Under the pieces are notes generated by a model. The model was not told where the DNA came from. It ran no database searches and was given only the letters and a program-made list of their open reading frames with translations. This document shows positions 1 to 64,000 of a stretch of DNA of 64,000 nt, in pieces (within the stretch, counting starts at the first letter, position 1; every line of letters begins with the position of its first letter). The stretch is from positions 1,860,001 through 1,924,000 of the forward strand of contig NZ_JALKAZ010000001.1 of the NCBI RefSeq assembly GCF_023016005.1. Reading direction: 5' to 3'. This DNA is from Erythrobacter sp. F6033 (GTDB taxonomy: Bacteria > Pseudomonadota > Alphaproteobacteria > Sphingomonadales > Sphingomonadaceae). A program made the position numbers and the translations under genes.

Positions 1-1115
1 TCCGCACTCCTCTGATCCGCCTGGGCGGACGGCTGGAGGCGGTGATGGCGGACCCGCCCGATTGGCTGGACGGTCAGGGCCGCAATCGGATCGAAGGCGC
101 GCGCCATTCACTGGCATGGCGAATTGATTTGCTGGCCGCATGGGAAGCGTTGTTGGCACGGCTCGGCGGACCGGCGGACCCTGAATTTGTCGATTGGCTT
201 GCGGTTGACCGCTCCGATGCGCGCGAGTTCGATATCGCGATCCATCGCCGCTGGCTCGATCCGATGAAGCCATTCGCAAAGGTCGTGCTCGAACCGGCCC
301 ACGGTGTGATGCTGACCAGTGCCACCTTGACTGACAGGATCGGTTCGCAAGCTGGCGACCCGTGGGAAAGCGCCATCTATCGTTCCGGCGCGGCGCATGT
401 CGAAACGCAGCCTCTGCTGTCCGCCGCGCAAAGCCCGTTTGACTATGCGGCCCGCGCCGAAGTTTTGATCGTCACCGATGTGAAGAAAGGCGATCTGCCG
501 GGGCTCGCCGGAGCCTATGCGCGTATCATCGAGGCATCCGAAGGTGGCGTGCTCGGCCTGTTCACCGCGATCCGCCGGATGCGCGCCGTGCATGGCCGAA
601 TTGCAGACCGTTTGGCCCGCGAAGGCCTGCCCATTTACGCGCAGCATGTGGACCCGATCGACACCGGCACGCTGGTAGACATTTTCCGCGACGATCCGCG
701 CGCTAGCCTGCTCGGCACCGATGCCTTGCGTGACGGAGTGGACGTGCCGGGTCGCTCGCTGCGCTGCGTAGCCTTGGAAGCCGTGCCATGGCCACGGCCC
801 GACATTCTACACAAAGCGCGCCGCGCGGCCTCAGGTGCTGGCGGGCAATATGATGACCGGATAATCCGCGCGCGGCTCGCACAGGCATTCGGACGGTTGA
901 TCCGCAACAAGGACGATCACGGCCATTTCGTCGTGCTGTCCTCCGCCTTCCCCAGCCGATTGCTCAGCGCATTTCCCGAAGGCACCGCGATCCACCGCGT
1001 CACTCTCGACGAAGCATTGGAGCGCATCAAAAGCGGCGAAATCGGCGAACGCATGGTGGAACCTGCCCAAAACGCTGGAAATGCCGACCTCGAACCGCCA
1101 GATTGGGTGCCATGA
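1..1115 (+). CDS. DinG/XPD-type ATP-dependent DNA helicase, C-terminal part (truncated by window edge)
   Basis: The frame is open from the first base, so only the last ~370 residues are present. They form the second RecA-like half of a superfamily 2 DinG/XPD helicase: VMLTSATLTD near 305-335, LRDGVDVPGRSL near 724-765 (motif V) and QAFGRLIRN near 880-906 (motif VI with the arginine finger). Such helicases unwind 5'-3' using ATP during repair. The Walker motifs and any iron-sulfur cysteines lie outside the window and cannot be checked. The stop TGA overlaps the ATG of the next gene, suggesting co-translation. The family call is firm; the exact subfamily is not. Confidence 0.85.
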   Translation, partial: RTPLIRLGGRLEAVMADPPDWLDGQGRNRIEGARHSLAWRIDLLAAWEALLARLGGPADPEFVDWLAVDRSDAREFDIAIHRRWLDPMKPFAKVVLEPAHGVMLTSATLTDRIGSQAGDPWESAIYRSGAAHVETQPLLSAAQSPFDYAARAEVLIVTDVKKGDLPGLAGAYARIIEASEGGVLGLFTAIRRMRAVHGRIADRLAREGLPIYAQHVDPIDTGTLVDIFRDDPRASLLGTDALRDGVDVPGRSLRCVALEAVPWPRPDILHKARRAASGAGGQYDDRIIRARLAQAFGRLIRNKDDHGHFVVLSSAFPSRLLSAFPEGTAIHRVTLDEALERIKSGEIGERMVEPAQNAGNADLEPPDWVP

Positions 1116-2194
1116 TCGAGCAATGGGTTTTTCTTGTCCGCGTGCTGGCCGTCGGCGGCGGCCTCACACTGATTGCGATGGTTGTCGCCAGCGAAGTGCG
1201 GTTATCAATCCGAGTGCCGCTTGTCGGAATGCTCGTTGGCGTGATCGGCTACCTGCTCAATTCGACGCCGCTTATGACGCCGGAAACCCTGATTGATCCA
1301 TTGGTAGATTTCGTGGCGCTATCGACCCCGTTCTGGATTTGGCTGTTTGGCCGCCGGTTGTTTGAGCGTGAACCGGAACGCAGGATCATGCTGGGCGCCG
1401 CCGCGGCAATGTTCCTTGGCTGGTTTCTGGCAAATTTCGTGACGGTACTGAGCTCTGTAGGTTTCGTTTTTCTGCACCTCGTAGCGCTTGCCCTGATCGT
1501 TGATCTTGTCCGGATCGGCGTCTTCGAACGCGAAGATGATCTGGTCGAAGAACGCCGGATCGTACGTCTATGGCTCCCATTACTGGTCGCTGCTCAAGCA
1601 GGGCAGATATTGCTCACCGAACTGGCTGAAATGGTCACAGACTTCGACAGCACCTATCCTCCTGCTTCGCTTCTGAACTCCGTCATCATCCTCGTTATGA
1701 TGTTTTTCTCGGCAATGGCTTTGTTTCGAACACAGCCGGAATTGCTGCCGGCAGAGGAAGAGCAGGGTTCTCCGCCCGAAGAATTGCCTCAGCCACTTGA
1801 CCTGACGCCATCGGAGCACGTGCTGCACGACAAGTTGAAGGCCGCAATGGCAGACGGGACATACCGGGAGACCGGCCTGTCCATCGCCGCCCTCGCCGAT
1901 CATCTCGACACGCCTGAGCACCGTTTGCGCGCTTTGATCAACAGGCGACTGGGCTATCGCAATTTCTCCGCTTTCCTGAACCGTCATCGCATCGCCGAGG
2001 CGCGCGAAAAGCTATCGAATCCCGATGATGTTGATCTGCCAGTGCTCACAATCGCGATGGATCTCGGGTATAATTCGCTTCCGACATTCAACCGCGCATT
2101 TCGGACCGAAACCGGCACAACCCCTAGTGAATTCAGACGCTTATCCTTCAGTGACAGCGAAGAAGTATGGGGTGATGCCACTGGTCAAAACTGA
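1112..2194 (+). CDS. Membrane-anchored AraC-family transcriptional regulator
   Basis: The protein has about 360 residues. The first ~210 hold roughly seven hydrophobic segments, followed by an acidic, proline-rich linker (AEEEQGSPPEELPQP). A C-terminal AraC-type double helix-turn-helix follows, with LSIAALADHL, then IAMDLGYNSLPTFNRAF and the family ending TGTTPSEFRR. The membrane half probably senses a signal in or at the membrane; its ligand is unknown. I chose ATG 1112, which overlaps the helicase stop by ATGA, over a TTG at 1103. The gene runs straight toward the sterol-desaturase-family gene, a plausible target. Confidence 0.85.
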   Translation: MIEQWVFLVRVLAVGGGLTLIAMVVASEVRLSIRVPLVGMLVGVIGYLLNSTPLMTPETLIDPLVDFVALSTPFWIWLFGRRLFEREPERRIMLGAAAAMFLGWFLANFVTVLSSVGFVFLHLVALALIVDLVRIGVFEREDDLVEERRIVRLWLPLLVAAQAGQILLTELAEMVTDFDSTYPPASLLNSVIILVMMFFSAMALFRTQPELLPAEEEQGSPPEELPQPLDLTPSEHVLHDKLKAAMADGTYRETGLSIAALADHLDTPEHRLRALINRRLGYRNFSAFLNRHRIAEAREKLSNPDDVDLPVLTIAMDLGYNSLPTFNRAFRTETGTTPSEFRRLSFSDSEEVWGDATGQN

Positions 2195-2299
2195 AAAAGC
2201 GTGTGCGTTTTCGGAATTGATGCGGATTTTGCGGGTCTGCGGAGAGGTTTGTGATAGCCTGCTTCATACAGCGGATATCAACCGCTTAGGAGACGCGCC

Positions 2300-3157
2300 A
2301 TGATGGCACCCGAACAGACTGTGAATTTTGCCACCGCCTTTGAAACGGTGGGCGAGCACTTCATGAAAGTCATATATTTTGACGGTGGCCGTTATCTGAT
2401 CGCAGCGGGCGCGCTGACAATATTCTTGCTGGTCTTCAACACATGGGCGACCAACCGGCGTATACAGCGCAAGCGCAAAGCTGGTGCCGCCGATTATAAA
2501 CGCGAAGTTCTGTCATCCGGCCGCACCATTCTGGTCTTTGCAGTGACCACCCTCGCAACCCTGATCGGGCGCGAGATGGGTGTGATCAACTTCCACCTCG
2601 ACAATCCTGCGCTGCTCACAATCGCGTGGCAGTTCGCATTGATGGTCTTGGTGCATGATGCCTATTTCTACTGGCTGCATCGCGGCATGCATTTAAAGGC
2701 GTTGTTCAAATCGACTCATATGCATCACCATAAATCGCGCACGCCAACACCGTGGACTGCGTACAGCTTCGCCAGCACCGAAGCCTTCCTAGAAGCCGCC
2801 TATGTCCCGTTGTTCCTGCTGGTCACAAGCCAACTTGGTATCTCCTATGCCGGTTACGCAATCCTGTTCTTCCTCTGGCATCAGATCATCCGCAATGTGA
2901 TGGCGCATGCGGGCAGCGAGCTGTTCCCTGCTGGATGGGTGGACAATCCGCTCACCAGCTGGATCAGCACCACGACGCACCATGATCTGCACCATTCATC
3001 CGGCCACAATTATGGGTTCTATTTCACCTGGTGGGACAAGATGATGGGCACCGAGCATCCGCGTTACAAAGAAGAATTCCGCAAGAACGCCAAGCCGCTG
3101 ATCATGTTTGGCCGCCCGGCGAAACCTGCCGATACCGCCGCGCCCGAAAGCGCGTAG
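2300..3157 (+). CDS. Sterol desaturase / fatty acid hydroxylase family membrane enzyme
   Basis: The 285-residue protein carries the three histidine clusters of di-iron membrane hydroxylases: HDAYFYWLHRGMH (HX3-4H type), HMHHHKSRTP (HXXHH) and HHDLHHSSGHN (HXXHH). About four hydrophobic segments surround them, so the active site should face the cytoplasm. Family members hydroxylate or desaturate sterols, carotenoids or fatty acids using O2; the substrate cannot be told from the sequence. AGGAGA at 2288-2293 supports the ATG at 2300 (a second ATG follows at 2303). It lies 105 bp after the membrane AraC regulator on the same strand. Confidence 0.85.
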   Translation: MMAPEQTVNFATAFETVGEHFMKVIYFDGGRYLIAAGALTIFLLVFNTWATNRRIQRKRKAGAADYKREVLSSGRTILVFAVTTLATLIGREMGVINFHLDNPALLTIAWQFALMVLVHDAYFYWLHRGMHLKALFKSTHMHHHKSRTPTPWTAYSFASTEAFLEAAYVPLFLLVTSQLGISYAGYAILFFLWHQIIRNVMAHAGSELFPAGWVDNPLTSWISTTTHHDLHHSSGHNYGFYFTWWDKMMGTEHPRYKEEFRKNAKPLIMFGRPAKPADTAAPESA

Positions 3158-3206
3158 GCTCCTTTAACCAGTCCCCAGCGGTCAGCGCACTCCTCGCGCA
3201 GGCCAA

Positions 3207-3254
3207 GCGGCAGTCTTTTTGACGCCTCCGATGGGCGCGTCATGAGACTGCCGC
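3207..3254. terminator. Long nested hairpin between the desaturase and sixA
   Basis: Perfect 10-bp arms GCGGCAGTCT (3207-3216) and AGACTGCCGC (3245-3254) enclose a second stem, TGACGC (3220-3225) / GCGTCA (3237-3242). It sits 50 bp after the desaturase stop and could end that transcript, but no clear T-tract follows on the plus strand, so a rho-independent role is uncertain. Confidence 0.45.
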
Positions 3255-3344
3255 ATTTGCTTTACACAGCCGTGATTGTCGTGCTGTAGGGGCATCGCGG
3301 CGCATGGTGCGTTGGTGGTTTAATGAGAACGGAGAGCCAAGCGG

Positions 3345-3887
3345 GTGACCAAAATCCTCGGACTGTTGCGTCACGCCAAATCCGATTGGGATGATACCGC
3401 CCAGCGCGATTTCGACCGCGGCCTGAACGATCGCGGCAGGCGCGGCGCGCGCGTGATCGGTGATCATATCCGTAAGCACGGGATCAAATGGGACAGCGTG
3501 ATCGCCAGCCCTGCCGTGCGCGTTTCGGCCACTCTTGAAGCGGGCTTGCCCGAACTTGAACCTATCTATGACAAGCGGCTGTATCTGGCGGCTTCGGACA
3601 CGATTTTAGAGGCGGTTCAGGAACATGCCGCCGGGGCCGATGCTGAACCGAACACCGTGCTAATCTCCGGCCACAATCCCGGCCTGCAGGAAGTGTTGCT
3701 CGATCTAGTTTCACCGGCGCATGAGAACGATCTATTCAAGGAGGCATCGGTCAAATTCCCGACAGCAACCTTTGCCGTTCTGGAATGCAATATCGACAGC
3801 TGGGCGGATCTGAAAAACTACTGTGCGAAGCTCGTCCACTTTGCCCGCCCGCGCGATCTGGACCCTGATCTGGGACCGGAGTTTTAG
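3345..3887 (+). CDS. sixA: SixA-type histidine phosphatase
   Basis: The 180-residue protein starts with the phosphohistidine catalytic motif LLRHAKSDWDD (RHG-type RHA) and has the second histidine in ISGHNPGLQE. Members such as E. coli SixA remove phosphate from phosphohistidine (HPt domains or the nitrogen PTS). The start is GTG at 3345, since MTKILGLLRHAK is the usual family beginning. Its stop overlaps the stop of soxR tail to tail by four bases. The exact substrate here is not known. Confidence 0.85.
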   Translation: MTKILGLLRHAKSDWDDTAQRDFDRGLNDRGRRGARVIGDHIRKHGIKWDSVIASPAVRVSATLEAGLPELEPIYDKRLYLAASDTILEAVQEHAAGADAEPNTVLISGHNPGLQEVLLDLVSPAHENDLFKEASVKFPTATFAVLECNIDSWADLKNYCAKLVHFARPRDLDPDLGPEF

Positions 3888-4348
3888 TCTGCAATCAATT
3901 GTCGCGGCCCCGGACCTTTCTCAGCCAAGTGATCGTTGTCGTTATAAATCGCGCATTTCTTCAGGCTTAGGCACCCGCATCCGATACATCCATCAAGAGC
4001 ATCGCGTGTCCTTTGCAACTCCGCGATTTTAGCATCCAGCACACCGCGAATACCCTTGCTGATGCCCTGCCAATCGCGCGCGGTCGGCGTGCGGCCATGC
4101 GGCAATTTCGAAAATTCCGCCTCTATCTCGCCGAGCGTCAGGCCAAGCTGCTGAGCGATGCGGATGAAGCTAACCCGGCGAATGTCCGAGCGCAGAAAGC
4201 GCCGCTGATTGCCGCCGGTCCGCACAGGCTCAACCAATTTCTTGTCCTCGTAAAACCGGATAGCGGACACTGAGAGGCCCGTGCGGCGTGCCATTTCGCC
4301 AATCGGGATCAAGTCGGTTTTGCGTAGAGCCTGCGCCATGTTTGACAC
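3884..4348 (-). CDS. soxR: Redox-sensing MerR-family regulator SoxR
   Basis: The protein has 154 residues. A MerR winged helix (IGEMARRTGLSVSAIRFYED, residues 16-35) is followed by a dimerisation helix and the [2Fe-2S] binding cysteines 121, 124, 126 and 132 in CIGCGCLSLKKC, the exact CX2CXCX5C spacing of SoxR. Oxidation or nitrosylation of this cluster turns on a promoter with an over-long spacer. A second start at MAQAL (4339) is possible. The gene is divergent from the VOC gene at 4441, and a SoxR box lies between them. Confidence 0.95.
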   Translation of the reverse strand: MSNMAQALRKTDLIPIGEMARRTGLSVSAIRFYEDKKLVEPVRTGGNQRRFLRSDIRRVSFIRIAQQLGLTLGEIEAEFSKLPHGRTPTARDWQGISKGIRGVLDAKIAELQRTRDALDGCIGCGCLSLKKCAIYNDNDHLAEKGPGPRQLIAD

Positions 4349-4362
4349 CTTTCAAAATTTTC

Positions 4363-4396
4363 TTGACCTCAAGTTAGGTTGAGATTGCATCATACT
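4363..4396 (+). promoter_or_regulatory. SoxR box inside a MerR-type promoter
   Basis: CCTCAAGTTAGGTTGAGA at 4367-4384 closely matches the E. coli soxS operator (CCTCAAGTTAACTTGAGG). It lies just after a TTGACC -35 (4363-4368). Nineteen bases after the -35 comes CATCAT (4388-4393), with CATACT at 4391-4396 as an alternative -10. Box, long spacer and the adjacent soxR together identify it. It points toward the VOC gene at 4441. Confidence 0.88.
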
Positions 4397-4440
4397 CAAG
4401 TCTGCTGATTCGGATCAGCCTATTTGAAAGGATCACATCA

Positions 4441-4833
4441 ATGCCCAAAGGCACCCTAGAGCACGCTAATATCTCCGTTACCCAGCCAGAGCGTAGCGCG
4501 GAACTGTTCAAGCAAATGCTCGGCTGGGAAGAGCGTTGGCGCGGTCCAAGTCAAAAATACGGGTGGAGCTTGCATGTCGGCGATCCTGAAAACGGACAGA
4601 CATATCTTGCGCTTTATACTGGCGACCATGTGAAGGGAGGCTATTCAAAAGGGCAGCCGCTCAATCACGTCGCGTTTGTCGTTGATGATCTGAACGAAGC
4701 CGAAAATGTAGTCGCCGCCGCGGGCCTGAAACCCTTTGGCCACGATGACTATGATCCCGGCAAAAGGTTCTACTTTTTCGATTGGGACGGGATCGAATTC
4801 GAAGTCGTCAGCTATTCCGGAGATGCGTCATGA
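4441..4833 (+). CDS. VOC-family (glyoxalase/bleomycin-resistance fold) protein, predicted SoxR target
   Basis: The 130-residue protein is one vicinal-oxygen-chelate module pair. LEHANISVTQPERSAELFKQ at the start supplies the first metal histidine, LNHVAFVVDDL in the middle the second, and IEFEVVSYSG at the end the glutamate. Such proteins are glyoxalases, dioxygenases or drug-binding proteins; which one is undetermined. Start ATG 4441 follows GAAAGGA. Being the first gene behind a SoxR box, it probably answers redox-cycling compounds or electrophiles. Confidence 0.85.
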   Translation: MPKGTLEHANISVTQPERSAELFKQMLGWEERWRGPSQKYGWSLHVGDPENGQTYLALYTGDHVKGGYSKGQPLNHVAFVVDDLNEAENVVAAAGLKPFGHDDYDPGKRFYFFDWDGIEFEVVSYSGDAS

Positions 4834-4982
4834 ACGAGATTATTCCGCGCGAGCCGATGTTTGCACCCGCGCCGAAGAGCGCGAAACGGAGGCCCTACAG
4901 AAGGCTTTTCTGGATCGGTTTGCCCTTCACCCATGGCTGGTCTGTACGGCTGATTATCAGCTCGCCCGCCCACGGTCGTTAA
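4830..4982 (+). CDS. Possible small protein (50 aa) overlapping the VOC gene
   Basis: An ATG at 4830 overlaps the VOC stop (ATGA) and opens 50 codons. The product is rich in Pro and Arg in its first half (KSAKRRPYRRLFW) and ends 15 bp before the ubiA stop. No family is recognised. The coupling favours a real SoxR-controlled small protein, but nothing else supports it and chance is a real alternative. Confidence 0.35.
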   Translation: MNEIIPREPMFAPAPKSAKRRPYRRLFWIGLPFTHGWSVRLIISSPAHGR

Positions 4983-4997
4983 AGCACTTAAACCCAA

Positions 4998-5900
4998 TCA
5001 GGCGTTCCCGACGACGAAACACGCCGCCGCCATGAATCCGCCTGCCCAGCGGTTTGAGCGGAACCGTTCAAGCGGGTTCGCAGGGTCTTCGGGATCAAGC
5101 GTGGAGACCTGCCACAGCAAATGTAGCGCGACGGGAAGGAGCGCCACTAGCGCCAGCCAATCGGGGCGGTAGAGCCAGATGCCGAGCCCCCACAACCCGA
5201 TGGTCGCGGCGTAAAACCCGCCAACGCCCGCGTGAACTTTTGCGCCCATACGCAACGCAGAGGATTTGATGCCGACCAGCGCATCATCCTCACGGTCTTG
5301 CAGAGCGTAAATCGTATCGAACCCAATCACCCAGCAAATACAGCCCGCATAGATGCAAGCGAGCACATCCCAATTGTCCCAGCGCAATTGCGTCCAGCCG
5401 ACCAGCACGCCCCAGTTGAACACCATGCCCAGCCACGCCTGCGGCCACCACGTAATGCGCTTCATAAACGGATAGGCTGCGACCATGGCGAGGCTGGCCA
5501 GCGCGACCAACTGCGCTTCCAGCCGGAGTTGCAGCAATACGACCAACCCGACGAGGCACAAGGCAAGCAGCCAACCCCACGCGAGCTTCTTGGATATACG
5601 CCCGCTCGCCACTGGCCGCGCGGCGGTGCGCGCAACCTTCTTATCAAGGTCGGCATCAACGATATCGTTATACACGCACCCCGCCCCGCGCATGGCAATC
5701 GCGCCGAGCAAAAGCCAGCCGAGTAGCGGCAATTGCCATCCCGCTCCCGTCAGCCACACACCGAATACGCAGGGCCAGAACAGCAGCCACCAACCAATCG
5801 GACGGTCAAACCGTGCCAGCTGCGCGAGATCGCGCGGCAATTGCGGCAACCGTTCAACAAGCCCGCGGTGCTCGGTGTCGGGAACAATCTCTTCGGTCAC
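4998..5900 (-). CDS. ubiA: 4-hydroxybenzoate polyprenyltransferase UbiA
   Basis: The 300-residue integral membrane prenyltransferase attaches the polyprenyl tail to 4-hydroxybenzoate in ubiquinone synthesis. It shows RPIGWWLLFWPCVFG at the first helix and the first aspartate motif NDIVDADLDKKVARTAARP (NDXXDXXXD). The second motif is DTIYALQDREDD (YAXXD-type). About eight hydrophobic helices and the length fit the family. Its ATG overlaps the stop of the upstream small membrane protein by four bases. Confidence 0.95.
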   Translation of the reverse strand: MTEEIVPDTEHRGLVERLPQLPRDLAQLARFDRPIGWWLLFWPCVFGVWLTGAGWQLPLLGWLLLGAIAMRGAGCVYNDIVDADLDKKVARTAARPVASGRISKKLAWGWLLALCLVGLVVLLQLRLEAQLVALASLAMVAAYPFMKRITWWPQAWLGMVFNWGVLVGWTQLRWDNWDVLACIYAGCICWVIGFDTIYALQDREDDALVGIKSSALRMGAKVHAGVGGFYAATIGLWGLGIWLYRPDWLALVALLPVALHLLWQVSTLDPEDPANPLERFRSNRWAGGFMAAACFVVGNA

Positions 5901-6280
5901 ACGGCCTCATCGCGCTTCGCCGCGCGCCAGCCGAGCAAGGCCAGCACCAGCATCGTGATGTTACCGGCGAAATCGAGCATCCCGATCGAGGTCAGAACCG
6001 GCTCGACATAGTGGAAATGGTAGTTGAACCAGAAGAACGGCAGCAGCGCCGCAGCGAAAACAAGAAACGCTCGCGAAGGCCATTCCAGAACCAGTGCCAT
6101 AATGCCGAACAAGACCGCCTGAGATCCGAAGCACGCCATCGTGAAGGTCGTAAGATAGGTGCTGTCCCGATATTCGGGCGTCACAGCCAGTTCGATCACG
6201 TTGGCAGGCGCAAACAGCGCCCATCCGCCAAGCAGCAGAAACACCGCCGCGATCCCGTATTGTGCCATTTTTGCTGTCAT
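5897..6280 (-). CDS. Small four-helix membrane protein, unknown function
   Basis: From ATG 6280 the product (MTAKMAQYGIAAVFLL...) has 127 residues and about four transmembrane helices with short loops. The frame stays open further upstream, but that part overlaps the rsmE start region and lacks hydrophobic or family-like character, so I use 6280. It overlaps ubiA by ATGA, so the two are probably co-expressed. I recognise no family and assign no function. Confidence 0.65.
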   Translation of the reverse strand: MTAKMAQYGIAAVFLLLGGWALFAPANVIELAVTPEYRDSTYLTTFTMACFGSQAVLFGIMALVLEWPSRAFLVFAAALLPFFWFNYHFHYVEPVLTSIGMLDFAGNITMLVLALLGWRAAKRDEAV

Positions 6281-6320
6281 GACTTGCTCTCTAGCGTCCG
6301 CCGCGCCTAGGGGAAAGCCC

Positions 6321-7088
6321 ATGTCAGCCACACCATCTTGGCCGCCCCGAAGCGCCCCGCGATTGTTCGTCGAAGACGAACTCGCCGAAGGCCGCACCTT
6401 TGCGCTCGATGGCGGACACGCGCACTATCTAGGCAAAGTGATGCGGGTGCGCGAAGGCGATGCCGTGATCCTATGCGACAACATCACCGGCGAATGGGCG
6501 GCCCGTGTCGGCCAAGTGGACAAGCGCCGCGTCGATGTGACCGTGGTAGAGCACTTGCGTGAGCGTGAAAGCGTGCCGGACCTGTGGCTGTGCCCCGCGC
6601 TTCTAAAGAAAGACCGGTTCGATATGGTGCTGGAAAAGGCCACCGAGCTGGGCACCGCGCGCATTCAACCGGTTATCACGCGCCGCTGTGTCGCCGATAA
6701 GCTGAACCTTGATCGCGCCCGCACTCTGACGACCGAAGCCGCCGAGCAATGCGTCCGCACCGCGCTTCCCGAAATCGGCGAACCGCAAAAGCTCGACGCG
6801 ATGCTGCGCGATTGGCCTACGGAACGCGCGCTGTTCTTTGCCGATGAATTGGGCGGCGAGCCGGTGGCAGACGCGTTTTGCTATCACGAAGGCCCAGCCG
6901 CGATCCTGATCGGACCCGAAGGCGGATTTGACGATGCCGAGCGAGAGGCCATTCGCGCTCACCCATCCGCCAAACCCATATCGCTCGGTCCGCGTATCCT
7001 GCGCGGAGAAACCGCCGCGATTGCGGCCCTATCCGTCTGGATGGCCGAAGCCGGAGACTGGCTCGGTCAAGCGGACGAGGAAGAATGA
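6321..7088 (+). CDS. rsmE: 16S rRNA (uracil-1498-N3)-methyltransferase RsmE
   Basis: The 255-residue SPOUT methyltransferase modifies U1498 of 16S rRNA. The N-terminal PUA-like part has RLFVEDEL and HYLGKVMRVREGD. The C-terminal knot carries LIGPEGGFDDAE and LGPRILRGETAAIAAL, which form the S-adenosylmethionine pocket. I chose ATG 6321 because homologs start just before the RLFVE stretch; the longer frame from 6159 runs into the divergent gene. Confidence 0.95.
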   Translation: MSATPSWPPRSAPRLFVEDELAEGRTFALDGGHAHYLGKVMRVREGDAVILCDNITGEWAARVGQVDKRRVDVTVVEHLRERESVPDLWLCPALLKKDRFDMVLEKATELGTARIQPVITRRCVADKLNLDRARTLTTEAAEQCVRTALPEIGEPQKLDAMLRDWPTERALFFADELGGEPVADAFCYHEGPAAILIGPEGGFDDAEREAIRAHPSAKPISLGPRILRGETAAIAALSVWMAEAGDWLGQADEEE

Positions 7089-7175
7089 CTTCGTGCGTCC
7101 AAAGTCAGTTTACCCTTCCCACAACGGAATCGGTTTTCTAGGGCAACTGACAAGACAGAAAGGTGCCCTACCCTA

Positions 7176-8549
7176 ATGAGCACAAGAGAGACATCCGACG
7201 CCCCCGAGCCCGTGATCGAAGGCATGGAGCAATTGATCGCTCCGATGGCCGGCGGGGAAAAGCCGTCAAGCGACTGGCGCATCGGCACCGAGCACGAGAA
7301 ATTCGTCTACAAACGCGAAGATCGCCGCGCCCCGTCCTATGATGAGCCTTGCGGCATTCGGGACATCCTAGGCGAGCTTCAGGAATATGGCTGGCAGCCG
7401 GTTGAAGAAAACGGCAACGTTATCGCCCTGAAAGGCGAAGACGGCGCGGTAAGCCTTGAGCCTGCTGGCCAACTTGAACTTTCCGGTGCGCCGCTAGAAA
7501 ACCTCCATCAGACATGCGCGGAAACCGGACGCCATCTGGAACAGGTGAAAGCCATCGGCGAACGCTGCGATGCGGGCTATCTTGGCCTTGGCATGTGGCC
7601 GGACAAGACCCGCGAAGAGCTGCCGATCATGCCAAAGGGCCGCTATGGTATCATGCTGAAGCATATGCCGACGGTCGGCAATCTGGGCCTCGATATGATG
7701 CTGCGGACCTGCACCATTCAGGTCAATCTCGACTATTCTTCCGAAGCGGACATGGTGAAGAAGTTCCGCGTCGGCCTTGCACTGCAACCGCTCGCGACTG
7801 CTTTGTTTGCGAACTCGCCTTTCACCGAAGGCAAACCCAACGGCTACCTTTCCTATCGCAGCCACATCTGGTCAGACACCGATCCGCACCGCACTGGCAT
7901 GCTGCCCTTCGTATTCGAAGATGGCTTTGGGTATGAGCGCTGGGCCGAATACATGCTCGAGGTGCCGATGTATTTCGCCTTCCGCGACGGCAAATATATC
8001 GATGCGGCGGGCCTGAGCTTCCGAGACTTTATGGACGGCAAATTGTCTGTTCTTCCTGGCGAACGTCCCACCGCGAGCGATTGGTGGGATCACCTCTCCA
8101 CCGCCTTCCCAGAAGTGCGCCTCAAGAGCTTCCTCGAAATGCGCGGCGCGGATGGTGGACCGTGGAGTCGCATTTGCGCTCTGCCCGCGTTCTGGGTTGG
8201 CCTGCTGTATGATCAAGGCGCGCTGGATGCGGCGTGGAACCTTGTCAAAGACTGGTCCATGGAAGAGCGCGAGCGGCTTCGCAATGAAGTCCCGCGGCTT
8301 GGCCTGGAAACCAAACTTCCCGGTGGCACTGGCACGATGCAGGATCTGGGCCGCGAAGTGCTCGCCATTGCGCATAAGGGCCTCGCGGCACGTGGTCGTC
8401 TGAATGCAAGCGGCGACAATGAAACCGGCTATCTCGAAACGCTCGATGAAATCGTCAGCACCGGCAAAGTGCCGGCTCAACGTCTGCTCGATGCCTATCA
8501 CGGCGAATGGAACGGCGATGTGACGCAGGTCTACAAATACTCGTTCTGA
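7176..8549 (+). CDS. gshA: Glutamate-cysteine ligase, plant/alphaproteobacterial type
   Basis: The 457-residue enzyme makes gamma-glutamylcysteine, the first step of glutathione synthesis. RIGTEHEKFVYK near the start, SLEPAGQLELSGAP and the MLRTCTIQVNLDY stretch are typical of the GCS2/plant-like class, not the E. coli GshA class. The cytosolic enzyme is full length. The 87-bp gap after rsmE contains no obvious site. The downstream ABM-domain gene follows in the same direction. Confidence 0.95.
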   Translation: MSTRETSDAPEPVIEGMEQLIAPMAGGEKPSSDWRIGTEHEKFVYKREDRRAPSYDEPCGIRDILGELQEYGWQPVEENGNVIALKGEDGAVSLEPAGQLELSGAPLENLHQTCAETGRHLEQVKAIGERCDAGYLGLGMWPDKTREELPIMPKGRYGIMLKHMPTVGNLGLDMMLRTCTIQVNLDYSSEADMVKKFRVGLALQPLATALFANSPFTEGKPNGYLSYRSHIWSDTDPHRTGMLPFVFEDGFGYERWAEYMLEVPMYFAFRDGKYIDAAGLSFRDFMDGKLSVLPGERPTASDWWDHLSTAFPEVRLKSFLEMRGADGGPWSRICALPAFWVGLLYDQGALDAAWNLVKDWSMEERERLRNEVPRLGLETKLPGGTGTMQDLGREVLAIAHKGLAARGRLNASGDNETGYLETLDEIVSTGKVPAQRLLDAYHGEWNGDVTQVYKYSF

Positions 8550-8562
8550 GGGAGAGAATGGA

Positions 8563-8865
8563 ATGCTGATCGTAGTAGGAAAAGCCAAGTTGGGTAGCGG
8601 CGCGTTGGATGCTGGCCGCTCGGCGCTCGCCACCATGATCGAGGCATCGCGCGCGGAAGAAGGGTGCGTCGATTATTCCTACGCGACTGACATTCTTGAT
8701 CCTTCAACGATGCACATTATCGAAAAGTGGGTGGATGAGGCCGCGTTGGTGGCGCATTTTCAAACACCGCATATGGCCGCATTCCAGAAAGCGCTTGGCA
8801 ATCTTGATGTGACAATCAGCGAAGTGCTGAAGTTTCAGGCCGACGATGGCACGCCTTTGATGTGA
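8563..8865 (+). CDS. Antibiotic biosynthesis monooxygenase (ABM) domain protein, quinol-monooxygenase-like
   Basis: The 100-residue protein is a single ferredoxin-like ABM domain of the YgiN type: ARAEEGCVDYSYATDILDP-like core, WVDEAALVAHFQTPHMAAF. Such dimeric enzymes oxidise quinols or other aromatic substrates without cofactor. Start ATG 8563 follows GGGAGAG. It lies 13 bp after gshA, so it may be co-transcribed with it and linked to oxidative stress. The substrate is not predictable. Confidence 0.85.
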   Translation: MLIVVGKAKLGSGALDAGRSALATMIEASRAEEGCVDYSYATDILDPSTMHIIEKWVDEAALVAHFQTPHMAAFQKALGNLDVTISEVLKFQADDGTPLM

Positions 8866-9010
8866 CCGCCTGAACGGGGTGGTTTGGTGTCAGAATTGCG
8901 TCCGTTTGTATCGCTTTGTCGCAGACGCGCATTCCTGACCGATCGTTAATCTAAGCGACACGCCATCCATGTCTTTTTCCCGTATCCGAAGTGGATATGG
9001 AGGGACTTAC

Positions 9011-10234
9011 GTGACAATCAGGCTAAACGGGCGCGCCGGATCAACAGCGCTCGCGCTCACTTTAATGACCGCACTAACCGCCTGCGGTGGAGGCGGCTCT
9101 ACCACCCCGGGCACAACGACCGCTACCGCCACACCTACTCCAACCCCCACCCCCACAGATTCAACGGCTCAGGCGAATGCTGTTGTTCAGCAATTCCTGA
9201 ACCTCGATCTCGCCAATCTCGACAATTACGCGGCCCCCACCCTGCCCGCCTATTACGACAACACCGTCGACGCGATCGACAACACCCCCGCCAATGACCC
9301 TGTGACCGATCCAATCGCCACATTGGGCCGCGTGTTGTTCTACGACGCCGCATTGAGTGTGAACGACACAACAAGCTGCGCGACCTGCCACCAGCAAAAT
9401 ATCGGCTTTGACGATGACGAACGTCTTTCAACCGGTTTCCAAGGCGGGTTGACCAGCGCGCACGCCATGCGGCTCGGCAATATCCGATATTATGAGCCGG
9501 GCGAGATGTTCTGGGATCGCCGCGCTGACGATGTTGAGGATCAGGCGACACAGCCTATTCTCGATGCGACTGAAATGGGCTGGTCCGCAAATGGCGGCTT
9601 GGCAGCCCTGATCACGAAGATGGAAGGCCTTGCCTACTATCCCACCTTGTTCGAGTTTGTGTTCGGCGATGGAGCGATCACCGAAGCGCGAATCGAACGC
9701 TCTCTTGCTCAATTCCAACGCGCGATGATCTCTTCCGATAGCCGCTGGGATCAATCCTATGCGCAGATTTTCGCCGCTGGCGCACCGGGCCGCGCGTTGA
9801 ATCAAGCGCTGCCGGGCTTTACTGCGAGCGAACAGCGCGGGCGCGAGCTGTTTATGACGGGCGTGAACAATGGCGGCGCTGGCTGCCAGACATGCCATCA
9901 GCCTCCTACTTTTGCTCTGAACGCAAACAGCCGTTCGAATGGACTTGATGCGGGCGAGACGGAGGTCTTCAAATCGCCTTCACTCAAGAATGTCGGGCGA
10001 TCGACATTCTTTATGCATGATGGTCGTTTCACGACATTGCGGCAAGTGGTCGATCACTACAGCGACGGCGTGCAAGCGGGCCCGGCGCTCGACAACAGGT
10101 TGCAGCAAGGCGGCGTGCCGCGGCGGCTCAACCTGACAATTGATGATCGAGAGGCTCTGGTCGACTTCATGGAAACGCTAACCGACGACACTTTGGCCGC
10201 CGATGCGCGCTTCACCGATCCGTTTATCCGATAG
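9011..10234 (+). CDS. Dihaem cytochrome-c peroxidase/MauG-like lipoprotein
   Basis: The protein has 407 residues from GTG 9011, which is preceded by GGAGGG at 8999-9004; an in-frame ATG at 8969 lacks such a site. A lipoprotein signal ends at LMTALTAC, followed by a Gly/Thr/Pro-rich linker. Two haem-c motifs, CATCH and CQTCH, and the SLKNVGRSTFFMHDGRF region mark the CCP_MauG family. It should sit in the periplasm attached to a membrane. It could reduce H2O2 or oxidise a protein or small substrate. Confidence 0.88.
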   Translation: MTIRLNGRAGSTALALTLMTALTACGGGGSTTPGTTTATATPTPTPTPTDSTAQANAVVQQFLNLDLANLDNYAAPTLPAYYDNTVDAIDNTPANDPVTDPIATLGRVLFYDAALSVNDTTSCATCHQQNIGFDDDERLSTGFQGGLTSAHAMRLGNIRYYEPGEMFWDRRADDVEDQATQPILDATEMGWSANGGLAALITKMEGLAYYPTLFEFVFGDGAITEARIERSLAQFQRAMISSDSRWDQSYAQIFAAGAPGRALNQALPGFTASEQRGRELFMTGVNNGGAGCQTCHQPPTFALNANSRSNGLDAGETEVFKSPSLKNVGRSTFFMHDGRFTTLRQVVDHYSDGVQAGPALDNRLQQGGVPRRLNLTIDDREALVDFMETLTDDTLAADARFTDPFIR

Positions 10235-10235
10235 A

Positions 10236-11648
10236 TTACTCGGCGGGTTCGGGTGCGGCTTCGCCAGCTGCCCCGCCCCGCCGGTCTATCCGGCCAAGCA
10301 AGCGGCGCTTTAGCCGTGCGAGCGGCGCTGTGATCAGGCCGCGATGCTCCATCCAGTCGTAATATTCGCGATATTTCGGATCTTCGGCGAGCATATGCGC
10401 CTCTTCGGTGCGCGCGCGCCAATAGTAGATACCATTGACGAGCAGCAGGAAGAAGCAATTGCGAATGGCCTCTGCTGGCGATCCGCTGGTCACGAGAAAT
10501 GGCAGGTGCAGGCACCACCAATAGAGGTTCTTTGAAAGATAGGCCGGATGGCGCGTGTAACGGTACGGACCGTTGGTGAGCACGCCGCGATAGGTCAGGT
10601 TTGAAAAGCGGATGCCAAATGCCACCGTTGCCCATGCGTAGGCCGCTGTCAGCGCGACCAGCCATGCGCCCCAGACCCACAGCAGGGTTTCGTTGTCCGC
10701 CATCCAGTAATCCCATTTGGCGATGTCACGTTCATAGCTTAGCACTTGGCTGTTATTGCCGATGATGCCCCACACGAACGGCGGGTAACAGATCAACGCG
10801 GCGAGCCAACCACCGAGGAATGGATTGCCCGAGCGGATATGCGCGTCGAGCGGACGCAGCGTGAAGAGATAACCGACCGTTCCGACCAGCACATCGATCA
10901 TAAACAGCAGCGTGATCAGCAGAACGGCGAGCTCGACCGGGTTGCTGGTGATGACCGATGGATCGGCCTGAACCACAAAGGCGAAACCGCCCGGCAGGAT
11001 GGAGATCATAAAGGCGCCAAAGAACCCCTTGATCAGCCAGGCACGCCAGTGTTTCTTGATTTGCTCTGCGTCCCATTCCTCGCTGCCGATCAGCATGGCA
11101 CCGAAATGCCAGCTTGAATCCCTGGGATCGATCATGAACCGGTCGAGCCAGATGATGTAGGGAACCGCGAGCACAACCATCGGGATCACCGCGACCGACA
11201 GAACTTCCATCGCAAACAGATACGATCCGTCCCAATACCAGCGGCACAGGCCATAAAGGCCCGCCAGCACGGCATAGGTCGCCCAGATACCTGCGATCTT
11301 GACGGTTGAAACCGGCAGAACGTCCGCGACGCTGCGTTTCAATTTCCAGTCAATGCCGGTTGAAGGGCGCAAATGAACTCGGTCGACCAAGATTGACCAA
11401 ATCGCCATTGGTCCAGCGATAAACAGCAATGCGGCCAGTGCAGCATAGGGACCAGACAACACCCCGCGCTCAGGCGAAAATGGCCCGGAAAACCCGAATG
11501 TTTCCGCAATCAGGGGAAAGGCACGGCAGAACGCGATCCAGCCAAACAGGCCAAGCAATCCGGCAAGGCCAACGCCCGCCGAAACATCGCTTACGGGCGG
11601 TTCGCTCTGCAGCGCTGCCGCACTCGGTTGAGAATTCGCGTCCATCAC
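10236..11648 (-). CDS. Polytopic membrane methyltransferase, isoprenylcysteine-carboxyl-methyltransferase-like C-terminus
   Basis: The 470-residue protein has about ten hydrophobic helices. The last ~140 residues carry GPYRYTRHPAYLSKNLYWW and WRARTEEAHM, the RHP...EE signature of ICMT/phospholipid-methyltransferase-like enzymes that bind S-adenosylmethionine. The large N-terminal membrane part has no family I recognise. Its substrate (lipid or membrane metabolite) is unknown. It ends one base from the dihaem gene, tail to tail. Confidence 0.7.
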   Translation of the reverse strand: MMDANSQPSAAALQSEPPVSDVSAGVGLAGLLGLFGWIAFCRAFPLIAETFGFSGPFSPERGVLSGPYAALAALLFIAGPMAIWSILVDRVHLRPSTGIDWKLKRSVADVLPVSTVKIAGIWATYAVLAGLYGLCRWYWDGSYLFAMEVLSVAVIPMVVLAVPYIIWLDRFMIDPRDSSWHFGAMLIGSEEWDAEQIKKHWRAWLIKGFFGAFMISILPGGFAFVVQADPSVITSNPVELAVLLITLLFMIDVLVGTVGYLFTLRPLDAHIRSGNPFLGGWLAALICYPPFVWGIIGNNSQVLSYERDIAKWDYWMADNETLLWVWGAWLVALTAAYAWATVAFGIRFSNLTYRGVLTNGPYRYTRHPAYLSKNLYWWCLHLPFLVTSGSPAEAIRNCFFLLLVNGIYYWRARTEEAHMLAEDPKYREYYDWMEHRGLITAPLARLKRRLLGRIDRRGGAAGEAAPEPAE

Positions 11649-11703
11649 CCCTCCGCCATAGCGGGAAAGGGTTAACAGCCAGCTTGCGAAAGACGCGCGT
11701 CTA

Positions 11704-11742
11704 TTGGCGGGACAGGCGTGGCAGAAAGATTAATCCCGCCAA
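11704..11742. repeat. 9-bp inverted repeat after bamB
   Basis: TTGGCGGGA (11704-11712) and TCCCGCCAA (11734-11742) are perfect arms around 21 bases. It lies 18 bp past the bamB stop and could be its 3' hairpin, though no T-tract follows on the minus strand. Confidence 0.4.
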
Positions 11743-11760
11743 GCGCATCCAAATTCAGGA

Positions 11761-13086
11761 TCAACGATAGGCGTGGATCGTGCCGCCATCGTCCAGCACA
11801 TAGAGATGACCGGCTGCGACGACAGGAGGCAAGCTGACGGGATCATCAATCTCTGCGAACAATTGCGAAGAGCCTTCACCCGCGCTCACGCGCCAGATTT
11901 CGCCGCGTGAACTAGCCACCCAAAGGTGGTTTCCAGCGAGCACAGGGCCAGTCCAGAAAATCGGGTCTTTCTTCTTTTCGACATTGCGGAACGGCTGAAG
12001 CTGGGTGATCCAACGAACCCGTCCACTCGAACGAGCAATCGCCAGCAAGCGGGCATCGTCGGTCAGAGTAAAAATCCATTCGCCTGCAATCGCTGGCGTG
12101 GAAATGCCCGCGAGGTTGAGCTCCCAGATACGCTGACCCGTGACCAGTTCATATGCCGCCATGCGTCCGCCCTGACCCAGCGCGTAAACGCGGCCGGAAT
12201 CGATGATTGGATCGGCGTCGATGTCGGTTAGCGAGCTCACCTGTGTCGAGATGTTGGTCCGCGCGAGAGCATCGGCCCACAGCGTCCGGCCATTCTCGTA
12301 ACGATAAGCGTTCAGCTCACCGCTGGAATAGCCTGCGATCACTGTGCCCTGCCCTGCTGCGGGGGCTGCGACACCGAAAACGCCCGATTGCGCGGTCGAT
12401 CCGGATTCGTCCCAAACCAGCTCACCATCGGAAGCCTGCAGCGAGATGATCTGGTTATCTTGCGTCATCACGAAGATCTGACCGAAAGCGATGGTCGGCG
12501 ATCCGCGCAGCGGGCCAGCCGGTTTCACTTTCCAAATCTCTTCGCCATTTTCCGCGCGCAGTGCTTTCACTTCACCCGCGCCATTGGTCGCATACAGGAT
12601 GCCGTTGTCAAAGCTGACACCGCCGCCAAAAGCGGACGGACGCATGTCATCTTCCATCACCGCATCAGAGCGCCACATGGTCGCGCCAGTGTTCTTGTCA
12701 AAAGCGTGAATCGTGCCGTCGGAACCAACTGCGAACAGCTTGTCGCCGCCGATTACTGGAGCCGCGGCGAGGCGCACGCTGTTGCTGGCGCCAGCGATGC
12801 TGGCAGTCCATGCCGGTGCCGGATTCGCGCCCAGAGCAAGGTGGCCATAGGCTTTGCTGGCAGAGCCGCCGACCTGCGCCCATTCGGCGTTGCTGCGCGC
12901 TGGCGGAAGAACAACACTGACACTGGCGAGAGCCGGATCAACCGTCGCGCCGCTTTCAATGCGTGAAAGGATTGGCATACGTTCGCCAACGGTCGGCGTG
13001 GTTTTGCCATCACCGGCACATCCGGTCAGCACAGCGGCCATCGCGCCTGCGATGATGGCTGTTCGAATTGAAGTGTGCTGTTTCAT
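11761..13086 (-). CDS. bamB: Outer membrane assembly lipoprotein BamB (PQQ-like beta-propeller)
   Basis: The protein has 441 residues from ATG 13086. A lipoprotein signal ends at AAVLTGC. It is followed by repeated propeller blades with W/G patterns such as GSDGTIHAFDKNTG, ATNGAGEVKALRAENG and ALGQGGRMAAYELVTG. BamB assists BamA in folding beta-barrel proteins at the outer membrane. The upstream YfgM-like gene is the usual partner in this neighbourhood; der, often next, is not adjacent here. Confidence 0.93.
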   Translation of the reverse strand: MKQHTSIRTAIIAGAMAAVLTGCAGDGKTTPTVGERMPILSRIESGATVDPALASVSVVLPPARSNAEWAQVGGSASKAYGHLALGANPAPAWTASIAGASNSVRLAAAPVIGGDKLFAVGSDGTIHAFDKNTGATMWRSDAVMEDDMRPSAFGGGVSFDNGILYATNGAGEVKALRAENGEEIWKVKPAGPLRGSPTIAFGQIFVMTQDNQIISLQASDGELVWDESGSTAQSGVFGVAAPAAGQGTVIAGYSSGELNAYRYENGRTLWADALARTNISTQVSSLTDIDADPIIDSGRVYALGQGGRMAAYELVTGQRIWELNLAGISTPAIAGEWIFTLTDDARLLAIARSSGRVRWITQLQPFRNVEKKKDPIFWTGPVLAGNHLWVASSRGEIWRVSAGEGSSQLFAEIDDPVSLPPVVAAGHLYVLDDGGTIHAYR

Positions 13087-13130
13087 TCTTTGTCCGTCCA
13101 AATAAATTTCAAAAGCGCCGTTCGGGCGGA

Positions 13131-13922
13131 TTATTGCGGTTGTTCGACTAGCCCAGCTTCTGGATCGATCCCTTGATCTTCGAGCAGCTGTTCCACGTCG
13201 TCCACCGCATCAATGCCCAACAGCCCAGCCATTTGGCGTGCGCGTGATCGAAGTGTTTCGGGAAGCTCTTCGTCTTTGGCAATCTCACCGAACAGCGCGC
13301 CGGCCGCATCGCGGTTGCCCGCTTCAAGCTGCGCGATTGCGGTCAATTCGCCCGCACTGCCGAAGAATGGGTTTCCGGGCACGGCCAAGTCTTTGAGCTT
13401 GGCGATAACATCCGCTGGCTCGCGGTCGTCAAAATTTGTGGCGACTTCGCGAATACGGGCCAGATCGCGCAGCGCGGGCGGCGCGTTCTCATCAGATGCA
13501 ATCGTGCCGTACAGTTCGACTGCCTTGGCCGTTTCGCCCTGTTCCAATGCAGCCGCAGCTTGCATGAACCGAGCCGAAGTGCGGGCGCCATCATTGTCTG
13601 CGCTCGTCAATTCTTCGACTGTCGCGCTTGCACCGGCGAAATCGCTGCCTTCGAACTGGTCCAATGCCTGAACCAGCGTTTCCGACTGCGCCTCAAGGCC
13701 GCTTTCGGTGTAGTTATCCCACACGAGATACCCGCCGAACGCTGCCAGCAACAAGGCGAGTCCAGAACCCAGCATTACGCCGTATTTTTGGAAAAACTGC
13801 GTCGCATCATCCTGACGCACAGCTTCATCGATTTCGCGCATGAGGATTTCGTCCTCAGGCGTTGGGTCATCGACGGTGACTGACGGTGTTTTGTTTGATC
13901 CAGAAGTCGGTTTGAGCGCCAC
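13131..13922 (-). CDS. YfgM-like tetratricopeptide membrane protein
   Basis: The protein has 263 residues: a ~50-residue acidic cytoplasmic segment, one transmembrane helix (LGSGLALLLAAFGGYLVW) and a periplasmic TPR-like domain with degenerate helical repeats. YfgM-type proteins work with PpiD around the Sec translocon. The C-terminus is acidic (EDQGIDPEAGLVEQPQ). It lies 44 bp upstream of bamB, the classical pairing. Confidence 0.85.
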   Translation of the reverse strand: MALKPTSGSNKTPSVTVDDPTPEDEILMREIDEAVRQDDATQFFQKYGVMLGSGLALLLAAFGGYLVWDNYTESGLEAQSETLVQALDQFEGSDFAGASATVEELTSADNDGARTSARFMQAAAALEQGETAKAVELYGTIASDENAPPALRDLARIREVATNFDDREPADVIAKLKDLAVPGNPFFGSAGELTAIAQLEAGNRDAAGALFGEIAKDEELPETLRSRARQMAGLLGIDAVDDVEQLLEDQGIDPEAGLVEQPQ

Positions 13923-14084
13923 GGAGCTCTATTCCTCATGTCATTTCAGTGTGTGCGGGCGTCTTTAGGCGGGCCTGCGATCTTCCGCAATGGCGCGCGC
14001 GCATGCGAGGCTTTGCTCTCCCCGCTTCGGTTGCACTATTTGTTGGCCGGAAATTGGAGCCGCGAAGTTGAATGGCGGGTTAAG

Positions 14085-14098
14085 CGGTTAGCCGCTCA
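14085..14098. other. Short hairpin in the 178-bp gap between the yfgM-like gene and the glycosyltransferase gene
   Basis: The gap 13923-14100 has no gene I can support. AGCGG (14085-14089) and CCGCT (14094-14098) form a small stem next to the glycosyltransferase stop and might be a weak terminator on the minus strand. Nothing else stands out. Confidence 0.3.
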
Positions 14099-14100
14099 CC

Positions 14101-15246
14101 CTATTTTACGCCTTTCCATTTACCGCTCAGGGCAGACGAATATAGGTCCGAATAGCGTTCGATCATGCGCGAGGCATCGAACATATCCATTGCCTTTTTG
14201 CGGTTTTGCTTTCCGATTTCCGCGCGCAGATCAGGATCTTCGACGAGTTCGCCGATCACCGTCGCAAGCGCATCGACATCATCGGGCACCGCAATATAGC
14301 CGCGGTTTTTCTCTCCCACGATTGACTTCACATCACCCACATCGGGTGCCGCAACTGGCAGCCCAGCCGCCATCGCTTCCACCACGGAAAGCGGGAATTG
14401 TTCCGATTTTGAAGACAGCGCGAAAATGTCGAACAGCCCGACAACGGAGGCTGGATCATCAATTGCGCCGGGCAAGTGGACGCGGTGGCTAACATCGTGC
14501 CGCACGGCCGATTCCAGAATAGCATCGCGCTCCGGCCCCTCGCCAAGGATAACCAGATGCCAGTTTTCGGGCATGTCCCGGACCGCTTCGACCAGCATGG
14601 GCAGTTGTTTAACGGCGCGCAGCCCAGCGAGCGTGCCGATCCAACGCTCCCCTTCGCGCTTCACCAGCCGCAATTTCTTGGCATCGGGCTTTCGCGCAAA
14701 GGCTTTCGTGTCGATCCCGTTGGGAATGCGCACTATCCGTTCGCGCGGCTGTTTCCAGGCATCGAGAGCAATTTTTTCGAGCGTGTCGCTTGGCACGACT
14801 AAAGAATGCGCGCGGCCCAAAGCGATCCGGCGATACCAATTGCGCGTCCATTTCAACTGATGGGCTTCGTCTTCGTTGAACCCGTCTTCGTGATGGATGA
14901 GCGGCGGCAGGTTGAATTGCTGCGCAAACACGGTGTGCGCCATAACCACATCCATCGCCCCCCAATTGTATGTGAGGATGAGGTCATAGTCTTTAAGCGC
15001 CTGTGCAATCCCGACCAATCGCCCCGGCGTAGGACGACCCGTCAGCGACGGGAAATTGTCAGGATAGCCTACCAGAGCGCGCTTGCGATCAATCAGGGAG
15101 CGTGCACCCATCTGATCCGGCATTGCCGATACAATATGGTGGGTCAGACCTTTGCCAAACGCATTGATCAGCTTGGCACAGCGCACTTCCTTGCCGCCTG
15201 CCGAAAATGTCGAATGGCAGTGAAGAACTTTTGCAGTTTCAACCAT
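14101..15246 (-). CDS. Family 4 glycosyltransferase
   Basis: The 381-residue GT-B glycosyltransferase has an N-terminal acceptor domain (FSAGGKEVRCAKLINAFG) and a C-terminal nucleotide-sugar domain. The latter shows VRIPNGIDTKAF, LAGLRAVKQLP, LVILGEGPERDAI and the E-X7-E-type loop SEQFPLSVVEAMAAGLPV. Donor and acceptor are unknown. The start overlaps the hydrolase stop by TGATG, so the two are translated together, perhaps for an envelope glycan. Confidence 0.88.
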   Translation of the reverse strand: MVETAKVLHCHSTFSAGGKEVRCAKLINAFGKGLTHHIVSAMPDQMGARSLIDRKRALVGYPDNFPSLTGRPTPGRLVGIAQALKDYDLILTYNWGAMDVVMAHTVFAQQFNLPPLIHHEDGFNEDEAHQLKWTRNWYRRIALGRAHSLVVPSDTLEKIALDAWKQPRERIVRIPNGIDTKAFARKPDAKKLRLVKREGERWIGTLAGLRAVKQLPMLVEAVRDMPENWHLVILGEGPERDAILESAVRHDVSHRVHLPGAIDDPASVVGLFDIFALSSKSEQFPLSVVEAMAAGLPVAAPDVGDVKSIVGEKNRGYIAVPDDVDALATVIGELVEDPDLRAEIGKQNRKKAMDMFDASRMIERYSDLYSSALSGKWKGVK

Positions 15247-16109
15247 CAGACGCTCGCCAGCAATTCATCAATCGCAGCGCGCGCCTCCGGCTCATCCAGC
15301 GACGGCGCATGGCCAACGCGCGGCACGGTGACGGTCTTCATCGCAGGGTTGCGCGCACCCATTTGCCCGACAGTTTCGGGCGTCAGCAAATCGGATAGCT
15401 CCCCGCGAACGAGCAACATCGGAACATTGCGCAACGCTTCATAGGCGAGCCACAGATTTGCCGGGGCGGCGTTGCCGGGCTGTTTGAAAGGCTCTGCAAT
15501 GGCCATGTCGTAATCGTAGCTGATCCGGCCATTCTGACTGACGACCAGAGTGCGCTTTGCCATTTCGAGCCATTTGTCGAGATCGAAATCGGGAAACGCC
15601 GCTCCATGCGCCTCGGCCAGCGAGCGCGCCGCGTGTATCCATGTCGGATAGCTGCCACCTTGGCCGACATAGGTGCCAATGCGCTCAACACCGGCCATGT
15701 TCACCTCTGGCCCGATATCATTCATCACCAGCGCAACAATGCGTCCGGGCCTTGTCGGCGCCATCAGCATGGTCATCAATCCGCCCATCGACGTGCCGAT
15801 CGATATGAACCGGTCAATGCTTTGCTCAGCAAGCAGTTTTTCGACGTCTGCAACATATTGCAGCGGATTATAGGTGTCAGATGACGGCGCATAATCGCTC
15901 ATCCCGCGCCCGCGCATTTCGGGCACAATCACTCGCCGGGTCTGGCACAGGTGGTCAGCCAGGTCCGCGAAATCGCGCGAATTGCGTGTGAGGCCGTGCA
16001 GGCACAGGACCGGCGGTCCGTCATATCCTTCCGGTCCCGCATAGTCGCGGTAATGCAGATTTAGCCCGTCTTCGCTGGTCCACGAGCGGTCTTCATAATT
16101 CGATGCCAT
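15246..16109 (-). CDS. Alpha/beta hydrolase
   Basis: The 287-residue protein has the hydrolase fold: oxyanion strand LCLHGLTRNSRDF, nucleophile elbow GTSMGG, acid region VRGELSDLLTPE and catalytic histidine in RVGHAPSLDEPEA. No signal peptide is seen, so it should be cytosolic. The closest picture is a general ester or carbon-carbon bond hydrolase; the substrate is unknown. It precedes the glycosyltransferase with a one-base overlap. Confidence 0.88.
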   Translation of the reverse strand: MASNYEDRSWTSEDGLNLHYRDYAGPEGYDGPPVLCLHGLTRNSRDFADLADHLCQTRRVIVPEMRGRGMSDYAPSSDTYNPLQYVADVEKLLAEQSIDRFISIGTSMGGLMTMLMAPTRPGRIVALVMNDIGPEVNMAGVERIGTYVGQGGSYPTWIHAARSLAEAHGAAFPDFDLDKWLEMAKRTLVVSQNGRISYDYDMAIAEPFKQPGNAAPANLWLAYEALRNVPMLLVRGELSDLLTPETVGQMGARNPAMKTVTVPRVGHAPSLDEPEARAAIDELLASV

Positions 16110-16184
16110 GTTCGGCAGTCATCCTTCACAGATTGTCTGGTCCGCGCGCTTGCGCACGCTTCCACTTATCCCCACTATCGCCGG

Positions 16185-17594
16185 ATGCGATCCGAACCGC
16201 AACCTTCCGAATATCGCGCCGATACCGCCATAACGCAGCTGACCGACTGGATTGCTGCGCCCGTGGAGGCCGCCGATTTCCCTCAGACCCAAGTGCGATT
16301 CCGCAATAATCGCTGGGCGGCGACCGTCGGGCTGGACCATTTCAGCGACGCGGATTGGGCCAAGCATTTCGGGCGATTCGAGCCGCTGGAGGGCAACCTG
16401 CCCCACCCTCTCGCACTGGCATATCACGGGCATCAGTTCCGCGTGTACAATCCCGAAATCGGCGACGGACGCGGATTCCTGTTCGCTCAGATGCGCGATG
16501 GTGATGGCCGATTGATGGATCTTGGCACCAAAGGATCGGGCCAGACGCCCTTTAGCCGCGCAGGTGATGGGCGCCTTACGCTGAAAGGCGGCGTTCGCGA
16601 GATTTTGGCGACGGAAATGTTGGAAGCGCTGGGCGTAAATACGTCAAAGACTTTCTCCATCATCGAAACCGGCGAGCAATTGACCCGGCAGGATGAACCC
16701 TCGCCTGCCCGCTCCGCCGTGATGGTCCGGTTGAGTAACTCGCATATTCGCATCGGTACGTTTCAGCGTCTCCTTGCGATTGAGGAACGCGATCAGATGG
16801 CGCAGCTCGTCGATTATTGCCTGAAGCAGTTTCCCGGACCGATGCCGCCCGAGGATGCGCCTGGCCGCGATGAGCCCGCAGTTATCCTGCTGCATCAGGT
16901 TGTCGAGCGGATGGCTGACCTCGCCGCCAGTTATATGGTCGCCGGTTTCGTTCACGGCGTGCTCAACACCGACAATATGAACATCACAGGCGAAAGCTTT
17001 GATTACGGTCCGTGGCGGTGGTTGCCGACATGGGACCCCGGTTTCACCGCTGCCTATTTCGATCACAGCGGGCTATATGCTTTCGGTCGCCAACCGGAGG
17101 CGCTGCATTGGAATTGCGGTCAATTGGCGGTTGCACTGCGCATGCTGACCGATTCCGAACCGCTAGTGGCGGCGATGAACCGCTTCGGAGAGCTTTACAT
17201 GGCAGCGATCTCTAGGCGGTGGTGCTGGCGATTGGGCATTGAACCGCTCGGTAGTGATGCCGATACGGCTCTCGTCGGCGTGTGCGAGCAATATATGCGC
17301 GAACACAAAATGGGCCCGGACGCGTTTTTCTTCACGCATCGCGGCGGACGCGGCGACCCGAGTGGTCCATTGGGTGACGCTCTGACGGCCTATACGCCGA
17401 CCGATAGCTCGCACAATTACTGGGCCGATGAGGCCCCGCAAAGCATGCTGATCGAAGAGGTCGAAGCCATCTGGTCAGCCATCGCCGACAATGATGACTG
17501 GTCTCCACTCTACGCCAAAGTCGATCAACTAAGGCGGATGGGGCAAGCACATGGAGAACCGCCGGAGCCCAGAGGACACGCAAAAACTACGTGA
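16185..17594 (+). CDS. selO: Protein adenylyltransferase SelO (YdiU family)
   Basis: The 469-residue pseudokinase-fold enzyme transfers AMP from ATP to Ser/Thr/Tyr of target proteins in redox response. It has LGTKGSGQTPFSRAGDGR with the nucleotide-binding lysine, the helix LKGGVREILATEMLEALG, and FVHGVLNTDNMNITGES, the catalytic-loop Asn/Asp. Length is as in E. coli YdiU. The bacterial form ends without selenocysteine; the final residues are GHAKTT. Confidence 0.93.
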   Translation: MRSEPQPSEYRADTAITQLTDWIAAPVEAADFPQTQVRFRNNRWAATVGLDHFSDADWAKHFGRFEPLEGNLPHPLALAYHGHQFRVYNPEIGDGRGFLFAQMRDGDGRLMDLGTKGSGQTPFSRAGDGRLTLKGGVREILATEMLEALGVNTSKTFSIIETGEQLTRQDEPSPARSAVMVRLSNSHIRIGTFQRLLAIEERDQMAQLVDYCLKQFPGPMPPEDAPGRDEPAVILLHQVVERMADLAASYMVAGFVHGVLNTDNMNITGESFDYGPWRWLPTWDPGFTAAYFDHSGLYAFGRQPEALHWNCGQLAVALRMLTDSEPLVAAMNRFGELYMAAISRRWCWRLGIEPLGSDADTALVGVCEQYMREHKMGPDAFFFTHRGGRGDPSGPLGDALTAYTPTDSSHNYWADEAPQSMLIEEVEAIWSAIADNDDWSPLYAKVDQLRRMGQAHGEPPEPRGHAKTT

Positions 17595-17759
17595 TTTCCG
17601 CTATATCAGCGCGGACTCTTGCACATCGTGCATTTGTAAAATTGGCGTGAACCCTATCTTTTCCAGTAAAGCAGCGTTACCCGAATTTCGACACAGAGCG
17701 GCGCTCCACGAAGAGCACCGCCGACAGAGGAACCTCACAAAAGGGGCAAGTTTCGAAGA

Positions 17760-19172
17760 GTGACTAACACAACTCTGATTTCTCATGATCCCGCCACTGG
17801 CGATGAATTGTGGCGCGGCGAACACGGCGATGTCGATGCCGCTGTCAGCGCTGGCCGAAAAGCTTTTCCGGCATGGGCCGCTCGCCCGCTTGCCAACCGT
17901 ATCGAAATGGTGCGCCGCTTCGCAAACGAAGTGCGTGCAGAGGCCGATGGCATCGCCGAATTGATCGCGCGGGAGGCCGGCAAACCGCTTTGGGAAGCTC
18001 GAACCGAAGTCGATGCTGTCATCAACAAGGTCGATATCTCGGTAAATGCCTATGCCGAACGGACTGGTAAGAAGAAGCTGGATAGCGCGCTAAACGGATC
18101 CGCTGCTCTGCGTCACAAACCGCATGGCGCGATGGCTGTGTTGGGGCCGTATAACTTCCCGGCTCACCTGCCCAACGGGCATATGATCCCGGCATTGATT
18201 GCGGGCAATGTTGTCCTGTTCAAACCGTCGGAGAAAACGCCAGCAGTCGGCGCTGCCTTGGTCGAATGTTTCCGCAAAGCAGAGTTTCCCGATGGCGTGG
18301 TTCAGCTCGTGATTGGAGGCCCCGAAGAAGGCAAAGCTCTCGTCGCCCATCCGGGAATTGACGGCGTGCTGTTCACCGGATCGGCCAATGCGGGGATCGC
18401 CATCAACCGCAAGCTGGCATCAAACCCGGGCAAAATCGTGGCGTTGGAAATGGGCGGCAACAATCCACTCGTCGTAACAGACACGCCCTTGCTGGCTGAC
18501 GCAGCCGCGTTAATCGTCCAGAGCGCATTCACGACTGCGGGCCAACGCTGCACCGCTGCGCGCAGGCTCATCATCGTCGATTCCATGTTCGATCCGCTGA
18601 TGAAAGAGTTGGTCAAGCTGACCAAGAGCCTCCTGATCGGCAATCCATTGGACGACGTTCAACCGTTTATGGGCCCGGTGATTGACAATGAGACCGCCGA
18701 ATTGCTCGGAGAAAGTTTCCTCGCACTGGTGACTGCGGGGGGTAAGCCGATCACTCATATGCGGCGTCTTGATCCCGACAAACCGTTTCTGACACCCGGA
18801 ATTATCGACACCACGGATATTCCAGATCGGCCCGATATCGAGCTGTTCGGTCCGATCTTGCAAGTCATCCGCGTGCCCGATCTCGACGCGGCTATTGCAG
18901 AGGCTAACAACACCCGGTTTGGTCTGTCTGCATCGCTTATCGGCGGTTCGCCCGATGATTACGCGCGGTTCTGGGCCAATGTTCGTGCGGGTATTATCAA
19001 CTGGAACCGACCGACAAATGGCGCATCATCTTCCGCACCGTTTGGCGGGATCGGGCTGTCGGGCAACCACCGTCCAGCGGCGTTCTATGCGGCGGATTAC
19101 TGCGCATATCCGGTGGCGAGCACAGAAATGAATCAGCCGCGCGCAAATATCGCGATCGGTATCAAGAACTGA
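17760..19172 (+). CDS. astD: Succinylglutamate-semialdehyde dehydrogenase-type aldehyde dehydrogenase
   Basis: The 470-residue NAD-dependent aldehyde dehydrogenase has the catalytic cysteine in TTAGQRCTAARRL and the general-base glutamate in IVALEMGGNNPLV; LFTGSANAG belongs to the cofactor-binding fold. The NPLV region and GIINWNRPTNGASSSAPFGG fit AstD, fifth-step-type chemistry of arginine succinyltransferase catabolism. The start is GTG 17760. No astA, astB or astE lies in this window, so the pathway role is inferred from similarity only. Confidence 0.8.
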   Translation: MTNTTLISHDPATGDELWRGEHGDVDAAVSAGRKAFPAWAARPLANRIEMVRRFANEVRAEADGIAELIAREAGKPLWEARTEVDAVINKVDISVNAYAERTGKKKLDSALNGSAALRHKPHGAMAVLGPYNFPAHLPNGHMIPALIAGNVVLFKPSEKTPAVGAALVECFRKAEFPDGVVQLVIGGPEEGKALVAHPGIDGVLFTGSANAGIAINRKLASNPGKIVALEMGGNNPLVVTDTPLLADAAALIVQSAFTTAGQRCTAARRLIIVDSMFDPLMKELVKLTKSLLIGNPLDDVQPFMGPVIDNETAELLGESFLALVTAGGKPITHMRRLDPDKPFLTPGIIDTTDIPDRPDIELFGPILQVIRVPDLDAAIAEANNTRFGLSASLIGGSPDDYARFWANVRAGIINWNRPTNGASSSAPFGGIGLSGNHRPAAFYAADYCAYPVASTEMNQPRANIAIGIKN

Positions 19173-19180
19173 TTGCGGGG

Positions 19181-19912
19181 CTATTTGGCCCAGTAAACAA
19201 GGTCGACTGCGGTCATCCCGCCTGGTCCTTCGCGGAAGTGCGCCACGAAATGTTCGGTGCGGCCATCTCCGACAATTGAATGCTCGGGCTGTTCATATGT
19301 CACCGGGCGGAGTCTAGCGCGGTCTGCACGGGTGAAATGATACCCCATCGCATCTTCGATATCGACAGGCGTGACATAACGGACAATGCGCACATTGCAG
19401 TCAGCATTTGATGAGCCAGCGGCTTGCTGGACCATCCCGTGAGGCATAACCGCCGATGGTCCGGGCATGTCGACTGACCAATTCAAACCCTCAGACAGCG
19501 AGCTGACGCATTCCTGCGGTCCGCCAACGGCGACTAGCATCGCATCGGCTTTGGTCAGTGCGGATAGATCTGCGGGGCCTGCATCACTCGACGGGAATGG
19601 CAATGCAGGGATTTGTCCTTCGGCAAGCAATTCGACACGGGCCGCATCGCGCGCACGGTTGGCAAGTTCGTCTGTTGCAACCAGAGGTGGCAGTGCGTGA
19701 TCGGAACGCAGTGTGAGCACCGCATTCGCCTCATTGCGATAGGCGAGATCAGGATCGACCATCAGTGGATCATTCAACGCCTTGGCCATCAACGGATCGG
19801 TTGCAACCACGCTTTGCTCGACCACTGTTTCGGCTTCAGGCGCGCAAGCAGACAGCGCCAAGCCCAGCAGAGCTGTTGAGCCAATGAAGACAATGCGGAT
19901 TTGTCGCGTGAA
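19181..19912 (-). CDS. Unknown lipoprotein
   Basis: From ATG 19912 the product has 243 residues. A lipoprotein signal ends at ALSAC, then the mature part contains two cysteines (ECVSS and DCNVR) that could pair in the periplasm. It starts with helices (LATDELANRARDAARVEL-like) and ends with beta-rich sequence. The arrangement recalls a CAP/SCP-type domain but I cannot assign it. It ends 8 bp from astD, tail to tail. A candidate small RNA ends 50 bp upstream of it. Confidence 0.65.
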   Translation of the reverse strand, partial: FTRQIRIVFIGSTALLGLALSACAPEAETVVEQSVVATDPLMAKALNDPLMVDPDLAYRNEANAVLTLRSDHALPPLVATDELANRARDAARVELLAEGQIPALPFPSSDAGPADLSALTKADAMLVAVGGPQECVSSLSEGLNWSVDMPGPSAVMPHGMVQQAAGSSNADCNVRIVRYVTPVDIEDAMGYHFTRADRARLRPVTYEQPEHSIVGDGRTEHFVAHFREGPGGMTAVDLVYWAK

Positions 19913-19963
19913 CATGGCCGCCTTTTGCCGCAACAAGGTTAACATTCGCTATGCCGGGCACGC

Positions 19964-20110
19964 AAAATGAAAACGCCCCCATGCCGCAAGGACATGAGAG
20001 CGCCTTCCGCGGTGGTGGATACCGCGCTTAGGCCGTTGGTGGGTTGGCCCAAGTTGGGAGGAGAAGGCACGCGGCGTAGGTGGGATTGCCCCGTGCCCCT
20101 CATTCGATAT
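19964..20110 (-). ncRNA. Candidate small RNA with serial C-rich hairpin loops and its own terminator
   Basis: Read on the minus strand, the gap holds four stems. H1 is GGCACG/CGTGCC (20097-20092 with 20071-20066), its loop including ATCCCACCTAC. H2 is GGCC/GGCC (20049-20046 with 20034-20031), loop AACCCACCAAC. H3 is CGCGGT/ACCGCG (20026-20021 with 20013-20008), loop ATCCACC. The fourth is a 10-bp terminator stem (20002-19993 with 19983-19974) followed by TTTTCATTTT. All three loops share a CCACC-type motif and CTCCTCCC lies between H1 and H2, resembling anti-Shine-Dalgarno small RNAs. The start is only approximate. Confidence 0.65.
19974..20002 (-). terminator. Rho-independent terminator of the candidate small RNA
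   Basis: On the minus strand CGCTCTCATG (20002-19993) pairs fully, with two G-U pairs, with CATGGGGGCG (19983-19974). A nine-base loop separates them and the T-rich run TTTTCATTTT (19973-19964) follows. It ends transcription before the lipoprotein gene at 19912. Confidence 0.75.
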
Positions 20111-20132
20111 GTTCATGTATAGAGGCATGAAC
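20111..20132. promoter_or_regulatory. Inverted repeat over a possible minus-strand -10 element
   Basis: GTTCATG (20111-20117) and CATGAAC (20126-20132) flank an 8-base centre. On the minus strand TATACA (20121-20116) could serve as a -10 about seven bases before the proposed RNA start. A TTGCAG lies 20 bases upstream, a poor -35 spacing. It may be an operator for the small RNA or for rarD. Confidence 0.4.
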
Positions 20133-20239
20133 CTGAACGACCTGCAATCAGGTCCGAAAGCATCGGTTCAGCCTTGTAGCGCGGTGTAAACCCGCCCGCG
20201 CTTGCGCTGAGCACTGGCGAAGCCTACGGGCCGTGCTTC

Positions 20240-21160
20240 ATGGCGACACCTCCCCGCACCTCCGCGCAAAGCACCGAACAGCCCTCCGGCTTACCAGCGG
20301 CTTTGGGCGCGTATCTGATGTGGGGCTTCCTGCCCCTTTATCTGCTTTTGGTGACGAGCGTGCCACCGTTTGAATTTGTTGGCTGGCGGATCATCTGGAC
20401 GCTGCCGTTTTGCCTGATCATCGTTGCCCTGCGGAAGCAGTTTCCAGCGTTGAAGGAAGCGCTCACCAACCGCCGGACGCTGCTTGCCTTGTTCGCCAGC
20501 GCCGTGCTGATCGCGATCAACTGGTTCGTCTACATCTGGGCGATCATGGAAAATCAGGTCTACGCCGCGAGCCTTGGCTATTACCTTAACCCGCTGCTCA
20601 ATGTGCTGCTCGGGACGGTGCTGCTAGGTGAGAAACTTTCGAGGTGGCAATGGCTCGCCGTCGCGATTGCGCTCACGGCAGTGGCTCTGTTGGCGGCGGG
20701 TGCGCTTACAACGCTCTGGATCAGCCTGAGTCTCGCTTTCAGCTTTGGGCTGTATGGCATTGTACGCAAACAGGTTAATGTCGGATCATTGCCCGGATTG
20801 ACCATCGAGAGCGCAATTCTACTGCTGCCCGCAGCCGGTATCGCGTGGTGGTATGCGCAAGCGCCCGCTGGTTCGGCGTTCGGTGATGACTGGTTTTTGA
20901 GCGGCGCGATCATATTCTCAGGCGTCGTAACAGCCGTACCGCTATTGCTGTTCGCGATCGCAGCCAAGCGGATGAATTATTCGACGCTCGGTTTCATCCA
21001 ATACCTCGCCCCGACGATCGTTTTCCTGCTCGGGCTCACGGTGTTCGGCGAGGAATTACGCCCCGTTCAACTCGGCAGTTTCCTGCTGATCTGGACGGCT
21101 GTGGCGATCTTTATGTTCGATCTGTGGGCGCGCAGCCGCAAAGCAAAAGCGGCTGCATAG
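20240..21160 (+). CDS. rarD: RarD-type EamA/DMT-superfamily transporter
   Basis: The 306-residue protein has ten hydrophobic helices. It opens with ALGAYLMWGFLPLYLLLV, then WFVYIWAIMENQVYAASLGY and ending YLAPTIVFLLGLTVFGEELR, all typical of RarD (named for chloramphenicol sensitivity). It is an inner membrane exporter or permease of unknown small molecules. Its stop is directly adjacent to the pyrC stop, tail to tail. Confidence 0.92.
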   Translation: MATPPRTSAQSTEQPSGLPAALGAYLMWGFLPLYLLLVTSVPPFEFVGWRIIWTLPFCLIIVALRKQFPALKEALTNRRTLLALFASAVLIAINWFVYIWAIMENQVYAASLGYYLNPLLNVLLGTVLLGEKLSRWQWLAVAIALTAVALLAAGALTTLWISLSLAFSFGLYGIVRKQVNVGSLPGLTIESAILLLPAAGIAWWYAQAPAGSAFGDDWFLSGAIIFSGVVTAVPLLLFAIAAKRMNYSTLGFIQYLAPTIVFLLGLTVFGEELRPVQLGSFLLIWTAVAIFMFDLWARSRKAKAAA

Positions 21161-22198
21161 CTAGTCGGCAATCCGCCAGTGGATCGTCTGGCCGCCATGC
21201 CAAGGCACGATGGTCTGTCCGGCAAGCTCCAGCTCTTCCGGCACCGCAACTTCAGTGCGCTCCAGCGTGATGGTTTCCTCATTTACGGGCAGACCGTAAA
21301 AAGCCGGGCCGTTTAGCGAGGCAAACGCTTCGAGATGCTCCAATGCATCTTCTTCGTCGAAAACCGTGCAATAGCTTTCCAGCGCGTATGGCGCACCGAA
21401 AATGCCTGCACAGCCGCAGGCGCTTTCCTTGTCACCGCGAAGATGTGGGGCACTGTCAGTGCCGAGGAAGAACTTGGGCGAACCCGACGTGGCCGCTTTG
21501 CGCAGCGCCAGCCGGTGCAATTCCCGCTTGGCAACCGGTAGGCAGTAATTGTGCGGCTGTATCCCGCCGACCAGCATCGCGTTGCGATTGATATGGAGAT
21601 GCTGCGGGGTGATTGTCGCGGCGATATTGGGGCCGGATTGCTCCACAAATTCCACCGCATCGGCTGTAGTGATGTGTTCAAACACGATTTTAAGCTTCGG
21701 AAAATCCCGAACAATCGCGCGCATGTGCCGCTCGACAAACTCCGCTTCACGATCAAATACATCGATGTCGTGATCGGTCACTTCACCGTGGATGCACAGG
21801 ATGATGCCATCGGCCTCCATCCGTTCTAGCACCGGATAAATCTTCGCTACGTGGCTAACACCGTGCGCGGAATTGGTGGTCGCATTCGCCGGATAGAGTT
21901 TGGCGGCTGTGAAGATGCCTTCAGCAAAGCCGCGCGCAAGATCTTCGGGATCAGTCGTGTCAGTGAGGTAGCATGTCATCAGCGGACTGAAGTCCACCCC
22001 TGTCGGAACCGCCGCATTGATCCGGTCGCGATATTCCGCCGCCAGCGCAGCAGTGGTGACCGGCGGCGTCAGGTTCGGCATCACAATCGCCCGGGCAAAT
22101 TGCCGCGCTGTGTAAGGCACAACGCCGCGCATGATATCACCGTCGCGGAAATGCAGGTGCCAATCATCAGGGCGGCGGATCGTAAGCGTATCGGTCAT
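21161..22198 (-). CDS. pyrC: Dihydroorotase PyrC
   Basis: The 345-residue zinc amidohydrolase closes the dihydroorotate ring in pyrimidine synthesis. DDWHLHFRDGD gives the HXH metal site, AAKLYPANATTNSAHGV the lysine to be carbamylated, and FEHITTADAV and TITPQHL later histidines. LGTDSAPH carries the catalytic aspartate. It belongs to the short E. coli-like class II. It is divergent from the ATP-grasp gene across a 65-bp gap. Confidence 0.96.
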   Translation of the reverse strand: MTDTLTIRRPDDWHLHFRDGDIMRGVVPYTARQFARAIVMPNLTPPVTTAALAAEYRDRINAAVPTGVDFSPLMTCYLTDTTDPEDLARGFAEGIFTAAKLYPANATTNSAHGVSHVAKIYPVLERMEADGIILCIHGEVTDHDIDVFDREAEFVERHMRAIVRDFPKLKIVFEHITTADAVEFVEQSGPNIAATITPQHLHINRNAMLVGGIQPHNYCLPVAKRELHRLALRKAATSGSPKFFLGTDSAPHLRGDKESACGCAGIFGAPYALESYCTVFDEEDALEHLEAFASLNGPAFYGLPVNEETITLERTEVAVPEELELAGQTIVPWHGGQTIHWRIAD

Positions 22199-22263
22199 GC
22201 CTGAGCCTTAGTCGGGCAAGTAAAGTCTTTCCAGTCCCGCCGGACACTCATACAGCGCTTTGT

Positions 22264-23154
22264 ATGACCAAAATCGGATTTCTGGCCTGCGAAACAACCG
22301 TTCCAAGCGCAGGCGAACGACGCGGAGACGCATTTGAACATGACCTGATGATCTCTTCGCTTGCGCCTGCCTTTGAAGCGGCGGGTTTGGACTTGTGCGT
22401 GATCGACTGGGAAGCCCCTCTGGAAGCGTTTGAGAGCATCGCGCTCGTAATGCTTGGCACATCGTGGAACTATCAGGACAAGCCCCAGGCCTTCCTTGAA
22501 AAACTCGAAGCGCTGAACGAGCGCGGTATCACAGTCTGCAATCCGCCAGACATCGTGCGCTGGAACGCCAAGAAAACCTATCTCCGCGATCTCGCCGACG
22601 CGGGCGCCCGCACCATCCCTACACTTTGGCGCGAGAATGTGACCGCCAAGGGTGCGCTGGAGGCCATGGAGGTTTTCGACACAGACCGGATCGTAGTGAA
22701 ACGTCAGATTGGCGCAGGCGCAATGGGCCAAGAGCTGATTTCGCGCGGCTCGATGCCCGATGCCGATTGGTCATTCGGGCATCCGGCAATGTTGCAACCC
22801 TTTCTCCCCGCTATTGCCGAAGAAGGCGAGCTGAGTTTTGTCGTTATCGAAGGCGAGCTAAGCCATGCGCTGCGTAAACTTCCGGCCAATGGCGATTACC
22901 GCATTCAATCGCTGTATGGCGGGACGGAGAACGTCCATCAACCTAGCGAGGAAGAGGCCGCTGCTGCGGCAGCGATAATCGCCGCACTTCCTTTCCCCGC
23001 GCCGCTCTATGCCCGTATCGATATGCTGCGGGCAGAAGATGGCGCGTTGATGGTTATGGAAGCCGAGCTGATCGAACCTTATCTCTATCCCGAACAGGGA
23101 CCGGGTCTGGGCAAGCGTCTGGCCGGGGCCATAGCCAACCGGATGAGAACATGA
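22264..23154 (+). CDS. ATP-grasp domain protein (glutathione synthetase/RimK-like fold)
   Basis: The 296-residue protein has a preATP-grasp half (MLGTSWNYQDKPQAFLEKLE), the hinge NPPDIVRWNAKKTYLRDLAD and the lysine strand IVVKRQIGAGAMG. The metal-binding end is ARIDMLRAEDGALMVMEAE. Such enzymes join a carboxylate to an amine or thiol through an acyl phosphate. The substrate is unknown; I would not call it GshB. It overlaps ygfZ by ATGA. Confidence 0.8.
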   Translation: MTKIGFLACETTVPSAGERRGDAFEHDLMISSLAPAFEAAGLDLCVIDWEAPLEAFESIALVMLGTSWNYQDKPQAFLEKLEALNERGITVCNPPDIVRWNAKKTYLRDLADAGARTIPTLWRENVTAKGALEAMEVFDTDRIVVKRQIGAGAMGQELISRGSMPDADWSFGHPAMLQPFLPAIAEEGELSFVVIEGELSHALRKLPANGDYRIQSLYGGTENVHQPSEEEAAAAAAIIAALPFPAPLYARIDMLRAEDGALMVMEAELIEPYLYPEQGPGLGKRLAGAIANRMRT

Positions 23155-23882
23155 CCGCCAGGACTTTAGCCAACCGCGCCATTATCCGCCTCGTCCCACT
23201 GGAGGATGGAGAGGATGTGCGGGGTTTTCTGCAAGGTCTCGTCACCAATGATGTGAGCGGCGATCTGCCAGTCTATGCCGCGCTATTGTCCGCGCAGGGC
23301 AAGGCGATGTTCGATTTCTTTGTTTGGGCGGGCGACAATGGCGCGTTGCGGCTCGATTGCGAAGCAGAGGTCGCGGATGATCTCGCCAAACGCCTCTCGC
23401 TCTATCGACTGCGCCGCAAGATCGACATAGCCCGCGATGAAACGCTTGGCGTGTTCTGGAGCATCGAAGCCTTCGATGGCGGAACCCCTGATCCTCGCCT
23501 GTCTGAACTCGGCTTTCGCGCAGTTGCCGCTACGAATGACGCTAATGCTGCTGACGCGACTTATCTTGCACACCGCCTCAATCTTGGCGTGCCCGAAGGT
23601 CGCGGCGAGTTGGGTGATATTCTTTGGCTGGAAACCAATGCGGTCGAGCTGAACGGCGTCAGCTTTGAGAAAGGCTGTTACATCGGTCAGGAAAACACCG
23701 CGCGGATGAACTGGCGGCAAAAGGTCAACCGGAGACTGGTCGTTGTGCCGATTGACAGGTCCGAAGATAAACGGCGCAAGGCGGTCTATCCTGAACTGGA
23801 ATTGGCCGTCGATCACTTGCGCGTTGCCGATCTTGATCCTGCGGCCCTGCCCGACTGGCAGGCGACGGGTATTGCCGATTAA
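23151..23882 (+). CDS. ygfZ: Folate-binding iron-sulfur cluster maturation protein YgfZ
   Basis: The 243-residue, GcvT-like tetrahydrofolate-binding protein has the YgfZ signature KGCYIGQENTARM near residue 180 with its redox-active cysteine. It helps repair and assemble Fe-S clusters. The first part shows GFLQGLVTNDVSGDLPVYAA and AMFDFFVW. It is tail to tail with the TetR gene, with a four-base overlap of the stops, and co-translated with the ATP-grasp protein. Confidence 0.92.
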   Translation: MTARTLANRAIIRLVPLEDGEDVRGFLQGLVTNDVSGDLPVYAALLSAQGKAMFDFFVWAGDNGALRLDCEAEVADDLAKRLSLYRLRRKIDIARDETLGVFWSIEAFDGGTPDPRLSELGFRAVAATNDANAADATYLAHRLNLGVPEGRGELGDILWLETNAVELNGVSFEKGCYIGQENTARMNWRQKVNRRLVVVPIDRSEDKRRKAVYPELELAVDHLRVADLDPAALPDWQATGIAD

Positions 23883-24475
23883 CGCTGGTAATGCTGCGCC
23901 ATTGATGCCTCGAGGTTGGCAGCAGCACGCTCACGTGCCGTGTCTCTCGGCAGGCCAAGCGACTTTGCCAGCGCCCCGCCAATCAACGCATCACCCAAGG
24001 CCAACAACACGAGGCTGAGCGTGTCTTTATGAACATGCATTTCGTCCTCGGAATGATCCGCTTCGCCCGGCGCAATCTCGTCGACCAGCTCGTGAATTGT
24101 GCTGATAATCGGGTTTAGGGCATCCTCGTTACCCGTGAGCAGCATCCAGCTGGTGAGCGCACCCGCACCTTCGCGGTCGAACGCGTCGAAGGCGAGGTCC
24201 ACAACTTCGCGCGCTGAACCAAGCCCCGCGCGGCTCGCGTGCACGGCTTCGATAATCGTCTCGCACACAGTCTTTGCCAGATGCTCTGCCAGAGCCTTTT
24301 GCAGCCCCGATGCCGATCCAAAATGATGGAGCAGATTGGCATGCGTGCGCCCTATGCGCGACGCCACTGCCTTCAGCGTGACGGATTGCGGACCTGTTTC
24401 GATAAGGAGTGCACGCGCGGCCTCTAGGGCGGATTTGCGGGATTCCTCAGGAGTTAATCTCTTACGGACTGTCAT
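23879..24475 (-). CDS. TetR-family transcriptional regulator
   Basis: The 198-residue protein has the N-terminal helix-turn-helix (VTLKAVASRIGRTHANLLHH followed by FGSASGLQKALAEHL), then an all-helical ligand domain that ends with QR. Ligand and targets are unknown. No clear operator palindrome was found in the 118-bp gap upstream, so autoregulation cannot be shown. Confidence 0.88.
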   Translation of the reverse strand: MTVRKRLTPEESRKSALEAARALLIETGPQSVTLKAVASRIGRTHANLLHHFGSASGLQKALAEHLAKTVCETIIEAVHASRAGLGSAREVVDLAFDAFDREGAGALTSWMLLTGNEDALNPIISTIHELVDEIAPGEADHSEDEMHVHKDTLSLVLLALGDALIGGALAKSLGLPRDTARERAAANLEASMAQHYQR

Positions 24476-24531
24476 TACCTGTCGTCCCTAGTGAAAAGCA
24501 CCGAAATGAACAAGCAATCGGAACCGCGAAT

Positions 24532-24570
24532 CAAAAAAGCCCCGGCACACGCAATCGCGACCGAGGCTTT
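24532..24570 (-). terminator. Terminator of the GNAT gene
   Basis: On the minus strand AAAGCCTCGG (24570-24561) pairs with CCGGGCTTT (24545-24537) with one bulged base, followed by TTTTTTGAT (24539-24531). It lies 24 bp past the acetyltransferase stop. Confidence 0.75.
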
Positions 24571-24593
24571 GGATGGGTCAAAGTGCTTCGAAC

Positions 24594-25133
24594 TCAGGCC
24601 GCTACTGGCGCTCCAAATCCGGCGGTGCCGGCAAAAGACAGCTCGTACTCCGCCGTTGGCGCCATCTCGCCGCGCCCGCAGGAATGCCGTTCGACCACGC
24701 GGCCAGTTGGCTCAAAGCCAAGCTTGCGCAAAACCGCGCCCGATGCCGGGTTGTCGAGGAAGTGCGACGCCACCAGCCGTTGATGCCCGAGAGTGCGCGC
24801 AACTTTGAGCGCTGCAGCACCCGCTTCGGTTGCGAAGCCCTGCCCCCAATAAGGGCGTGCGATCCAGTAGCCGAGTTCAACCGCACCTTCATCCATCGGA
24901 TCAATCCCGATGCAACCGACAACCTGTGCATCGCGCGCGCGAGTGATCAGAAAGCGCGGAAACATGGGATCAATCGGGAGTGACACGAACTTGCGCGCGT
25001 CCTCTGCGGCATAGGGCCACGGGGCGCTGGCTAGATTTCGCACGACACCCTCATCGGCGATGCCCGAAAGCACGCCCTGCCAATCTTCTGGCCAGATGGG
25101 TCTGAGCAGCAATCTGTCGCTACGATGGAACAC
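24594..25133 (-). CDS. GNAT-family N-acetyltransferase (RimJ/RimL-like)
   Basis: The 179-residue protein begins with SDRLLLRPIWPEDW. It has GYWIARPYWGQGFATEAGAA, where the QGFATE loop is the acetyl-CoA pyrophosphate site, and NPASGAVLRKLGFEPTGRV. It is of the RimJ/RimL type that acetylates protein N-termini or small amines. The substrate is unknown. It is followed by a good terminator. Confidence 0.88.
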   Translation of the reverse strand: MFHRSDRLLLRPIWPEDWQGVLSGIADEGVVRNLASAPWPYAAEDARKFVSLPIDPMFPRFLITRARDAQVVGCIGIDPMDEGAVELGYWIARPYWGQGFATEAGAAALKVARTLGHQRLVASHFLDNPASGAVLRKLGFEPTGRVVERHSCGRGEMAPTAEYELSFAGTAGFGAPVAA

Positions 25134-25205
25134 AATTCTTCTCCCAAGCGAGAACTCAATTGCCCCTCACCGCGCCGATAGGCGGGCTGCATGACAATTT
25201 CGTTG

Positions 25206-25229
25206 CCGTGGAATTTTATTATTCCACGG
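25206..25229. repeat. Perfect 9-bp inverted repeat, first of two after rpmA
   Basis: CCGTGGAAT (25206-25214), six bases, ATTCCACGG (25221-25229). It lies 130 bp past the rpmA stop in the 25134-25358 gap, next to a second larger hairpin. On the plus strand GTTTTC follows, so it could also stop plus-strand reads. Confidence 0.5.
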
Positions 25230-25250
25230 GTTTTCGAGGGAGAAACGAGA

Positions 25251-25293
25251 AGAGGGAGATGGCTCCCCCGAATGGGGTGGCCCTTCTCCCTCT
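25251..25293. terminator. Long nested hairpin after rpmA
   Basis: AGAGGGAGA (25251-25259) pairs perfectly with TCTCCCTCT (25285-25293). Inside, GGC/GCC (25261-25263 with 25280-25282) and CCCC/GGGG (25266-25269 with 25274-25277) extend the stem. On the minus strand TCTCGTTTCTCCC follows. It probably ends the rplU-rpmA transcript, though the T-run is weak. The rest of the 25134-25358 gap holds no gene I can support. Confidence 0.5.
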
Positions 25294-25358
25294 ACGCTGC
25301 CGATTGTGTTATCGGCTAGGACCGCCCCGGTGGACGATCCTTTTCTTGAACCGTCCGG

Positions 25359-25628
25359 TTATTCAGCTGCTTCCGCAATCATGTCTACCGACACGAATTT
25401 GCGGCCTAGTTTGCCTTTATGGAATCGGACCACGCCTTCGCCGAGTGCGAAGAGAGTGTGGTCTTTGCCCATGCCGACATTGGTGCCCGGATAAAACTTG
25501 GTGCCGCGCTGGCGCACGATGATGTTGCCGCCGATCACGTCCTGACCGCCGAATTTCTTCACACCAAGGCGGCGACCTGCTGAGTCGCGACCGTTACGCG
25601 ATGAACCGCCTGCTTTCTTATGTGCCAT
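25359..25628 (-). CDS. rpmA: 50S ribosomal protein L27
   Basis: The 89-residue protein begins [15 protein letters not shown] and has [22 protein letters not shown] in two adjoining parts. L27 lies near the peptidyl-transferase centre and its N-terminus reaches the tRNA ends. The length fits the family. It follows rplU by 12 bp, the universal pairing. Confidence 0.97.
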
Positions 25629-25640
25629 GGGTCCTGATCC

Positions 25641-26162
25641 TTACTTCGTGTCAGCTTTAGGCGCGGCTTTCTTAGCCGGTGCCTTTTTGGCTGGTGCTTT
25701 CTTCGCTGCAGGCTTTTTAGTGGCTGCAGCCTTCGGAGCGGCTTTCTTGGCCGGAGCTTTTTTCGCCGGAGCCTTCTTGGCAGGTGCTGCCTTGGCTTCG
25801 GTTTCAGCTTTCGGTGCAGCTTCTTTTTTAGGAGCAGCAGCCTTCTTAGCCGGGGCTTTCTTGCCTTCACCAACGTCAGTGATGCGCAGAAGCGTCATCT
25901 GTTGACGGTGACCAGCCTTACGGCGGTAGTTGTGGCGACGACGCTTTTTGAAAACGACGACTTTTTCGCTCTTCGCTTGCGCGATGATTTCAGCCGATAC
26001 GCTCACTTTGGCAGCGTCAGCGATGCTATCGCCTTCACCTGCAAGCAAGACATCACCCAAGGTGATGGTGTCGCCCGCTTCACCAGCGAGCTTCTCAACG
26101 GCAATTTTGTCTCCGGCGGCAACCCGATATTGTTTGCCACCTGTGCGCACTATCGCGAACAT
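25641..26162 (-). CDS. rplU: 50S ribosomal protein L21 with a long Lys/Ala-rich C-terminal tail
   Basis: Residues 1 to about 98 are a full L21 ([14 protein letters not shown] at the start, [17 protein letters not shown] in the rRNA-binding region). Residues ~100-173 add a low-complexity tail built of [10 protein letters not shown] units, where most bacterial L21 proteins stop near 103. The tail is basic and resembles histone H1-like tails, so it may add contacts with RNA. The base sequence is repetitive across 25644-25862. The start ATG 26162 has only a weak GAGAG upstream. Confidence 0.95.
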
Positions 26163-26399
26163 GGCTATATACTCTCAATCTCTTGGCGTGTCCGGCTTTA
26201 TGCAAAAGGCTCGCACCACCGAACGGCATTGCGGCGCCGTTTGGATACAGCGCCGGAAAGAACGGTGCCGTTAAGGGAAACACTGGGGCAAGTCAACGCT
26301 ATCTGGCGCAGAATCTGCCTTTGACGCGACTCTTTTTCAAGAACTTGCATCTATCTGGCTTTGCGGGAGCAAACCATCGTGATATTCGCCCAGCCAACA
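26163..26399. other. Divergent 237-bp intergenic region between rplU and a lipoprotein gene
   Basis: This region must hold the promoters of rplU-rpmA (minus) and of the lipoprotein-fnr pair (plus). I see no convincing tRNA, regulatory box or stable terminator. A leader regulating L21 synthesis is possible but unsupported by any motif I recognise. Confidence 0.3.
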
Positions 26400-26909
26400 A
26401 TGACACGCCCGTATGCCTCCTTATTGATCGCCGCGACATCAGCAATTCTGCTTTCTGCCTGCGTTGGCAGCAGCGACAAATATCCTTCGCTGGTGATCCG
26501 CGACTTTGAGCGGGCGCAGGGTCAGTTCACGCCTGTAGCCGGTGAGCCTGAAGCTCCGATTCGCCCCGTCGCCTCGAGCGAAGATCTGGATGCATTGGTC
26601 GCGCGCGCCGTGGATGCTTATCGCCGGTTTGAACAGGTTGAGATGGGGACAATCATTCTTGTCGCAATGGCGCAGAATGACAGCATCGAAAGCAACCGCC
26701 GGCAAGAGGCCCTCGTCGCCTTTGCCAATCTGCAAGCAATCCGCAGCGAAACAGCCGTCGTGCTGGCTGACCTAGACCGTCTGACAGCTGAGGCCGTGAC
26801 GACATTTGCCCCGCAAGAAGAAATAGCCGCCGCGCGCGCCAAAGTCGAAACGCTGATCGCTGGTCAGGACGGTACTCTCGCGGGCCTTTCTGAAACAATG
26901 AACCAATGA
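26400..26909 (+). CDS. Unknown lipoprotein upstream of the FNR-type regulator
   Basis: From ATG 26400 the product has 169 residues. A lipoprotein signal ends at AILLSAC and the mature part is largely helical (AVDAYRRFEQVEMGTIILVA, AAARAKVETLIAG), suggesting coiled coils. The frame continues upstream to 26361 without a better signal. Its stop overlaps the fnr ATG (ATGA). No family is recognised. Confidence 0.65.
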   Translation: MTRPYASLLIAATSAILLSACVGSSDKYPSLVIRDFERAQGQFTPVAGEPEAPIRPVASSEDLDALVARAVDAYRRFEQVEMGTIILVAMAQNDSIESNRRQEALVAFANLQAIRSETAVVLADLDRLTAEAVTTFAPQEEIAAARAKVETLIAGQDGTLAGLSETMNQ

Positions 26910-27610
26910 ACGCCGCCTGCGAAGCCTGCCCGGTGAAAGACAGCGCGGCTTGCGCAGTCCTTACGGAGGAAGAACGCGATGTTCTCGCAGCCGCTGGACG
27001 GACGCGGGTTCTAAAACGCGGAGAGATGCTCTTTGCGGCAGGCGATCAAGACGCAGCTTGCGCAACTCTTGTATCAGGCGCCCTCAAAGTTTCGGCTATC
27101 AACCGTGACGGAGACGAGCAAATCCTTGCATTGGTCCATCCGTCGGGTTTTATCGGTGAACTGTTTTCTCCTTTCGCCCATCACGATGTAGTCGCGCTGA
27201 CCGAAAGCAAGCTTTGCACGTTTGCGCGCGCTGACATTGACCGGGCGATAGAGCAATATCCTGCCCTCGCCCGCGCCTTGTTGCGCCGCAGTCAGGAAGA
27301 CCTGCTGGCAACACGTAGCCTGCTGGAGCTGAACGCCACAGCCGATGCCGAAGCACGTCTTGCGGCTCTGCTATACGATTTCGCTGCCGCGGCCAGCCAC
27401 ACTTCATGCCATGTCGCACGCGAGTTTGATTTGCCGCTTACGCGCGGTGAGGTTGCCAATATGCTAGGCCTGACAATTGAAACCGTCAGCCGCAAACTTG
27501 GCGAGATCGAAGACACCGGGGCGATCCTGCGCAAAGGAAAGCGCGGAATCGAACTGATCGATCCCGCGCTCCTTCAGGCCCTGTCTGGGCGCCAGGCTGC
27601 TCAGGCCTAG
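26906..27610 (+). CDS. fnr: FNR-type oxygen-sensing Crp/Fnr regulator
   Basis: The protein has 234 residues. N-terminal cysteines 5, 8 and 16 (CEACPVKDSAAC) and Cys104 (SKLCTF) match the four [4Fe-4S] ligands of FNR/FnrL-type regulators. The cNMP-like barrel follows. A helix-turn-helix with LTRGEVANMLGLTIETVSR carries the E..SR residues that read TTGAT half-sites. Loss of the cluster in oxygen would inactivate it. A perfect FNR box lies at 28137-28150, just beyond the next gene. The start overlaps the lipoprotein gene. Confidence 0.93.
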   Translation: MNAACEACPVKDSAACAVLTEEERDVLAAAGRTRVLKRGEMLFAAGDQDAACATLVSGALKVSAINRDGDEQILALVHPSGFIGELFSPFAHHDVVALTESKLCTFARADIDRAIEQYPALARALLRRSQEDLLATRSLLELNATADAEARLAALLYDFAAAASHTSCHVAREFDLPLTRGEVANMLGLTIETVSRKLGEIEDTGAILRKGKRGIELIDPALLQALSGRQAAQA

Positions 27611-27632
27611 CCAGTCGTTGTCTCTCTTCCTT

Positions 27633-27651
27633 AGGGGCGATCAAAGCCCCT
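27633..27651. terminator. Convergent terminator between fnr and the small membrane protein gene
   Basis: AGGGGC (27633-27638) and GCCCCT (27646-27651) form a stem with a 7-base loop in the 44-bp gap between convergent genes. It probably serves both directions; T-runs are short. Confidence 0.55.
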
Positions 27652-27654
27652 CGA

Positions 27655-28083
27655 TCACACCAAAGCGGCGATCACAACGACAGTGCAGGCCCAAAGCACG
27701 ATCAGCACTGGCAAAATCAACATTTGGATCGCGGCATCTCGGGGAGCGAGACGTCCGGTGTTGGTCATAATTCCGGTCTGTTGAAACTTGCCCATGGTCA
27801 TGGGCTTGCTGCCATTATCTTTAAGCCGGGTCCAAACTGCGGGAACCCCGAATCCAGCGATAATGAAGCCTGCAAAGATCGCCATAGGAATGATCAGGCC
27901 GGGAGTGGAAAATGCCGCGCCCAGGATGCCAATGAACGCAAGATAGCAGGCGACAGTCGCGCCATACAAAGCGGTTGGCATTTCGAAGTTGCGATCGGAT
28001 TCAACCTGAGTGCGCGCAGCGGCAGGTGCATCGACAATGCGAGCTTCGCCTCGGGCGATGATGTCATGTGCTAGTTTACTCAT
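27655..28083 (-). CDS. Small membrane protein behind an FNR box, unknown function
   Basis: The 142-residue protein has a ~35-residue polar N-terminus, then three hydrophobic helices: LYGATVACYLAFIGILGAA, GLIIPMAIFAGFIIAGFGV, and ILPVLIVLWACTVVVIAALV at the C-terminus. No family is recognised. The polar loop TRLKDNGSKPMTMGKFQQ faces one side. Its start lies 54 bp from a perfect FNR box and its stop faces fnr, so control by low oxygen is a reasonable inference. Confidence 0.75.
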   Translation of the reverse strand: MSKLAHDIIARGEARIVDAPAAARTQVESDRNFEMPTALYGATVACYLAFIGILGAAFSTPGLIIPMAIFAGFIIAGFGVPAVWTRLKDNGSKPMTMGKFQQTGIMTNTGRLAPRDAAIQMLILPVLIVLWACTVVVIAALV

Positions 28084-28136
28084 GGGGCTTTCTCCTTCGT
28101 TGGAAAGAGAATTAGCCGCCGCCTTTTCCTGCCACC

Positions 28137-28150
28137 TTGATCCAGATCAA
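28137..28150. promoter_or_regulatory. Perfect FNR box TTGATCCAGATCAA
   Basis: TTGAT-N4-ATCAA matches the FNR/FixK consensus at every position. It lies in the 83-bp gap between the moaE stop (28167) and the start of the small membrane protein (28083), in a position to act on the latter. An fnr gene 0.5 kb away provides the regulator. Confidence 0.85.
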
Positions 28151-28166
28151 ACTGCGCAGGATATTT

Positions 28167-28613
28167 TCAATTCCAGCGTGAAAGATCGGCATAATCATCG
28201 GCGCGCGGTTCGATCCAACTCCATTTGCCGCTGCGAAGCTCGCGTTTCCAAAACCACGCGGCGCTCTTCAAATGGTCCATGCAGAAATCAACGGCATCGA
28301 TCGCGTCGCGCCTGTGATTTGCCGCCGCCGACACGCATACAATCGGTTCGCCGGGATACATTTGCCCGACGCGGTGAACCATCAATAAACCGATCAAATC
28401 GAACCGCGTTGATGCCTTATCCGCCAGTTCGTCCATACCCGGCAGTGTCAGCGGTTCGTAATGCGACAGCTCAAGCGCTTCCACATTATCCTCGCCCCGA
28501 ACTTCGCCAACGAAAGTGCAAACACCGCCCAGCCCTGCGCAGGCTTGGGTGAATGGCCCGATCAAACTGCCAGGAATAAATGGTTCGGTCAGCAGGCGGA
28601 TGTCGCGGTGCAT
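28167..28613 (-). CDS. moaE: Molybdopterin synthase catalytic subunit MoaE
   Basis: The 148-residue protein has GLGGVCTFVGEVRGE, LSHYEPLTLPGMDELAD and the active-site region WFWKRELRSGKWSWIEP with its lysines. It inserts sulfur from MoaD into cyclic pyranopterin. ATG 28613 gives the normal MoaE start; the longer frame overlaps moaD. moaD ends 8 bp upstream, so the synthase subunits are made together. Confidence 0.95.
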   Translation of the reverse strand: MHRDIRLLTEPFIPGSLIGPFTQACAGLGGVCTFVGEVRGEDNVEALELSHYEPLTLPGMDELADKASTRFDLIGLLMVHRVGQMYPGEPIVCVSAAANHRRDAIDAVDFCMDHLKSAAWFWKRELRSGKWSWIEPRADDYADLSRWN

Positions 28614-28620
28614 CGCCAGT

Positions 28621-28863
28621 CTAGCCGCCGCTGACAGGAGGCAGCAACGCAACTTCATCGCCGTCTTTGGCGTTCAGCGTAGTCTTGTCCGACAAGACCT
28701 TTCCGGCGCAGGCGACATTGACGCGCGCTTCGCCCAATTGCCCCGCAATCTCAGGACCGACGGTGGCCAGCAAACCCGGCCAATCGAGCGGTCCATCGAC
28801 TTCTCGGCTGTCTTCACCCGTCATATCCCGCAGCGGTCCAAGGAAATGTATCGTCACTGTCAC
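28621..28863 (-). CDS. moaD: Molybdopterin synthase sulfur carrier MoaD
   Basis: The 80-residue ubiquitin-fold protein ends in LLPPVSGG, the double glycine that is thiocarboxylated. It begins at a GTG (28863). The core includes ARVNVACAGKVL and the loop KDGDEVALLPP. It lies 4 bp after moaA and 8 bp before moaE. Confidence 0.95.
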   Translation of the reverse strand: MTVTIHFLGPLRDMTGEDSREVDGPLDWPGLLATVGPEIAGQLGEARVNVACAGKVLSDKTTLNAKDGDEVALLPPVSGG

Positions 28864-28867
28864 TCGC

Positions 28868-29914
28868 CTATCCTCCCGTCATCGACATGTGGCGCGGTTG
28901 AGCGGGTTCTGCCCCGCGCTGATCCATGCGGAAATGGTGCTTTTCCGGTTTGATCTTCATTGCCTTTGCCAGTGCTTCGGCAAGATTGCGCACCGGCTCT
29001 TCGGAACGCAGCGCCGCGCGCAGATCGACCCGCTCTGCGCCGCCAAGGCATGGGTAAAGTTGACCCGTCGCGGTCACACGCAGCCGGTTGCAACCAGCAC
29101 AAAAGTTCCCGGTGAGCGGCGTAATCAACCCAAGCCGACCGCCAGTTTCGGCAATATCAACATAGCGAGCAGGCCCGCCTGTGCGGTGATCGCTTTCCGT
29201 GAGCGTCCAACGCTGTTCGAGTTGTCCACGCACATCGGCCAGCGAGAGGAACTGATCGAGCCGTTCCTCTTCAATATCACCCAGCGGCATGACTTCGATC
29301 AGGGTGACATCATGCCCTTGGCCGTGCCCCCATGCGATCAGATCGGGAAGCTCATCTTCATTGACGCCTTTCAGCGCAACCGCGTTGAGCTTCACCTTTA
29401 ATCCCGCCTCCTTCGCAGCGCCAATGCCGTCAAGAACCTGCGGCAAGGCATCGCGCCGTGTCAGCTTGGCGAACAAATTCCGATTGAGCGTATCGAGCGA
29501 TACATTGATCCGGCGAATTCCGGCCTTGGCCAAAGCGTCAGCGTGCTGGGCCAACTGCGTCCCGTTAGTGGTGAGCGTCAGCTCCTCGAGGCCGTATCCG
29601 ATGCGCTTGCCGAGCGCATTGATCAGATCGATAATATCGCGGCGCACCAATGGCTCGCCGCCCGTGATACGGATTTTTGTGACGCCGCGCTCGATAAAGC
29701 CGTTCGCAAGCTCGTATAACTCCTCCAGCGACAGCACCTCTTTGCGGGGCAGAAACTTCATCGCTTCCGGCATGCAATAGGTGCACCGCAAATCGCAGCG
29801 ATCCGTAACGGACAGGCGAAGATAGGAAATCTGGCGCTTGAACGTATCGACCAGCGGCACAGCATCAGCGCCAATCTCGATCCGATCAGGAATTCGGTTT
29901 GCCAGCTCACTCAT
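28868..29914 (-). CDS. moaA: GTP 3',8-cyclase MoaA
   Basis: The 348-residue radical SAM enzyme starts molybdenum-cofactor synthesis from GTP. The N-terminal cluster motif is CDLRCTYC; the second cluster lies in CAGCNRL and, further on, LYPCLGG. The C-terminus ends SMTGG, the double glycine needed for activity. ATG 29914 overlaps the previous stop by ATGAGTGA. TGGEPL, the glycine-rich SAM motif, is present. Confidence 0.96.
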   Translation of the reverse strand: MSELANRIPDRIEIGADAVPLVDTFKRQISYLRLSVTDRCDLRCTYCMPEAMKFLPRKEVLSLEELYELANGFIERGVTKIRITGGEPLVRRDIIDLINALGKRIGYGLEELTLTTNGTQLAQHADALAKAGIRRINVSLDTLNRNLFAKLTRRDALPQVLDGIGAAKEAGLKVKLNAVALKGVNEDELPDLIAWGHGQGHDVTLIEVMPLGDIEEERLDQFLSLADVRGQLEQRWTLTESDHRTGGPARYVDIAETGGRLGLITPLTGNFCAGCNRLRVTATGQLYPCLGGAERVDLRAALRSEEPVRNLAEALAKAMKIKPEKHHFRMDQRGAEPAQPRHMSMTGG

Positions 29915-30224
29915 GCGCGGGACAATACTGCCCTGTGACGCCGGGCGCATCCTCTAAATACTCGATGATCCCGCGCGCCGCGCTTTCACTGGCCACGCCC
30001 ACAATATTCACGCGCTTGGGTGCATATTCGCGCGCCAGATCTGCGGCGAGTGATCTGCGCCAATCATCATGGGCGCTATCAGCTGCGGGCAGGACAATGG
30101 CGAGCGCTGTTGTTCCTTGATCCGCCAGCTTGATTCTGGCGTGTTCGAGATGCTTTCCGAAAAACTCGGCGCTCGCGGCAATACCGCTATCCGGCAAACT
30201 TTCGACGGTCAGCAAAACCTGCAT
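29907..30224 (-). CDS. Small Rossmann-like protein between folB and moaA, unknown
   Basis: The 105-residue protein has alternating strands and helices (TALAIVLPAADSAHDDW, RVNIVGVASESAARGIIEYL) that suggest a short Rossmann-like fold or the remnant of a dehydrogenase. It lacks the TGXXXGXG cofactor motif. It starts where folB stops (one shared base) and overlaps moaA by 8, so it is made with pterin-pathway enzymes. Function is not known. Confidence 0.7.
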   Translation of the reverse strand: MQVLLTVESLPDSGIAASAEFFGKHLEHARIKLADQGTTALAIVLPAADSAHDDWRRSLAADLAREYAPKRVNIVGVASESAARGIIEYLEDAPGVTGQYCPAHE

Positions 30225-30601
30225 CAGTCCGCAGGCCTTTCGCGGTGCATTGTGATCCCGATCTTCTCGTTCGCCTCGGCAATCGCCAGCTTCACAATCT
30301 TTACTGTCACGGCCTGCACTCGCTTATCCTGCACAAACAGGCTTTCACAAATGTGATCAGCCACTGCCTCGATCAGTTTGAAATGAACATCTTTTGGCAG
30401 CCCATCGGAGGCTGCAAATTTGAGGTCCATGTAATTCTTGCTCGCCTCCAGCGGCGTATCGGGATCGTACCGATCCGCGATGTCATAGCGCGCCTGAATG
30501 GTAATCCGCAGCGGTTGCGGTTTACCGGTCTCCTCGGAATAGATGCCGGTCAGGACATTCACTTCGAGGTCAGCCACTTCAAGGATAAGCGAATCGTTCA
30601 T
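30224..30601 (-). CDS. folB: Dihydroneopterin aldolase FolB
   Basis: The 125-residue enzyme cleaves dihydroneopterin in folate synthesis. LEVNVLTGIYSEETGKPQ at the start and VKIVKLAIAEANEKIGITM near the end, with the substrate glutamate and lysine, are typical. The length matches the family. It overlaps the preceding SecD-head-like gene by ATGA and the next gene by one base. Confidence 0.92.
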   Translation of the reverse strand: MNDSLILEVADLEVNVLTGIYSEETGKPQPLRITIQARYDIADRYDPDTPLEASKNYMDLKFAASDGLPKDVHFKLIEAVADHICESLFVQDKRVQAVTVKIVKLAIAEANEKIGITMHRERPAD

Positions 30602-31029
30602 TCGGGTGAGACCTTCGTCATTTTGCAGGGCTTTAGCAGAGCTTTCTGCACGCGCTTATTCTCTTCAACGGTAAGTCCCGTCAGGCTTAAAGTGCCGCCA
30701 GTGATCGCTTCATTGATAACCGGCGAAGAAACGATCTCCGATCCGATCATGATGTGCATCTGCCGCCCGACATTTTCGGCCGTTTTCTCAGCGAGCCACG
30801 CCTTGCCGCTGTCGCCAAGCTCTACGTTGAGAACAAGTTCTCTTGTGCGCTCATCGGCGTCGATCTGGGCATCATAGACTCTGGGTGAGCAGAGAACGAA
30901 CTCGCTCACTTGAAGGGTGTTATTGACCGGATCAATTCGGAACCGCAAAAGCTCGCTTGCATCCGCTACGGGTTCAACCACCGCCGCCAAGGCTATCAGA
31001 GCAAGCACACTCACGAATCCTGCCTCCAC
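30598..31029 (-). CDS. Exported protein resembling a lone SecD P1 head domain
   Basis: The 143-residue protein has a signal peptide (VLALIALAAVVEPVADA). Its C-terminal half contains GKAWLAEKTAENVGRQMHIM, then GSEIVSSPVINEAITGG and LSLTGLTVEENKRV, the pattern of the periplasmic head of SecD. No transmembrane channel follows, so it cannot be a full translocation motor. It overlaps both neighbours, between a methyltransferase and folB. Role unknown. Confidence 0.65.
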   Translation of the reverse strand: MEAGFVSVLALIALAAVVEPVADASELLRFRIDPVNNTLQVSEFVLCSPRVYDAQIDADERTRELVLNVELGDSGKAWLAEKTAENVGRQMHIMIGSEIVSSPVINEAITGGTLSLTGLTVEENKRVQKALLKPCKMTKVSPE

Positions 31030-31901
31030 CGGGCGAAAATGGCAGTTGGCAGCAGGCGTGCGCCTTCACCCTCTTCGCGCACGGCAAGGTCGCCGTGTTC
31101 AATGACGCCCGGCAAATGGCGCAGCTTTTCCTCGAGCAATCCAGCCAAAGCGACCGAGCTCATGCGAACCGCGTAGACCGTGAGGAACAGAAACGCGCTT
31201 TTCTCGTCGAGCAGCTTCGCGCAGTCGCCCACCAATTCCGGCAGGCCCTGCTCCAACCGCCAGGTTTCATTCTTTGGCCCGCGCCCGAATTTGGGCGGAT
31301 CAAGGATAATCCCGTCATAGCGCCGCTCGCGCCGCACTTCGCGTGCAGCAAACTTCGCTGCATCATCCACCATCCAGCGGATCGGACGGTCATCCATGCC
31401 GGACAGCGCGGCATTCTCGCGCGCCTGAGCGACCGATTTTTTGGAGGCATCAACATGCGTGACACGGCCATGATCGCTAAGCGCAAGCGTGCCCAGACCC
31501 GTATAGCCGAACATATTCATGGTTTCCGCGTCATCGCGGCCCGCAAGCTGTTCGCGCATCCAATCCCAAACGGGCGCCATATCGGGGAAAAATTGCAGGT
31601 GCCGGAACGGCGTGGGCTGCGCGGTGAACTTCACCTCGTTCCAGGCGAGCTGCCACCCTTCTTCGGGAAGTTCGGTTTCCAACTGCCAACGCCCGCCGCC
31701 ATCTTCATCAGAGCCCGGCACGAATTCGCCAGCCGCTGGCCAGTCGTCTAGCCGAGGTTGCCACAGCGCCTGCGGCTCTGGGCGGACAAAGGCATGCGGC
31801 CCGAACGCCTCGTATTTGCGCCCCGCCCCGCTATCGAGCAGGCGATATGCGTCCCATCCGGTGCATTCCATCACCATCGGCTGAGGCGCGATTGTGGCCA
31901 T
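31011..31901 (-). CDS. Class I SAM-dependent methyltransferase (RlmI/RlmK-like)
   Basis: The 296-residue protein has the SAM motif NMFGYTGLGTLAL, an acidic strand VTHVDASKKSV and IILDPPKFGRGPKNETW, the DPPK motif of methyltransferases acting on nucleic acid bases. It lacks the N-terminal PUA domain of RlmI. rRNA is a likely but unproven substrate. Start 31901 shares a base with the thrC stop; the stop lies inside the next gene. Confidence 0.82.
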   Translation of the reverse strand: MATIAPQPMVMECTGWDAYRLLDSGAGRKYEAFGPHAFVRPEPQALWQPRLDDWPAAGEFVPGSDEDGGGRWQLETELPEEGWQLAWNEVKFTAQPTPFRHLQFFPDMAPVWDWMREQLAGRDDAETMNMFGYTGLGTLALSDHGRVTHVDASKKSVAQARENAALSGMDDRPIRWMVDDAAKFAAREVRRERRYDGIILDPPKFGRGPKNETWRLEQGLPELVGDCAKLLDEKSAFLFLTVYAVRMSSVALAGLLEEKLRHLPGVIEHGDLAVREEGEGARLLPTAIFARWRQDS

Positions 31902-33313
31902 CAGGCGGAGGCAGCATTCTGCAACACGAAGTCGCGGCTTGCCTCGTACTCACCCGCAAGTTCTGTGAAATGTTCCTCTCGGCCAAACAGATCGCCGACG
32001 CGCGACGGAAGCGCCGGACGCACACCGACAGCACGTTCGACCGCGTCAGGGAACTTCGCGGGGTGAGCGGTCGCAAGTGTAACAAGAGGAACGCGCGGAT
32101 CGATGGAGTCATCGGTGACCGCAGCGCGGGCAGCGCTCAATCCTACGGCCGTGTGCGGATCGATAATCTGGCCGCCTGCGGCATGGGCCCATTGCATAGC
32201 CCGCGCGGTTTCATCCTGATCCGCGCGGAAGCTCAGGAACAGGTCCTTCATACCCTCACGCTGCGCGTTGGTAAGCTGCATCGATTTTGTTTGCTCGAAT
32301 CCGCGCATCTGCTCGGCAATGGCCGCGCCATCACGCCCGCTTGCGTCAAACAGCAGCCGTTCAAAATTGGAGCTAACCTGAATGTCCATCGATGGTGTGA
32401 TCGTTGGCGTGACACCGCCAGCGGAATAGTCGCCTTCATTGATAGCGCGCCGCAGAATGTCATTGATGTTCGTGGCGACCACCAGCGTTTCGATCGGCAG
32501 CCCCATCTTGGATGCGACATAGCCTGCAAACACATCGCCGAAATTTCCGGTCGGGACGGAATAGGCAACCTTCCGATCAGGAGCGCCAAGCTGCAGCGCC
32601 GAATAGAAGTAATAAACCACCTGAGCCATCAGGCGCGCCCAGTTGATCGAGTTCACCGCGCCCAGATTGAGCGTGCCGGTGACATCCGGATCACCGAACA
32701 TCCGTTTCACATGCGCTTGTGCGTCATCAAAGCTGCCATCAATCGCAATGTTGTGGACATTAGGCGCGCGCACCGTCGTCATCTGGCGACGCTGAACGTC
32801 GCTGACTTTGCCTTGAGGGTGGAGCATGAATATCTCGACCCGCTCAGACCCGGCAACACCGCGAATGGCAGCAGAGCCCGTGTCGCCACTAGTTGCGCCA
32901 ACAATGGTCAGCCGCTCATCACGGCGTTTCAGGAAGGTATCAAACAACCGCCCGAGCATCTGCAGTGCGACGTCTTTAAACGCCAGCGTCGGGCCGTGGA
33001 ACAATTCCAGCAACCAATGCTGGCTATCGAGCTGAACCAAAGGCGTGACCGCAGCGTGGCTGAATTCTGAACCATAAACTTCCCTGCAGATTGCAGAGAG
33101 CTCATCCGGAGTCAGACTATCTCCCACAAACGGGGTCATTACCTCCACGGCAACTTCCCAATATTCCAATCCACGCATCGAACGGATTTGCGCTTCGCTA
33201 AAGCGTGGCCATTCGCGCGGCAGATACAATCCGCCATCGCTCGCAAGACCGGCCAATGTTGCGCCTTCAAAATCCAGCGTCGGCGCGCTTCCTCTGGTGG
33301 AGATATATTCCAT
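31901..33313 (-). CDS. thrC: Threonine synthase
   Basis: The 470-residue PLP enzyme converts phosphohomoserine to threonine. It starts MEYISTRGSAPTLDFEGA; the PLP lysine lies in GPTLAFKDVALQMLG and the phosphate-binding region in TSGDTGSAAIRG. It belongs to the longer class, with a full C-terminal part. It stands after SURF1, a common alphaproteobacterial placement downstream of the oxidase cluster. Confidence 0.95.
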   Translation of the reverse strand: MEYISTRGSAPTLDFEGATLAGLASDGGLYLPREWPRFSEAQIRSMRGLEYWEVAVEVMTPFVGDSLTPDELSAICREVYGSEFSHAAVTPLVQLDSQHWLLELFHGPTLAFKDVALQMLGRLFDTFLKRRDERLTIVGATSGDTGSAAIRGVAGSERVEIFMLHPQGKVSDVQRRQMTTVRAPNVHNIAIDGSFDDAQAHVKRMFGDPDVTGTLNLGAVNSINWARLMAQVVYYFYSALQLGAPDRKVAYSVPTGNFGDVFAGYVASKMGLPIETLVVATNINDILRRAINEGDYSAGGVTPTITPSMDIQVSSNFERLLFDASGRDGAAIAEQMRGFEQTKSMQLTNAQREGMKDLFLSFRADQDETARAMQWAHAAGGQIIDPHTAVGLSAARAAVTDDSIDPRVPLVTLATAHPAKFPDAVERAVGVRPALPSRVGDLFGREEHFTELAGEYEASRDFVLQNAASA

Positions 33314-33373
33314 ATGATGCTGCGGTTAGCGCCCTGTGTTTGTGAGAGCAAGCAAGGGTGCCTGACGGTTGCC

Positions 33374-33943
33374 CTAGTCTTTCTTTCTGATCCGCGATCG
33401 AACAGCGAATCCGTAGATTAGCAAGGCTGTCAACGCGAAGAAGAACCATTGCCCCGCATAAGCAAGGTGGTTATTGGGAAGACTGCTCGGATCAGGCTTG
33501 GCGAGCGGTTGAAGCCCGGCTTGCGGCGGGTTGGCGACAAGACGCGGACCCGGAGCAATCACGCCAGCAACCGTGCCTCCTGTCCATTGCGGGGTTTGCA
33601 AGCTGCGCGAATAGCCAAGATCAACCAACACGGTCGAATTTTCGCCAACCGCGCAGGTAGCGCGTTGAGCCCATCCTTTTTGCCCTTTGTCCGATGTACC
33701 CGCCACAGTTTCGATATTGGTCACATCCACGCACTCGATTGTGCTCTGGCGAAACCATACGTCTTTCCCTTCACCCGATATGGGGAATGGAACCGTATCG
33801 ATTTCCTGTGTCGCCTCGGAATAGGCAGCTAGCATCGCTTCTTTCTCGTCCATCCGGCCCAATTGCCATATACCGAGACCAATCATCGTAATGATTGCGG
33901 CCACCACGATGATCGTCGGAATGATGGGAATACGAGAGGTCAT
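33374..33943 (-). CDS. SURF1-family cytochrome oxidase assembly protein
   Basis: The 189-residue protein has an N-terminal helix (IIPTIIVVAAIITMIGLGIWQLGRMDEKEA in two parts), a periplasmic beta region with VDLGYSRS, and a C-terminal helix AYAGQWFFFALTALLIYGFA. SURF1 (Shy1) helps insert haem a into subunit I. It is shorter than many family members (~230) but keeps both ends. It overlaps the DUF983 gene by ATGA. Confidence 0.9.
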   Translation of the reverse strand: MTSRIPIIPTIIVVAAIITMIGLGIWQLGRMDEKEAMLAAYSEATQEIDTVPFPISGEGKDVWFRQSTIECVDVTNIETVAGTSDKGQKGWAQRATCAVGENSTVLVDLGYSRSLQTPQWTGGTVAGVIAPGPRLVANPPQAGLQPLAKPDPSSLPNNHLAYAGQWFFFALTALLIYGFAVRSRIRKKD

Positions 33944-34344
33944 ATGTCCGCGTTCTCTTTTTCCAGCTTGGCTTCATATTGAGCGTAGAGAAGCGCGGTC
34001 TTGTACAGACGAAGCCCACCTAGAACCGCTGCAATCGTCGTTACACTCCAGAATACCGCCTGAAGCCAAAATGGGGGCTGGATCAGGATATCGATACCCA
34101 TCGCTGCACAGATGAGCAGCACCGCGATCAGAATGGTCAGTAACCCGGCCCAACGCGATCCGCGTTCCAGTTCAGAATAGTCCAGATCACAGCTTTCGCA
34201 TTTCACCGCGATCCGTGCAGGCGCCTCAAACAAGGTCGCTGTGCCGCAACGCGGGCACAAACCAGAAAGGGCAGCCTGGAAGAGTGATTTCTCTTGGCCA
34301 GGCTGCCCTTTCTTGTGTTTCGAGCTGGTGCCCGGTTCGATCAA
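33940..34344 (-). CDS. DUF983 membrane protein of the oxidase cluster
   Basis: The conserved part begins LFQAALSGLCPRCG, with two CXXC pairs (CPRCG, CESC) that suggest a zinc ribbon, followed by two helices. DUF983 proteins accompany ctaE in alphaproteobacteria. The start is uncertain. TTG 34344 overlaps the ctaE stop (TTGA) and gives 134 residues. No ATG lies nearer, and the codons before the conserved part are encoded by a 16-bp hairpin at 34264-34313. Confidence 0.8.
   Translation of the reverse strand: MIEPGTSSKHKKGQPGQEKSLFQAALSGLCPRCGTATLFEAPARIAVKCESCDLDYSELERGSRWAGLLTILIAVLLICAAMGIDILIQPPFWLQAVFWSVTTIAAVLGGLRLYKTALLYAQYEAKLEKENADI
34264..34313. other. Very strong hairpin overlapping the start of the DUF983 gene
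   Basis: Perfect 16-bp arms lie at 34264-34279 and 34298-34313. An inner AAGAG/CTCTT (34280-34284 with 34291-34295) extends the stem. It lies 28 bp after the ctaE stop. It could lower read-through into the DUF983 gene or protect the ctaE mRNA end, yet it also encodes residues such as KGQPGQEKSLFQAALSG of the next protein. Confidence 0.7.
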
Positions 34345-35222
34345 TGGACCGGTGCGCCCCAACCGCCCCATACGTAGATGGCGATGAAGAGGAACAGCCA
34401 CACCACGTCAACGAAGTGCCAATACCACGCAGCCGCTTCGAAGCCGAAATGCTGGCGCGGGGTGAAGTGCCCTTTGTAAGCACGGAACAGGCATACCGCG
34501 AGGAAGATCGTACCGATCAGAACGTGGAAACCGTGGAAGCCGGTCGCCATGTAAAACGCCGAGCTGTATGTGTTCTGACCGAAGTTGAACGGCGCGATGC
34601 TATACTCATATGCCTGAATGCCGCTGAACAAAACGCCGAGAGCGATGGTCGCCCAGAGACCTTGCTTAAGAGCGTCACGATCACCGTGGATTAGCGCGTG
34701 GTGCGCCCAAGTCACGGTAGTACCCGAGCAGAGCAGGATCAGGGTGTTAAGCAGCGGAAGACTGAACGCATCGAGTACTTCCATGCCCTCTGGCACGAGC
34801 GCACCACCAGTGGCGGTGTTGTCTGTCAGAAACGCATTGGCGGTCGCCTGCGCAGCCGTGCCAGCGTCCGTGACGGAAAGCGGTGCAGGGAACAGTGCGA
34901 AATCAAAGAATGACCAGAACCACCCGACAAAGAACATCACTTCCGAAGCGATGAACAGAATCATGCCGTAACGCATGTGGAGCTGGACAACGGGAGTGTG
35001 GTCACCGCGTTCGGCTTCGACAACGATGTTCTTGAACCACATGAAGAAGGTCGCGATCAGACCCGCGAGACCGGCCCACATTACAATTGATCCGGTCGCA
35101 CCGAACATTTCGTGCATGTTGAACACAAGTCCGGTGGTGAATGTCACCGCCGATAGCGAACCGACGAGCGGCCAGATATCGGGTTCAAGGATGTGATAGT
35201 CGTGGTTTACGTTGCCAGCCAT
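34341..35222 (-). CDS. ctaE: Cytochrome c oxidase subunit III
   Basis: The 293-residue membrane protein has seven hydrophobic helices: YHILEPDIWPLVGSLSA at the start, GMILFIASEVMFFVGWFWSF and GFHGFHVLIGTIFLAVCLF. The end is AAAWYWHFVDVVWLFLFIAI. It stabilises the aa3 oxidase and its oxygen path. It carries an insertion in the periplasmic loop after helix 3 (TDAGTAAQATANAF). It follows ctaG by 47 bp. Confidence 0.96.
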   Translation of the reverse strand: MAGNVNHDYHILEPDIWPLVGSLSAVTFTTGLVFNMHEMFGATGSIVMWAGLAGLIATFFMWFKNIVVEAERGDHTPVVQLHMRYGMILFIASEVMFFVGWFWSFFDFALFPAPLSVTDAGTAAQATANAFLTDNTATGGALVPEGMEVLDAFSLPLLNTLILLCSGTTVTWAHHALIHGDRDALKQGLWATIALGVLFSGIQAYEYSIAPFNFGQNTYSSAFYMATGFHGFHVLIGTIFLAVCLFRAYKGHFTPRQHFGFEAAAWYWHFVDVVWLFLFIAIYVWGGWGAPVH

Positions 35223-35269
35223 GGTCTGCTTTCCCGTCCCTTAGGATGCGTGGTCAATCATATTTCGCG

Positions 35270-35848
35270 TTAGGAATCCGTCTTTACGGGCTCTTTCACG
35301 CGGTGAAAAGTGTAACTCAAAGTGATTTGTTCAACATCAGCCATAAACTCATCTTCGAGAATGGCCGGATCGACATAATACAGCACGGGCATGCTCACTT
35401 CCTGCCCAGGCTGAAGCGTCTGTTGTGTGAAACAGAAACATTGGATCTTGTGGAAATATTGGCCCGCTTGCGCAGGTTCTACATTAAACGTCGCAGCGCC
35501 CGTTACCGGATATTTGCTATCGTTGCGAGCGATGTAGGATGCGAGATCGCGCTGTCCGATACGGACGGTATCGGTCGCCTGCGCAGGGCTGAACGTCCAT
35601 GGAACGTCGCGCGCAGTTGAAGCGTCGAAACGGATTGAGATTTCTTTGGCAATTCCTGCCTTCGCTGCTGTCGCAGCTTCTGCTTCGGTGGCGACCTGCG
35701 TGGTTCCGCCAAAGCCTGTCACCCGGCAAAACAAATCATACAAAGGAACTGCGGCATAGCCGAGACCAAGCATCGCCAGCGCGCCAAGAAGCGCGAGGCC
35801 GCCAGTGCGAAGATTGCGATCATCAATGGATGGCTGCACGGTGCTCAT
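35270..35848 (-). CDS. ctaG: Copper-chaperone assembly protein CtaG/Cox11
   Basis: The 192-residue protein has one N-terminal helix (LALLGALAMLGLGYAAVPLY), the family FCRVTGFGGTTQ and the copper site KIQCFCFTQQTLQPGQEV. It delivers CuB to subunit I on the periplasmic side. Its ATG overlaps the small gene upstream by TAATG. Confidence 0.95.
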   Translation of the reverse strand: MSTVQPSIDDRNLRTGGLALLGALAMLGLGYAAVPLYDLFCRVTGFGGTTQVATEAEAATAAKAGIAKEISIRFDASTARDVPWTFSPAQATDTVRIGQRDLASYIARNDSKYPVTGAATFNVEPAQAGQYFHKIQCFCFTQQTLQPGQEVSMPVLYYVDPAILEDEFMADVEQITLSYTFHRVKEPVKTDS

Positions 35849-35976
35849 TATTGCCCTCCAATCCGGGCGATTGTGATCAAGTAGAACAATACGACGAAGA
35901 ACAGCAGCGTGCCGCCAACCACAAGGTTGCGAGCTTTCTGCCGGCGCTTCGTTTCTGCTTCTTCTTCAGGGGTCAT
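35848..35976 (-). CDS. CoxF-like small membrane protein (42 aa) between ctaB and ctaG
   Basis: Translated by eye: [17 protein letters not shown] then one hydrophobic helix ([18 protein letters not shown]), ending IGGQ. Its ATG overlaps the ctaB stop (ATGA) and its stop overlaps the ctaG start (TAATG). Alphaproteobacterial oxidase clusters carry a one-helix CoxF-type protein exactly here. The charge pattern puts the N-terminus in the cytoplasm. Too short for most automatic gene calls. Confidence 0.85.
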
Positions 35977-36920
35977 GCGAACATACCTCCGCCGATCAGG
36001 CCATTGTTTTCAAGCAAACGGTCCGCGACCAATGCAGCAAACAAAGCGAACAGGTAAATGATGCTGAATTTGAACAGCTTCCGTTCGGGAAGCATCTGAT
36101 CTTCAGCCGCGCGTTCCCGTGTGCCAACCGGCATAGCCAGCGCGAAGAACAATAGAGACAATACGACAGAAATCGATCCATACACCCAGCTCACCTCGCC
36201 GATCGCCCAAGGAGCGATCGCCACTGGTGCCAACAGCACGGTGTAAACCAATATCTGGATGCGGGTCGATTTTTCGCCTGCGACGACGGGCATCATCGGA
36301 ATGCCCACTTTTGCGTAGTCAGACTTCATAAACAGCGCGAGCGCCCAAAAATGCGGCGGCGTCCACATAAAGATGATTGCGAAAAGCAGGACCGGCATCA
36401 GCGTGATCTCACCAGTCACCGCGACCCAACCGATGAACGGCGGGAACGCGCCAGAGCCGCCACCGATCACGATATTCTGAGGCGTGCGCGGCTTAAGCCA
36501 CATTGTGTAGATGACCGCGTAATAGACAATCGCCGCAGCAAGCGCGATTGCCGCCAACCAACCGATTGCGACCCCCATCAGGCCGACCGAAGTGACCGAC
36601 AGGAAAACGCCGAAATCGCGCGCATCCTTTGGAAGCATACGACCAGTTGGCAGCGGCCTATTGGCCGTCCGCTTCATGCCCGCATCAAGGTCCATTTCCC
36701 ACCATTGATTGAGCGCAGCCGAACCGCCTGCTCCCATTGCGATAGCAAGAATGGCCGTAAAGCCGAGAACCGGATGGATAGTGCCCGGTGCTGCAAGCAG
36801 ACCGCAAATGCCGGTGAAGATCACCAGCGTCATAACCCGCGGCTTGGTCAGCGTGAAAAAATCACGCCAATCGGCCGGCATCGGGTGCGGTTTGGCAGTC
36901 GGGGTTAAAAGCGTATCCAT
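35973..36920 (-). CDS. ctaB: Protohaem IX farnesyltransferase (haem o synthase)
   Basis: The 315-residue UbiA-superfamily enzyme adds farnesyl to haem b. It has [19 protein letters not shown], the first Asp motif [17 protein letters not shown] and the second [19 protein letters not shown] region. Nine hydrophobic helices are seen. The position between ctaD and ctaG is canonical. A 124-bp gap separates it from ctaD, without a clear terminator. Confidence 0.96.
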
Positions 36921-37044
36921 CGAGAGCTTTTCAGGCGTTTGTCCTATTTGAAAGAGAGCGCGCCATTGCCAGCACGCCCTCCCCCGTTTTCGTTTTTGCG
37001 ATCAGATGGCCGGGCATTGAGCGCCGACCACCGATCAGTCACCA

Positions 37045-38757
37045 TCAGGCCGAGGCTGGACGGTGATCGTGGTAATCGTGGTGGTCTTCGATAACCGGAA
37101 GCGTTTCGAACTGGTGGAACGGTGGAGGGCTCGAAAGCGTCCATTCCAGTGTCGTCGCGCCTTCGCCCCATGGGTTCGCAGCGGCTTTTTTGCCAGCAGT
37201 GAACGCGTAAGCGAGGTTCACGAAGAACACGACCATCGAAAGCGCCATGATCATATAACCGTACGAGCTGATCTCGTTCCAGTATGCGAAGGCTTCTGGA
37301 TAATCAGGGATACGACGCGGCATCCCGTTCATACCCAGGAAGTGCTGTGGGAAGAAGATCACGTTCACGCCGATGAAGAAGCCCCAGAAATGCAGGTGCG
37401 AAAGGAATTCGCTGTGCATCCGGCCGCTCATTTTTGGGAACCAGTAATAGAAACCGGCGAACAGTGAGAAGACCGCACCCATCGACAACACATAGTGGAA
37501 GTGAGCAACCACGTAATATGTGTCGTGAAGGTTGTCGTCGATGCCGCCATTGGCGAGCACAACGCCGGTCACACCGCCCACGGTGAACAGGAAGATGAAG
37601 CCCATCGCCCAAACCATTGGCGATTTGAACTCCATGCTGCCGCCCCACATTGTGGCGATCCAGCTGAAGATTTTCACGCCGGTCGGTACAGCGATAACCA
37701 TCGTCGCAGCGGTGAAGTACATCTTCGTGTTTACGTCGAGCCCGACGGTGTACATGTGGTGCGCCCACACGATGAAGCCGACAACGCCGATAGCAACCAT
37801 GGCGTAGGCCATGCCGAGATAGCCAAACACAGGCTTACGGCTGAAGGTCGCGACGATCTGAGAGATCATGCCAAAGCCCGGCAGGATCATAATGTACACT
37901 TCAGGGTGACCGAAGAACCAGAATAGGTGCTGGTAGAGAACCGGGTCACCACCGCCTGCTGGATCGAAGAAGGTGGTCTGGAAGTTACGGTCTGTCAGCA
38001 GCATTGTGATCGCAGCCGCAAGCACCGGAAGCGCGAGCAGCAGCAGGAATGCTGTGACCAGCACCGACCATACGAACAGCGGCATTTTGTGCAGGGTCAT
38101 ACCGGGCGCGCGCATGTTGAAAATGGTGGTGATGAAGTTGGTCGCACCAAGGATCGAGCCAGCGCCCGCAAGGTGCAAAGAGAAGATCGCGAAGTCGACC
38201 GCTGGGCCGGAGTTACCAGTCGTCGAAAGCGGCGCATAGACCGTCCAACCGACACCTGCGCCCAATGCGTTTTCACCGGTACCCGGCACAAACAGCGAGA
38301 AACAAAGGCTTACGAAACCAGCAACGGTCAACCAGAACGAAACGTTGTTCATGCGTGGGAACGCCATGTCAGGCGCACCAATCATCAACGGAACAAACCA
38401 GTTACCGAAACCACCAATCATGGCCGGCATGACCATGAAGAAGACCATGATCAAACCGTGAGCCGTGATAAACACGTTCCACATATGGAGGTTGGCATTT
38501 TCCTCCGCTGTGCCGCCGAAGAATTCCACAGCCGCACCAAGATATTGGATGCCCGGCTCAGCCAGTTCCAAACGCATAACGCCCGACATCGCACCACCAA
38601 CGATACCCGCGATAATCGCAAAGATCAGGTAGAGTGTGCCGATATCCTTGTGGTTGGTCGACATGAACCAACGCTTGAAGAAACTCGGCTTATGATCAGC
38701 ATGATCATGAGCGTGGTCTTCGGTGTGGGTGTCGAAACCTTCAGCGGTAGTGGCCAT
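37045..38757 (-). CDS. ctaD: Cytochrome c oxidase subunit I
   Basis: The 570-residue protein has twelve helices. [13 protein letters not shown] with the cross-linked His-Tyr pair, [14 protein letters not shown] (CuB histidines) and [17 protein letters not shown] (haem ligands) identify the aa3-type haem-copper oxidase. The N-terminus is His/Asp-rich ([15 protein letters not shown]), and the C-terminus too ([14 protein letters not shown]), perhaps for copper handling. It follows ctaC by 51 bp. Confidence 0.97.
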
Positions 38758-38808
38758 GGTTCAGATTCTCTCGGTTCGTATCGTGTTCGTATTCGGTTCG
38801 GCGTCAGA

Positions 38809-39828
38809 TTAAGCTGCTGGAGCTGCTTCTGCAGTGTCTTCAGCGACCTCTTCTTCAGCAGCGGCTTCTTCAGCGCCGGGCAGTGAACCGCCCTGCTCAA
38901 GAACCCACGCTTCAAATTCTTCCATCGGCAGTGCTTCGACCGCGATCGGCATATAGCCGTGGCGCGCGCCGCACAGTTCGGAGCACTGACCGTAATACAG
39001 GCCCGGCTCCTTGATGGTGAGCAGCTTTTCATTCAAACGGCCCGGCACTGCATCCATTTTGAACCACAGCGATGGCACTGCGAATGCATGAATTACGTCA
39101 GCCGCAGTGGTTTGGATGCGAAGCGGAACGCCAGCTGGGACGACCATACGGTTATCAACGGCAAGCTTCGCAGGCTCACCATTTGCAATCGCGTCCGCAT
39201 CGGAAAGCATGTTGGAAATGATCTCAACATCGCCGTGATCAGGATACGAATAACCCCAGTACCACTGATAGCCGGTTGCCTTGATCGTGATCGCATCCTC
39301 TGGCGGCGTTTCATACTGGCGCGCGAGGAGCGTGATCGAAGGAACCGCAATCACGACCAGGATGAGCGCGGGGACAATCGTCCAAACGACTTCAATCAAA
39401 GTGTTGTGGGTGGTCTTCGAAGGTTCCGGGTTAGCGCGGCGATTGTAGCGCACGATAACCCAAAGCAGCAGCGCAAGGACGAAAATGCTGATCGCGGTGA
39501 TAACCGGCATCAGGATGTAATCGTGCATGTTGAGCGCATAGATACCGTTGTCGGTATACTGATCCTGAAACGTCATACTCTTTAGCATGTCGTCTGTTGC
39601 TGCAGTGGGCATGCCCTTGCCTTCGACAGGCTCAAGCGGGGTGTAGGCACCAGAACCATCTGGAGCTTCGGTTTCACCAGCAGGCACTTCGTCAGGCCCT
39701 GCGATGGCCGGAACATCCGCCCCAACAGTTTCCTGCGCAAACACCGTCTGCGGAGCCGTGATAGCAAGCATCGCGGCAAACAACGCGATGAAGCCGAATT
39801 TCAAACGGGTGTGGATGTGCCCCATCAT
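38809..39828 (-). CDS. ctaC: Cytochrome c oxidase subunit II
   Basis: The protein has 339 residues from ATG 39828 (a second ATG at 39825). A signal peptide (FIALFAAMLAITAPQTVFA), an acidic linker, two helices and the cupredoxin domain follow. The CuA site is CSELCGARHGYMPI and an aromatic stretch YQWYWGYSYPD precedes it. No haem-c domain. The C-terminal tail is Ala/Glu-rich (EEAAAEEEVAEDTAEAAP). It is the first gene of the oxidase series. Confidence 0.95.
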   Translation of the reverse strand: MMGHIHTRLKFGFIALFAAMLAITAPQTVFAQETVGADVPAIAGPDEVPAGETEAPDGSGAYTPLEPVEGKGMPTAATDDMLKSMTFQDQYTDNGIYALNMHDYILMPVITAISIFVLALLLWVIVRYNRRANPEPSKTTHNTLIEVVWTIVPALILVVIAVPSITLLARQYETPPEDAITIKATGYQWYWGYSYPDHGDVEIISNMLSDADAIANGEPAKLAVDNRMVVPAGVPLRIQTTAADVIHAFAVPSLWFKMDAVPGRLNEKLLTIKEPGLYYGQCSELCGARHGYMPIAVEALPMEEFEAWVLEQGGSLPGAEEAAAEEEVAEDTAEAAPAA

Positions 39829-40056
39829 AAATGTGCCCAAACTAACTTTCGATTTTATCCCATGCTGCCCGTAACCCATGCTTCGCAGTGAAGCGGAATC
39901 GGACAGCGATTTTGCTGACATTACTGTCAACTTGGTTGGCCTATTAGCCGCGCTTGCCCCGTGCCTCAAGCGGTTCTAGGGAGAATTTTATGCAATGCAC
40001 CATGATCCGTGCGCAAGCCCGCCCGTAAGGCCCCATGAAATGAAGGCAATTGATCA
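39829..40056. promoter_or_regulatory. Divergent 228-bp region between ctaC and pyrE
   Basis: The region contains TGACA-TTAC-TGTCA (39916-39929), a palindrome that overlaps a minus-strand TTGACA (39930-39925), a possible -35 for ctaC. No good -10 follows at 17 bases. A 12-codon frame with a good ribosome site lies at 39990-40028. No FNR box was found here. Confidence 0.35.
39990..40028 (+). CDS. Possible 12-codon leader peptide upstream of pyrE
   Basis: AGGGAGA nine bases before ATG 39990 makes a good ribosome-binding site for MQCTMIRAQARP, which ends 28 bp before the pyrE start. pyrE expression depends on a translated leader in some bacteria. No clear terminator stem follows here, so attenuation is only a possibility. 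Confidence 0.3.
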   Translation: MQCTMIRAQARP

Positions 40057-40662
40057 ATGAATTATGCCCCCTCCCTGCCGCGCACTGAAGAAGACGTGCT
40101 TGCCGAATTTCGCGGTTGCGGCGCCCTGTTGGAAGGTCATTTCAAGTTGTCTTCAGGCAAACATAGCGGCCATTATCTCCAATGCGCCCGTGTGCTTATG
40201 AACCCGGCTCGCGCGGCAAGACTTGCACAAGCAGTGGTCGCTGGCATTCCTGCAGAAATCGTGGACAAAGTAGATGTGGTCGTCTCTCCAGCAATGGGCG
40301 GCATCATTATCGGGCACGAAGTTGGCCGGGTCTTGGACAAAGACGCGCTATTCCTTGAACGTCCCGAAGGCACGTTCCATTTGCGCCGCGGCTTCGCGCT
40401 TGAACCGGGTGCAAAAGTGTTGATGGTCGAAGATGTCGTCACAACTGGACTGTCCAGCCGCGAAGCCATCGCAGCCGTGGCGCGGGAAGGCGGCGAAGTG
40501 ATTGCAGAATGTTCGCTGATCGACCGTTCTCTGGGTTCGGTCGATCTGGGCGTGCCATTTTATCCGCTCGCCGCTTTTGATTTTCCGACATACGAAGAAG
40601 ACAGCATCCCCGATACCCTCGCCAGCGTAGCTATTACAAAGCCCGGAAGCCGCAAGGAATAG
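40057..40662 (+). CDS. pyrE: Orotate phosphoribosyltransferase
   Basis: The 201-residue type I phosphoribosyltransferase makes OMP from orotate and PRPP. The PRPP motif is VLMVEDVVTTGLSS, the substrate loop VVVSPAMGGIIIGHEVGR. The N-terminus has LLEGHFKLSSGKHSGHYLQC. It starts the plus-strand series and is 6 bp from pdxJ. Confidence 0.96.
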   Translation: MNYAPSLPRTEEDVLAEFRGCGALLEGHFKLSSGKHSGHYLQCARVLMNPARAARLAQAVVAGIPAEIVDKVDVVVSPAMGGIIIGHEVGRVLDKDALFLERPEGTFHLRRGFALEPGAKVLMVEDVVTTGLSSREAIAAVAREGGEVIAECSLIDRSLGSVDLGVPFYPLAAFDFPTYEEDSIPDTLASVAITKPGSRKE

Positions 40663-40668
40663 CCCCAG

Positions 40669-41424
40669 ATGAACGCATCGCTCCACCCCAATCCGCTTCG
40701 TCTCGGCGTGAATATCGATCACGTGGCGACGATCAGGAACGCGCGTGGCGGCGATCATCCCGATCCTGTGCGCGCTGCCGAAATCGTAAGCCGCGTTGGC
40801 GGAGACGGCATCACGGCGCATTTGCGCGAAGACCGACGCCATATCCGCGATGAAGATCTGGCGCGTATTCAGGCTGCAACCAATCTGCCGCTCAATCTTG
40901 AGATGGCAGCGACGCAAGAAATGCTGGATATTGCCCTGCGTCACAAGCCGCATGCCGCATGCATCGTGCCTGAAAAGCGCGAAGAACGCACGACTGAAGG
41001 CGGTTTGGACGCCGCTGGCTTACACAACACTCTCGTCCCGATCATCGATGAATTGCGCAGCGCAGATATCCGCGTTTCGCTTTTCATCGAGGCGAATGAG
41101 CGCCAGCTTGATGCAGCTCTCCGCCTCGGCGCCCCGGTCGTCGAATTTCATACCGGTGAATATGCGCATGCGATTTTGGACGGGGATAGCGAGCGCACAG
41201 AGCGCGAGTTGCGCCGGATCACGGATATGTCTGCGCTCGCCGCCAAGAACGGGATCGAGCCGCATGCGGGCCACGGCCTCACCTATTACAACGTTCAACC
41301 AATCGCCGCCATCCCGCATATCGCCGAGCTCAATATTGGGCATTACCTTGTTGGTGAAGCTGTGTTCGTCGGATTGGAAAGCGCCGTATTGCGGATGCGC
41401 GAGTTGATGGATGAGGCCCGCTGA
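40669..41424 (+). CDS. pdxJ: Pyridoxine 5'-phosphate synthase
   Basis: The 251-residue TIM barrel makes the PLP ring from deoxyxylulose phosphate and aminoacetone phosphate. LGVNIDHVATIRNARGG opens it, with the catalytic glutamate region NLEMAATQEM, VPEKREERTTEGG and GHGLTYYNV near the end. acpS downstream is its usual neighbour. Confidence 0.96.
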   Translation: MNASLHPNPLRLGVNIDHVATIRNARGGDHPDPVRAAEIVSRVGGDGITAHLREDRRHIRDEDLARIQAATNLPLNLEMAATQEMLDIALRHKPHAACIVPEKREERTTEGGLDAAGLHNTLVPIIDELRSADIRVSLFIEANERQLDAALRLGAPVVEFHTGEYAHAILDGDSERTERELRRITDMSALAAKNGIEPHAGHGLTYYNVQPIAAIPHIAELNIGHYLVGEAVFVGLESAVLRMRELMDEAR

Positions 41425-41707
41425 GGTGAACACCAGCCAAGCCCCTGAATTGACTTCAGAGCAAAAGCGCTGGGCTTTTCTTGGATCAACGCTGTTCCTG
41501 ACATCCGTTGGTTTTTTGGGGTTTGCATTCGCCGAAGGGTTCATGCTGGCATTTGCCATTGGTTGGGTCGCCTTGCAGATGTTCGGCTATATCGGCGCTC
41601 TCAAAATGGCGAAGGGTGAAATCGCGCATCCCTTGTTCAAATCACAGGTCATGCTTCATCTGATTGTGCTCGGATTGCTGGCTGCGCTATTTATTCGCGC
41701 AGCATGA
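41411..41707 (+). CDS. Small membrane protein between pdxJ and acpS, unknown (first)
   Basis: The 98-residue protein has a polar N-terminus and three hydrophobic helices (FLGSTLFLTSVGFLGFAFAE, FAIGWVALQMFGYIGAL, MLHLIVLGLLAALFI). ATG 41411 overlaps pdxJ by 14; GTG 41426, just after the pdxJ stop, is an alternative. No family is recognised. Confidence 0.65.
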   Translation: MRPAEVNTSQAPELTSEQKRWAFLGSTLFLTSVGFLGFAFAEGFMLAFAIGWVALQMFGYIGALKMAKGEIAHPLFKSQVMLHLIVLGLLAALFIRAA

Positions 41708-41720
41708 GGCAGATTGAACA

Positions 41721-42032
41721 ATGAACAACACACCCAAACCCGCTTGGCATCTTGCCCTTATAATCATCTGGTACGGTGTCCTGCTGCTCGGATCGGGCGG
41801 GTTGGCGCTGCTCGGCCTTGCATTCGGATCTGAAGCCTATCGAAACAAACCGATCCCGTTCATTGAATTGGCGATCATTGTAGGGCCGTTTCTGGTATCG
41901 GCTGCCTTGCTCGCCGCCACGCTTTATTGCTGGAATACGGGCCGACAACGCGCCGCCTATCAATTGTGCGGCGTCAGCGTGCTCGTCATAGTCGCTGTGT
42001 TTGCATTCCTCACAGGCGGACTGGGCATATGA
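41721..42032 (+). CDS. Small membrane protein between pdxJ and acpS, unknown (second)
   Basis: The 103-residue protein has three hydrophobic helices ([57 protein letters not shown]). ATG 41721 follows a weak AGATTG. Its stop overlaps acpS (ATGA), which supports translation. Together with the gene before, it may form a small membrane pair; no function is known. Confidence 0.65.
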
Positions 42033-42439
42033 TCATCGGTCTCGGCTCTGATTTGTGCAATATTGAGCGCATTCAAAACTCGCTCAACCGGTTTGGTGAG
42101 CGGTTCGAAAACCGGGTCTTCACCGATGTTGAACGCGCCAAGGCACAGCGCCGCCCCTTCACCATCGCAGGAACCTACGCAAAACGGTTTGCCGCCAAGG
42201 AAGCGTTCAGCAAAGCGGTAGGCACCGGATTTCGCCGCGGGGTCTTTATGAAAGACATCGGAGTCGTGAACGCTCCTTCGGGCGCGCCAACTCTTGCTTT
42301 GACAGGCGGAGCGGCAAAGCGGCTTGAAGAAATGATCCCGTCAGGCCATGAGGCCCATATTCATCTTACCCTAACCGACGATCATCCATGGGCGCAGGCC
42401 TTCGTAATCATCGAAGCCACGCGTATCATCGACGGTTAA
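42029..42439 (+). CDS. acpS: Holo-[acyl-carrier-protein] synthase
   Basis: The 136-residue phosphopantetheinyl transferase has [12 protein letters not shown] with the metal aspartate and [17 protein letters not shown] with the second acidic ligand. It arms ACP for fatty acid synthesis. ATG 42029 gives the standard start; the longer frame lies inside the previous gene. Confidence 0.95.
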
Positions 42440-42462
42440 ATGAAAGTGCTGAAACCAACATC

Positions 42463-43449
42463 GTGACCGAGCCTACCCCTACTCCGGCTGAGACCCGTAC
42501 GCCCAGTGAAGCCCCCACCAGTGCGGCGCCGGCTGGCGATGCTGTCTCGAACACGAAAACCGAAGAAGAGACCGAAGAAAAGATCGATTGGTTCGCCGAA
42601 CTGCGCGGTCTCGCGATCATGCTGTTCGCGGTGCTTGTCTTCCACAGTCTGGTCGCCAAGCCGTTCTATATCCCGTCCACTTCAATGATGCCGAGCCTTC
42701 ACGTCGGTGATCGTTTGATCGTGAGCAAATATCCGTATGGATGGTCTTGGGCATCGGCGAGCTTTCACCTGCTCCCTAGAGGCAAATGGCGGGTTTTCGC
42801 CTCGACGCCGGAATATGGCGATATCGTGATCCCGGTGCACCCAACCCGCGATGAGGACTACATTAAGCGTGTTGTCGCATTGCCTGGCGACACAATCGAA
42901 GTGCGCGATGGCCGCATCATTTTGAACGGTGAGATGATCAAGCGCGAACTGGTCCCGCCGGTACAGATTCCGTTTGAGCCGGAACTAACCTGCCAAAGCG
43001 GCATGGGAACACGCCCATGTCTCGAAAGTTTCGAGAATTACCGCAAGACGGATGCCGACGGTAACGACTATTTCGAGCCAGAGACTTACCGTGAAACGCT
43101 GCCCAATGGTGCCACGTACTTGGTCATTGATCATGTTGACCAAAGCAACTTCAGAAGCGGTCCTGACGATCTCGACAATTATGGTCCCAAAGTCATTCCT
43201 GAAGGCCACGTTTTCGTTATGGGCGACAACCGCGATGAAAGCGCAGACAGCCGCGCAGCCGCTGGCGCGCAAGGTCTGGACGGTCCGATCCCGATGGAAA
43301 ACATCGGCGGCCGCGCAGAGTTCATTACCTTCTCGCTTGATGGATCGACGACTTGGAATCCGGGTAGCTGGTTCTCCAGCATGCGCGGCGACCGCGCGTG
43401 GACCACGCTGCGTCCGGCAATCGCCGAAGGTTATGAAACCGAAGAGTGA
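42463..43449 (+). CDS. lepB: Signal peptidase I
   Basis: The protein has 328 residues from GTG 42463. A Thr/Pro/Ala/Glu-rich cytoplasmic part of ~45 residues leads to one helix (GLAIMLFAVLVFHSLVAKPF). The catalytic serine is in PSTSMMPSL, the lysine in YIKRVVALPGD, and the box E motif in MGDNRDESADSR. The enzyme removes secretory signal peptides at the membrane. It follows acpS, the usual order; rnc is not next here. Confidence 0.95.
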   Translation: MTEPTPTPAETRTPSEAPTSAAPAGDAVSNTKTEEETEEKIDWFAELRGLAIMLFAVLVFHSLVAKPFYIPSTSMMPSLHVGDRLIVSKYPYGWSWASASFHLLPRGKWRVFASTPEYGDIVIPVHPTRDEDYIKRVVALPGDTIEVRDGRIILNGEMIKRELVPPVQIPFEPELTCQSGMGTRPCLESFENYRKTDADGNDYFEPETYRETLPNGATYLVIDHVDQSNFRSGPDDLDNYGPKVIPEGHVFVMGDNRDESADSRAAAGAQGLDGPIPMENIGGRAEFITFSLDGSTTWNPGSWFSSMRGDRAWTTLRPAIAEGYETEE

Positions 43450-43470
43450 GCAGCACGTTAGCTGAGTAAT

Positions 43471-44664
43471 ATGGCAAAGAAATTCCTTTATTTTATCGCG
43501 ATCTGCATCGTGCTCTTTCTCGTAGGCCGGATCGGCTATGAGATGTTTCAAGATGAGCTTGCAGAACTGGCGTTCGTTCCCTCCAGCGAGTTCACTCCGA
43601 CCGAGCCGATGGAGGCAAACGCCTATCAAGACCCGGCAATGTGGTATTCACGCCCGGGTATCGGCGTAAATGATCCTGCACGCTGGCAGCCCGCCTATGC
43701 TGAGGCGAACCAAGACGCAGCAGCCGAGCAGGTCGCTGTCAGCGCAGAAGCCGCGAGCATCGCGCTGCAGGCCGATCGACGCCCGATGCCGCCTGTTCCT
43801 GACTACGCCGTCTTCTTTGTTCATCCGACCAGCTACCTTAGCCGCGACAATTGGAATGCTCCGATTGGCGAAGGAGAGGCGGAGCGGATTGCGCGTCTTT
43901 ATGTGCGCGGCATGGCCAGCCCGTTCAACTCAGCCAGCGAAATCTGGGCACCGCGTTATCGTCAAGCGACCATGGGATCGTTTCTGACAGATGCGCCAGA
44001 GGCAGAGCAGGCCATCGATGCCGCTTATGCCGACGTGGTCGAAGCGTATCGTTATTTCTTGAGCTCGGTTGATGATGAAACGCCGATTGTGCTTGCGGGC
44101 CATTCGCAGGGCTCGCTGCATCTTCTTCGGCTGCTCCGCGAAGAAGTGAAGGACACGCCCGTCGCAGACCGGCTTGTCGGTGCTTATGTCATCGGCTGGC
44201 CGATTTCTGTCGAGCATGATGTGCCATCGCTTGGCTTCGCCGCCTGCGCAACAGCGGCCCAGACCGGATGCATCTTGTCATGGTCAAGCTTTGCCGAGCC
44301 AGCAGATCCATCGCGCGTTATCAAGACTTATGCGAATTCGATCGGGTTCGACGGCGAGAAGCGCGGCACGAGCAAAATTCTTTGCACCAACCCTATTACC
44401 GGGACTTTCGGCGGCGCTGCAGATGAAAGTGCCAACCTTGGGACACTTGTTCCAGATGACGCGATGTCCACGGGTGAATTGGTGAGAGGCGCAGTGCCCG
44501 CTCGCTGCGATGACCGAGGCTTGCTGCTGATCGGCGACCCGCCCGAGCTCGGATCATATGTCCTGCCCGGTAACAACTATCATGTTTATGACGTGCCGCT
44601 GTTCTGGGCAAACACGCAAGCTGACGTGAACAGGCGCGCGAGAGCATGGGCAGCGGCGCGCTGA
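43471..44664 (+). CDS. DUF3089 alpha/beta-hydrolase-fold protein with N-terminal anchor
   Basis: The 397-residue protein has a signal or anchor helix (FLYFIAICIVLFLVGRIGY), then a hydrolase domain: DYAVFFVHPTSYL, the nucleophile region IVLAGHSQGSLHLLRLL and a late histidine in NNYHVYD. Two cysteine pairs suit a periplasmic location. The family has no settled substrate. Its last 19 bases overlap ruvX. Confidence 0.85.
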   Translation: MAKKFLYFIAICIVLFLVGRIGYEMFQDELAELAFVPSSEFTPTEPMEANAYQDPAMWYSRPGIGVNDPARWQPAYAEANQDAAAEQVAVSAEAASIALQADRRPMPPVPDYAVFFVHPTSYLSRDNWNAPIGEGEAERIARLYVRGMASPFNSASEIWAPRYRQATMGSFLTDAPEAEQAIDAAYADVVEAYRYFLSSVDDETPIVLAGHSQGSLHLLRLLREEVKDTPVADRLVGAYVIGWPISVEHDVPSLGFAACATAAQTGCILSWSSFAEPADPSRVIKTYANSIGFDGEKRGTSKILCTNPITGTFGGAADESANLGTLVPDDAMSTGELVRGAVPARCDDRGLLLIGDPPELGSYVLPGNNYHVYDVPLFWANTQADVNRRARAWAAAR

Positions 44665-45131
44665 TTACCGAAACTGCATTGGAGTTTGCAGATGCGCTGC
44701 CGAATGGCGGCGTACTGCTTGGTCTGGATCCGGGCACCAAGACTATCGGGGTGGCCACATGCGATGCTGGTTGGCGGTTTGCGACCAACGGCAAAACATT
44801 GGGTCGCGGCAAATGGGCCCGTGACAAAGGAATTCTCGCAGAATTGATCGCATCACGCGAAATCAAAGGGATCGTCTTGGGCCTTCCGCGCAATATGGAC
44901 GGCAGCGAGGGTCCTCGTGCACAGGCCAGCCGCGCCCTAGCTCGCAACTGCTCCGAAGCCTTCGCTCTCCCAATCCTGCTTTGGGATGAACGCTGGTCCA
45001 CGCAAAGCGCCGAAGCGGCCATGATCGGTCAGGATATGAGCCGGGCCAAACGCGCCGAAGCCATCGACAGCCACGCGGCGGCTGTGATCCTGCAAGGTGC
45101 CATCGACAGGCTGGCTGGCGGAATACTTTAG
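44646..45131 (+). CDS. ruvX: Putative Holliday junction resolvase RuvX (YqgF)
   Basis: The 161-residue RNase-H-fold protein has the acidic motif LLGLDPGTKTIGVA, LGLPRNMDGSEGPRA and the C-terminal D-rich helix KRAEAIDSHAAAVILQGA. It is thought to act on Holliday junctions or on pre-16S rRNA ends. ATG 44646 gives a slightly long N-terminus of about 20 residues before the fold. Confidence 0.93.
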   Translation: MGSGALITETALEFADALPNGGVLLGLDPGTKTIGVATCDAGWRFATNGKTLGRGKWARDKGILAELIASREIKGIVLGLPRNMDGSEGPRAQASRALARNCSEAFALPILLWDERWSTQSAEAAMIGQDMSRAKRAEAIDSHAAAVILQGAIDRLAGGIL

Positions 45132-45139
45132 TTAGCAAG

Positions 45140-46024
45140 CTATTGGCGTCGATCCTTGGCGATCGTGGCAACCATCCGGCTTCCGCTCAATTCGCCTTCG
45201 CGCCAGAGTGCATCCACCATTTCCGCATTCTCAATTCTGGCTGCGCGGGCTTCAAAACTGGCCAATCGCAGCCGTTCGCTCGGGTGGTTACGACCGACCC
45301 AATCGGCAAATCCCAATGCCTCTTCAGCGCCAAGTCCGACCGCAACCCGCAGAAACGCCTCGGTCGCGTTGGGGCTAAGCACCCGCGTCACCTCGCTTCG
45401 TTCCAGATCAAAGCCATATTGATCGAACCAACCTTGCGCAGGATCGACATGCATCACATTGAGCGAAACTGAGAGGCTTTCCGGTGGCAATTGCGAATGC
45501 ACATCACGGTGCGCACGGTACAGCATCAACTTGCCTTCATGCAGAGCGCTGCGCTCGATAAATTTGAGCGGCACAGCCTCTCCGGCGAACCCGGTGACGG
45601 CCTCGTAATCATATTCGAAGTAATCGCTGCGATAGCCGGGACCGCAATAGCCACTCGTCAAAAACGAAAAGTTGTGATCATGCGGCTCGCCATAGACAAA
45701 GCTTTTGGCGCCGCTGTTGCGAAAACACAGATCATGCTCTGCTGGCCAGATGTTCGCACGCAAGAACATGTTGCCGCGCTTCGGACTGAGCACGATCGCT
45801 TGGGGACCGTAACCGCTATCGACATCGCCGGCGGTCCGCCCTGCCAACCTGTCGATTATCATGTCCGCCAGAAATTCGCGATTGTTCGTGAGCTGTCTGA
45901 GCCAGTCTGCAGCGACCGATGTGCTTTGCGGATCGCGCGGATCAAACCCGCAGGTCGAAAGTGCCTGGATACATTCAGGCAGTGAACAGCTTTCGGTCGA
46001 GGGGTTATCGATAAGTCGCGGCAT
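45140..46024 (-). CDS. Unrecognised protein with cupin-like HXH site, third gene of a small operon
   Basis: The 294-residue protein has a helical N-terminus, a central beta-rich region with GEPHDHNFSFLTSGYCGPG and later LYRAHRDVHSQLPP, which fits a cupin-like fold with a two- or three-histidine metal site. The C-terminus is helical and HEAT-like (SERLRLASFEARAARIE). It shares a TAATG overlap with the gene before it. I recognise no named family; a metal-dependent oxygenase acting on a peptide is one guess. Confidence 0.7.
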   Translation of the reverse strand: MPRLIDNPSTESCSLPECIQALSTCGFDPRDPQSTSVAADWLRQLTNNREFLADMIIDRLAGRTAGDVDSGYGPQAIVLSPKRGNMFLRANIWPAEHDLCFRNSGAKSFVYGEPHDHNFSFLTSGYCGPGYRSDYFEYDYEAVTGFAGEAVPLKFIERSALHEGKLMLYRAHRDVHSQLPPESLSVSLNVMHVDPAQGWFDQYGFDLERSEVTRVLSPNATEAFLRVAVGLGAEEALGFADWVGRNHPSERLRLASFEARAARIENAEMVDALWREGELSGSRMVATIAKDRRQ

Positions 46025-47007
46025 TAGGCATTCTCCGCCTGCAATTGTCCGAAAGCTGGGCTTTGCGAGAGGAGTTGCTCGCGGAAACGACCAGCAGGTG
46101 GAGCCAAATCATCAGCGGGATCGTTCGCCAATCGGCCAAGTACGTCCCAACCTCGGACACTGTCAGCTGCGAGTATCTGCCTGACAGCTTCCCAGCGAAC
46201 ATCGAGGTCTTCAATTTGATCAAGCGCGACGCTCTCCATTGTGGATCGAGCACGCTCAACGTCACCGGCCAAGGCGCCGAGAACGGACAGCGCCATAAGC
46301 CTTTGGCTAGCAGCTTTGTCTCCGCTTATCGTGCGGAGCAGCGCGCCGTCCGACAGTCGATATTCTAGCGAAGGCATCGGCTTTTGCGGTACGCGCGAAA
46401 TCTGGAGCATGACAAAAGCACCATCCACCGAAGTGATTTGACGAGTCTGACCGTGCCCATCGAGCGTAATTGTGCTGCCAGGGGCAAGCGTAATTTCTGC
46501 GGTGTGGATAGACGGGTTTCCCGCTGGATCAGAGCGAATGTCATGCATCAATCCAGCCGCCGTCCCGGTCAGGACGATCTCTCTACTCTCTTGATCCGCA
46601 AACAACGCACTTTGCGGGGTCCCAACCCTGCAATCCTGTTGCCGTTCATATGCGACCAGATTTATCGTCGCCGTTCCGTGCTGCAAAATCTGAACGCTCG
46701 AAAACCCAGCCGAGCACCGGTAACGAAACGGCATCTCGCCAAGCGGCTCGTCACGCATCGCCTCAATCAGGATCGCGACAAAGGGCCCCACGAAATCCAA
46801 AGCGGTTGCGTGTTCAGATGCGATTGCCAGGAGATTGGGGCATTCTTCGATTGCCGCGCCCCCACAGTAGAGCTCCAGCTCTTTCAGGACCTGCCGTGTC
46901 GCACGCAATTCACGCCATTCGCGCTGTGCCTGCTGCATTCGGCAGACGATACGGCGCTGCAAAGCGGTATCACCCTGCAACGCCGCGATATCGGGGTGAA
47001 TATTCAC
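46024..47007 (-). CDS. Unrecognised beta/HEAT-like protein, second gene of the operon
   Basis: From GTG 47007 (AGGG seven bases before) the product has 327 residues. A helical start (VCRMQQAQREWRELRATRQV) is followed by a beta region with AEITLAPGSTITLDGHG and a helical HEAT-like end (LMALSVLGALAGDVERARS). The order and spacing resemble the next gene, but the HXH motif is missing (FSSVQILQHGTAT in its place). Longer forms would read through the small peptide gene. No named family. Confidence 0.65.
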   Translation of the reverse strand: MNIHPDIAALQGDTALQRRIVCRMQQAQREWRELRATRQVLKELELYCGGAAIEECPNLLAIASEHATALDFVGPFVAILIEAMRDEPLGEMPFRYRCSAGFSSVQILQHGTATINLVAYERQQDCRVGTPQSALFADQESREIVLTGTAAGLMHDIRSDPAGNPSIHTAEITLAPGSTITLDGHGQTRQITSVDGAFVMLQISRVPQKPMPSLEYRLSDGALLRTISGDKAASQRLMALSVLGALAGDVERARSTMESVALDQIEDLDVRWEAVRQILAADSVRGWDVLGRLANDPADDLAPPAGRFREQLLSQSPAFGQLQAENA

Positions 47008-47026
47008 AGTTCTGCCCTGAAACCGA

Positions 47027-47185
47027 TCAAAGGAACGTTTCTGGCGGAACGTTGTCGTAAACATACACCATAATGGCCACGATAGTGTCTTCGTAGGCCG
47101 CCCCCGCACTGCTAACAGAGCCATATAGCCCTTGCGCTGTTTCGAGGCCGGGAATGGTCGCGAGATCAATTGTTGGAAGGTTCAT
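47027..47185 (-). CDS. 52-residue peptide without basic residues, first gene of the operon
   Basis: ATG 47185 to TGA 47027, translated by eye. It starts MNLPTIDLATIPGLETAQ, continues GLYGSVSSAGAAYEDTI and ends with a hydrophobic stretch and VYDNVPPETFL. It has six acidic residues and no Lys, Arg or His. It ends 20 bp before the GTG of the next gene. The ribosome site is weak. It could be a modified peptide precursor, a small partner subunit or a ligand for the two larger proteins. Confidence 0.65.
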   Translation of the reverse strand: MNLPTIDLATIPGLETAQGLYGSVSSAGAAYEDTIVAIMVYVYDNVPPETFL

Positions 47186-47313
47186 TGAAGGTATCCATTT
47201 GCACCTGCGCTGCAGCGGAATTGCTGAAGCGCAAAAAGCAAGGTGACGTCAGTGCAGCCGCCTGAGAAATTAAATCATTGTAATGCGCCGCGAGCGCTTC
47301 CAAGAGGCTCAGC
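47186..47313. promoter_or_regulatory. Divergent 128-bp region between the peptide operon and the thioesterase pair
   Basis: Both transcripts must start here. I see no known operator and no confident -35/-10 pair. The frame upstream of the peptide ATG has no stop for a while, so a longer peptide from a rare start cannot be fully excluded. Confidence 0.3.
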
Positions 47314-47814
47314 GTGAATACGCCGCTCCCCAGATTTGACCCCAGCGAAGCCGCAAAGTTCTTCTTCAAGCACGGCCACACAGGCTGGCTTGGGCTGAAA
47401 TACAGCGCACATGCCGACAATTGGGTTGAGCTCGAATTGCCGTGGCGAGAGGACTTGCTGGGCGAAGCGGAACGCGCGGTCCTCGCGTCAGGGCCAATTA
47501 TCAGCCTGATGGATATGGCAAGCGGCATGTCGATCTGGCAGACCAAAGGCACTTTCACACCGATCGCCACGCTCGATCTACGCGTCGATTATCAACGTCC
47601 TGCCCGCGAACGAAGCGCGGTTTGGGGACGCGTGGAATGCTACCGTATCACGCGCTCTGCCGCCTTTGTGCGGGGGATCGCACACGACGGAGACCGCAAT
47701 GATCCCGTTGCGCACATCGCGGGCGTGTTCATGACAATCGGCAATGATCCACGCGAAGGCAAAGTGCCCGAAGGCGGAGCGCAAGCAAGCGAAGCGGGGA
47801 CCGGCGATGAGTAA
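47314..47814 (+). CDS. PaaI-type hotdog thioesterase (first of pair)
   Basis: The 166-residue hotdog-fold protein starts with GTG. ASGPIISLMDMASGMSIW takes the place of the HGG helix, and TLDLRVDYQRPARERSAVWG is the family strand pair. It likely hydrolyses an acyl-CoA. It overlaps the second thioesterase by 8 bases (ATGAGTAA). Confidence 0.85.
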   Translation: MNTPLPRFDPSEAAKFFFKHGHTGWLGLKYSAHADNWVELELPWREDLLGEAERAVLASGPIISLMDMASGMSIWQTKGTFTPIATLDLRVDYQRPARERSAVWGRVECYRITRSAAFVRGIAHDGDRNDPVAHIAGVFMTIGNDPREGKVPEGGAQASEAGTGDE

Positions 47815-48196
47815 GCTTGAACTGCCACCCTATGCCCGCGCGCTCGGCATTCGCCCGCACGAGATGGAAGACGGCGTTCCTGTCTTGACGGTCGACTTCG
47901 GCCCATCGGTAGAAGGTCGCCCGGCACATTATCACGGCGGCGCGACCGCAGGATTGCTGGAAAATGCTGGCTACGCTGCTTTGCGGGCTCGCCTGATCGA
48001 AGAAGGGCGCGAGGCCCAGCTTAAGCCCGTCAACATCACGGTTCAGTATCTCTCCGCTGGCAAAACTCAGCCCAGTTTCGCCAAGGGCAGGATCACGCGG
48101 CTTGGCAGGCGCAACGCAAATATCACTGTTGAGGCGTGGCAGGATAATCGCGACCGCCCGATAGCGACCGCGATCATGAATATTCTGATGGCGTGA
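47807..48196 (+). CDS. PaaI-type hotdog thioesterase (second of pair)
   Basis: The 129-residue hotdog protein has HYHGGATAGLLENAGYAAL with the HGG motif and KPVNITVQYLSAGKTQPS. Being encoded as an overlapping pair with a related gene suggests a heteromeric enzyme or gene duplication. Substrate unknown. ATG 47807 is the natural start. Confidence 0.87.
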   Translation: MSKLELPPYARALGIRPHEMEDGVPVLTVDFGPSVEGRPAHYHGGATAGLLENAGYAALRARLIEEGREAQLKPVNITVQYLSAGKTQPSFAKGRITRLGRRNANITVEAWQDNRDRPIATAIMNILMA

Positions 48197-48199
48197 TTG

Positions 48200-50338
48200 C
48201 TAACGCTCTTCGACGTTAAAGCCGTTCTCATCAAGCCGCAGCTCAATCGGCACACCGTCCTGCGAGAGAACAATTCCATCCTGTTCAAAGCGAATAGATG
48301 TGCCTTCTTCGCCCAAAGGAATTTCCTCGCCCTCTTCAATATCGATGTCGAGCGGTTGAACCGGACCTTCGGGATCAGGCACCGATGACGGTTTCGGCGC
48401 GGGCAATTCCAACGCCGACCGCATAAAATCTTTCCAGATGCGTGCTGGCATCCCGCCGCCAGTTACTTTGTTGAGCGGGGAATTGTCGTCATTCCCGACC
48501 CACACGCCAACCACCAGATCGCCTGCATATCCGACAAACAGAGCGTCTCGGTAGTTTTGAGTGGTGCCCGTCTTGCCATAGTTCGCAATCGGCAACGTGG
48601 CTGCGCGTCCGGTGCCGCGATTGATCGCAGCGCGCAGCATCTGTTCCAAATCTTCGTGCGCGCGGCCAGACACGCTGTCTTCTCGGGTGGTCATCCACTC
48701 CCACCAGCCCTCTTCCTCATCCGGGATAGGATGCGCACGGACGGGGAAAGTGTTGGCTGCCACACCAGCATAGGCCGATGTCAGTTCCAACAAAGTCATC
48801 GAAGACGTGCCCAGCGCGAGACTGGGATCACCTTCTGGCATTGGCGATGTTACCCCAAGCGAACGAGCGGTGCGGATTACATTCTGGCTGCCGACTTCAT
48901 TAAACAGCCGTACAGCGGCAACATTGCTCGATGTCGCGAACGCATCTTCCAAAGTAATGGTCTCAGAATAATTCCCGCGAGAATTTTTTGGCCTGTAGCT
49001 TCCGGTTTCGATGGCCGTGTTCGCGATTGTGTCTTCCGGATCCCAGCCCGCTTGCAGTGCCGCGAGGTAGACGAACATCTTGAACGTTGAGCCCGGCTGA
49101 CGTTTTGCCTGGGTCGCTCGGTTGAATGGAGATTCCGCATAACTCTTGCCGCCAACCATCGCGACCACTTCTCCGGTCGGGCGCATCGCCACCAAGGCGA
49201 CCTGCGCGTCGCCCAAGGCTGCGCGGCTGGTCACCCGGCTAGCCAGCGCCTGAAGCTGCGCGTCGAGCGTGGTGGTGATCACTTGCTTGGAATAGCTCGC
49301 CTCCATCCCCTCTCGTGCAATCGGCAACGCCCAATCAGCGAAGTAAGTGCCCGTCGGGAGGTCGTTTCGCGCGCGCACATCGATTTTCGGAGCGGGCATC
49401 TTGGCTGCTTCGGCCTCGGTCAGATATCCCGTCGCCACCATCGCCCCGACGACCAAATCCATACGTCTCTTCGCGCGATCATAGTGCTTGGTCGGGTTAT
49501 AGCGCGAAGGAGCCTGAAGCAGGCCAGCGAGCATCGCTGCTTGTTCCGGCTTCAAGTTTTCCGGCTTGCGATAAAAGTAGTGCAGGCTGGCGGCGCGCAA
49601 TCCGTACTGATTGTCACCAAAATATGCGTTCGAAAGGTAGCGAGAGAGTATCTCGTCTTTCGTAAGCCAGCTTTCCAACCAAAACGCGATCAGCGCTTCG
49701 CGTGCCTTGCGAGTCAAAGTCTGTTCGGGGGTGAGAAACGTAAACTTGGCAAGTTGCTGTGTGATCGTGCTGCCGCCACCAGTGCCCGTCCATGCCGCAC
49801 GGGCGATTCCCCGCGGATCAACGCCCCAGTGCGAATAAAACCGGCGGTCCTCGATGGCGAGGAATGGCTGGATCACATGTTCCGGCAGTTCGGCAACTTC
49901 AACAGGTGCATCGACCACCGCGCCGCTGCGCGCAATCGGCGTGCCGTCGCTCGCAAGCAAAGTGACCTGCGGAGCCGCAATTGGCTCAAGCGATTTGGAA
50001 AGCGGCGCGGTAATGGCGAGCCAAGCGACCAGCGCAAAGAACATCAGGATGACAGCCGCGACGATACGTAACGCCCACCAGCGTTTTCTGCGCCCGCGAT
50101 AGTGCTCGGGTTTCCACCACGGTGTCCGCCGCTGCTCTTCACGGATAACGCTATTGTCTAGGTCAGAAAGCTGCTGGTCCCACGCACCGTAATCTGGCGC
50201 GGGCCGCATCTTTGGCGCGGGGTCAAAATCGTCATCCGGGTCATAGGCGCGCTGCGATTCGTAAAGGGCATAATACCCCCTATCGCCGCCACGCGGTTCA
50301 TCATTCGAACGTTTCCGGAATCGCGCAAACAGGCCCAT
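48200..50338 (-). CDS. Class A penicillin-binding protein (PBP1A family)
   Basis: The 712-residue bifunctional peptidoglycan synthase has a long charged cytoplasmic part (~85 residues), one helix, then the glycosyltransferase motifs EDRRFYSHWGVDPRGIARA and GGSTITQQLAK. Transpeptidase motifs follow: QPGSTFK (SXXK), TSSN (SXN) and YGKTGTT (KTG). It ends with an acidic region. It builds cell-wall strands in the periplasm. Confidence 0.94.
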   Translation of the reverse strand: MGLFARFRKRSNDEPRGGDRGYYALYESQRAYDPDDDFDPAPKMRPAPDYGAWDQQLSDLDNSVIREEQRRTPWWKPEHYRGRRKRWWALRIVAAVILMFFALVAWLAITAPLSKSLEPIAAPQVTLLASDGTPIARSGAVVDAPVEVAELPEHVIQPFLAIEDRRFYSHWGVDPRGIARAAWTGTGGGSTITQQLAKFTFLTPEQTLTRKAREALIAFWLESWLTKDEILSRYLSNAYFGDNQYGLRAASLHYFYRKPENLKPEQAAMLAGLLQAPSRYNPTKHYDRAKRRMDLVVGAMVATGYLTEAEAAKMPAPKIDVRARNDLPTGTYFADWALPIAREGMEASYSKQVITTTLDAQLQALASRVTSRAALGDAQVALVAMRPTGEVVAMVGGKSYAESPFNRATQAKRQPGSTFKMFVYLAALQAGWDPEDTIANTAIETGSYRPKNSRGNYSETITLEDAFATSSNVAAVRLFNEVGSQNVIRTARSLGVTSPMPEGDPSLALGTSSMTLLELTSAYAGVAANTFPVRAHPIPDEEEGWWEWMTTREDSVSGRAHEDLEQMLRAAINRGTGRAATLPIANYGKTGTTQNYRDALFVGYAGDLVVGVWVGNDDNSPLNKVTGGGMPARIWKDFMRSALELPAPKPSSVPDPEGPVQPLDIDIEEGEEIPLGEEGTSIRFEQDGIVLSQDGVPIELRLDENGFNVEER

Positions 50339-50378
50339 ATCGACTGTGTTATCAGACTAATACGCCTGAACGCAAGAT

Positions 50379-51368
50379 TTACGCGGCGCTGGCTGCGCTT
50401 TCCGGCAAGTCTTCGTTGAACACGCGCTGGTAATATTCGCTTACCAATGTTCGTTCCGCTTCATCGCATTTGTTCAGGAATGAGAGCCGGAAAGCAAAGC
50501 CGACATTGTTGAAAATCGCCGCGTTTTGCGCCCATGTGATCACGGTGCGCGGGCTCATCACGGTCGAAATATCGCCGGTCATAAAGCCTTGGCGTGTCAG
50601 CTCGGCCACCTTGACCATGTCCGCGATCATCGCGTCATCGGCTTCTGGCGTTTTCGATTTCACGATTTGCTGCTCGATTTCCGCAGGCAGATAGTTCAGC
50701 GCCACAACGATGTTCCAACGGTCCATCTGCGCCTGGTTGATCGCCTGAGTGCCGTGATAAAGGCCGCTCGTATCTCCAAGGCCTACCGTGTTGGTGGTCG
50801 CGAACAGACGGAAATACGGGTTCGGTGTGATAACGCGATTCTGATCGAGCAGCGTCAGGCGGCCATCGAATTCGAGAATACGCTGGATCACAAACATAAC
50901 GTCGGGGCGTCCCGCATCATATTCGTCGAATGTCAAAGCAACCGGATGCTGGAGCGCCCACGGAAGGATGCCTTCCTTAAACTCCGTGACTTGCAAACCG
51001 TCTTTCAAGACAATTGCATCGCGGCCAACCAGATCGATACGGCTGATATGCGCATCAAGGTTTACGCGGATGCTCGGCCAATTCAGGCGCGCTGCGACTT
51101 GCTCAATATGGGTGGATTTACCCGTGCCGTGGTAACCCTGAACCATGACACGGCGATTGTGCGTAAAACCAGCGAGAATTGCGAGCGTCGTGTCATCATC
51201 GAAAACATACGCATCGTCGATTTCGGGCACATGCTCGCTCGCCTCTGCGAAGGCCGGAACCTGCAGATCGATATCGATACCGAATGTATCGCGCACATCG
51301 ATCATCGCGTCTGGCGTCGTGGGGAGGCCGCTGGAGCCGGCGAATTCTTCTGAGGAATGTGAGTTCAT
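50379..51368 (-). CDS. cobS: CobS-type AAA+ ATPase (cobaltochelatase subunit)
   Basis: The 329-residue protein starts at ATG 51368. Walker A is GYHGTGKST, Walker [14 protein letters not shown], with sensor and arginine regions [10 protein letters not shown] and [12 protein letters not shown]. CobS works with CobT and CobN to insert cobalt into the corrin ring. cobT, normally next, is not in this window; the PBP gene lies there instead. The family is clear, the activity here less so. Confidence 0.88.
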
Positions 51369-51452
51369 TGCGAGGCCCGCGTTAAAGAGCGTTTCGCGAT
51401 GGGGCAAGACGCGCGTGCCTGCTAAATTTGCAAGTCAGTGCGTTTTTGCGAC

Positions 51453-52130
51453 TTATTTTGCGGGTGCGGTGATGTTTGTCAGGTGGCCACGCTTGATCCA
51501 GACCTTCGCGCCTTCTGCGCCAGCGGTGAAATTGGCTGTTCCGTTTGCTGGCCAGCGAATCCAATCGTGTCGCTTATACCTTTGCCCGTCATGCGTAATT
51601 GTGCCTTCGAGTATAAGCAGCTCAAACCCACCCTTATCCGATAAAGCAACTTCGGCATTTGCGTCCCACACTTCCAAGGACACATGCTCGTAATCGCGCG
51701 CAGCAAGCACAGCACTCGAGACACCAGAGCGAGCCGGATCAGGCGCTGTTTCCAGCGTGTTCAGATCAACCGACATTTGCTCCTGATCCGCTGGATCAAA
51801 CTGCCATAGCTTTACGAAAATGGTGCATCCCGGCGCCGAACCGGGAACGTGGTGTGTGCCCACAGGATTGCGGACATATGTACCCGCTGGATAGTCGCCA
51901 TGCTCGTCTTGGAACACGCCCTCGAGCACAATGAATTCCTCGCCGCCCGAGTGGGTATGCTCTGGGAAAGAACTCCCTTGCGCGTACCGCACAATCGAAG
52001 TGGCACGTGCGACTTCATCACCGATCCGGTCAAGCATGCGGCGGTCCACGCCCGCCATAGGCGAAGGCACCCAGTCAATCTGGTCGGTGTGCGTCAGGAC
52101 GGGCTGATCGAATTGCGCGTTGATTTCCAT
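51453..52130 (-). CDS. Double cupin protein of ChrR type
   Basis: The 225-residue protein has two cupin barrels. The first has the metal motif FPEHTHSGGEEFIVLEG and later GTHHVPGSAPGC. The second lacks most histidines. The ChrR-like domain without the anti-sigma helices suggests a metal-binding sensor or enzyme; no sigma factor gene is adjacent. It is divergent from the MpaB-like gene. Confidence 0.82.
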   Translation of the reverse strand: MEINAQFDQPVLTHTDQIDWVPSPMAGVDRRMLDRIGDEVARATSIVRYAQGSSFPEHTHSGGEEFIVLEGVFQDEHGDYPAGTYVRNPVGTHHVPGSAPGCTIFVKLWQFDPADQEQMSVDLNTLETAPDPARSGVSSAVLAARDYEHVSLEVWDANAEVALSDKGGFELLILEGTITHDGQRYKRHDWIRWPANGTANFTAGAEGAKVWIKRGHLTNITAPAK

Positions 52131-52212
52131 AAACCGGATATGGGTGTTTCGCTCGCGAGATTTAAGGCAACTGACGCTCGAATTTCCCGATCACAGTGAT
52201 TACATTGCCAAA

Positions 52213-53052
52213 ATGGCTGATCCAATCGAGACCCTGCGACTTCGCCTTGTTGAGCAGGTGCGCGGCGTTTTTAACGATGCCTCAAAGGGACAGAAGCCGA
52301 CCCCACCGTCCGACAACGCTCTGTTTGAGCGGGATACGCCGATCAGAATGGTGCACTCCGATCTGGTCGGAATGATGACCGGCGGCATTCGCAGCTTGAT
52401 GCTGCAAATGCTGCACCCGCATGCCTTGCAAGGTGTGCTCGATCATTCCAACTTTCGCGAAGACATGCATGGACGGTTGCAGCGCACCGCGAAGTTTATT
52501 GCGGTCACGTCTTTCGGGGATCGCGACGACGCCATGAAGGCGATTGAGCGTGTGAACCGCATTCACGCCAAAGTTGGCGGCACTTTGCCAGATGGCACCC
52601 CTTACATCGCCAACAATCCGCGCACGCTGGCGTGGGTGCATGTTGCCGAGGCGCAGAGCTTCCTCGCGGGTTATCTGCGTCATGTCCGTCCTGATATGCC
52701 ATCTGCGGAACAGGACGAATATTACCGCCAGTTTGCGGTAATCGCTCGCCTGCTTGGGGCCGATCCGGTCCCGGAAACGCGCAGCGAAGCGGACGCGATT
52801 TTCCGCGAGTTGCGCGGCGATTTGCGTCCTTCACCGCAGGCGAGAGAAGTCGCGCAATTGGTGTTGAGCCAGCGCCCAAAGGGCACGCCGCCCGCGCTGC
52901 AAAAAGTGATAGGAGCGGAATCGGTCGCGATGCTGCCCGATTGGGCACGCAGTATGCTCAAGCTGCAAAAGCCGGTCCTCTCCGCCATCCCCGCCCGCGC
53001 GGCGACGTGGGGCGTGGGGCGCACACTGCGCTGGGCCTTCAAACAGAATTGA
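52213..53052 (+). CDS. Oxygenase MpaB family protein (DUF2236)
   Basis: The 279-residue protein has RTAKFIAVTSFGDRDDAMKA and RVNRIHAKVGGTLPDGTPY, then TLAWVHVAEAQSFLAGY. The conserved histidines (IHAKV, WVHVAEA) resemble a haem-b-binding site. Family members cleave prenyl or rubber chains. ATG 52213 is chosen since the upstream frame lies in the divergent promoter region. Confidence 0.85.
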   Translation: MADPIETLRLRLVEQVRGVFNDASKGQKPTPPSDNALFERDTPIRMVHSDLVGMMTGGIRSLMLQMLHPHALQGVLDHSNFREDMHGRLQRTAKFIAVTSFGDRDDAMKAIERVNRIHAKVGGTLPDGTPYIANNPRTLAWVHVAEAQSFLAGYLRHVRPDMPSAEQDEYYRQFAVIARLLGADPVPETRSEADAIFRELRGDLRPSPQAREVAQLVLSQRPKGTPPALQKVIGAESVAMLPDWARSMLKLQKPVLSAIPARAATWGVGRTLRWAFKQN

Positions 53053-53100
53053 TGTGCCGAGCCTCCGCCTCCGTGGTATAAAGCCACCAGAGGGAGAGAA

Positions 53101-53457
53101 GTGATGCATGTGATGGGAGCAGTCTTGGCCGTGCCTGAAGGCAACAAAGCGGCCTATCTCGAAATGGCGCGCTGGATGGGCGATATGTTTCGCGAATTCG
53201 GCGCACTCGAGGTTTCGGAGAATTGGGAAGAGGATGTGAAGGACGGCGAACAAACCGACTTTCGCAAAGCAGTTAAAGCCAAGGACGGCGAAAAGATCGT
53301 GTTCTCATGGATAGTGTGGCCCGACAAAGCGACCCATGACGCAGCGCATGAAAAGATGATGACCGACCCTCGCATGCAGGAAATGCCAGCCGAAATGCCG
53401 TTCGATGGCGGACGCATGATCTTTGGTAGTTTCGAGAATATCTTTCACAGCCGCTAG
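53101..53457 (+). CDS. DUF1428 protein
   Basis: The 118-residue ferredoxin-like ABM-type fold protein has GNKAAYLEMARWMGDMF, WEEDVKDGEQTDFRKAVKA, FSWIVWPDKATHDAAHEKM and the end MPFDGGRMIFGSFENI. The start may be GTG 53101 or ATG 53104; GGGAGAG precedes both. Function is unknown. Its stop overlaps the DnaJ-domain stop by four bases. Confidence 0.88.
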   Translation: MMHVMGAVLAVPEGNKAAYLEMARWMGDMFREFGALEVSENWEEDVKDGEQTDFRKAVKAKDGEKIVFSWIVWPDKATHDAAHEKMMTDPRMQEMPAEMPFDGGRMIFGSFENIFHSR

Positions 53458-54047
53458 GCGATGACAGTGCTTTTCCTGAGCAGTTGATACGCTTCGACCA
53501 CGCGGTTGAGCCGGTTTTCATATTGGCGATCGCCGCCGTTGCGATCCGGGTGATAGCGGCGGACGAGTTCTGAATAGCGCCGACGCAAGCGGCGTCTGTC
53601 GGTGTCGCTGCCCAGCCCCATAGTCTCGAGAGCCGCTGCCTCGTCTTTCGAGAAACGCCCGCTCATCGCCATCTTTGCTTCGCGCTCGGCACGGCTACGA
53701 ATGCCTCCGGCGCGGGCAGAGATCGCCTCAAGCGGGTCGTCGTAATCGGCCCAGCGCGGCACTCCATCAACCGCGGCTTTGGGCGAGAATGCTGCGCTTT
53801 CGGTGCGCCAGCCACTCGCGGGGCTTTGTGCCGACAAGATTTCATCGGCGCTCATGCCTTCGAACCAATCGTAGCCTGCATTAAACTCGCGCACATGATC
53901 GAGGCAGAACCAACGCCAGATGCCCGGCCCGTCAAAACCATTGGGTTGATAGCCCGGCGCGCGGAACTCACCCGCCTCGCGGCAAGTGGGATGTTCGCAC
54001 ACTCGATCCGCGTCTTCGTGGCGGCCATGAAACTTTGCAGAAGGCAT
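53454..54047 (-). CDS. DnaJ-domain protein near cobS and bolA
   Basis: The protein has 197 residues from ATG 54047. The first part has cysteines CEHPTCREAG and WFCLDHVREFN suggesting metal binding; the C-terminal J domain has YSELVRRYHPDRNGGDRQ with the HPD triad. Such proteins call Hsp70. It sits next to bolA, head to head, with cobS a few genes away, as often in alphaproteobacteria. Confidence 0.87.
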   Translation of the reverse strand: MPSAKFHGRHEDADRVCEHPTCREAGEFRAPGYQPNGFDGPGIWRWFCLDHVREFNAGYDWFEGMSADEILSAQSPASGWRTESAAFSPKAAVDGVPRWADYDDPLEAISARAGGIRSRAEREAKMAMSGRFSKDEAAALETMGLGSDTDRRRLRRRYSELVRRYHPDRNGGDRQYENRLNRVVEAYQLLRKSTVIA

Positions 54048-54117
54048 AGGGGCTTGAGAATGGTGTCTTTGCCCCCAAATTCCAAGCCAATCATTATTGC
54101 AAAAAGGACAAGCCCAA

Positions 54118-54393
54118 ATGAGCGGAACCGTAGCACAGGAAATGGAAACGCTTTTGACCGAGGCTTTTGCCCCGACTGCACTCGATATCATCAACGATAG
54201 CGCGCAGCATTCCGGCCATTCGGGTGATGATGGATCGGGGGAGTCGCACTTTACCGTTGTTATCGAAGCACCGGCCTTTGCGGAAATGAACCGTCTCGCC
54301 CGCCAACGCGCGGTGATTGCCGCGCTCGGCGACATTGTCGGGCAGCGGGTTCACGCCGTCGCGATCAAAGCCAGCGCGCCTACTGCGCCCTGA
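54118..54393 (+). CDS. BolA-family protein
   Basis: The 91-residue protein has the class II KH-like fold: LTEAFAPTALDIINDS, GESHFTVVIEAPAF and ALGDIVGQRVHAVAIKA. The conserved histidines fit Fe-S cluster sharing with a monothiol glutaredoxin, which is not in view. ATG 54118 is the family start. Confidence 0.88.
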   Translation: MSGTVAQEMETLLTEAFAPTALDIINDSAQHSGHSGDDGSGESHFTVVIEAPAFAEMNRLARQRAVIAALGDIVGQRVHAVAIKASAPTAP

Positions 54394-54394
54394 T

Positions 54395-54874
54395 ATGTCG
54401 CGCGAAGAATTCGAAAAGCACTTTCCGATGCGAAAGCCGCCGGTCTGGGGCGGTTCGAATTCTGTTGAGCGTTCCATTGCGAAAAACGATTGTGAAGCGG
54501 TCAAAGATGCGATTGCGGAAGGCATAGATGTCAATGAACAGGACGAGTACGGTCAAACGCTCCTGATGATAGCCGCTGCCGTCAAGGCGACAGAAATCGT
54601 CCGGATTCTGCTTGATGCTGGAGCTGACCCGAATATCGTCAATGATGATGAGGCAGGCCCTTTGACCAGTGCAGTTCGAAACGCAGGCCGATCAAAACCA
54701 TTTCTACCGTTGCCCGTAAATGTGCAATTGATTGCGATCCTTCTGGATGCTGGTGCCGACCCCGACCAGATCGACCAATATCGCCGGTCTCCCGCTGGAC
54801 GCGTAAGCCATTCCTTCCGGTTGAGAAGGCTGTTCCGCAACCATGGATATGCGGGGAATTTCTCCAGTGAGTGA
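54395..54874 (+). CDS. Ankyrin-repeat protein
   Basis: The 159-residue protein has about three ankyrin repeats (IAEGIDVNEQDEYGQTLLMI, IVRILLDAGADPNIVNDDEA, LIAILLDAGADPDQIDQYRR). No signal peptide, so cytosolic binding of a partner protein is likely. ATG 54395 comes one base after the bolA stop, and the end overlaps the Nudix gene. Confidence 0.85.
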   Translation: MSREEFEKHFPMRKPPVWGGSNSVERSIAKNDCEAVKDAIAEGIDVNEQDEYGQTLLMIAAAVKATEIVRILLDAGADPNIVNDDEAGPLTSAVRNAGRSKPFLPLPVNVQLIAILLDAGADPDQIDQYRRSPAGRVSHSFRLRRLFRNHGYAGNFSSE

Positions 54875-55322
54875 ATTCGACAGCGGTTTGCGTGTACGCA
54901 GAGCAGCACGTGTCATAGTGCTCGACCCGATGGGCCGCGCCTTGATGTTCCGTTTTGACGTACCCGGCAGACCACCCTTTTGGGTGACGGCAGGGGGCGA
55001 ATGCGAACCGGACGAGAGTTTCGAAGACGCAGCACGGCGAGAGCTTATGGAAGAAACGGGCATAGCGGCTGATCCCGGACCGCAAATTGCGCGAACCACT
55101 CCCGAATTCATCACCGTCGAAGGCGAACCGGTACAGGCTGATGAGCGGTATTTTATCGTTCGTGTCGATGGCGCAGAGATCGACACGGCTGGCCACACCG
55201 AGCTTGAGCAAAAGCTGATGACACAACACCGATGGTTCGCGCTGGAAGAGCTTTCCAGCTGGCATGAATTGGTGTTTCCGGAAAACCTTGGCGATCTGAT
55301 CGCGTCTCATATCGCAACCTGA
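54867..55322 (+). CDS. Nudix hydrolase
   Basis: From GTG 54867 (GGGGAA upstream; 8-base GTGAGTGA overlap) the product has 151 residues. An ATG at 54843 would add eight. The Nudix box GECEPDESFEDAARRELMEE plus TG is complete. It hydrolyses a nucleoside diphosphate linked to another group; the substrate is unknown. Confidence 0.87.
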   Translation: MSEFDSGLRVRRAARVIVLDPMGRALMFRFDVPGRPPFWVTAGGECEPDESFEDAARRELMEETGIAADPGPQIARTTPEFITVEGEPVQADERYFIVRVDGAEIDTAGHTELEQKLMTQHRWFALEELSSWHELVFPENLGDLIASHIAT

Positions 55323-55374
55323 TTGCCGCGCACGATCTGTCTCGCTATCCCGACAGGCGAGGAGAGACAGAGAT

Positions 55375-56187
55375 ATGGATTACACTGGCAAGGTTGTTTG
55401 GATCACGGGCGCGTCATCAGGCATCGGTGCGGCGCTTGCCCGCGATGTCGCATCACGCGGGGCGCATGTTGCGCTGTCTGGCCGCGATGAAGCGCGTCTT
55501 GCTGAGGTTGCCGCCGATTGCGGCGAGACATTGATCCTGCCGTTCGATGTGCGCGATGACGCGGCTCTTGCCGATGCGACGGCCAAAGCAATTGCATGGA
55601 AAGGCGGTGTTGATGTCGCGTTTGCCAATGCTGGTGTTTCGCAGCGCAGCCGCGCGCTAAAGACCGACATGCAGGTTTACCGCGACATCATCGATATCGA
55701 TCTCACGTCCCAAATCGCCTTTAGCCAGGGGCTTATCGGGCACATGGCAGAGCGCGGTTCGGGAGCACTCGCCTTTATTTCATCCATCGCGGGCAAAGTC
55801 GGTGTGCCGATGCGCACCGCCTACAGCGCTGTGAAGTTCGGCCTTGCCGGATACGGAGACGCGCTGCGCGGCGAATTGTCGCAGACCGGCGTCAGTGTCC
55901 ATGTGATTTATCCCGGCTCCGTCGCCACCGATGTTGCGCGCAATGCGATGGTTGCGGATGGCTCCAAACGCGGCGTCAGCGACAAAGTGATCGACGAAGG
56001 CATTCCTGCGATCGACGCAGCCAAAACCATGCTCGATGGCATGGCAGCTGGCGAGCGTGAAATCATCGTCGCGCAGGGCATGGAGGCCGGCATGGGCGAG
56101 ATGCGCCGCACACCCGACGCGCTCTTCGATCAGGTCGCCGCCATGGTCGCAAACGGATATATGGAAAAAATGGAAGACAGCGCATGA
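55375..56187 (+). CDS. Short-chain dehydrogenase/reductase
   Basis: The 270-residue protein has the cofactor motif TGASSGIGAALA, NAG (FANAGVSQ), the catalytic serine in AFISSIAGKVG and YSAVK with tyrosine and lysine. It is a classical SDR, probably reducing or oxidising a lipid-like alcohol or ketone. It overlaps the hydrolase gene by ATGA. Confidence 0.9.
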   Translation: MDYTGKVVWITGASSGIGAALARDVASRGAHVALSGRDEARLAEVAADCGETLILPFDVRDDAALADATAKAIAWKGGVDVAFANAGVSQRSRALKTDMQVYRDIIDIDLTSQIAFSQGLIGHMAERGSGALAFISSIAGKVGVPMRTAYSAVKFGLAGYGDALRGELSQTGVSVHVIYPGSVATDVARNAMVADGSKRGVSDKVIDEGIPAIDAAKTMLDGMAAGEREIIVAQGMEAGMGEMRRTPDALFDQVAAMVANGYMEKMEDSA

Positions 56188-57080
56188 TCGCGATGGAGCA
56201 AAAGCGCGTCGCGCTTGCCAACGGGATTGAGCTGGATGTTGTCGATGAAGGGCCGGTCGATGCCCCAGCCCTCATCTTTCTCCACGGCTTTCCCGAAAGC
56301 CATCGAACTTGGCGGCATCAAATCCCGCATTTCTCCAAAGATTATCGCTGCATCGCGCCCGATCAGCGCGGCTATCGCGGATCGTCGAAACCGCAAGAGG
56401 TTGAGGCCTATACCCCTGATAAATTGATCGGTGACATCTTCTTGCTCGCCGATGCACTCGGCATCGCGAAGTTCACCATTGTCGGTCACGATTGGGGCGG
56501 AGCAATTGCGTGGGGCGTGGCACTTGGCGGTCAACATATGCGGGTCGAACGCGCGATCATCGCCAACGCGCCGCATCCGATGATCTTTCAAAAACTGCTC
56601 TACACCCACAAAGGCCAGCGCGAAGCGAGCCAGTACATTCGCGCCTTCCGGGATCCCGCCAATGATCCTCTGATCCGCGAAAAAGGGCTTACAGGATTGA
56701 TGCTGCAAGAGGTCAATTGGGACAAGCCGACAACGATGGAGCCGGAAGAGCGCGCGCAGTTGCTGAAGGATTGGCAAGACCGCGATGCGTGTTTCGGCAT
56801 GATCAATTACTATCGCGGCAGTTCGATGCATGTCCCGCCGGTCGATGCGCCTTACGCACTGCCGGATGGCTACACGCCGCCCACCCTGCCAGACCTGACG
56901 ATCCCGACACTGGTCATTTGGGCGATGGACGATCTCGCATTACCTCCAGAAAATCTCGAAGGATTGGACGACATCATCGATCCGCTGACCGTTGTGCAAG
57001 TGCCCGATTGCGGTCACTTTGTGCCTTGGGAGGCACCCGATAAGTTCAACGCCGCGATGGACGCGTTTCTAGCCAGCTAA
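56184..57080 (+). CDS. Epoxide-hydrolase-like alpha/beta hydrolase
   Basis: The 298-residue protein has the oxyanion motif HGFPESHRTW, the nucleophile aspartate in VGHDWGGAIAW, the cap with tyrosines (INYYRGSSMH) and CGHFVPWEAP with the histidine. These are features of soluble epoxide hydrolases. Substrate unknown. It pairs with the SDR, a sensible unit for oxidised lipids or aromatics. Confidence 0.87.
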   Translation: MIAMEQKRVALANGIELDVVDEGPVDAPALIFLHGFPESHRTWRHQIPHFSKDYRCIAPDQRGYRGSSKPQEVEAYTPDKLIGDIFLLADALGIAKFTIVGHDWGGAIAWGVALGGQHMRVERAIIANAPHPMIFQKLLYTHKGQREASQYIRAFRDPANDPLIREKGLTGLMLQEVNWDKPTTMEPEERAQLLKDWQDRDACFGMINYYRGSSMHVPPVDAPYALPDGYTPPTLPDLTIPTLVIWAMDDLALPPENLEGLDDIIDPLTVVQVPDCGHFVPWEAPDKFNAAMDAFLAS

Positions 57081-58151
57081 CCACTCAACCCATGCGCCAT
57101 GCGGATGGGCATGACTGAGCAGATGCGTTTCGCCATCCTGCGGCGAACCATTCCAAAGCCGCACTTTCAATTCGTGACGGAATGTCGCCGGATCGGTTTC
57201 AAGCGAAACCCACGCCAGCGGGCATTCCGGTGATGCGTTTGCACCGGCTGCCTCAAACGCCTCGGTAATCGCGTCCTGCGTGCTAGCGGACATATATTGC
57301 CACATGATCGAGTGGAACATGGCGCGCGTCACGCCCTTCGTCTGCGGTTCAGTAAGCATTTCGGCGACAAATTCACCCGCATCCTGCTTGACCAGATCGG
57401 GCGGACGTGCACTTGCGAGCGCAATCGCGGCATCGATCCGCGCCATCCTTCCCGGTGCGTCCGGCCAGACATAACTTTTAAGCCGCAAAGCGCTGTCCGG
57501 ATCAGCCAAATTGATCGGAGCGACGTCGCATCCCCGAACAGACAATATCTGAAAGTTATTCGGCGCAGCTGGCGGCGATCCATCGCCCTTCCAAAGCGGC
57601 TCGATCTGCATCGGCGACCCCAGCGGTCCGACAGCGGTTTCGCCCAAATGAAATCTGTAGCGTTCGAGCATGGTCAGAACACCCGCACTCGCACCAAGCT
57701 CGAACAGTTCAAATTTCGGAACAGTCCGTTGTGCCAGCCAGAGCAAACCTCCCATGATGCTCGCCGCGCGTCCTGCTTCGTTGGTCTGAGGCGGACCATC
57801 AAGCCATGGCAACAGCTGCGTATCGTAGGTTTGAACCAGCTCGCAGACCAGCGCGTCAATCTGAGCCTGATCGGCGATTTGCCCGCTGTAGACTCGAGCC
57901 AATCTGTCATCCTGCCCCGAAACAAGCAGGTAATGCAGACCGCCCGCCATGCGCAAAGGCATCGCGTCTTTCAGCGTGAGCCCTTCCCAATTTGCGATGC
58001 GCCGGCCCGTCGCCGTGTCGCTTGCTCGGACCTTTGCCAGCGCCCGAACAATACGCGCGGTACACGGTGCGTTGTTTTGCTCGGCATGGGTCGCCTGCCA
58101 ATCAAGCGCTTCAGTGAATTCCTCGATAGCCATGATCCCGGTCTTGCTCAT
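57069..58151 (-). CDS. DUF2332 protein
   Basis: From ATG 58151 the product has 360 residues (another ATG at 58133 is possible). LFELGASAGVLTMLERYRF and WQYMSASTQDAITEAFEAAG are typical of DUF2332, a family that looks like a methyltransferase fold without proven function. It converges on the hydrolase gene, overlapping by 12. Confidence 0.85.
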   Translation of the reverse strand: MSKTGIMAIEEFTEALDWQATHAEQNNAPCTARIVRALAKVRASDTATGRRIANWEGLTLKDAMPLRMAGGLHYLLVSGQDDRLARVYSGQIADQAQIDALVCELVQTYDTQLLPWLDGPPQTNEAGRAASIMGGLLWLAQRTVPKFELFELGASAGVLTMLERYRFHLGETAVGPLGSPMQIEPLWKGDGSPPAAPNNFQILSVRGCDVAPINLADPDSALRLKSYVWPDAPGRMARIDAAIALASARPPDLVKQDAGEFVAEMLTEPQTKGVTRAMFHSIMWQYMSASTQDAITEAFEAAGANASPECPLAWVSLETDPATFRHELKVRLWNGSPQDGETHLLSHAHPHGAWVEWLAG

Positions 58152-58224
58152 GTGCGATTTCCTTGCGTTTGACGGTCTCGATTGTGTTGCCCTTTGCGGG
58201 CGCAATCCCTAAGTCCCGCGCCTG

Positions 58225-58914
58225 ATGACCACCGATCAAGCCACTGATACATTCGGGCAGCTGACATTCGCTGTACCCAAGGGACGCATTCTCGACGAAG
58301 CGCTGCCAGTGATGGCGCGTGCAGGCGTGGTGCCCCATGATAGCTTTCACGACAAGTCCAACCGCGCGCTTTCTTTCGAAACGACGCGCGCTGACATGCG
58401 CCTGATCCGCGTGCGCGCCTTCGACGTTGCGACTTTCGTCGCGCACGGGGCAGCGCAGATTGGTATTGTCGGCTCTGACGTGGTCGAAGAGTTTGACTAC
58501 GCGGATCTTTACGCACCTGTCGATCTGGACATTCAGCATTGCCGACTTTCGGTTGCGCGGCTCGCCGATGACACCGAAGACCGCTCCGGCGCGAGCCACC
58601 TTCGTGTGGCAACCAAATATCCGAACCTAACTCGCAGACACTTTGAAAAACAGGGTATTCAGGCCGAATGCGTCAAGCTCAACGGAGCGATGGAGCTTGC
58701 GCCCGTGCTGAGCCTCGCAAGCCAGATCGTTGATCTTGTTTCGACAGGTGCGACGCTGAAACAGAACGGCCTCGTCGAAACCGGCAAAATCATCGACATC
58801 TCAGCCCGCCTGATCGTCAACCGTGCGGCGCTCAAAAAAGACCCGCGTGTCGCTGAGCTGGTTGCGGCGTTCCGCTCCGATGCCGAAGCACGGGCGAGTG
58901 AGGCAGCAAAGTGA
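58225..58914 (+). CDS. hisG: ATP phosphoribosyltransferase, short form
   Basis: The 229-residue enzyme starts histidine synthesis. It has [14 protein letters not shown], the PRPP region [13 protein letters not shown] and [10 protein letters not shown]. It lacks the C-terminal regulatory domain of long HisG, so it should need HisZ, which is not in this window. It overlaps hisD by GTGA. Confidence 0.95.
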
Positions 58915-60203
58915 AATCGCTCAGCTCCCTCGATCCCGATTTCGAAAAGCGTTTTGACCGCCTCGTCAATGCCCGGCGTGAGGCTGACAAAGACGTCGCA
59001 GGCCAAGTCTCCAGTATTCTAAGCGCCGTCAAAAGCCGCGGTGATGATGCATTGGTTGAGTATAGTCAGCGCTTCGACGGATATGCTCTGGGTGATGAAT
59101 CTGATTGGGTCATTACGCCAGAACGCTGTGAACAAGCCTACGGCGAACTGGATAGCGATCTACGCGATGCTCTCGACCTCGCCGCAAGCCGCATCCGCGC
59201 ATATCACGAAGCGCAATTGCCGCAGGACCGCGATTACACCGATGATGCTGGCGTTCGGCTCGGCGCGATCTGGCGGCCGGTCGATGCCGCTGGCCTGTAT
59301 GTGCCGGGCGGACGTGCAGCCTACCCATCATCGCTGCTGATGAATGCGATCCCAGCGAAAGTCGCTGGCGTAAAGCGCACCGTGGTCGTGACGCCAACAC
59401 CCAAAGGCAATTCGAACCCGCTCGTTCTCGCCGCTGCGCACCTTGCCGGTGTCGACGAGATTTGGCGCGTTGGCGGGGCACACGCTTTGGGCGCGCTCGC
59501 TTATGGTACGGACAAAATCAAACCGGTCGATGTCATCACCGGCCCCGGCAACGCCTATGTCGCCGAGGCAAAGCGTCAGCTTTACGGCGTGGTTGGCATC
59601 GATATGGTTGCAGGCCCGTCAGAAATTCTGGTCATCGCCGATGGTAAGAACGATCCGGATTGGATCGCCGCCGATCTGCTTTCGCAAGCCGAGCACGATC
59701 CAACCTCGCAATCGATCCTGATTACCGATGATGCAGGTTTTGCCGCTCTCGTCGAAGACAGTGTCGCGATCCAGCTCACCCAATTGGCTACCGGCAAAGT
59801 CGCAAAGGCAAGCTGGGATGCGCACGGCGCGATCATCGTCGTCAATGATCTGGAAAGCGAAGCGCCCGCGCTCGCCAACCGTCTAGCCGCCGAACATGTC
59901 GAACTGGCGGTGGACGATCCCGAAGTGATGCTGAAAAGCATTCGCCACGCGGGTAGTATCTTCCTGGGCCGGATGACACCCGAAGCTGTCGGCGATTACG
60001 TTGCCGGGCCGAACCACGTTTTGCCAACCGGACGCCGCGCACGCTTTTCCAGCGGTCTTTCCGTGCTCGACTTTATGAAGCGCACAAGCTTTCTCGGCCT
60101 TGATGAGGCTTCTTTCGCCAAGATCGGTCCAGCCGCGGCCACTCTTGCCCATGCAGAGGGCCTTCCCGCCCACGCCAAATCGGTGGAGCTTCGCCGCAAA
60201 TGA
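58911..60203 (+). CDS. hisD: Histidinol dehydrogenase
   Basis: The 430-residue zinc enzyme oxidises histidinol to histidine. [44 protein letters not shown] (metal and catalytic His) and [14 protein letters not shown] are present. It starts with GTG and overlaps nusB by ATGA. Confidence 0.96.
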
Positions 60204-60667
60204 ACACGCCTGCCCGATCACAAGCCCGCTCGACTGCCCGCCTCGCTGCGGTTCAGGCGCTTTATCAGCAGCAGATGGAAGGCACCGCGCTTTCCAAGCT
60301 GCTCAACGAATTTCACCAGCACCGTCTGGGCCGCGAAGTCGATGATGAAGATCACGACGGCGAAGTCTTTGCCGATGCCGAGGTTGAGTTCTTTGATGAT
60401 GTGGTTCGCGGCGTAGACGCTCGCCGTGACGAGATTGACGCGCTTTTGCTGTCCAAACTCGCCGATGGCTGGACAATCGCGCGGCTCGACAAAACCATGG
60501 TTCAGGTGCTGCGCAGCGGCGCTTATGAGCTTATGGCCCGCGCGGATGTGCCGACAGCCACCGTAATCAGCGAGTATGTCGATGTCGCAAAAGCGTTCTT
60601 CGACGATCGCGAAGCGAAATTCGTCAACGGCGTTCTGGATGCGGTCGCCAAAGAGGCCCGGTCCTAA
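60200..60667 (+). CDS. nusB: Transcription antitermination factor NusB
   Basis: The 155-residue all-helical RNA-binding protein starts with RSTARLAAVQALYQQQMEG and ends with SEYVDVAKAFFDDREAKFVN plus GVLDAVAKE. It joins NusE/S10 on boxA of rRNA leaders. It lies between hisD and thiL. Confidence 0.95.
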   Translation: MNTPARSQARSTARLAAVQALYQQQMEGTALSKLLNEFHQHRLGREVDDEDHDGEVFADAEVEFFDDVVRGVDARRDEIDALLLSKLADGWTIARLDKTMVQVLRSGAYELMARADVPTATVISEYVDVAKAFFDDREAKFVNGVLDAVAKEARS

Positions 60668-60705
60668 CGTCGCTTGATACGCACCGACATGGTATTGCGG
60701 CGGCA

Positions 60706-61566
60706 ATGATGACCGAAAGCGAATTTATAGCGGCCTTGCGCGCGCTGCCTCTGCATAGCGGCGCTCGCGGCCTCAATGATGATTGCGCAGTGATCGAAAT
60801 TGGCGGGGAAACGCTGATATTCAATCACGACATCATGGCAGAGGGCACGCATTTCCGCCCTGAAGCCGACTTGGCCGATGTCGCTTGGAAGCTGGTCGCG
60901 ATCAACCTGTCCGATCTGGCTTCGAAAGGCGCGGAACCCGTGGGCGTGCTTCTTGGCCATTCGTTAGGCGGCAATGATCAGCGCTTTATCGACGGCCTGC
61001 GCGATGTCCTGACCACCTGTGGAGTCCCCTTGATGGGCGGCGACACAATCGCTGCGACCGGTTCAAGCACCTATAGTCTGACGGCGATAGGCAGAGCGAC
61101 TTCGACCCCAGTTCCTTCGCGCACAGGCGCGCAACCAGGTGACAGCCTTTTCATCACGGGAGCTTTGGGTGAAGCGATGCTCGGATTTGAGGGAGTTGAT
61201 CAGCATCTTGACTCCTTCAACCGTCCAAAGCCGCGCCTAAGCGAAGGCCGCGCTCTCGCCCCCTTGGTAAGCGCGATGATGGACGTGTCGGACGGCCTCT
61301 TGCTCGATGCGTTTCGGATGGCTCAAGCGAGCAACGTTTCGATCGCGTTGGAAACCAATGCGATCCCGGTTGCTGATCCAGAACGACGCGATGAATGCAT
61401 GCGCTGGGGCGATGATTACGAATTGCTCTTCACTCTGCCGCATGACGTGAAACCTCCGGTGCCCGCTGCACGGATCGGAACTGTGGAGCAGCGCGGATTT
61501 GCGCCGATATTCGTTGACAGCGAACCGGTCATGAATTCCGAAGGCCTTGGATATCAACACGGGTAG
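60706..61566 (+). CDS. thiL: Thiamine-monophosphate kinase
   Basis: The 286-residue PurM-like enzyme makes thiamine diphosphate. NDDCAVIEIGGETLIFNHD, LSDLASKGAEPVG, MGGDTIAATG and MDVSDGLLLDAF are the family motifs. It is slightly shorter than E. coli ThiL. nusB-thiL is a common pair. Confidence 0.95.
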   Translation: MMTESEFIAALRALPLHSGARGLNDDCAVIEIGGETLIFNHDIMAEGTHFRPEADLADVAWKLVAINLSDLASKGAEPVGVLLGHSLGGNDQRFIDGLRDVLTTCGVPLMGGDTIAATGSSTYSLTAIGRATSTPVPSRTGAQPGDSLFITGALGEAMLGFEGVDQHLDSFNRPKPRLSEGRALAPLVSAMMDVSDGLLLDAFRMAQASNVSIALETNAIPVADPERRDECMRWGDDYELLFTLPHDVKPPVPAARIGTVEQRGFAPIFVDSEPVMNSEGLGYQHG

Positions 61567-61757
61567 CGGATCACGCTGCGCTTAACCCCTCAAAATCATT
61601 GGCTTTTGACTGGGAGCGGTGGAACCAGACCTGTTTGAGTCTTGTCAGCCCTACGCAAGACCGTATGGTCCCGTCCCAATGCGCCGTAAAAACAAAAAGC
61701 GGGATTCATAAAAGGCGCAGTTCCCATACATTTCCGCGTCACGAGAGGGGATAATTC
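61567..61757. other. 191-bp gap before hppA
   Basis: This gap should hold the hppA promoter. A TTGACT at 61606-61611 has no good -10 at 17 bases. GCGCC (61681-61685) and GGCGC (61714-61718) are a loose inverted repeat. AGAGGGGA comes before the GTG of hppA. No gene is supported here. Confidence 0.3.
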
Positions 61758-63872
61758 GTGGACTTAATTCTTATATCAATCGGGCTTGGTTTGCTCGCCG
61801 TGGTTTACGGCGTAGTGACCCGCGCTCAGGTGCTTTCTGCAAGCACCGGCAATGAAAAAATGCAGGAAATTGCTGGAGCCATTCAAGAGGGCGCTCAAGC
61901 CTATTTGAACCGTCAGTACACAACCATCGGCATTGTCGGTGTGGTTGTTGCGGTGATTGTCGGGGTGTTCCTCGGTGTCATCCCAGCCGTCGGCTTCGTA
62001 CTCGGCGCGGTGCTTTCGGGCGTTGCGGGCTATATCGGCATGAACATCTCTGTTCAGTCGAACGTGCGCACCGCACAGGCGGCTAGTACCGGCCTGCAAG
62101 AGGGCCTTACGCTCGCATTCCGCGCTGGCGCGATCACCGGCATGCTGGTGGCTGGCCTCGCACTGCTCGCAATCGCCGTGTTCTTTTACGTTCTTGTCGG
62201 TCCGATGGAACTCGAAGCAAACAGCCGCGAAGTCATCGACGGTCTTGTTGGCCTCGCATTTGGCGCATCGCTGATTTCGATCTTTGCGCGTTTGGGCGGC
62301 GGTATCTTTACCAAGGCCGCTGACGTGGGCGCCGACCTTGTCGGTAAAGTCGAAGCAGGCATCCCGGAAGATGACCCCCGTAACCCGGCTGTTATCGCGG
62401 ATAACGTAGGCGACAATGTCGGTGATTGTGCCGGTATGGCGGCCGATTTGTTCGAAACCTATGTCGTCACCGTTGGCGCGACGATGGTTCTGACCGCGCT
62501 TCTGCTGACCCAGCTTGGTGAGCTTCTCCTGCCAATGATGGCGCTTCCGCTGCTTATCGGCGGGGCTTGCATCGTAACTTCGATCATCGGCACATATTTC
62601 GTGCGTCTTGGCGGCGGCACGAATGTGATGGGCGCGATGTACAAGGGCTTCCTTGTCACCGCTGTCCTGTCCGTCCCGCTGATCTATGTCGTTATGCAAT
62701 ACGCGCTGGGTTCTGTCGGCACTGACATGAACACCGTTCTGAACGCGGGCACCGGTATGGTTGAGTTTACAGGAATGGATCTGTTCCTGTGCGCGATCAT
62801 CGGTCTTGCTTTGACGGGCATCATCATCTGGATCACAGAGTATTACACGGGCACGAATTTCCGTCCGGTCCGCTCGATCGCCAAAGCCTCTGAAACGGGC
62901 CACGGCACCAACGTGATCCAAGGTCTCGCCATCAGCCTGGAATCGACTGCGCTTCCGACCATCGCGATCATCGCGGCGATCATCGGTGCATACCAGCTCG
63001 CTGGCCTGATCGGTCTGGCATACGGCGCAACTGCGATGCTGGCGCTAGCCGGTATGGTTGTCGCGCTCGACGCTTACGGTCCTGTCACCGATAACGCTGG
63101 TGGTATCGCTGAAATGGCGGGCCTTGATGACAGCGTGCGTGAAAAAACCGACCTGCTCGATGCGGTTGGCAACACCACGAAAGCTGTGACCAAAGGCTAT
63201 GCCATCGGTTCTGCCGGTCTCGCAGCACTCGTGCTGTTTGCCGCTTACACCGCTGACCTTCGCGCATACTTCCCGAACGCTGACGTCAATTTCAGCCTTG
63301 AGAACCCGTATGTGATCGTCGGTCTGCTGCTCGGCGCACTGCTCCCGTACCTGTTCGGTGCGATGGGCATGACCGCCGTGGGCCGCGCTGCTGGTGACGT
63401 TGTGAAGGACGTTCGCGAGCAGTTCAAAGAGAAGCCGGGCATCATGGATTACTCCGAGAAGCCTGACTACGCCCGTACGGTGGATCTGGTAACGAAGGCT
63501 GCGATCAAAGAGATGATCATTCCTTCGCTTCTGCCGGTTCTCGCTCCTGTCGTTGTATACTTCGTGATCCTTGGCCTTGCTGGGCAGGAAAATGCCTTTG
63601 CTGCGCTGGGCGCTTTGCTGCTTGGTGTGATCGTCGGCGGCCTGTTCGTCGCGCTTTCCATGACCGCTGGTGGCGGTGCATGGGACAATGCGAAGAAATA
63701 CATCGAAGACGGCAATCACGGCGGTAAGGGCTCCGAAGCCCACAAAGCTGCCGTGACAGGCGACACTGTTGGCGATCCTTACAAGGATACCGCAGGTCCG
63801 GCTGTGAACCCGATGATCAAGATCACCAACATTGTCGCGCTGCTTCTGCTCGCGGCTCTTGCTGGGCATTGA
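61758..63872 (+). CDS. hppA: K+-independent proton-pumping pyrophosphatase
   Basis: The 704-residue protein starts with GTG and has about sixteen helices. The pyrophosphate site includes [19 protein letters not shown] and ITDN-type [16 protein letters not shown] has lysine where K+-dependent enzymes have alanine, so it should be the K+-independent type. It couples pyrophosphate hydrolysis to proton export. Confidence 0.96.
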
Positions 63873-63903
63873 TCTGATCTCAGTTCAATACTGAACAATC
63901 TGA

Positions 63904-63929
63904 CCCCGCCGGGAGCAATTCCGGCGGGG
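63904..63929 (+). terminator. Terminator of hppA
   Basis: CCCCGCCGG (63904-63912) and CCGGCGGGG (63921-63929) form a 9-bp GC-rich stem with an 8-base loop, followed by TTATTCTTT, 31 bp past the hppA stop. The remaining bases to 64000 show no gene. Confidence 0.85.
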
Positions 63930-64000
63930 TTATTCTTTGCCTGAAGTCCGTCCAAGTCTTGGACACTCCCCTCGGCGGATAAGCTTTCTTTACCCCTTAG

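Follow-up and report, generated by a model that had tools for sequence, protein, structure and literature searches.

A 64,000-nucleotide stretch of the Erythrobacter sp. F6033 genome (the window, by which the whole stretch is meant) carries on its minus strand what looks like a conserved bacterial small RNA (sRNA) that matches no Rfam family. With a probability of roughly 0.6, this is the gene of a trans-acting, envelope-regulon-type sRNA that arose from the 3'UTR of a glycine-zipper gene, lost the protein part and pairs through CCCACC loops. The case draws on what can be read from the sequence: a fold with covariation, a single orthologous locus, an operator common to both forms of that locus, an open reading frame (ORF) that is present or absent while operator and hairpins are kept, and loops conserved within a large subclade. 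A wider reading, which we hold to be somewhat better than an even bet, is that a two-output stress gene for a surface protein and a 3'UTR sRNA has been stripped repeatedly to its noncoding half at one locus, with operator and CCCACC hairpins kept. The RNA and not the protein would then be what is selected, as the noncoding arm of an envelope regulon of the Sphingomonadaceae that is as yet undescribed and carries GTTCA-N18-TGAAC as its mark.

sRNAs derived from 3'UTRs are well known. To our knowledge, arguments for the passage from a 3'UTR tail to a free gene have come mostly from single cases. The 95 members examined at the present locus include both states and an intermediate judged by eye (locus L055), which makes it possible to map the change from tail to gene onto a phylogeny and to test it. 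The operator and RNA are also sequence features by which a possible envelope regulon could be traced in Erythrobacter and its relatives. What is new is how the locus has changed over time, together with the operator common to both forms.

The predicted RNA in the window

The features of the locus are as follows, in the order in which the minus strand is read.

20240..21160, plus strand: rarD-like EamA transporter (PF00892), the divergent neighbour marking the locus
20166..20170, minus strand: outer TGAAC element, 32 nt upstream of GTTCA
20111..20138, minus strand: putative operator/promoter GTTCA-N18-TGAAC (GTTCAGGTTCATGCCTCTATACATGAAC), with a -10-like TATACA at 20121-20116
19965..20110, minus strand: predicted sRNA of about 145 nt, placed from promoter position and terminator
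20061..20101, minus strand: hairpin 1 (variable), from the fold, with CCACC at 20083-20079 in its loop and an internal loop AAUCCCACCUAC
20063-20056, minus strand: linker CTCCTCCC, which joins hairpin 1, whose foot it overlaps, to hairpin 2
20027..20053, minus strand: hairpin 2 (core), CTTGGGCC / GGCCTAAG, loop AACCCACCAAC, CCACC at 20042-20038
20008..20026, minus strand: hairpin 3 (core), CGCGGT / ACCGCG, loop ATCCACC (AUCCACC in RNA), CCACC at 20018-20014
19969..20007, minus strand: intrinsic-terminator-like stem-loop of 17 pairs, followed by ATTTTG; tail ATTTTGCG
19181..19915, minus strand: lipoprotein gene 3' of the terminator, start at 19915 or 19945, outside the unit

Between rarD and the lipoprotein gene, the minus strand folds into three hairpins displaying CCACC, a C-rich linker and a terminator-like stem, much as an earlier note on this DNA had described. 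The 191-nt fold has a predicted energy of -81.3 kcal/mol, against -63.1 +/- 4.4 for dinucleotide shuffles, none of 200 reaching so low a value (z -4.17). The start of the sRNA, directly 3' of the operator, is placed from the position of the -10 element. The same note had called the terminator textbook with a T-run; the 17-pair stem is indeed terminator-like, but the first Ts of the T-run GCGTTTTCATTTTG sit within the stem, which is not quite textbook. It did not recognise the RNA as 6S, SRP or tmRNA, and the Rfam covariance models agree: neither the window nor any of 20 homologous loci reached the gathering score of a family; in the window stretch, at E up to 10, there were just three weak and unrelated matches.

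The product of the lipoprotein gene has no Pfam match. In the interval that separates the sRNA terminator from the lipoprotein start, the window has GTTAACCTT at 19943-19935, and five loci of the same genus (L207-L211) have TTAACCA(T/C) there on the sRNA strand. The motif resembles a CtrA half-site, and the stretch is perhaps the lipoprotein's own promoter region.

A family of homologues at one locus

Twelve of 61 genomes, counting the window's own, gave a match in a DNA search, and an RNA model (R1) was built from those 12 cores. Among 120 genomes, 73 of them in the window's genus, R1 matched 64, all within that genus; inspection of these same-genus matches covered the higher-ranked ones that were fetched. 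Across the family it matched 47 of 249 genomes in 22 of 96 genera, with at least two false matches (G133, G148) and eight left uninspected (G351, G265, G324, G198, G343, G296, G339, G218). A second model (R2), run on 246 genomes of the order, matched 36, every one of them a member of the same family. An exact DNA pattern recovered 19 stretches in named genomes, 17 of them with rarD and astD and 16 of these also with the operator. The stand-alone loci so found include Erythrobacter longus (DSM 6997, with the operator and these neighbours) and E. ani, and those linked to a glycine-zipper gene include Allopontixanthobacter. Pattern matches titled Nocardioides and Gemmatimonadetes, which have no rarD, astD or operator, were taken as chance.

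Of 98 RNA-search hits read, 95 were accepted: 75 of 76 in a first set, from which L092 was dropped, and 20 of 22 in a second, from which L198 and L199 were dropped. The three discarded hits have neither rarD, nor the operator, nor CCACC. The gene rarD lies beside 92 of the 95 accepted loci (72/75 and 20/20), a count to be read knowing that this neighbourhood also served as an acceptance criterion. Two same-genus loci (L009 and L034) have pyrC on the divergent side and neither rarD nor an exact operator, and L052 ends at a contig edge. For 39 stand-alone homologues, the predicted RNA is 100-163 nt long.

A separate check led by rarD took 25 genomes that had given no hit with the R models and found rarD in 20. 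Among the nine of these 25 that share the window's genus, rarD was present in five, each of which also has the operator and a CCCACC hairpin. In other genera, 15 loci were reached and seven have a glycine-zipper gene, with a CCCACC hairpin after the ORF in three and absent in four. Since four of these seven lack the hairpin, the CCCACC loop, on the sequences at hand, marks a large subclade and not the whole family.

Covariation and loop conservation

The stems covary among relatives, which the earlier note had named as a feature whose absence would count against its sRNA reading. In a structure-fitted alignment of 77 distinct homologues, 95.7% of base-pair cells are paired, compared with 45-56% when the structure is slid, and 349 cells are double-changed, compared with 86.9 +/- 8.2 when shuffled and at most 73 when slid. 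Double changes occur in 7 of 8 pairs of hairpin 2, 4 of 6 of hairpin 3 and 18 of 18 of the terminator. A free MAFFT alignment of 12 sequences likewise has compensatory double changes in 10 of 32 pairs. The conserved core is hairpins 2 and 3 with the terminator. Together with a promoter-like region and a terminator, these observations strengthen the reading as a structured, conserved sRNA gene.

The letters of the loops are kept as well. Among the 77 homologues, CCACC is present in hairpin 2 of 66 and in hairpin 3 of 55; both loops carry it in 44, one in 33, and none is without it altogether. Over 96 distinct accepted homologues, with L201 omitted here and from the tree as a near copy of L073, the classes are both loops in 52, hairpin 2 only in 29, hairpin 3 only in 15 and neither in 0, where 4.5 would be expected under independence (Fisher p 0.004, for sequences that are related). 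This count is biased, as CCACC loops were used to train R1 and are also missing from the three hits that were dropped. The loop of hairpin 1 is optional: CCACC occurs there in 13 of 44 stand-alone leaders. Of these leaders, 38 are at least 25 nt long, and 37 of the 38 fold at -6 kcal/mol or below (a value taken with no shuffle control); the other six are 4-18 nt. The linker CTCCTCCC, the truly anti-Shine-Dalgarno-like element, is present in the window as the earlier note had it, but recurs in the leader or linker of just 2 of 75 other loci scanned (3 of 76 in all), and is not conserved.

Two arrangements and the direction of change

In 47 of the 95 loci (31/75 and 16/20), the hairpins lie 3' of the stop codon of a glycine-zipper ORF. 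In the remaining 48 (44/75 and 4/20), the window's among them, tblastn finds no such ORF. The upstream ORF matches the glycine zipper PF05433 in L073, the sole locus given to Pfam, and looks secreted by eye. A conserved structured RNA between the stop codon of an mRNA and an intrinsic terminator is therefore a property of the linked loci and not of the window, where no glycine-zipper ORF was found ahead of the RNA. Over 41 linked loci, the hairpins are slightly more conserved than the ORF (identity 0.62 versus 0.59). In L055, the operator is followed by 120 nt and then by the hairpins, with no ORF match by tblastn; the ends of the 120 nt resemble, by eye, the leader and stop region of the glycine-zipper gene, and on that judgement L055 would be an intermediate between the arrangements.

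On a rarD+astD tree of 91 loci, the presence or absence of the ORF requires six changes, at least four of which are forced by well supported branches, and ORF-bearing loci occur in both halves of the tree. The tree has no outgroup, so the change count does not tell gain from loss. Repeated loss is nevertheless favoured, because it seems far less likely that one and the same ORF was gained repeatedly at this place, with the operator before it and the hairpins after it. Of 15 stand-alone genomes tested, 13 have a separate glycine-zipper gene next to MOSC and/or SDR genes and two show no other glycine-zipper gene; of 11 ORF-bearing genomes tested, 8 have it and three show the rarD-locus copy only. 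Since most genomes of both kinds keep the separate paralogue, the ORF was probably lost and not moved, and relocation of the gene is judged unlikely.

The operator and a putative regulon

The variants GTTCA or ATTCA-N18-TGAA[CT], with TA at the -10 place, are common to both arrangements. They lie ahead of the RNA in 44 of 48 stand-alone loci (40/44 and 4/4) and ahead of the glycine-zipper ORF in 43 of 47 linked loci (30/31 and 13/16). In the stand-alone form the operator directly precedes the RNA, 32-148 nt upstream of the core (40 of 44 loci), and in the linked form it ends 508-659 nt before the hairpins (30 loci). The exact operator is absent in four stand-alone loci (L009, L018, L029, L034). 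The outer TGAAC, at a spacing of 31-32 nt, occurs in 8 of the first 12 homologues. A small ORF opening at the ATG of TATAnATGAAC was discarded, as that ATG is not kept in the linked form.

The exact dyad GTTCA-N18-TGAAC occurs four times in the window's genome, where about three (2.9) would be expected by chance for ten fixed letters in 3.04 Mb. Since this count is near chance, the case for a regulon rests on recurrence of the dyad at the same genes across genomes. Two of the three other dyads in the window's genome precede genes for secreted proteins, namely a glycine-zipper paralogue and a 186-aa protein. The latter belongs to a family of secreted-looking proteins of about 180 aa, for which the L013 copy gave no Pfam match. 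A dyad stands 59-134 nt before genes of this family in 11 of 20 chosen stretches. At the MOSC/SDR locus, 12 of 22 places have one no more than 500 nt upstream of the glycine-zipper paralogue. Elsewhere, dyads occur as single cases before other secreted-looking proteins and in some instances before ordinary genes. The spacing of upstream motifs by 10-11 nt hints at an OmpR-type response regulator; ChvI was rejected for the part, its published motif being unlike GTTCA-N18-TGAAC.

Several further observations concern these matches. Copies of the ~180-aa protein were seen in L013 (dyad 1501-1528, gene 1621-2181), L093-L098, L104-L107 and L109; most end in an IRGLR-like motif, and five genomes have two tandem dyads 65 nt apart. 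In a genome of another family, three identical pattern matches lie 1,263 bases apart (G040:C1:959570, 960833 and 962096), which suggests a tandem-repeated gene.

Proposed mechanism, targets and alternatives

In the proposed mechanism, a regulator would bind GTTCA-N18-TGAAC, which overlaps the promoter, and so control the RNA. A terminator of its own would end the transcript at about 145 nt, and two or three of its hairpins would offer CCCACC loops that pair with GGUGGG-like sites in some mRNAs, altering their translation or decay. In the ancestral form, a glycine-zipper surface-protein mRNA controlled by this operator would have carried the hairpins as its 3'UTR, and a single unit could, like cpxP-CpxQ, have yielded protein and sRNA together. 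The lineage of the window would then have lost the protein part and kept operator and sRNA. We infer that the RNA is transcribed, that the 3'UTR form is processed, that change ran towards loss, that pairing is the mode of action and that the signal comes from the envelope.

The earlier note had proposed that the loops are anti-Shine-Dalgarno (SD) elements directed at GGAGG or GGUGG start regions. The comparison of start regions used 464 kb of the window's genome, in which a script had predicted 391 genes with starts chosen partly by SD-like motifs, which flatters GGAGG. GGTGG occurred 9 times in the SD zone versus 10 in the control zone, and GGAGG 24 times versus 1. With starts chosen free of SD motifs, GGTGG occurred 9 versus 6 times (374 genes) or 5 versus 7 (376), and GGAGG 15 versus 3 (374) or 10 versus 3 (376). 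By none of the three start choices is GGTGG enriched, whereas GGAGG is by all three. For TonB receptors, GGTGG was found in 0 of 26 start regions at script-chosen starts (of which at least two, in L133 and L155, look doubtful) and somewhere in 6 of 26 over the wider region from -60 to +330 of the open frame. In the parental mRNA, GGTGGG was seen once where 3.0 were expected, an avoidance that is not significant; among ten words tried there, GTGGG was lowest, at 7 versus 13.4, with 4 of 200 shuffles as low. These start-site, TonB-receptor and parental-mRNA tests found no convincing mRNA target.

One side observation concerns an M48 protease, for which 28 loci were fetched, 15 scripted and 12 had a visible start. 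GGTGG stands shortly upstream of the start, by eye, in 6 of the 12 orthologues (L227, L228, L230, L233, L235, L238). This lead proves nothing, because the gene was picked post hoc for having GGTGG there in the window's genome.

Judged by the analogy of other envelope-linked sRNAs, pairing with specific mRNAs appears the likeliest mode of action, and the main rival is that the repeated CCCACC loops are a decoy titrating an RNA-binding protein, with the loop number of one to three tuning capacity. Such a decoy would suit loops that are often exactly CCCACC on different stems, that either hairpin may carry, and whose complement GGTGG is not a start-site motif in the window's genome. We nevertheless think it unlikely: with both core loops in 44 of 77 homologues and one in 33, the copies are few for titration. 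We know of no candidate protein for such loops. Repeated identical loops would also suit a sponge for another sRNA carrying GGUGGG, an idea that we rate as very unlikely. The general anti-SD role could appeal to the C-rich loops and to CTCCTCCC in the window; given the start-site counts, the TonB-receptor result and the rarity of CTCCTCCC, it was dropped as highly improbable.

Two other explanations would spare the RNA any action in trans. The hairpins might be plain 3'UTR and terminator structure shielding the glycine-zipper mRNA from decay, as their place after the ORF stop and before a terminator-like stem in 47 of 95 loci would allow. That is improbable when the 48 loci with no ORF to protect keep hairpins and loops, 44 of them with the operator, and when the loop letters are kept beyond the stems. 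They might instead be the 5' leader (attenuator) of the lipoprotein gene, which is on the same strand with its two possible starts 24-54 nt downstream; but a strong terminator-like stem intervenes, and the downstream genes of 75 loci include the lipoprotein in 55 (tblastn), many others having astD on the opposite strand within about 150 nt. On that survey, the leader was rejected as the least probable of the explanations weighed.

Comparison with known systems

Among the open-licence PMC titles and abstracts that were listed, none names an RNA of this kind. Several known RNAs share parts of the arrangement. CsrB and RsmZ titrate CsrA with many GGA loops; the window family resembles them in repeating hairpins with one loop sequence, but its loops are CCCACC, not GGA, in one to three copies on fewer hairpins. 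CcsR RNAs have C-rich hairpin loops, CCUCCUCCC. CcsR1-4, the 'cuckoo' RNAs of the ccaF1 locus in Rhodobacter and other Alphaproteobacteria, share a transcript and a stress promoter with a small-protein gene that lies upstream of them (PMC10253847). The likeness lies in an RNA with C-rich loops downstream of a small-protein gene. In the window family, however, the upstream gene is a glycine zipper (PF05433, in L073) and not DUF1127, the core loops are CCCACC and not CCUCCUCCC, the promoter element is another one, and there is no Rfam match.

ChvR of Caulobacter is an envelope sRNA activated by ChvI that represses the TonB receptor ChvT, and the predicted ChvI motif is TTGC-N3-GCAA (PMC9731502). 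Both would be alphaproteobacterial sRNAs of an envelope regulon; the operator described here is unlike TTGC-N3-GCAA, however, and 0 of 26 TonB-receptor start regions fit the loops of the window RNA.

CpxQ offers a further parallel. The 3'UTR of the enterobacterial cpxP mRNA yields CpxQ, which places a protein and an RNA under one regulator, and CpxQ has been shown to be made, to be bound by Hfq and to pair (PMC4817254, PMC9438474). Host and parent gene are unrelated to those of the window RNA, which is known from sequence alone, and the two also differ in that, in the window family, many relatives have kept the RNA without the ORF. What they appear to have in common is an envelope-type gene, a conserved RNA in the 3'UTR of its mRNA and one regulator for both.
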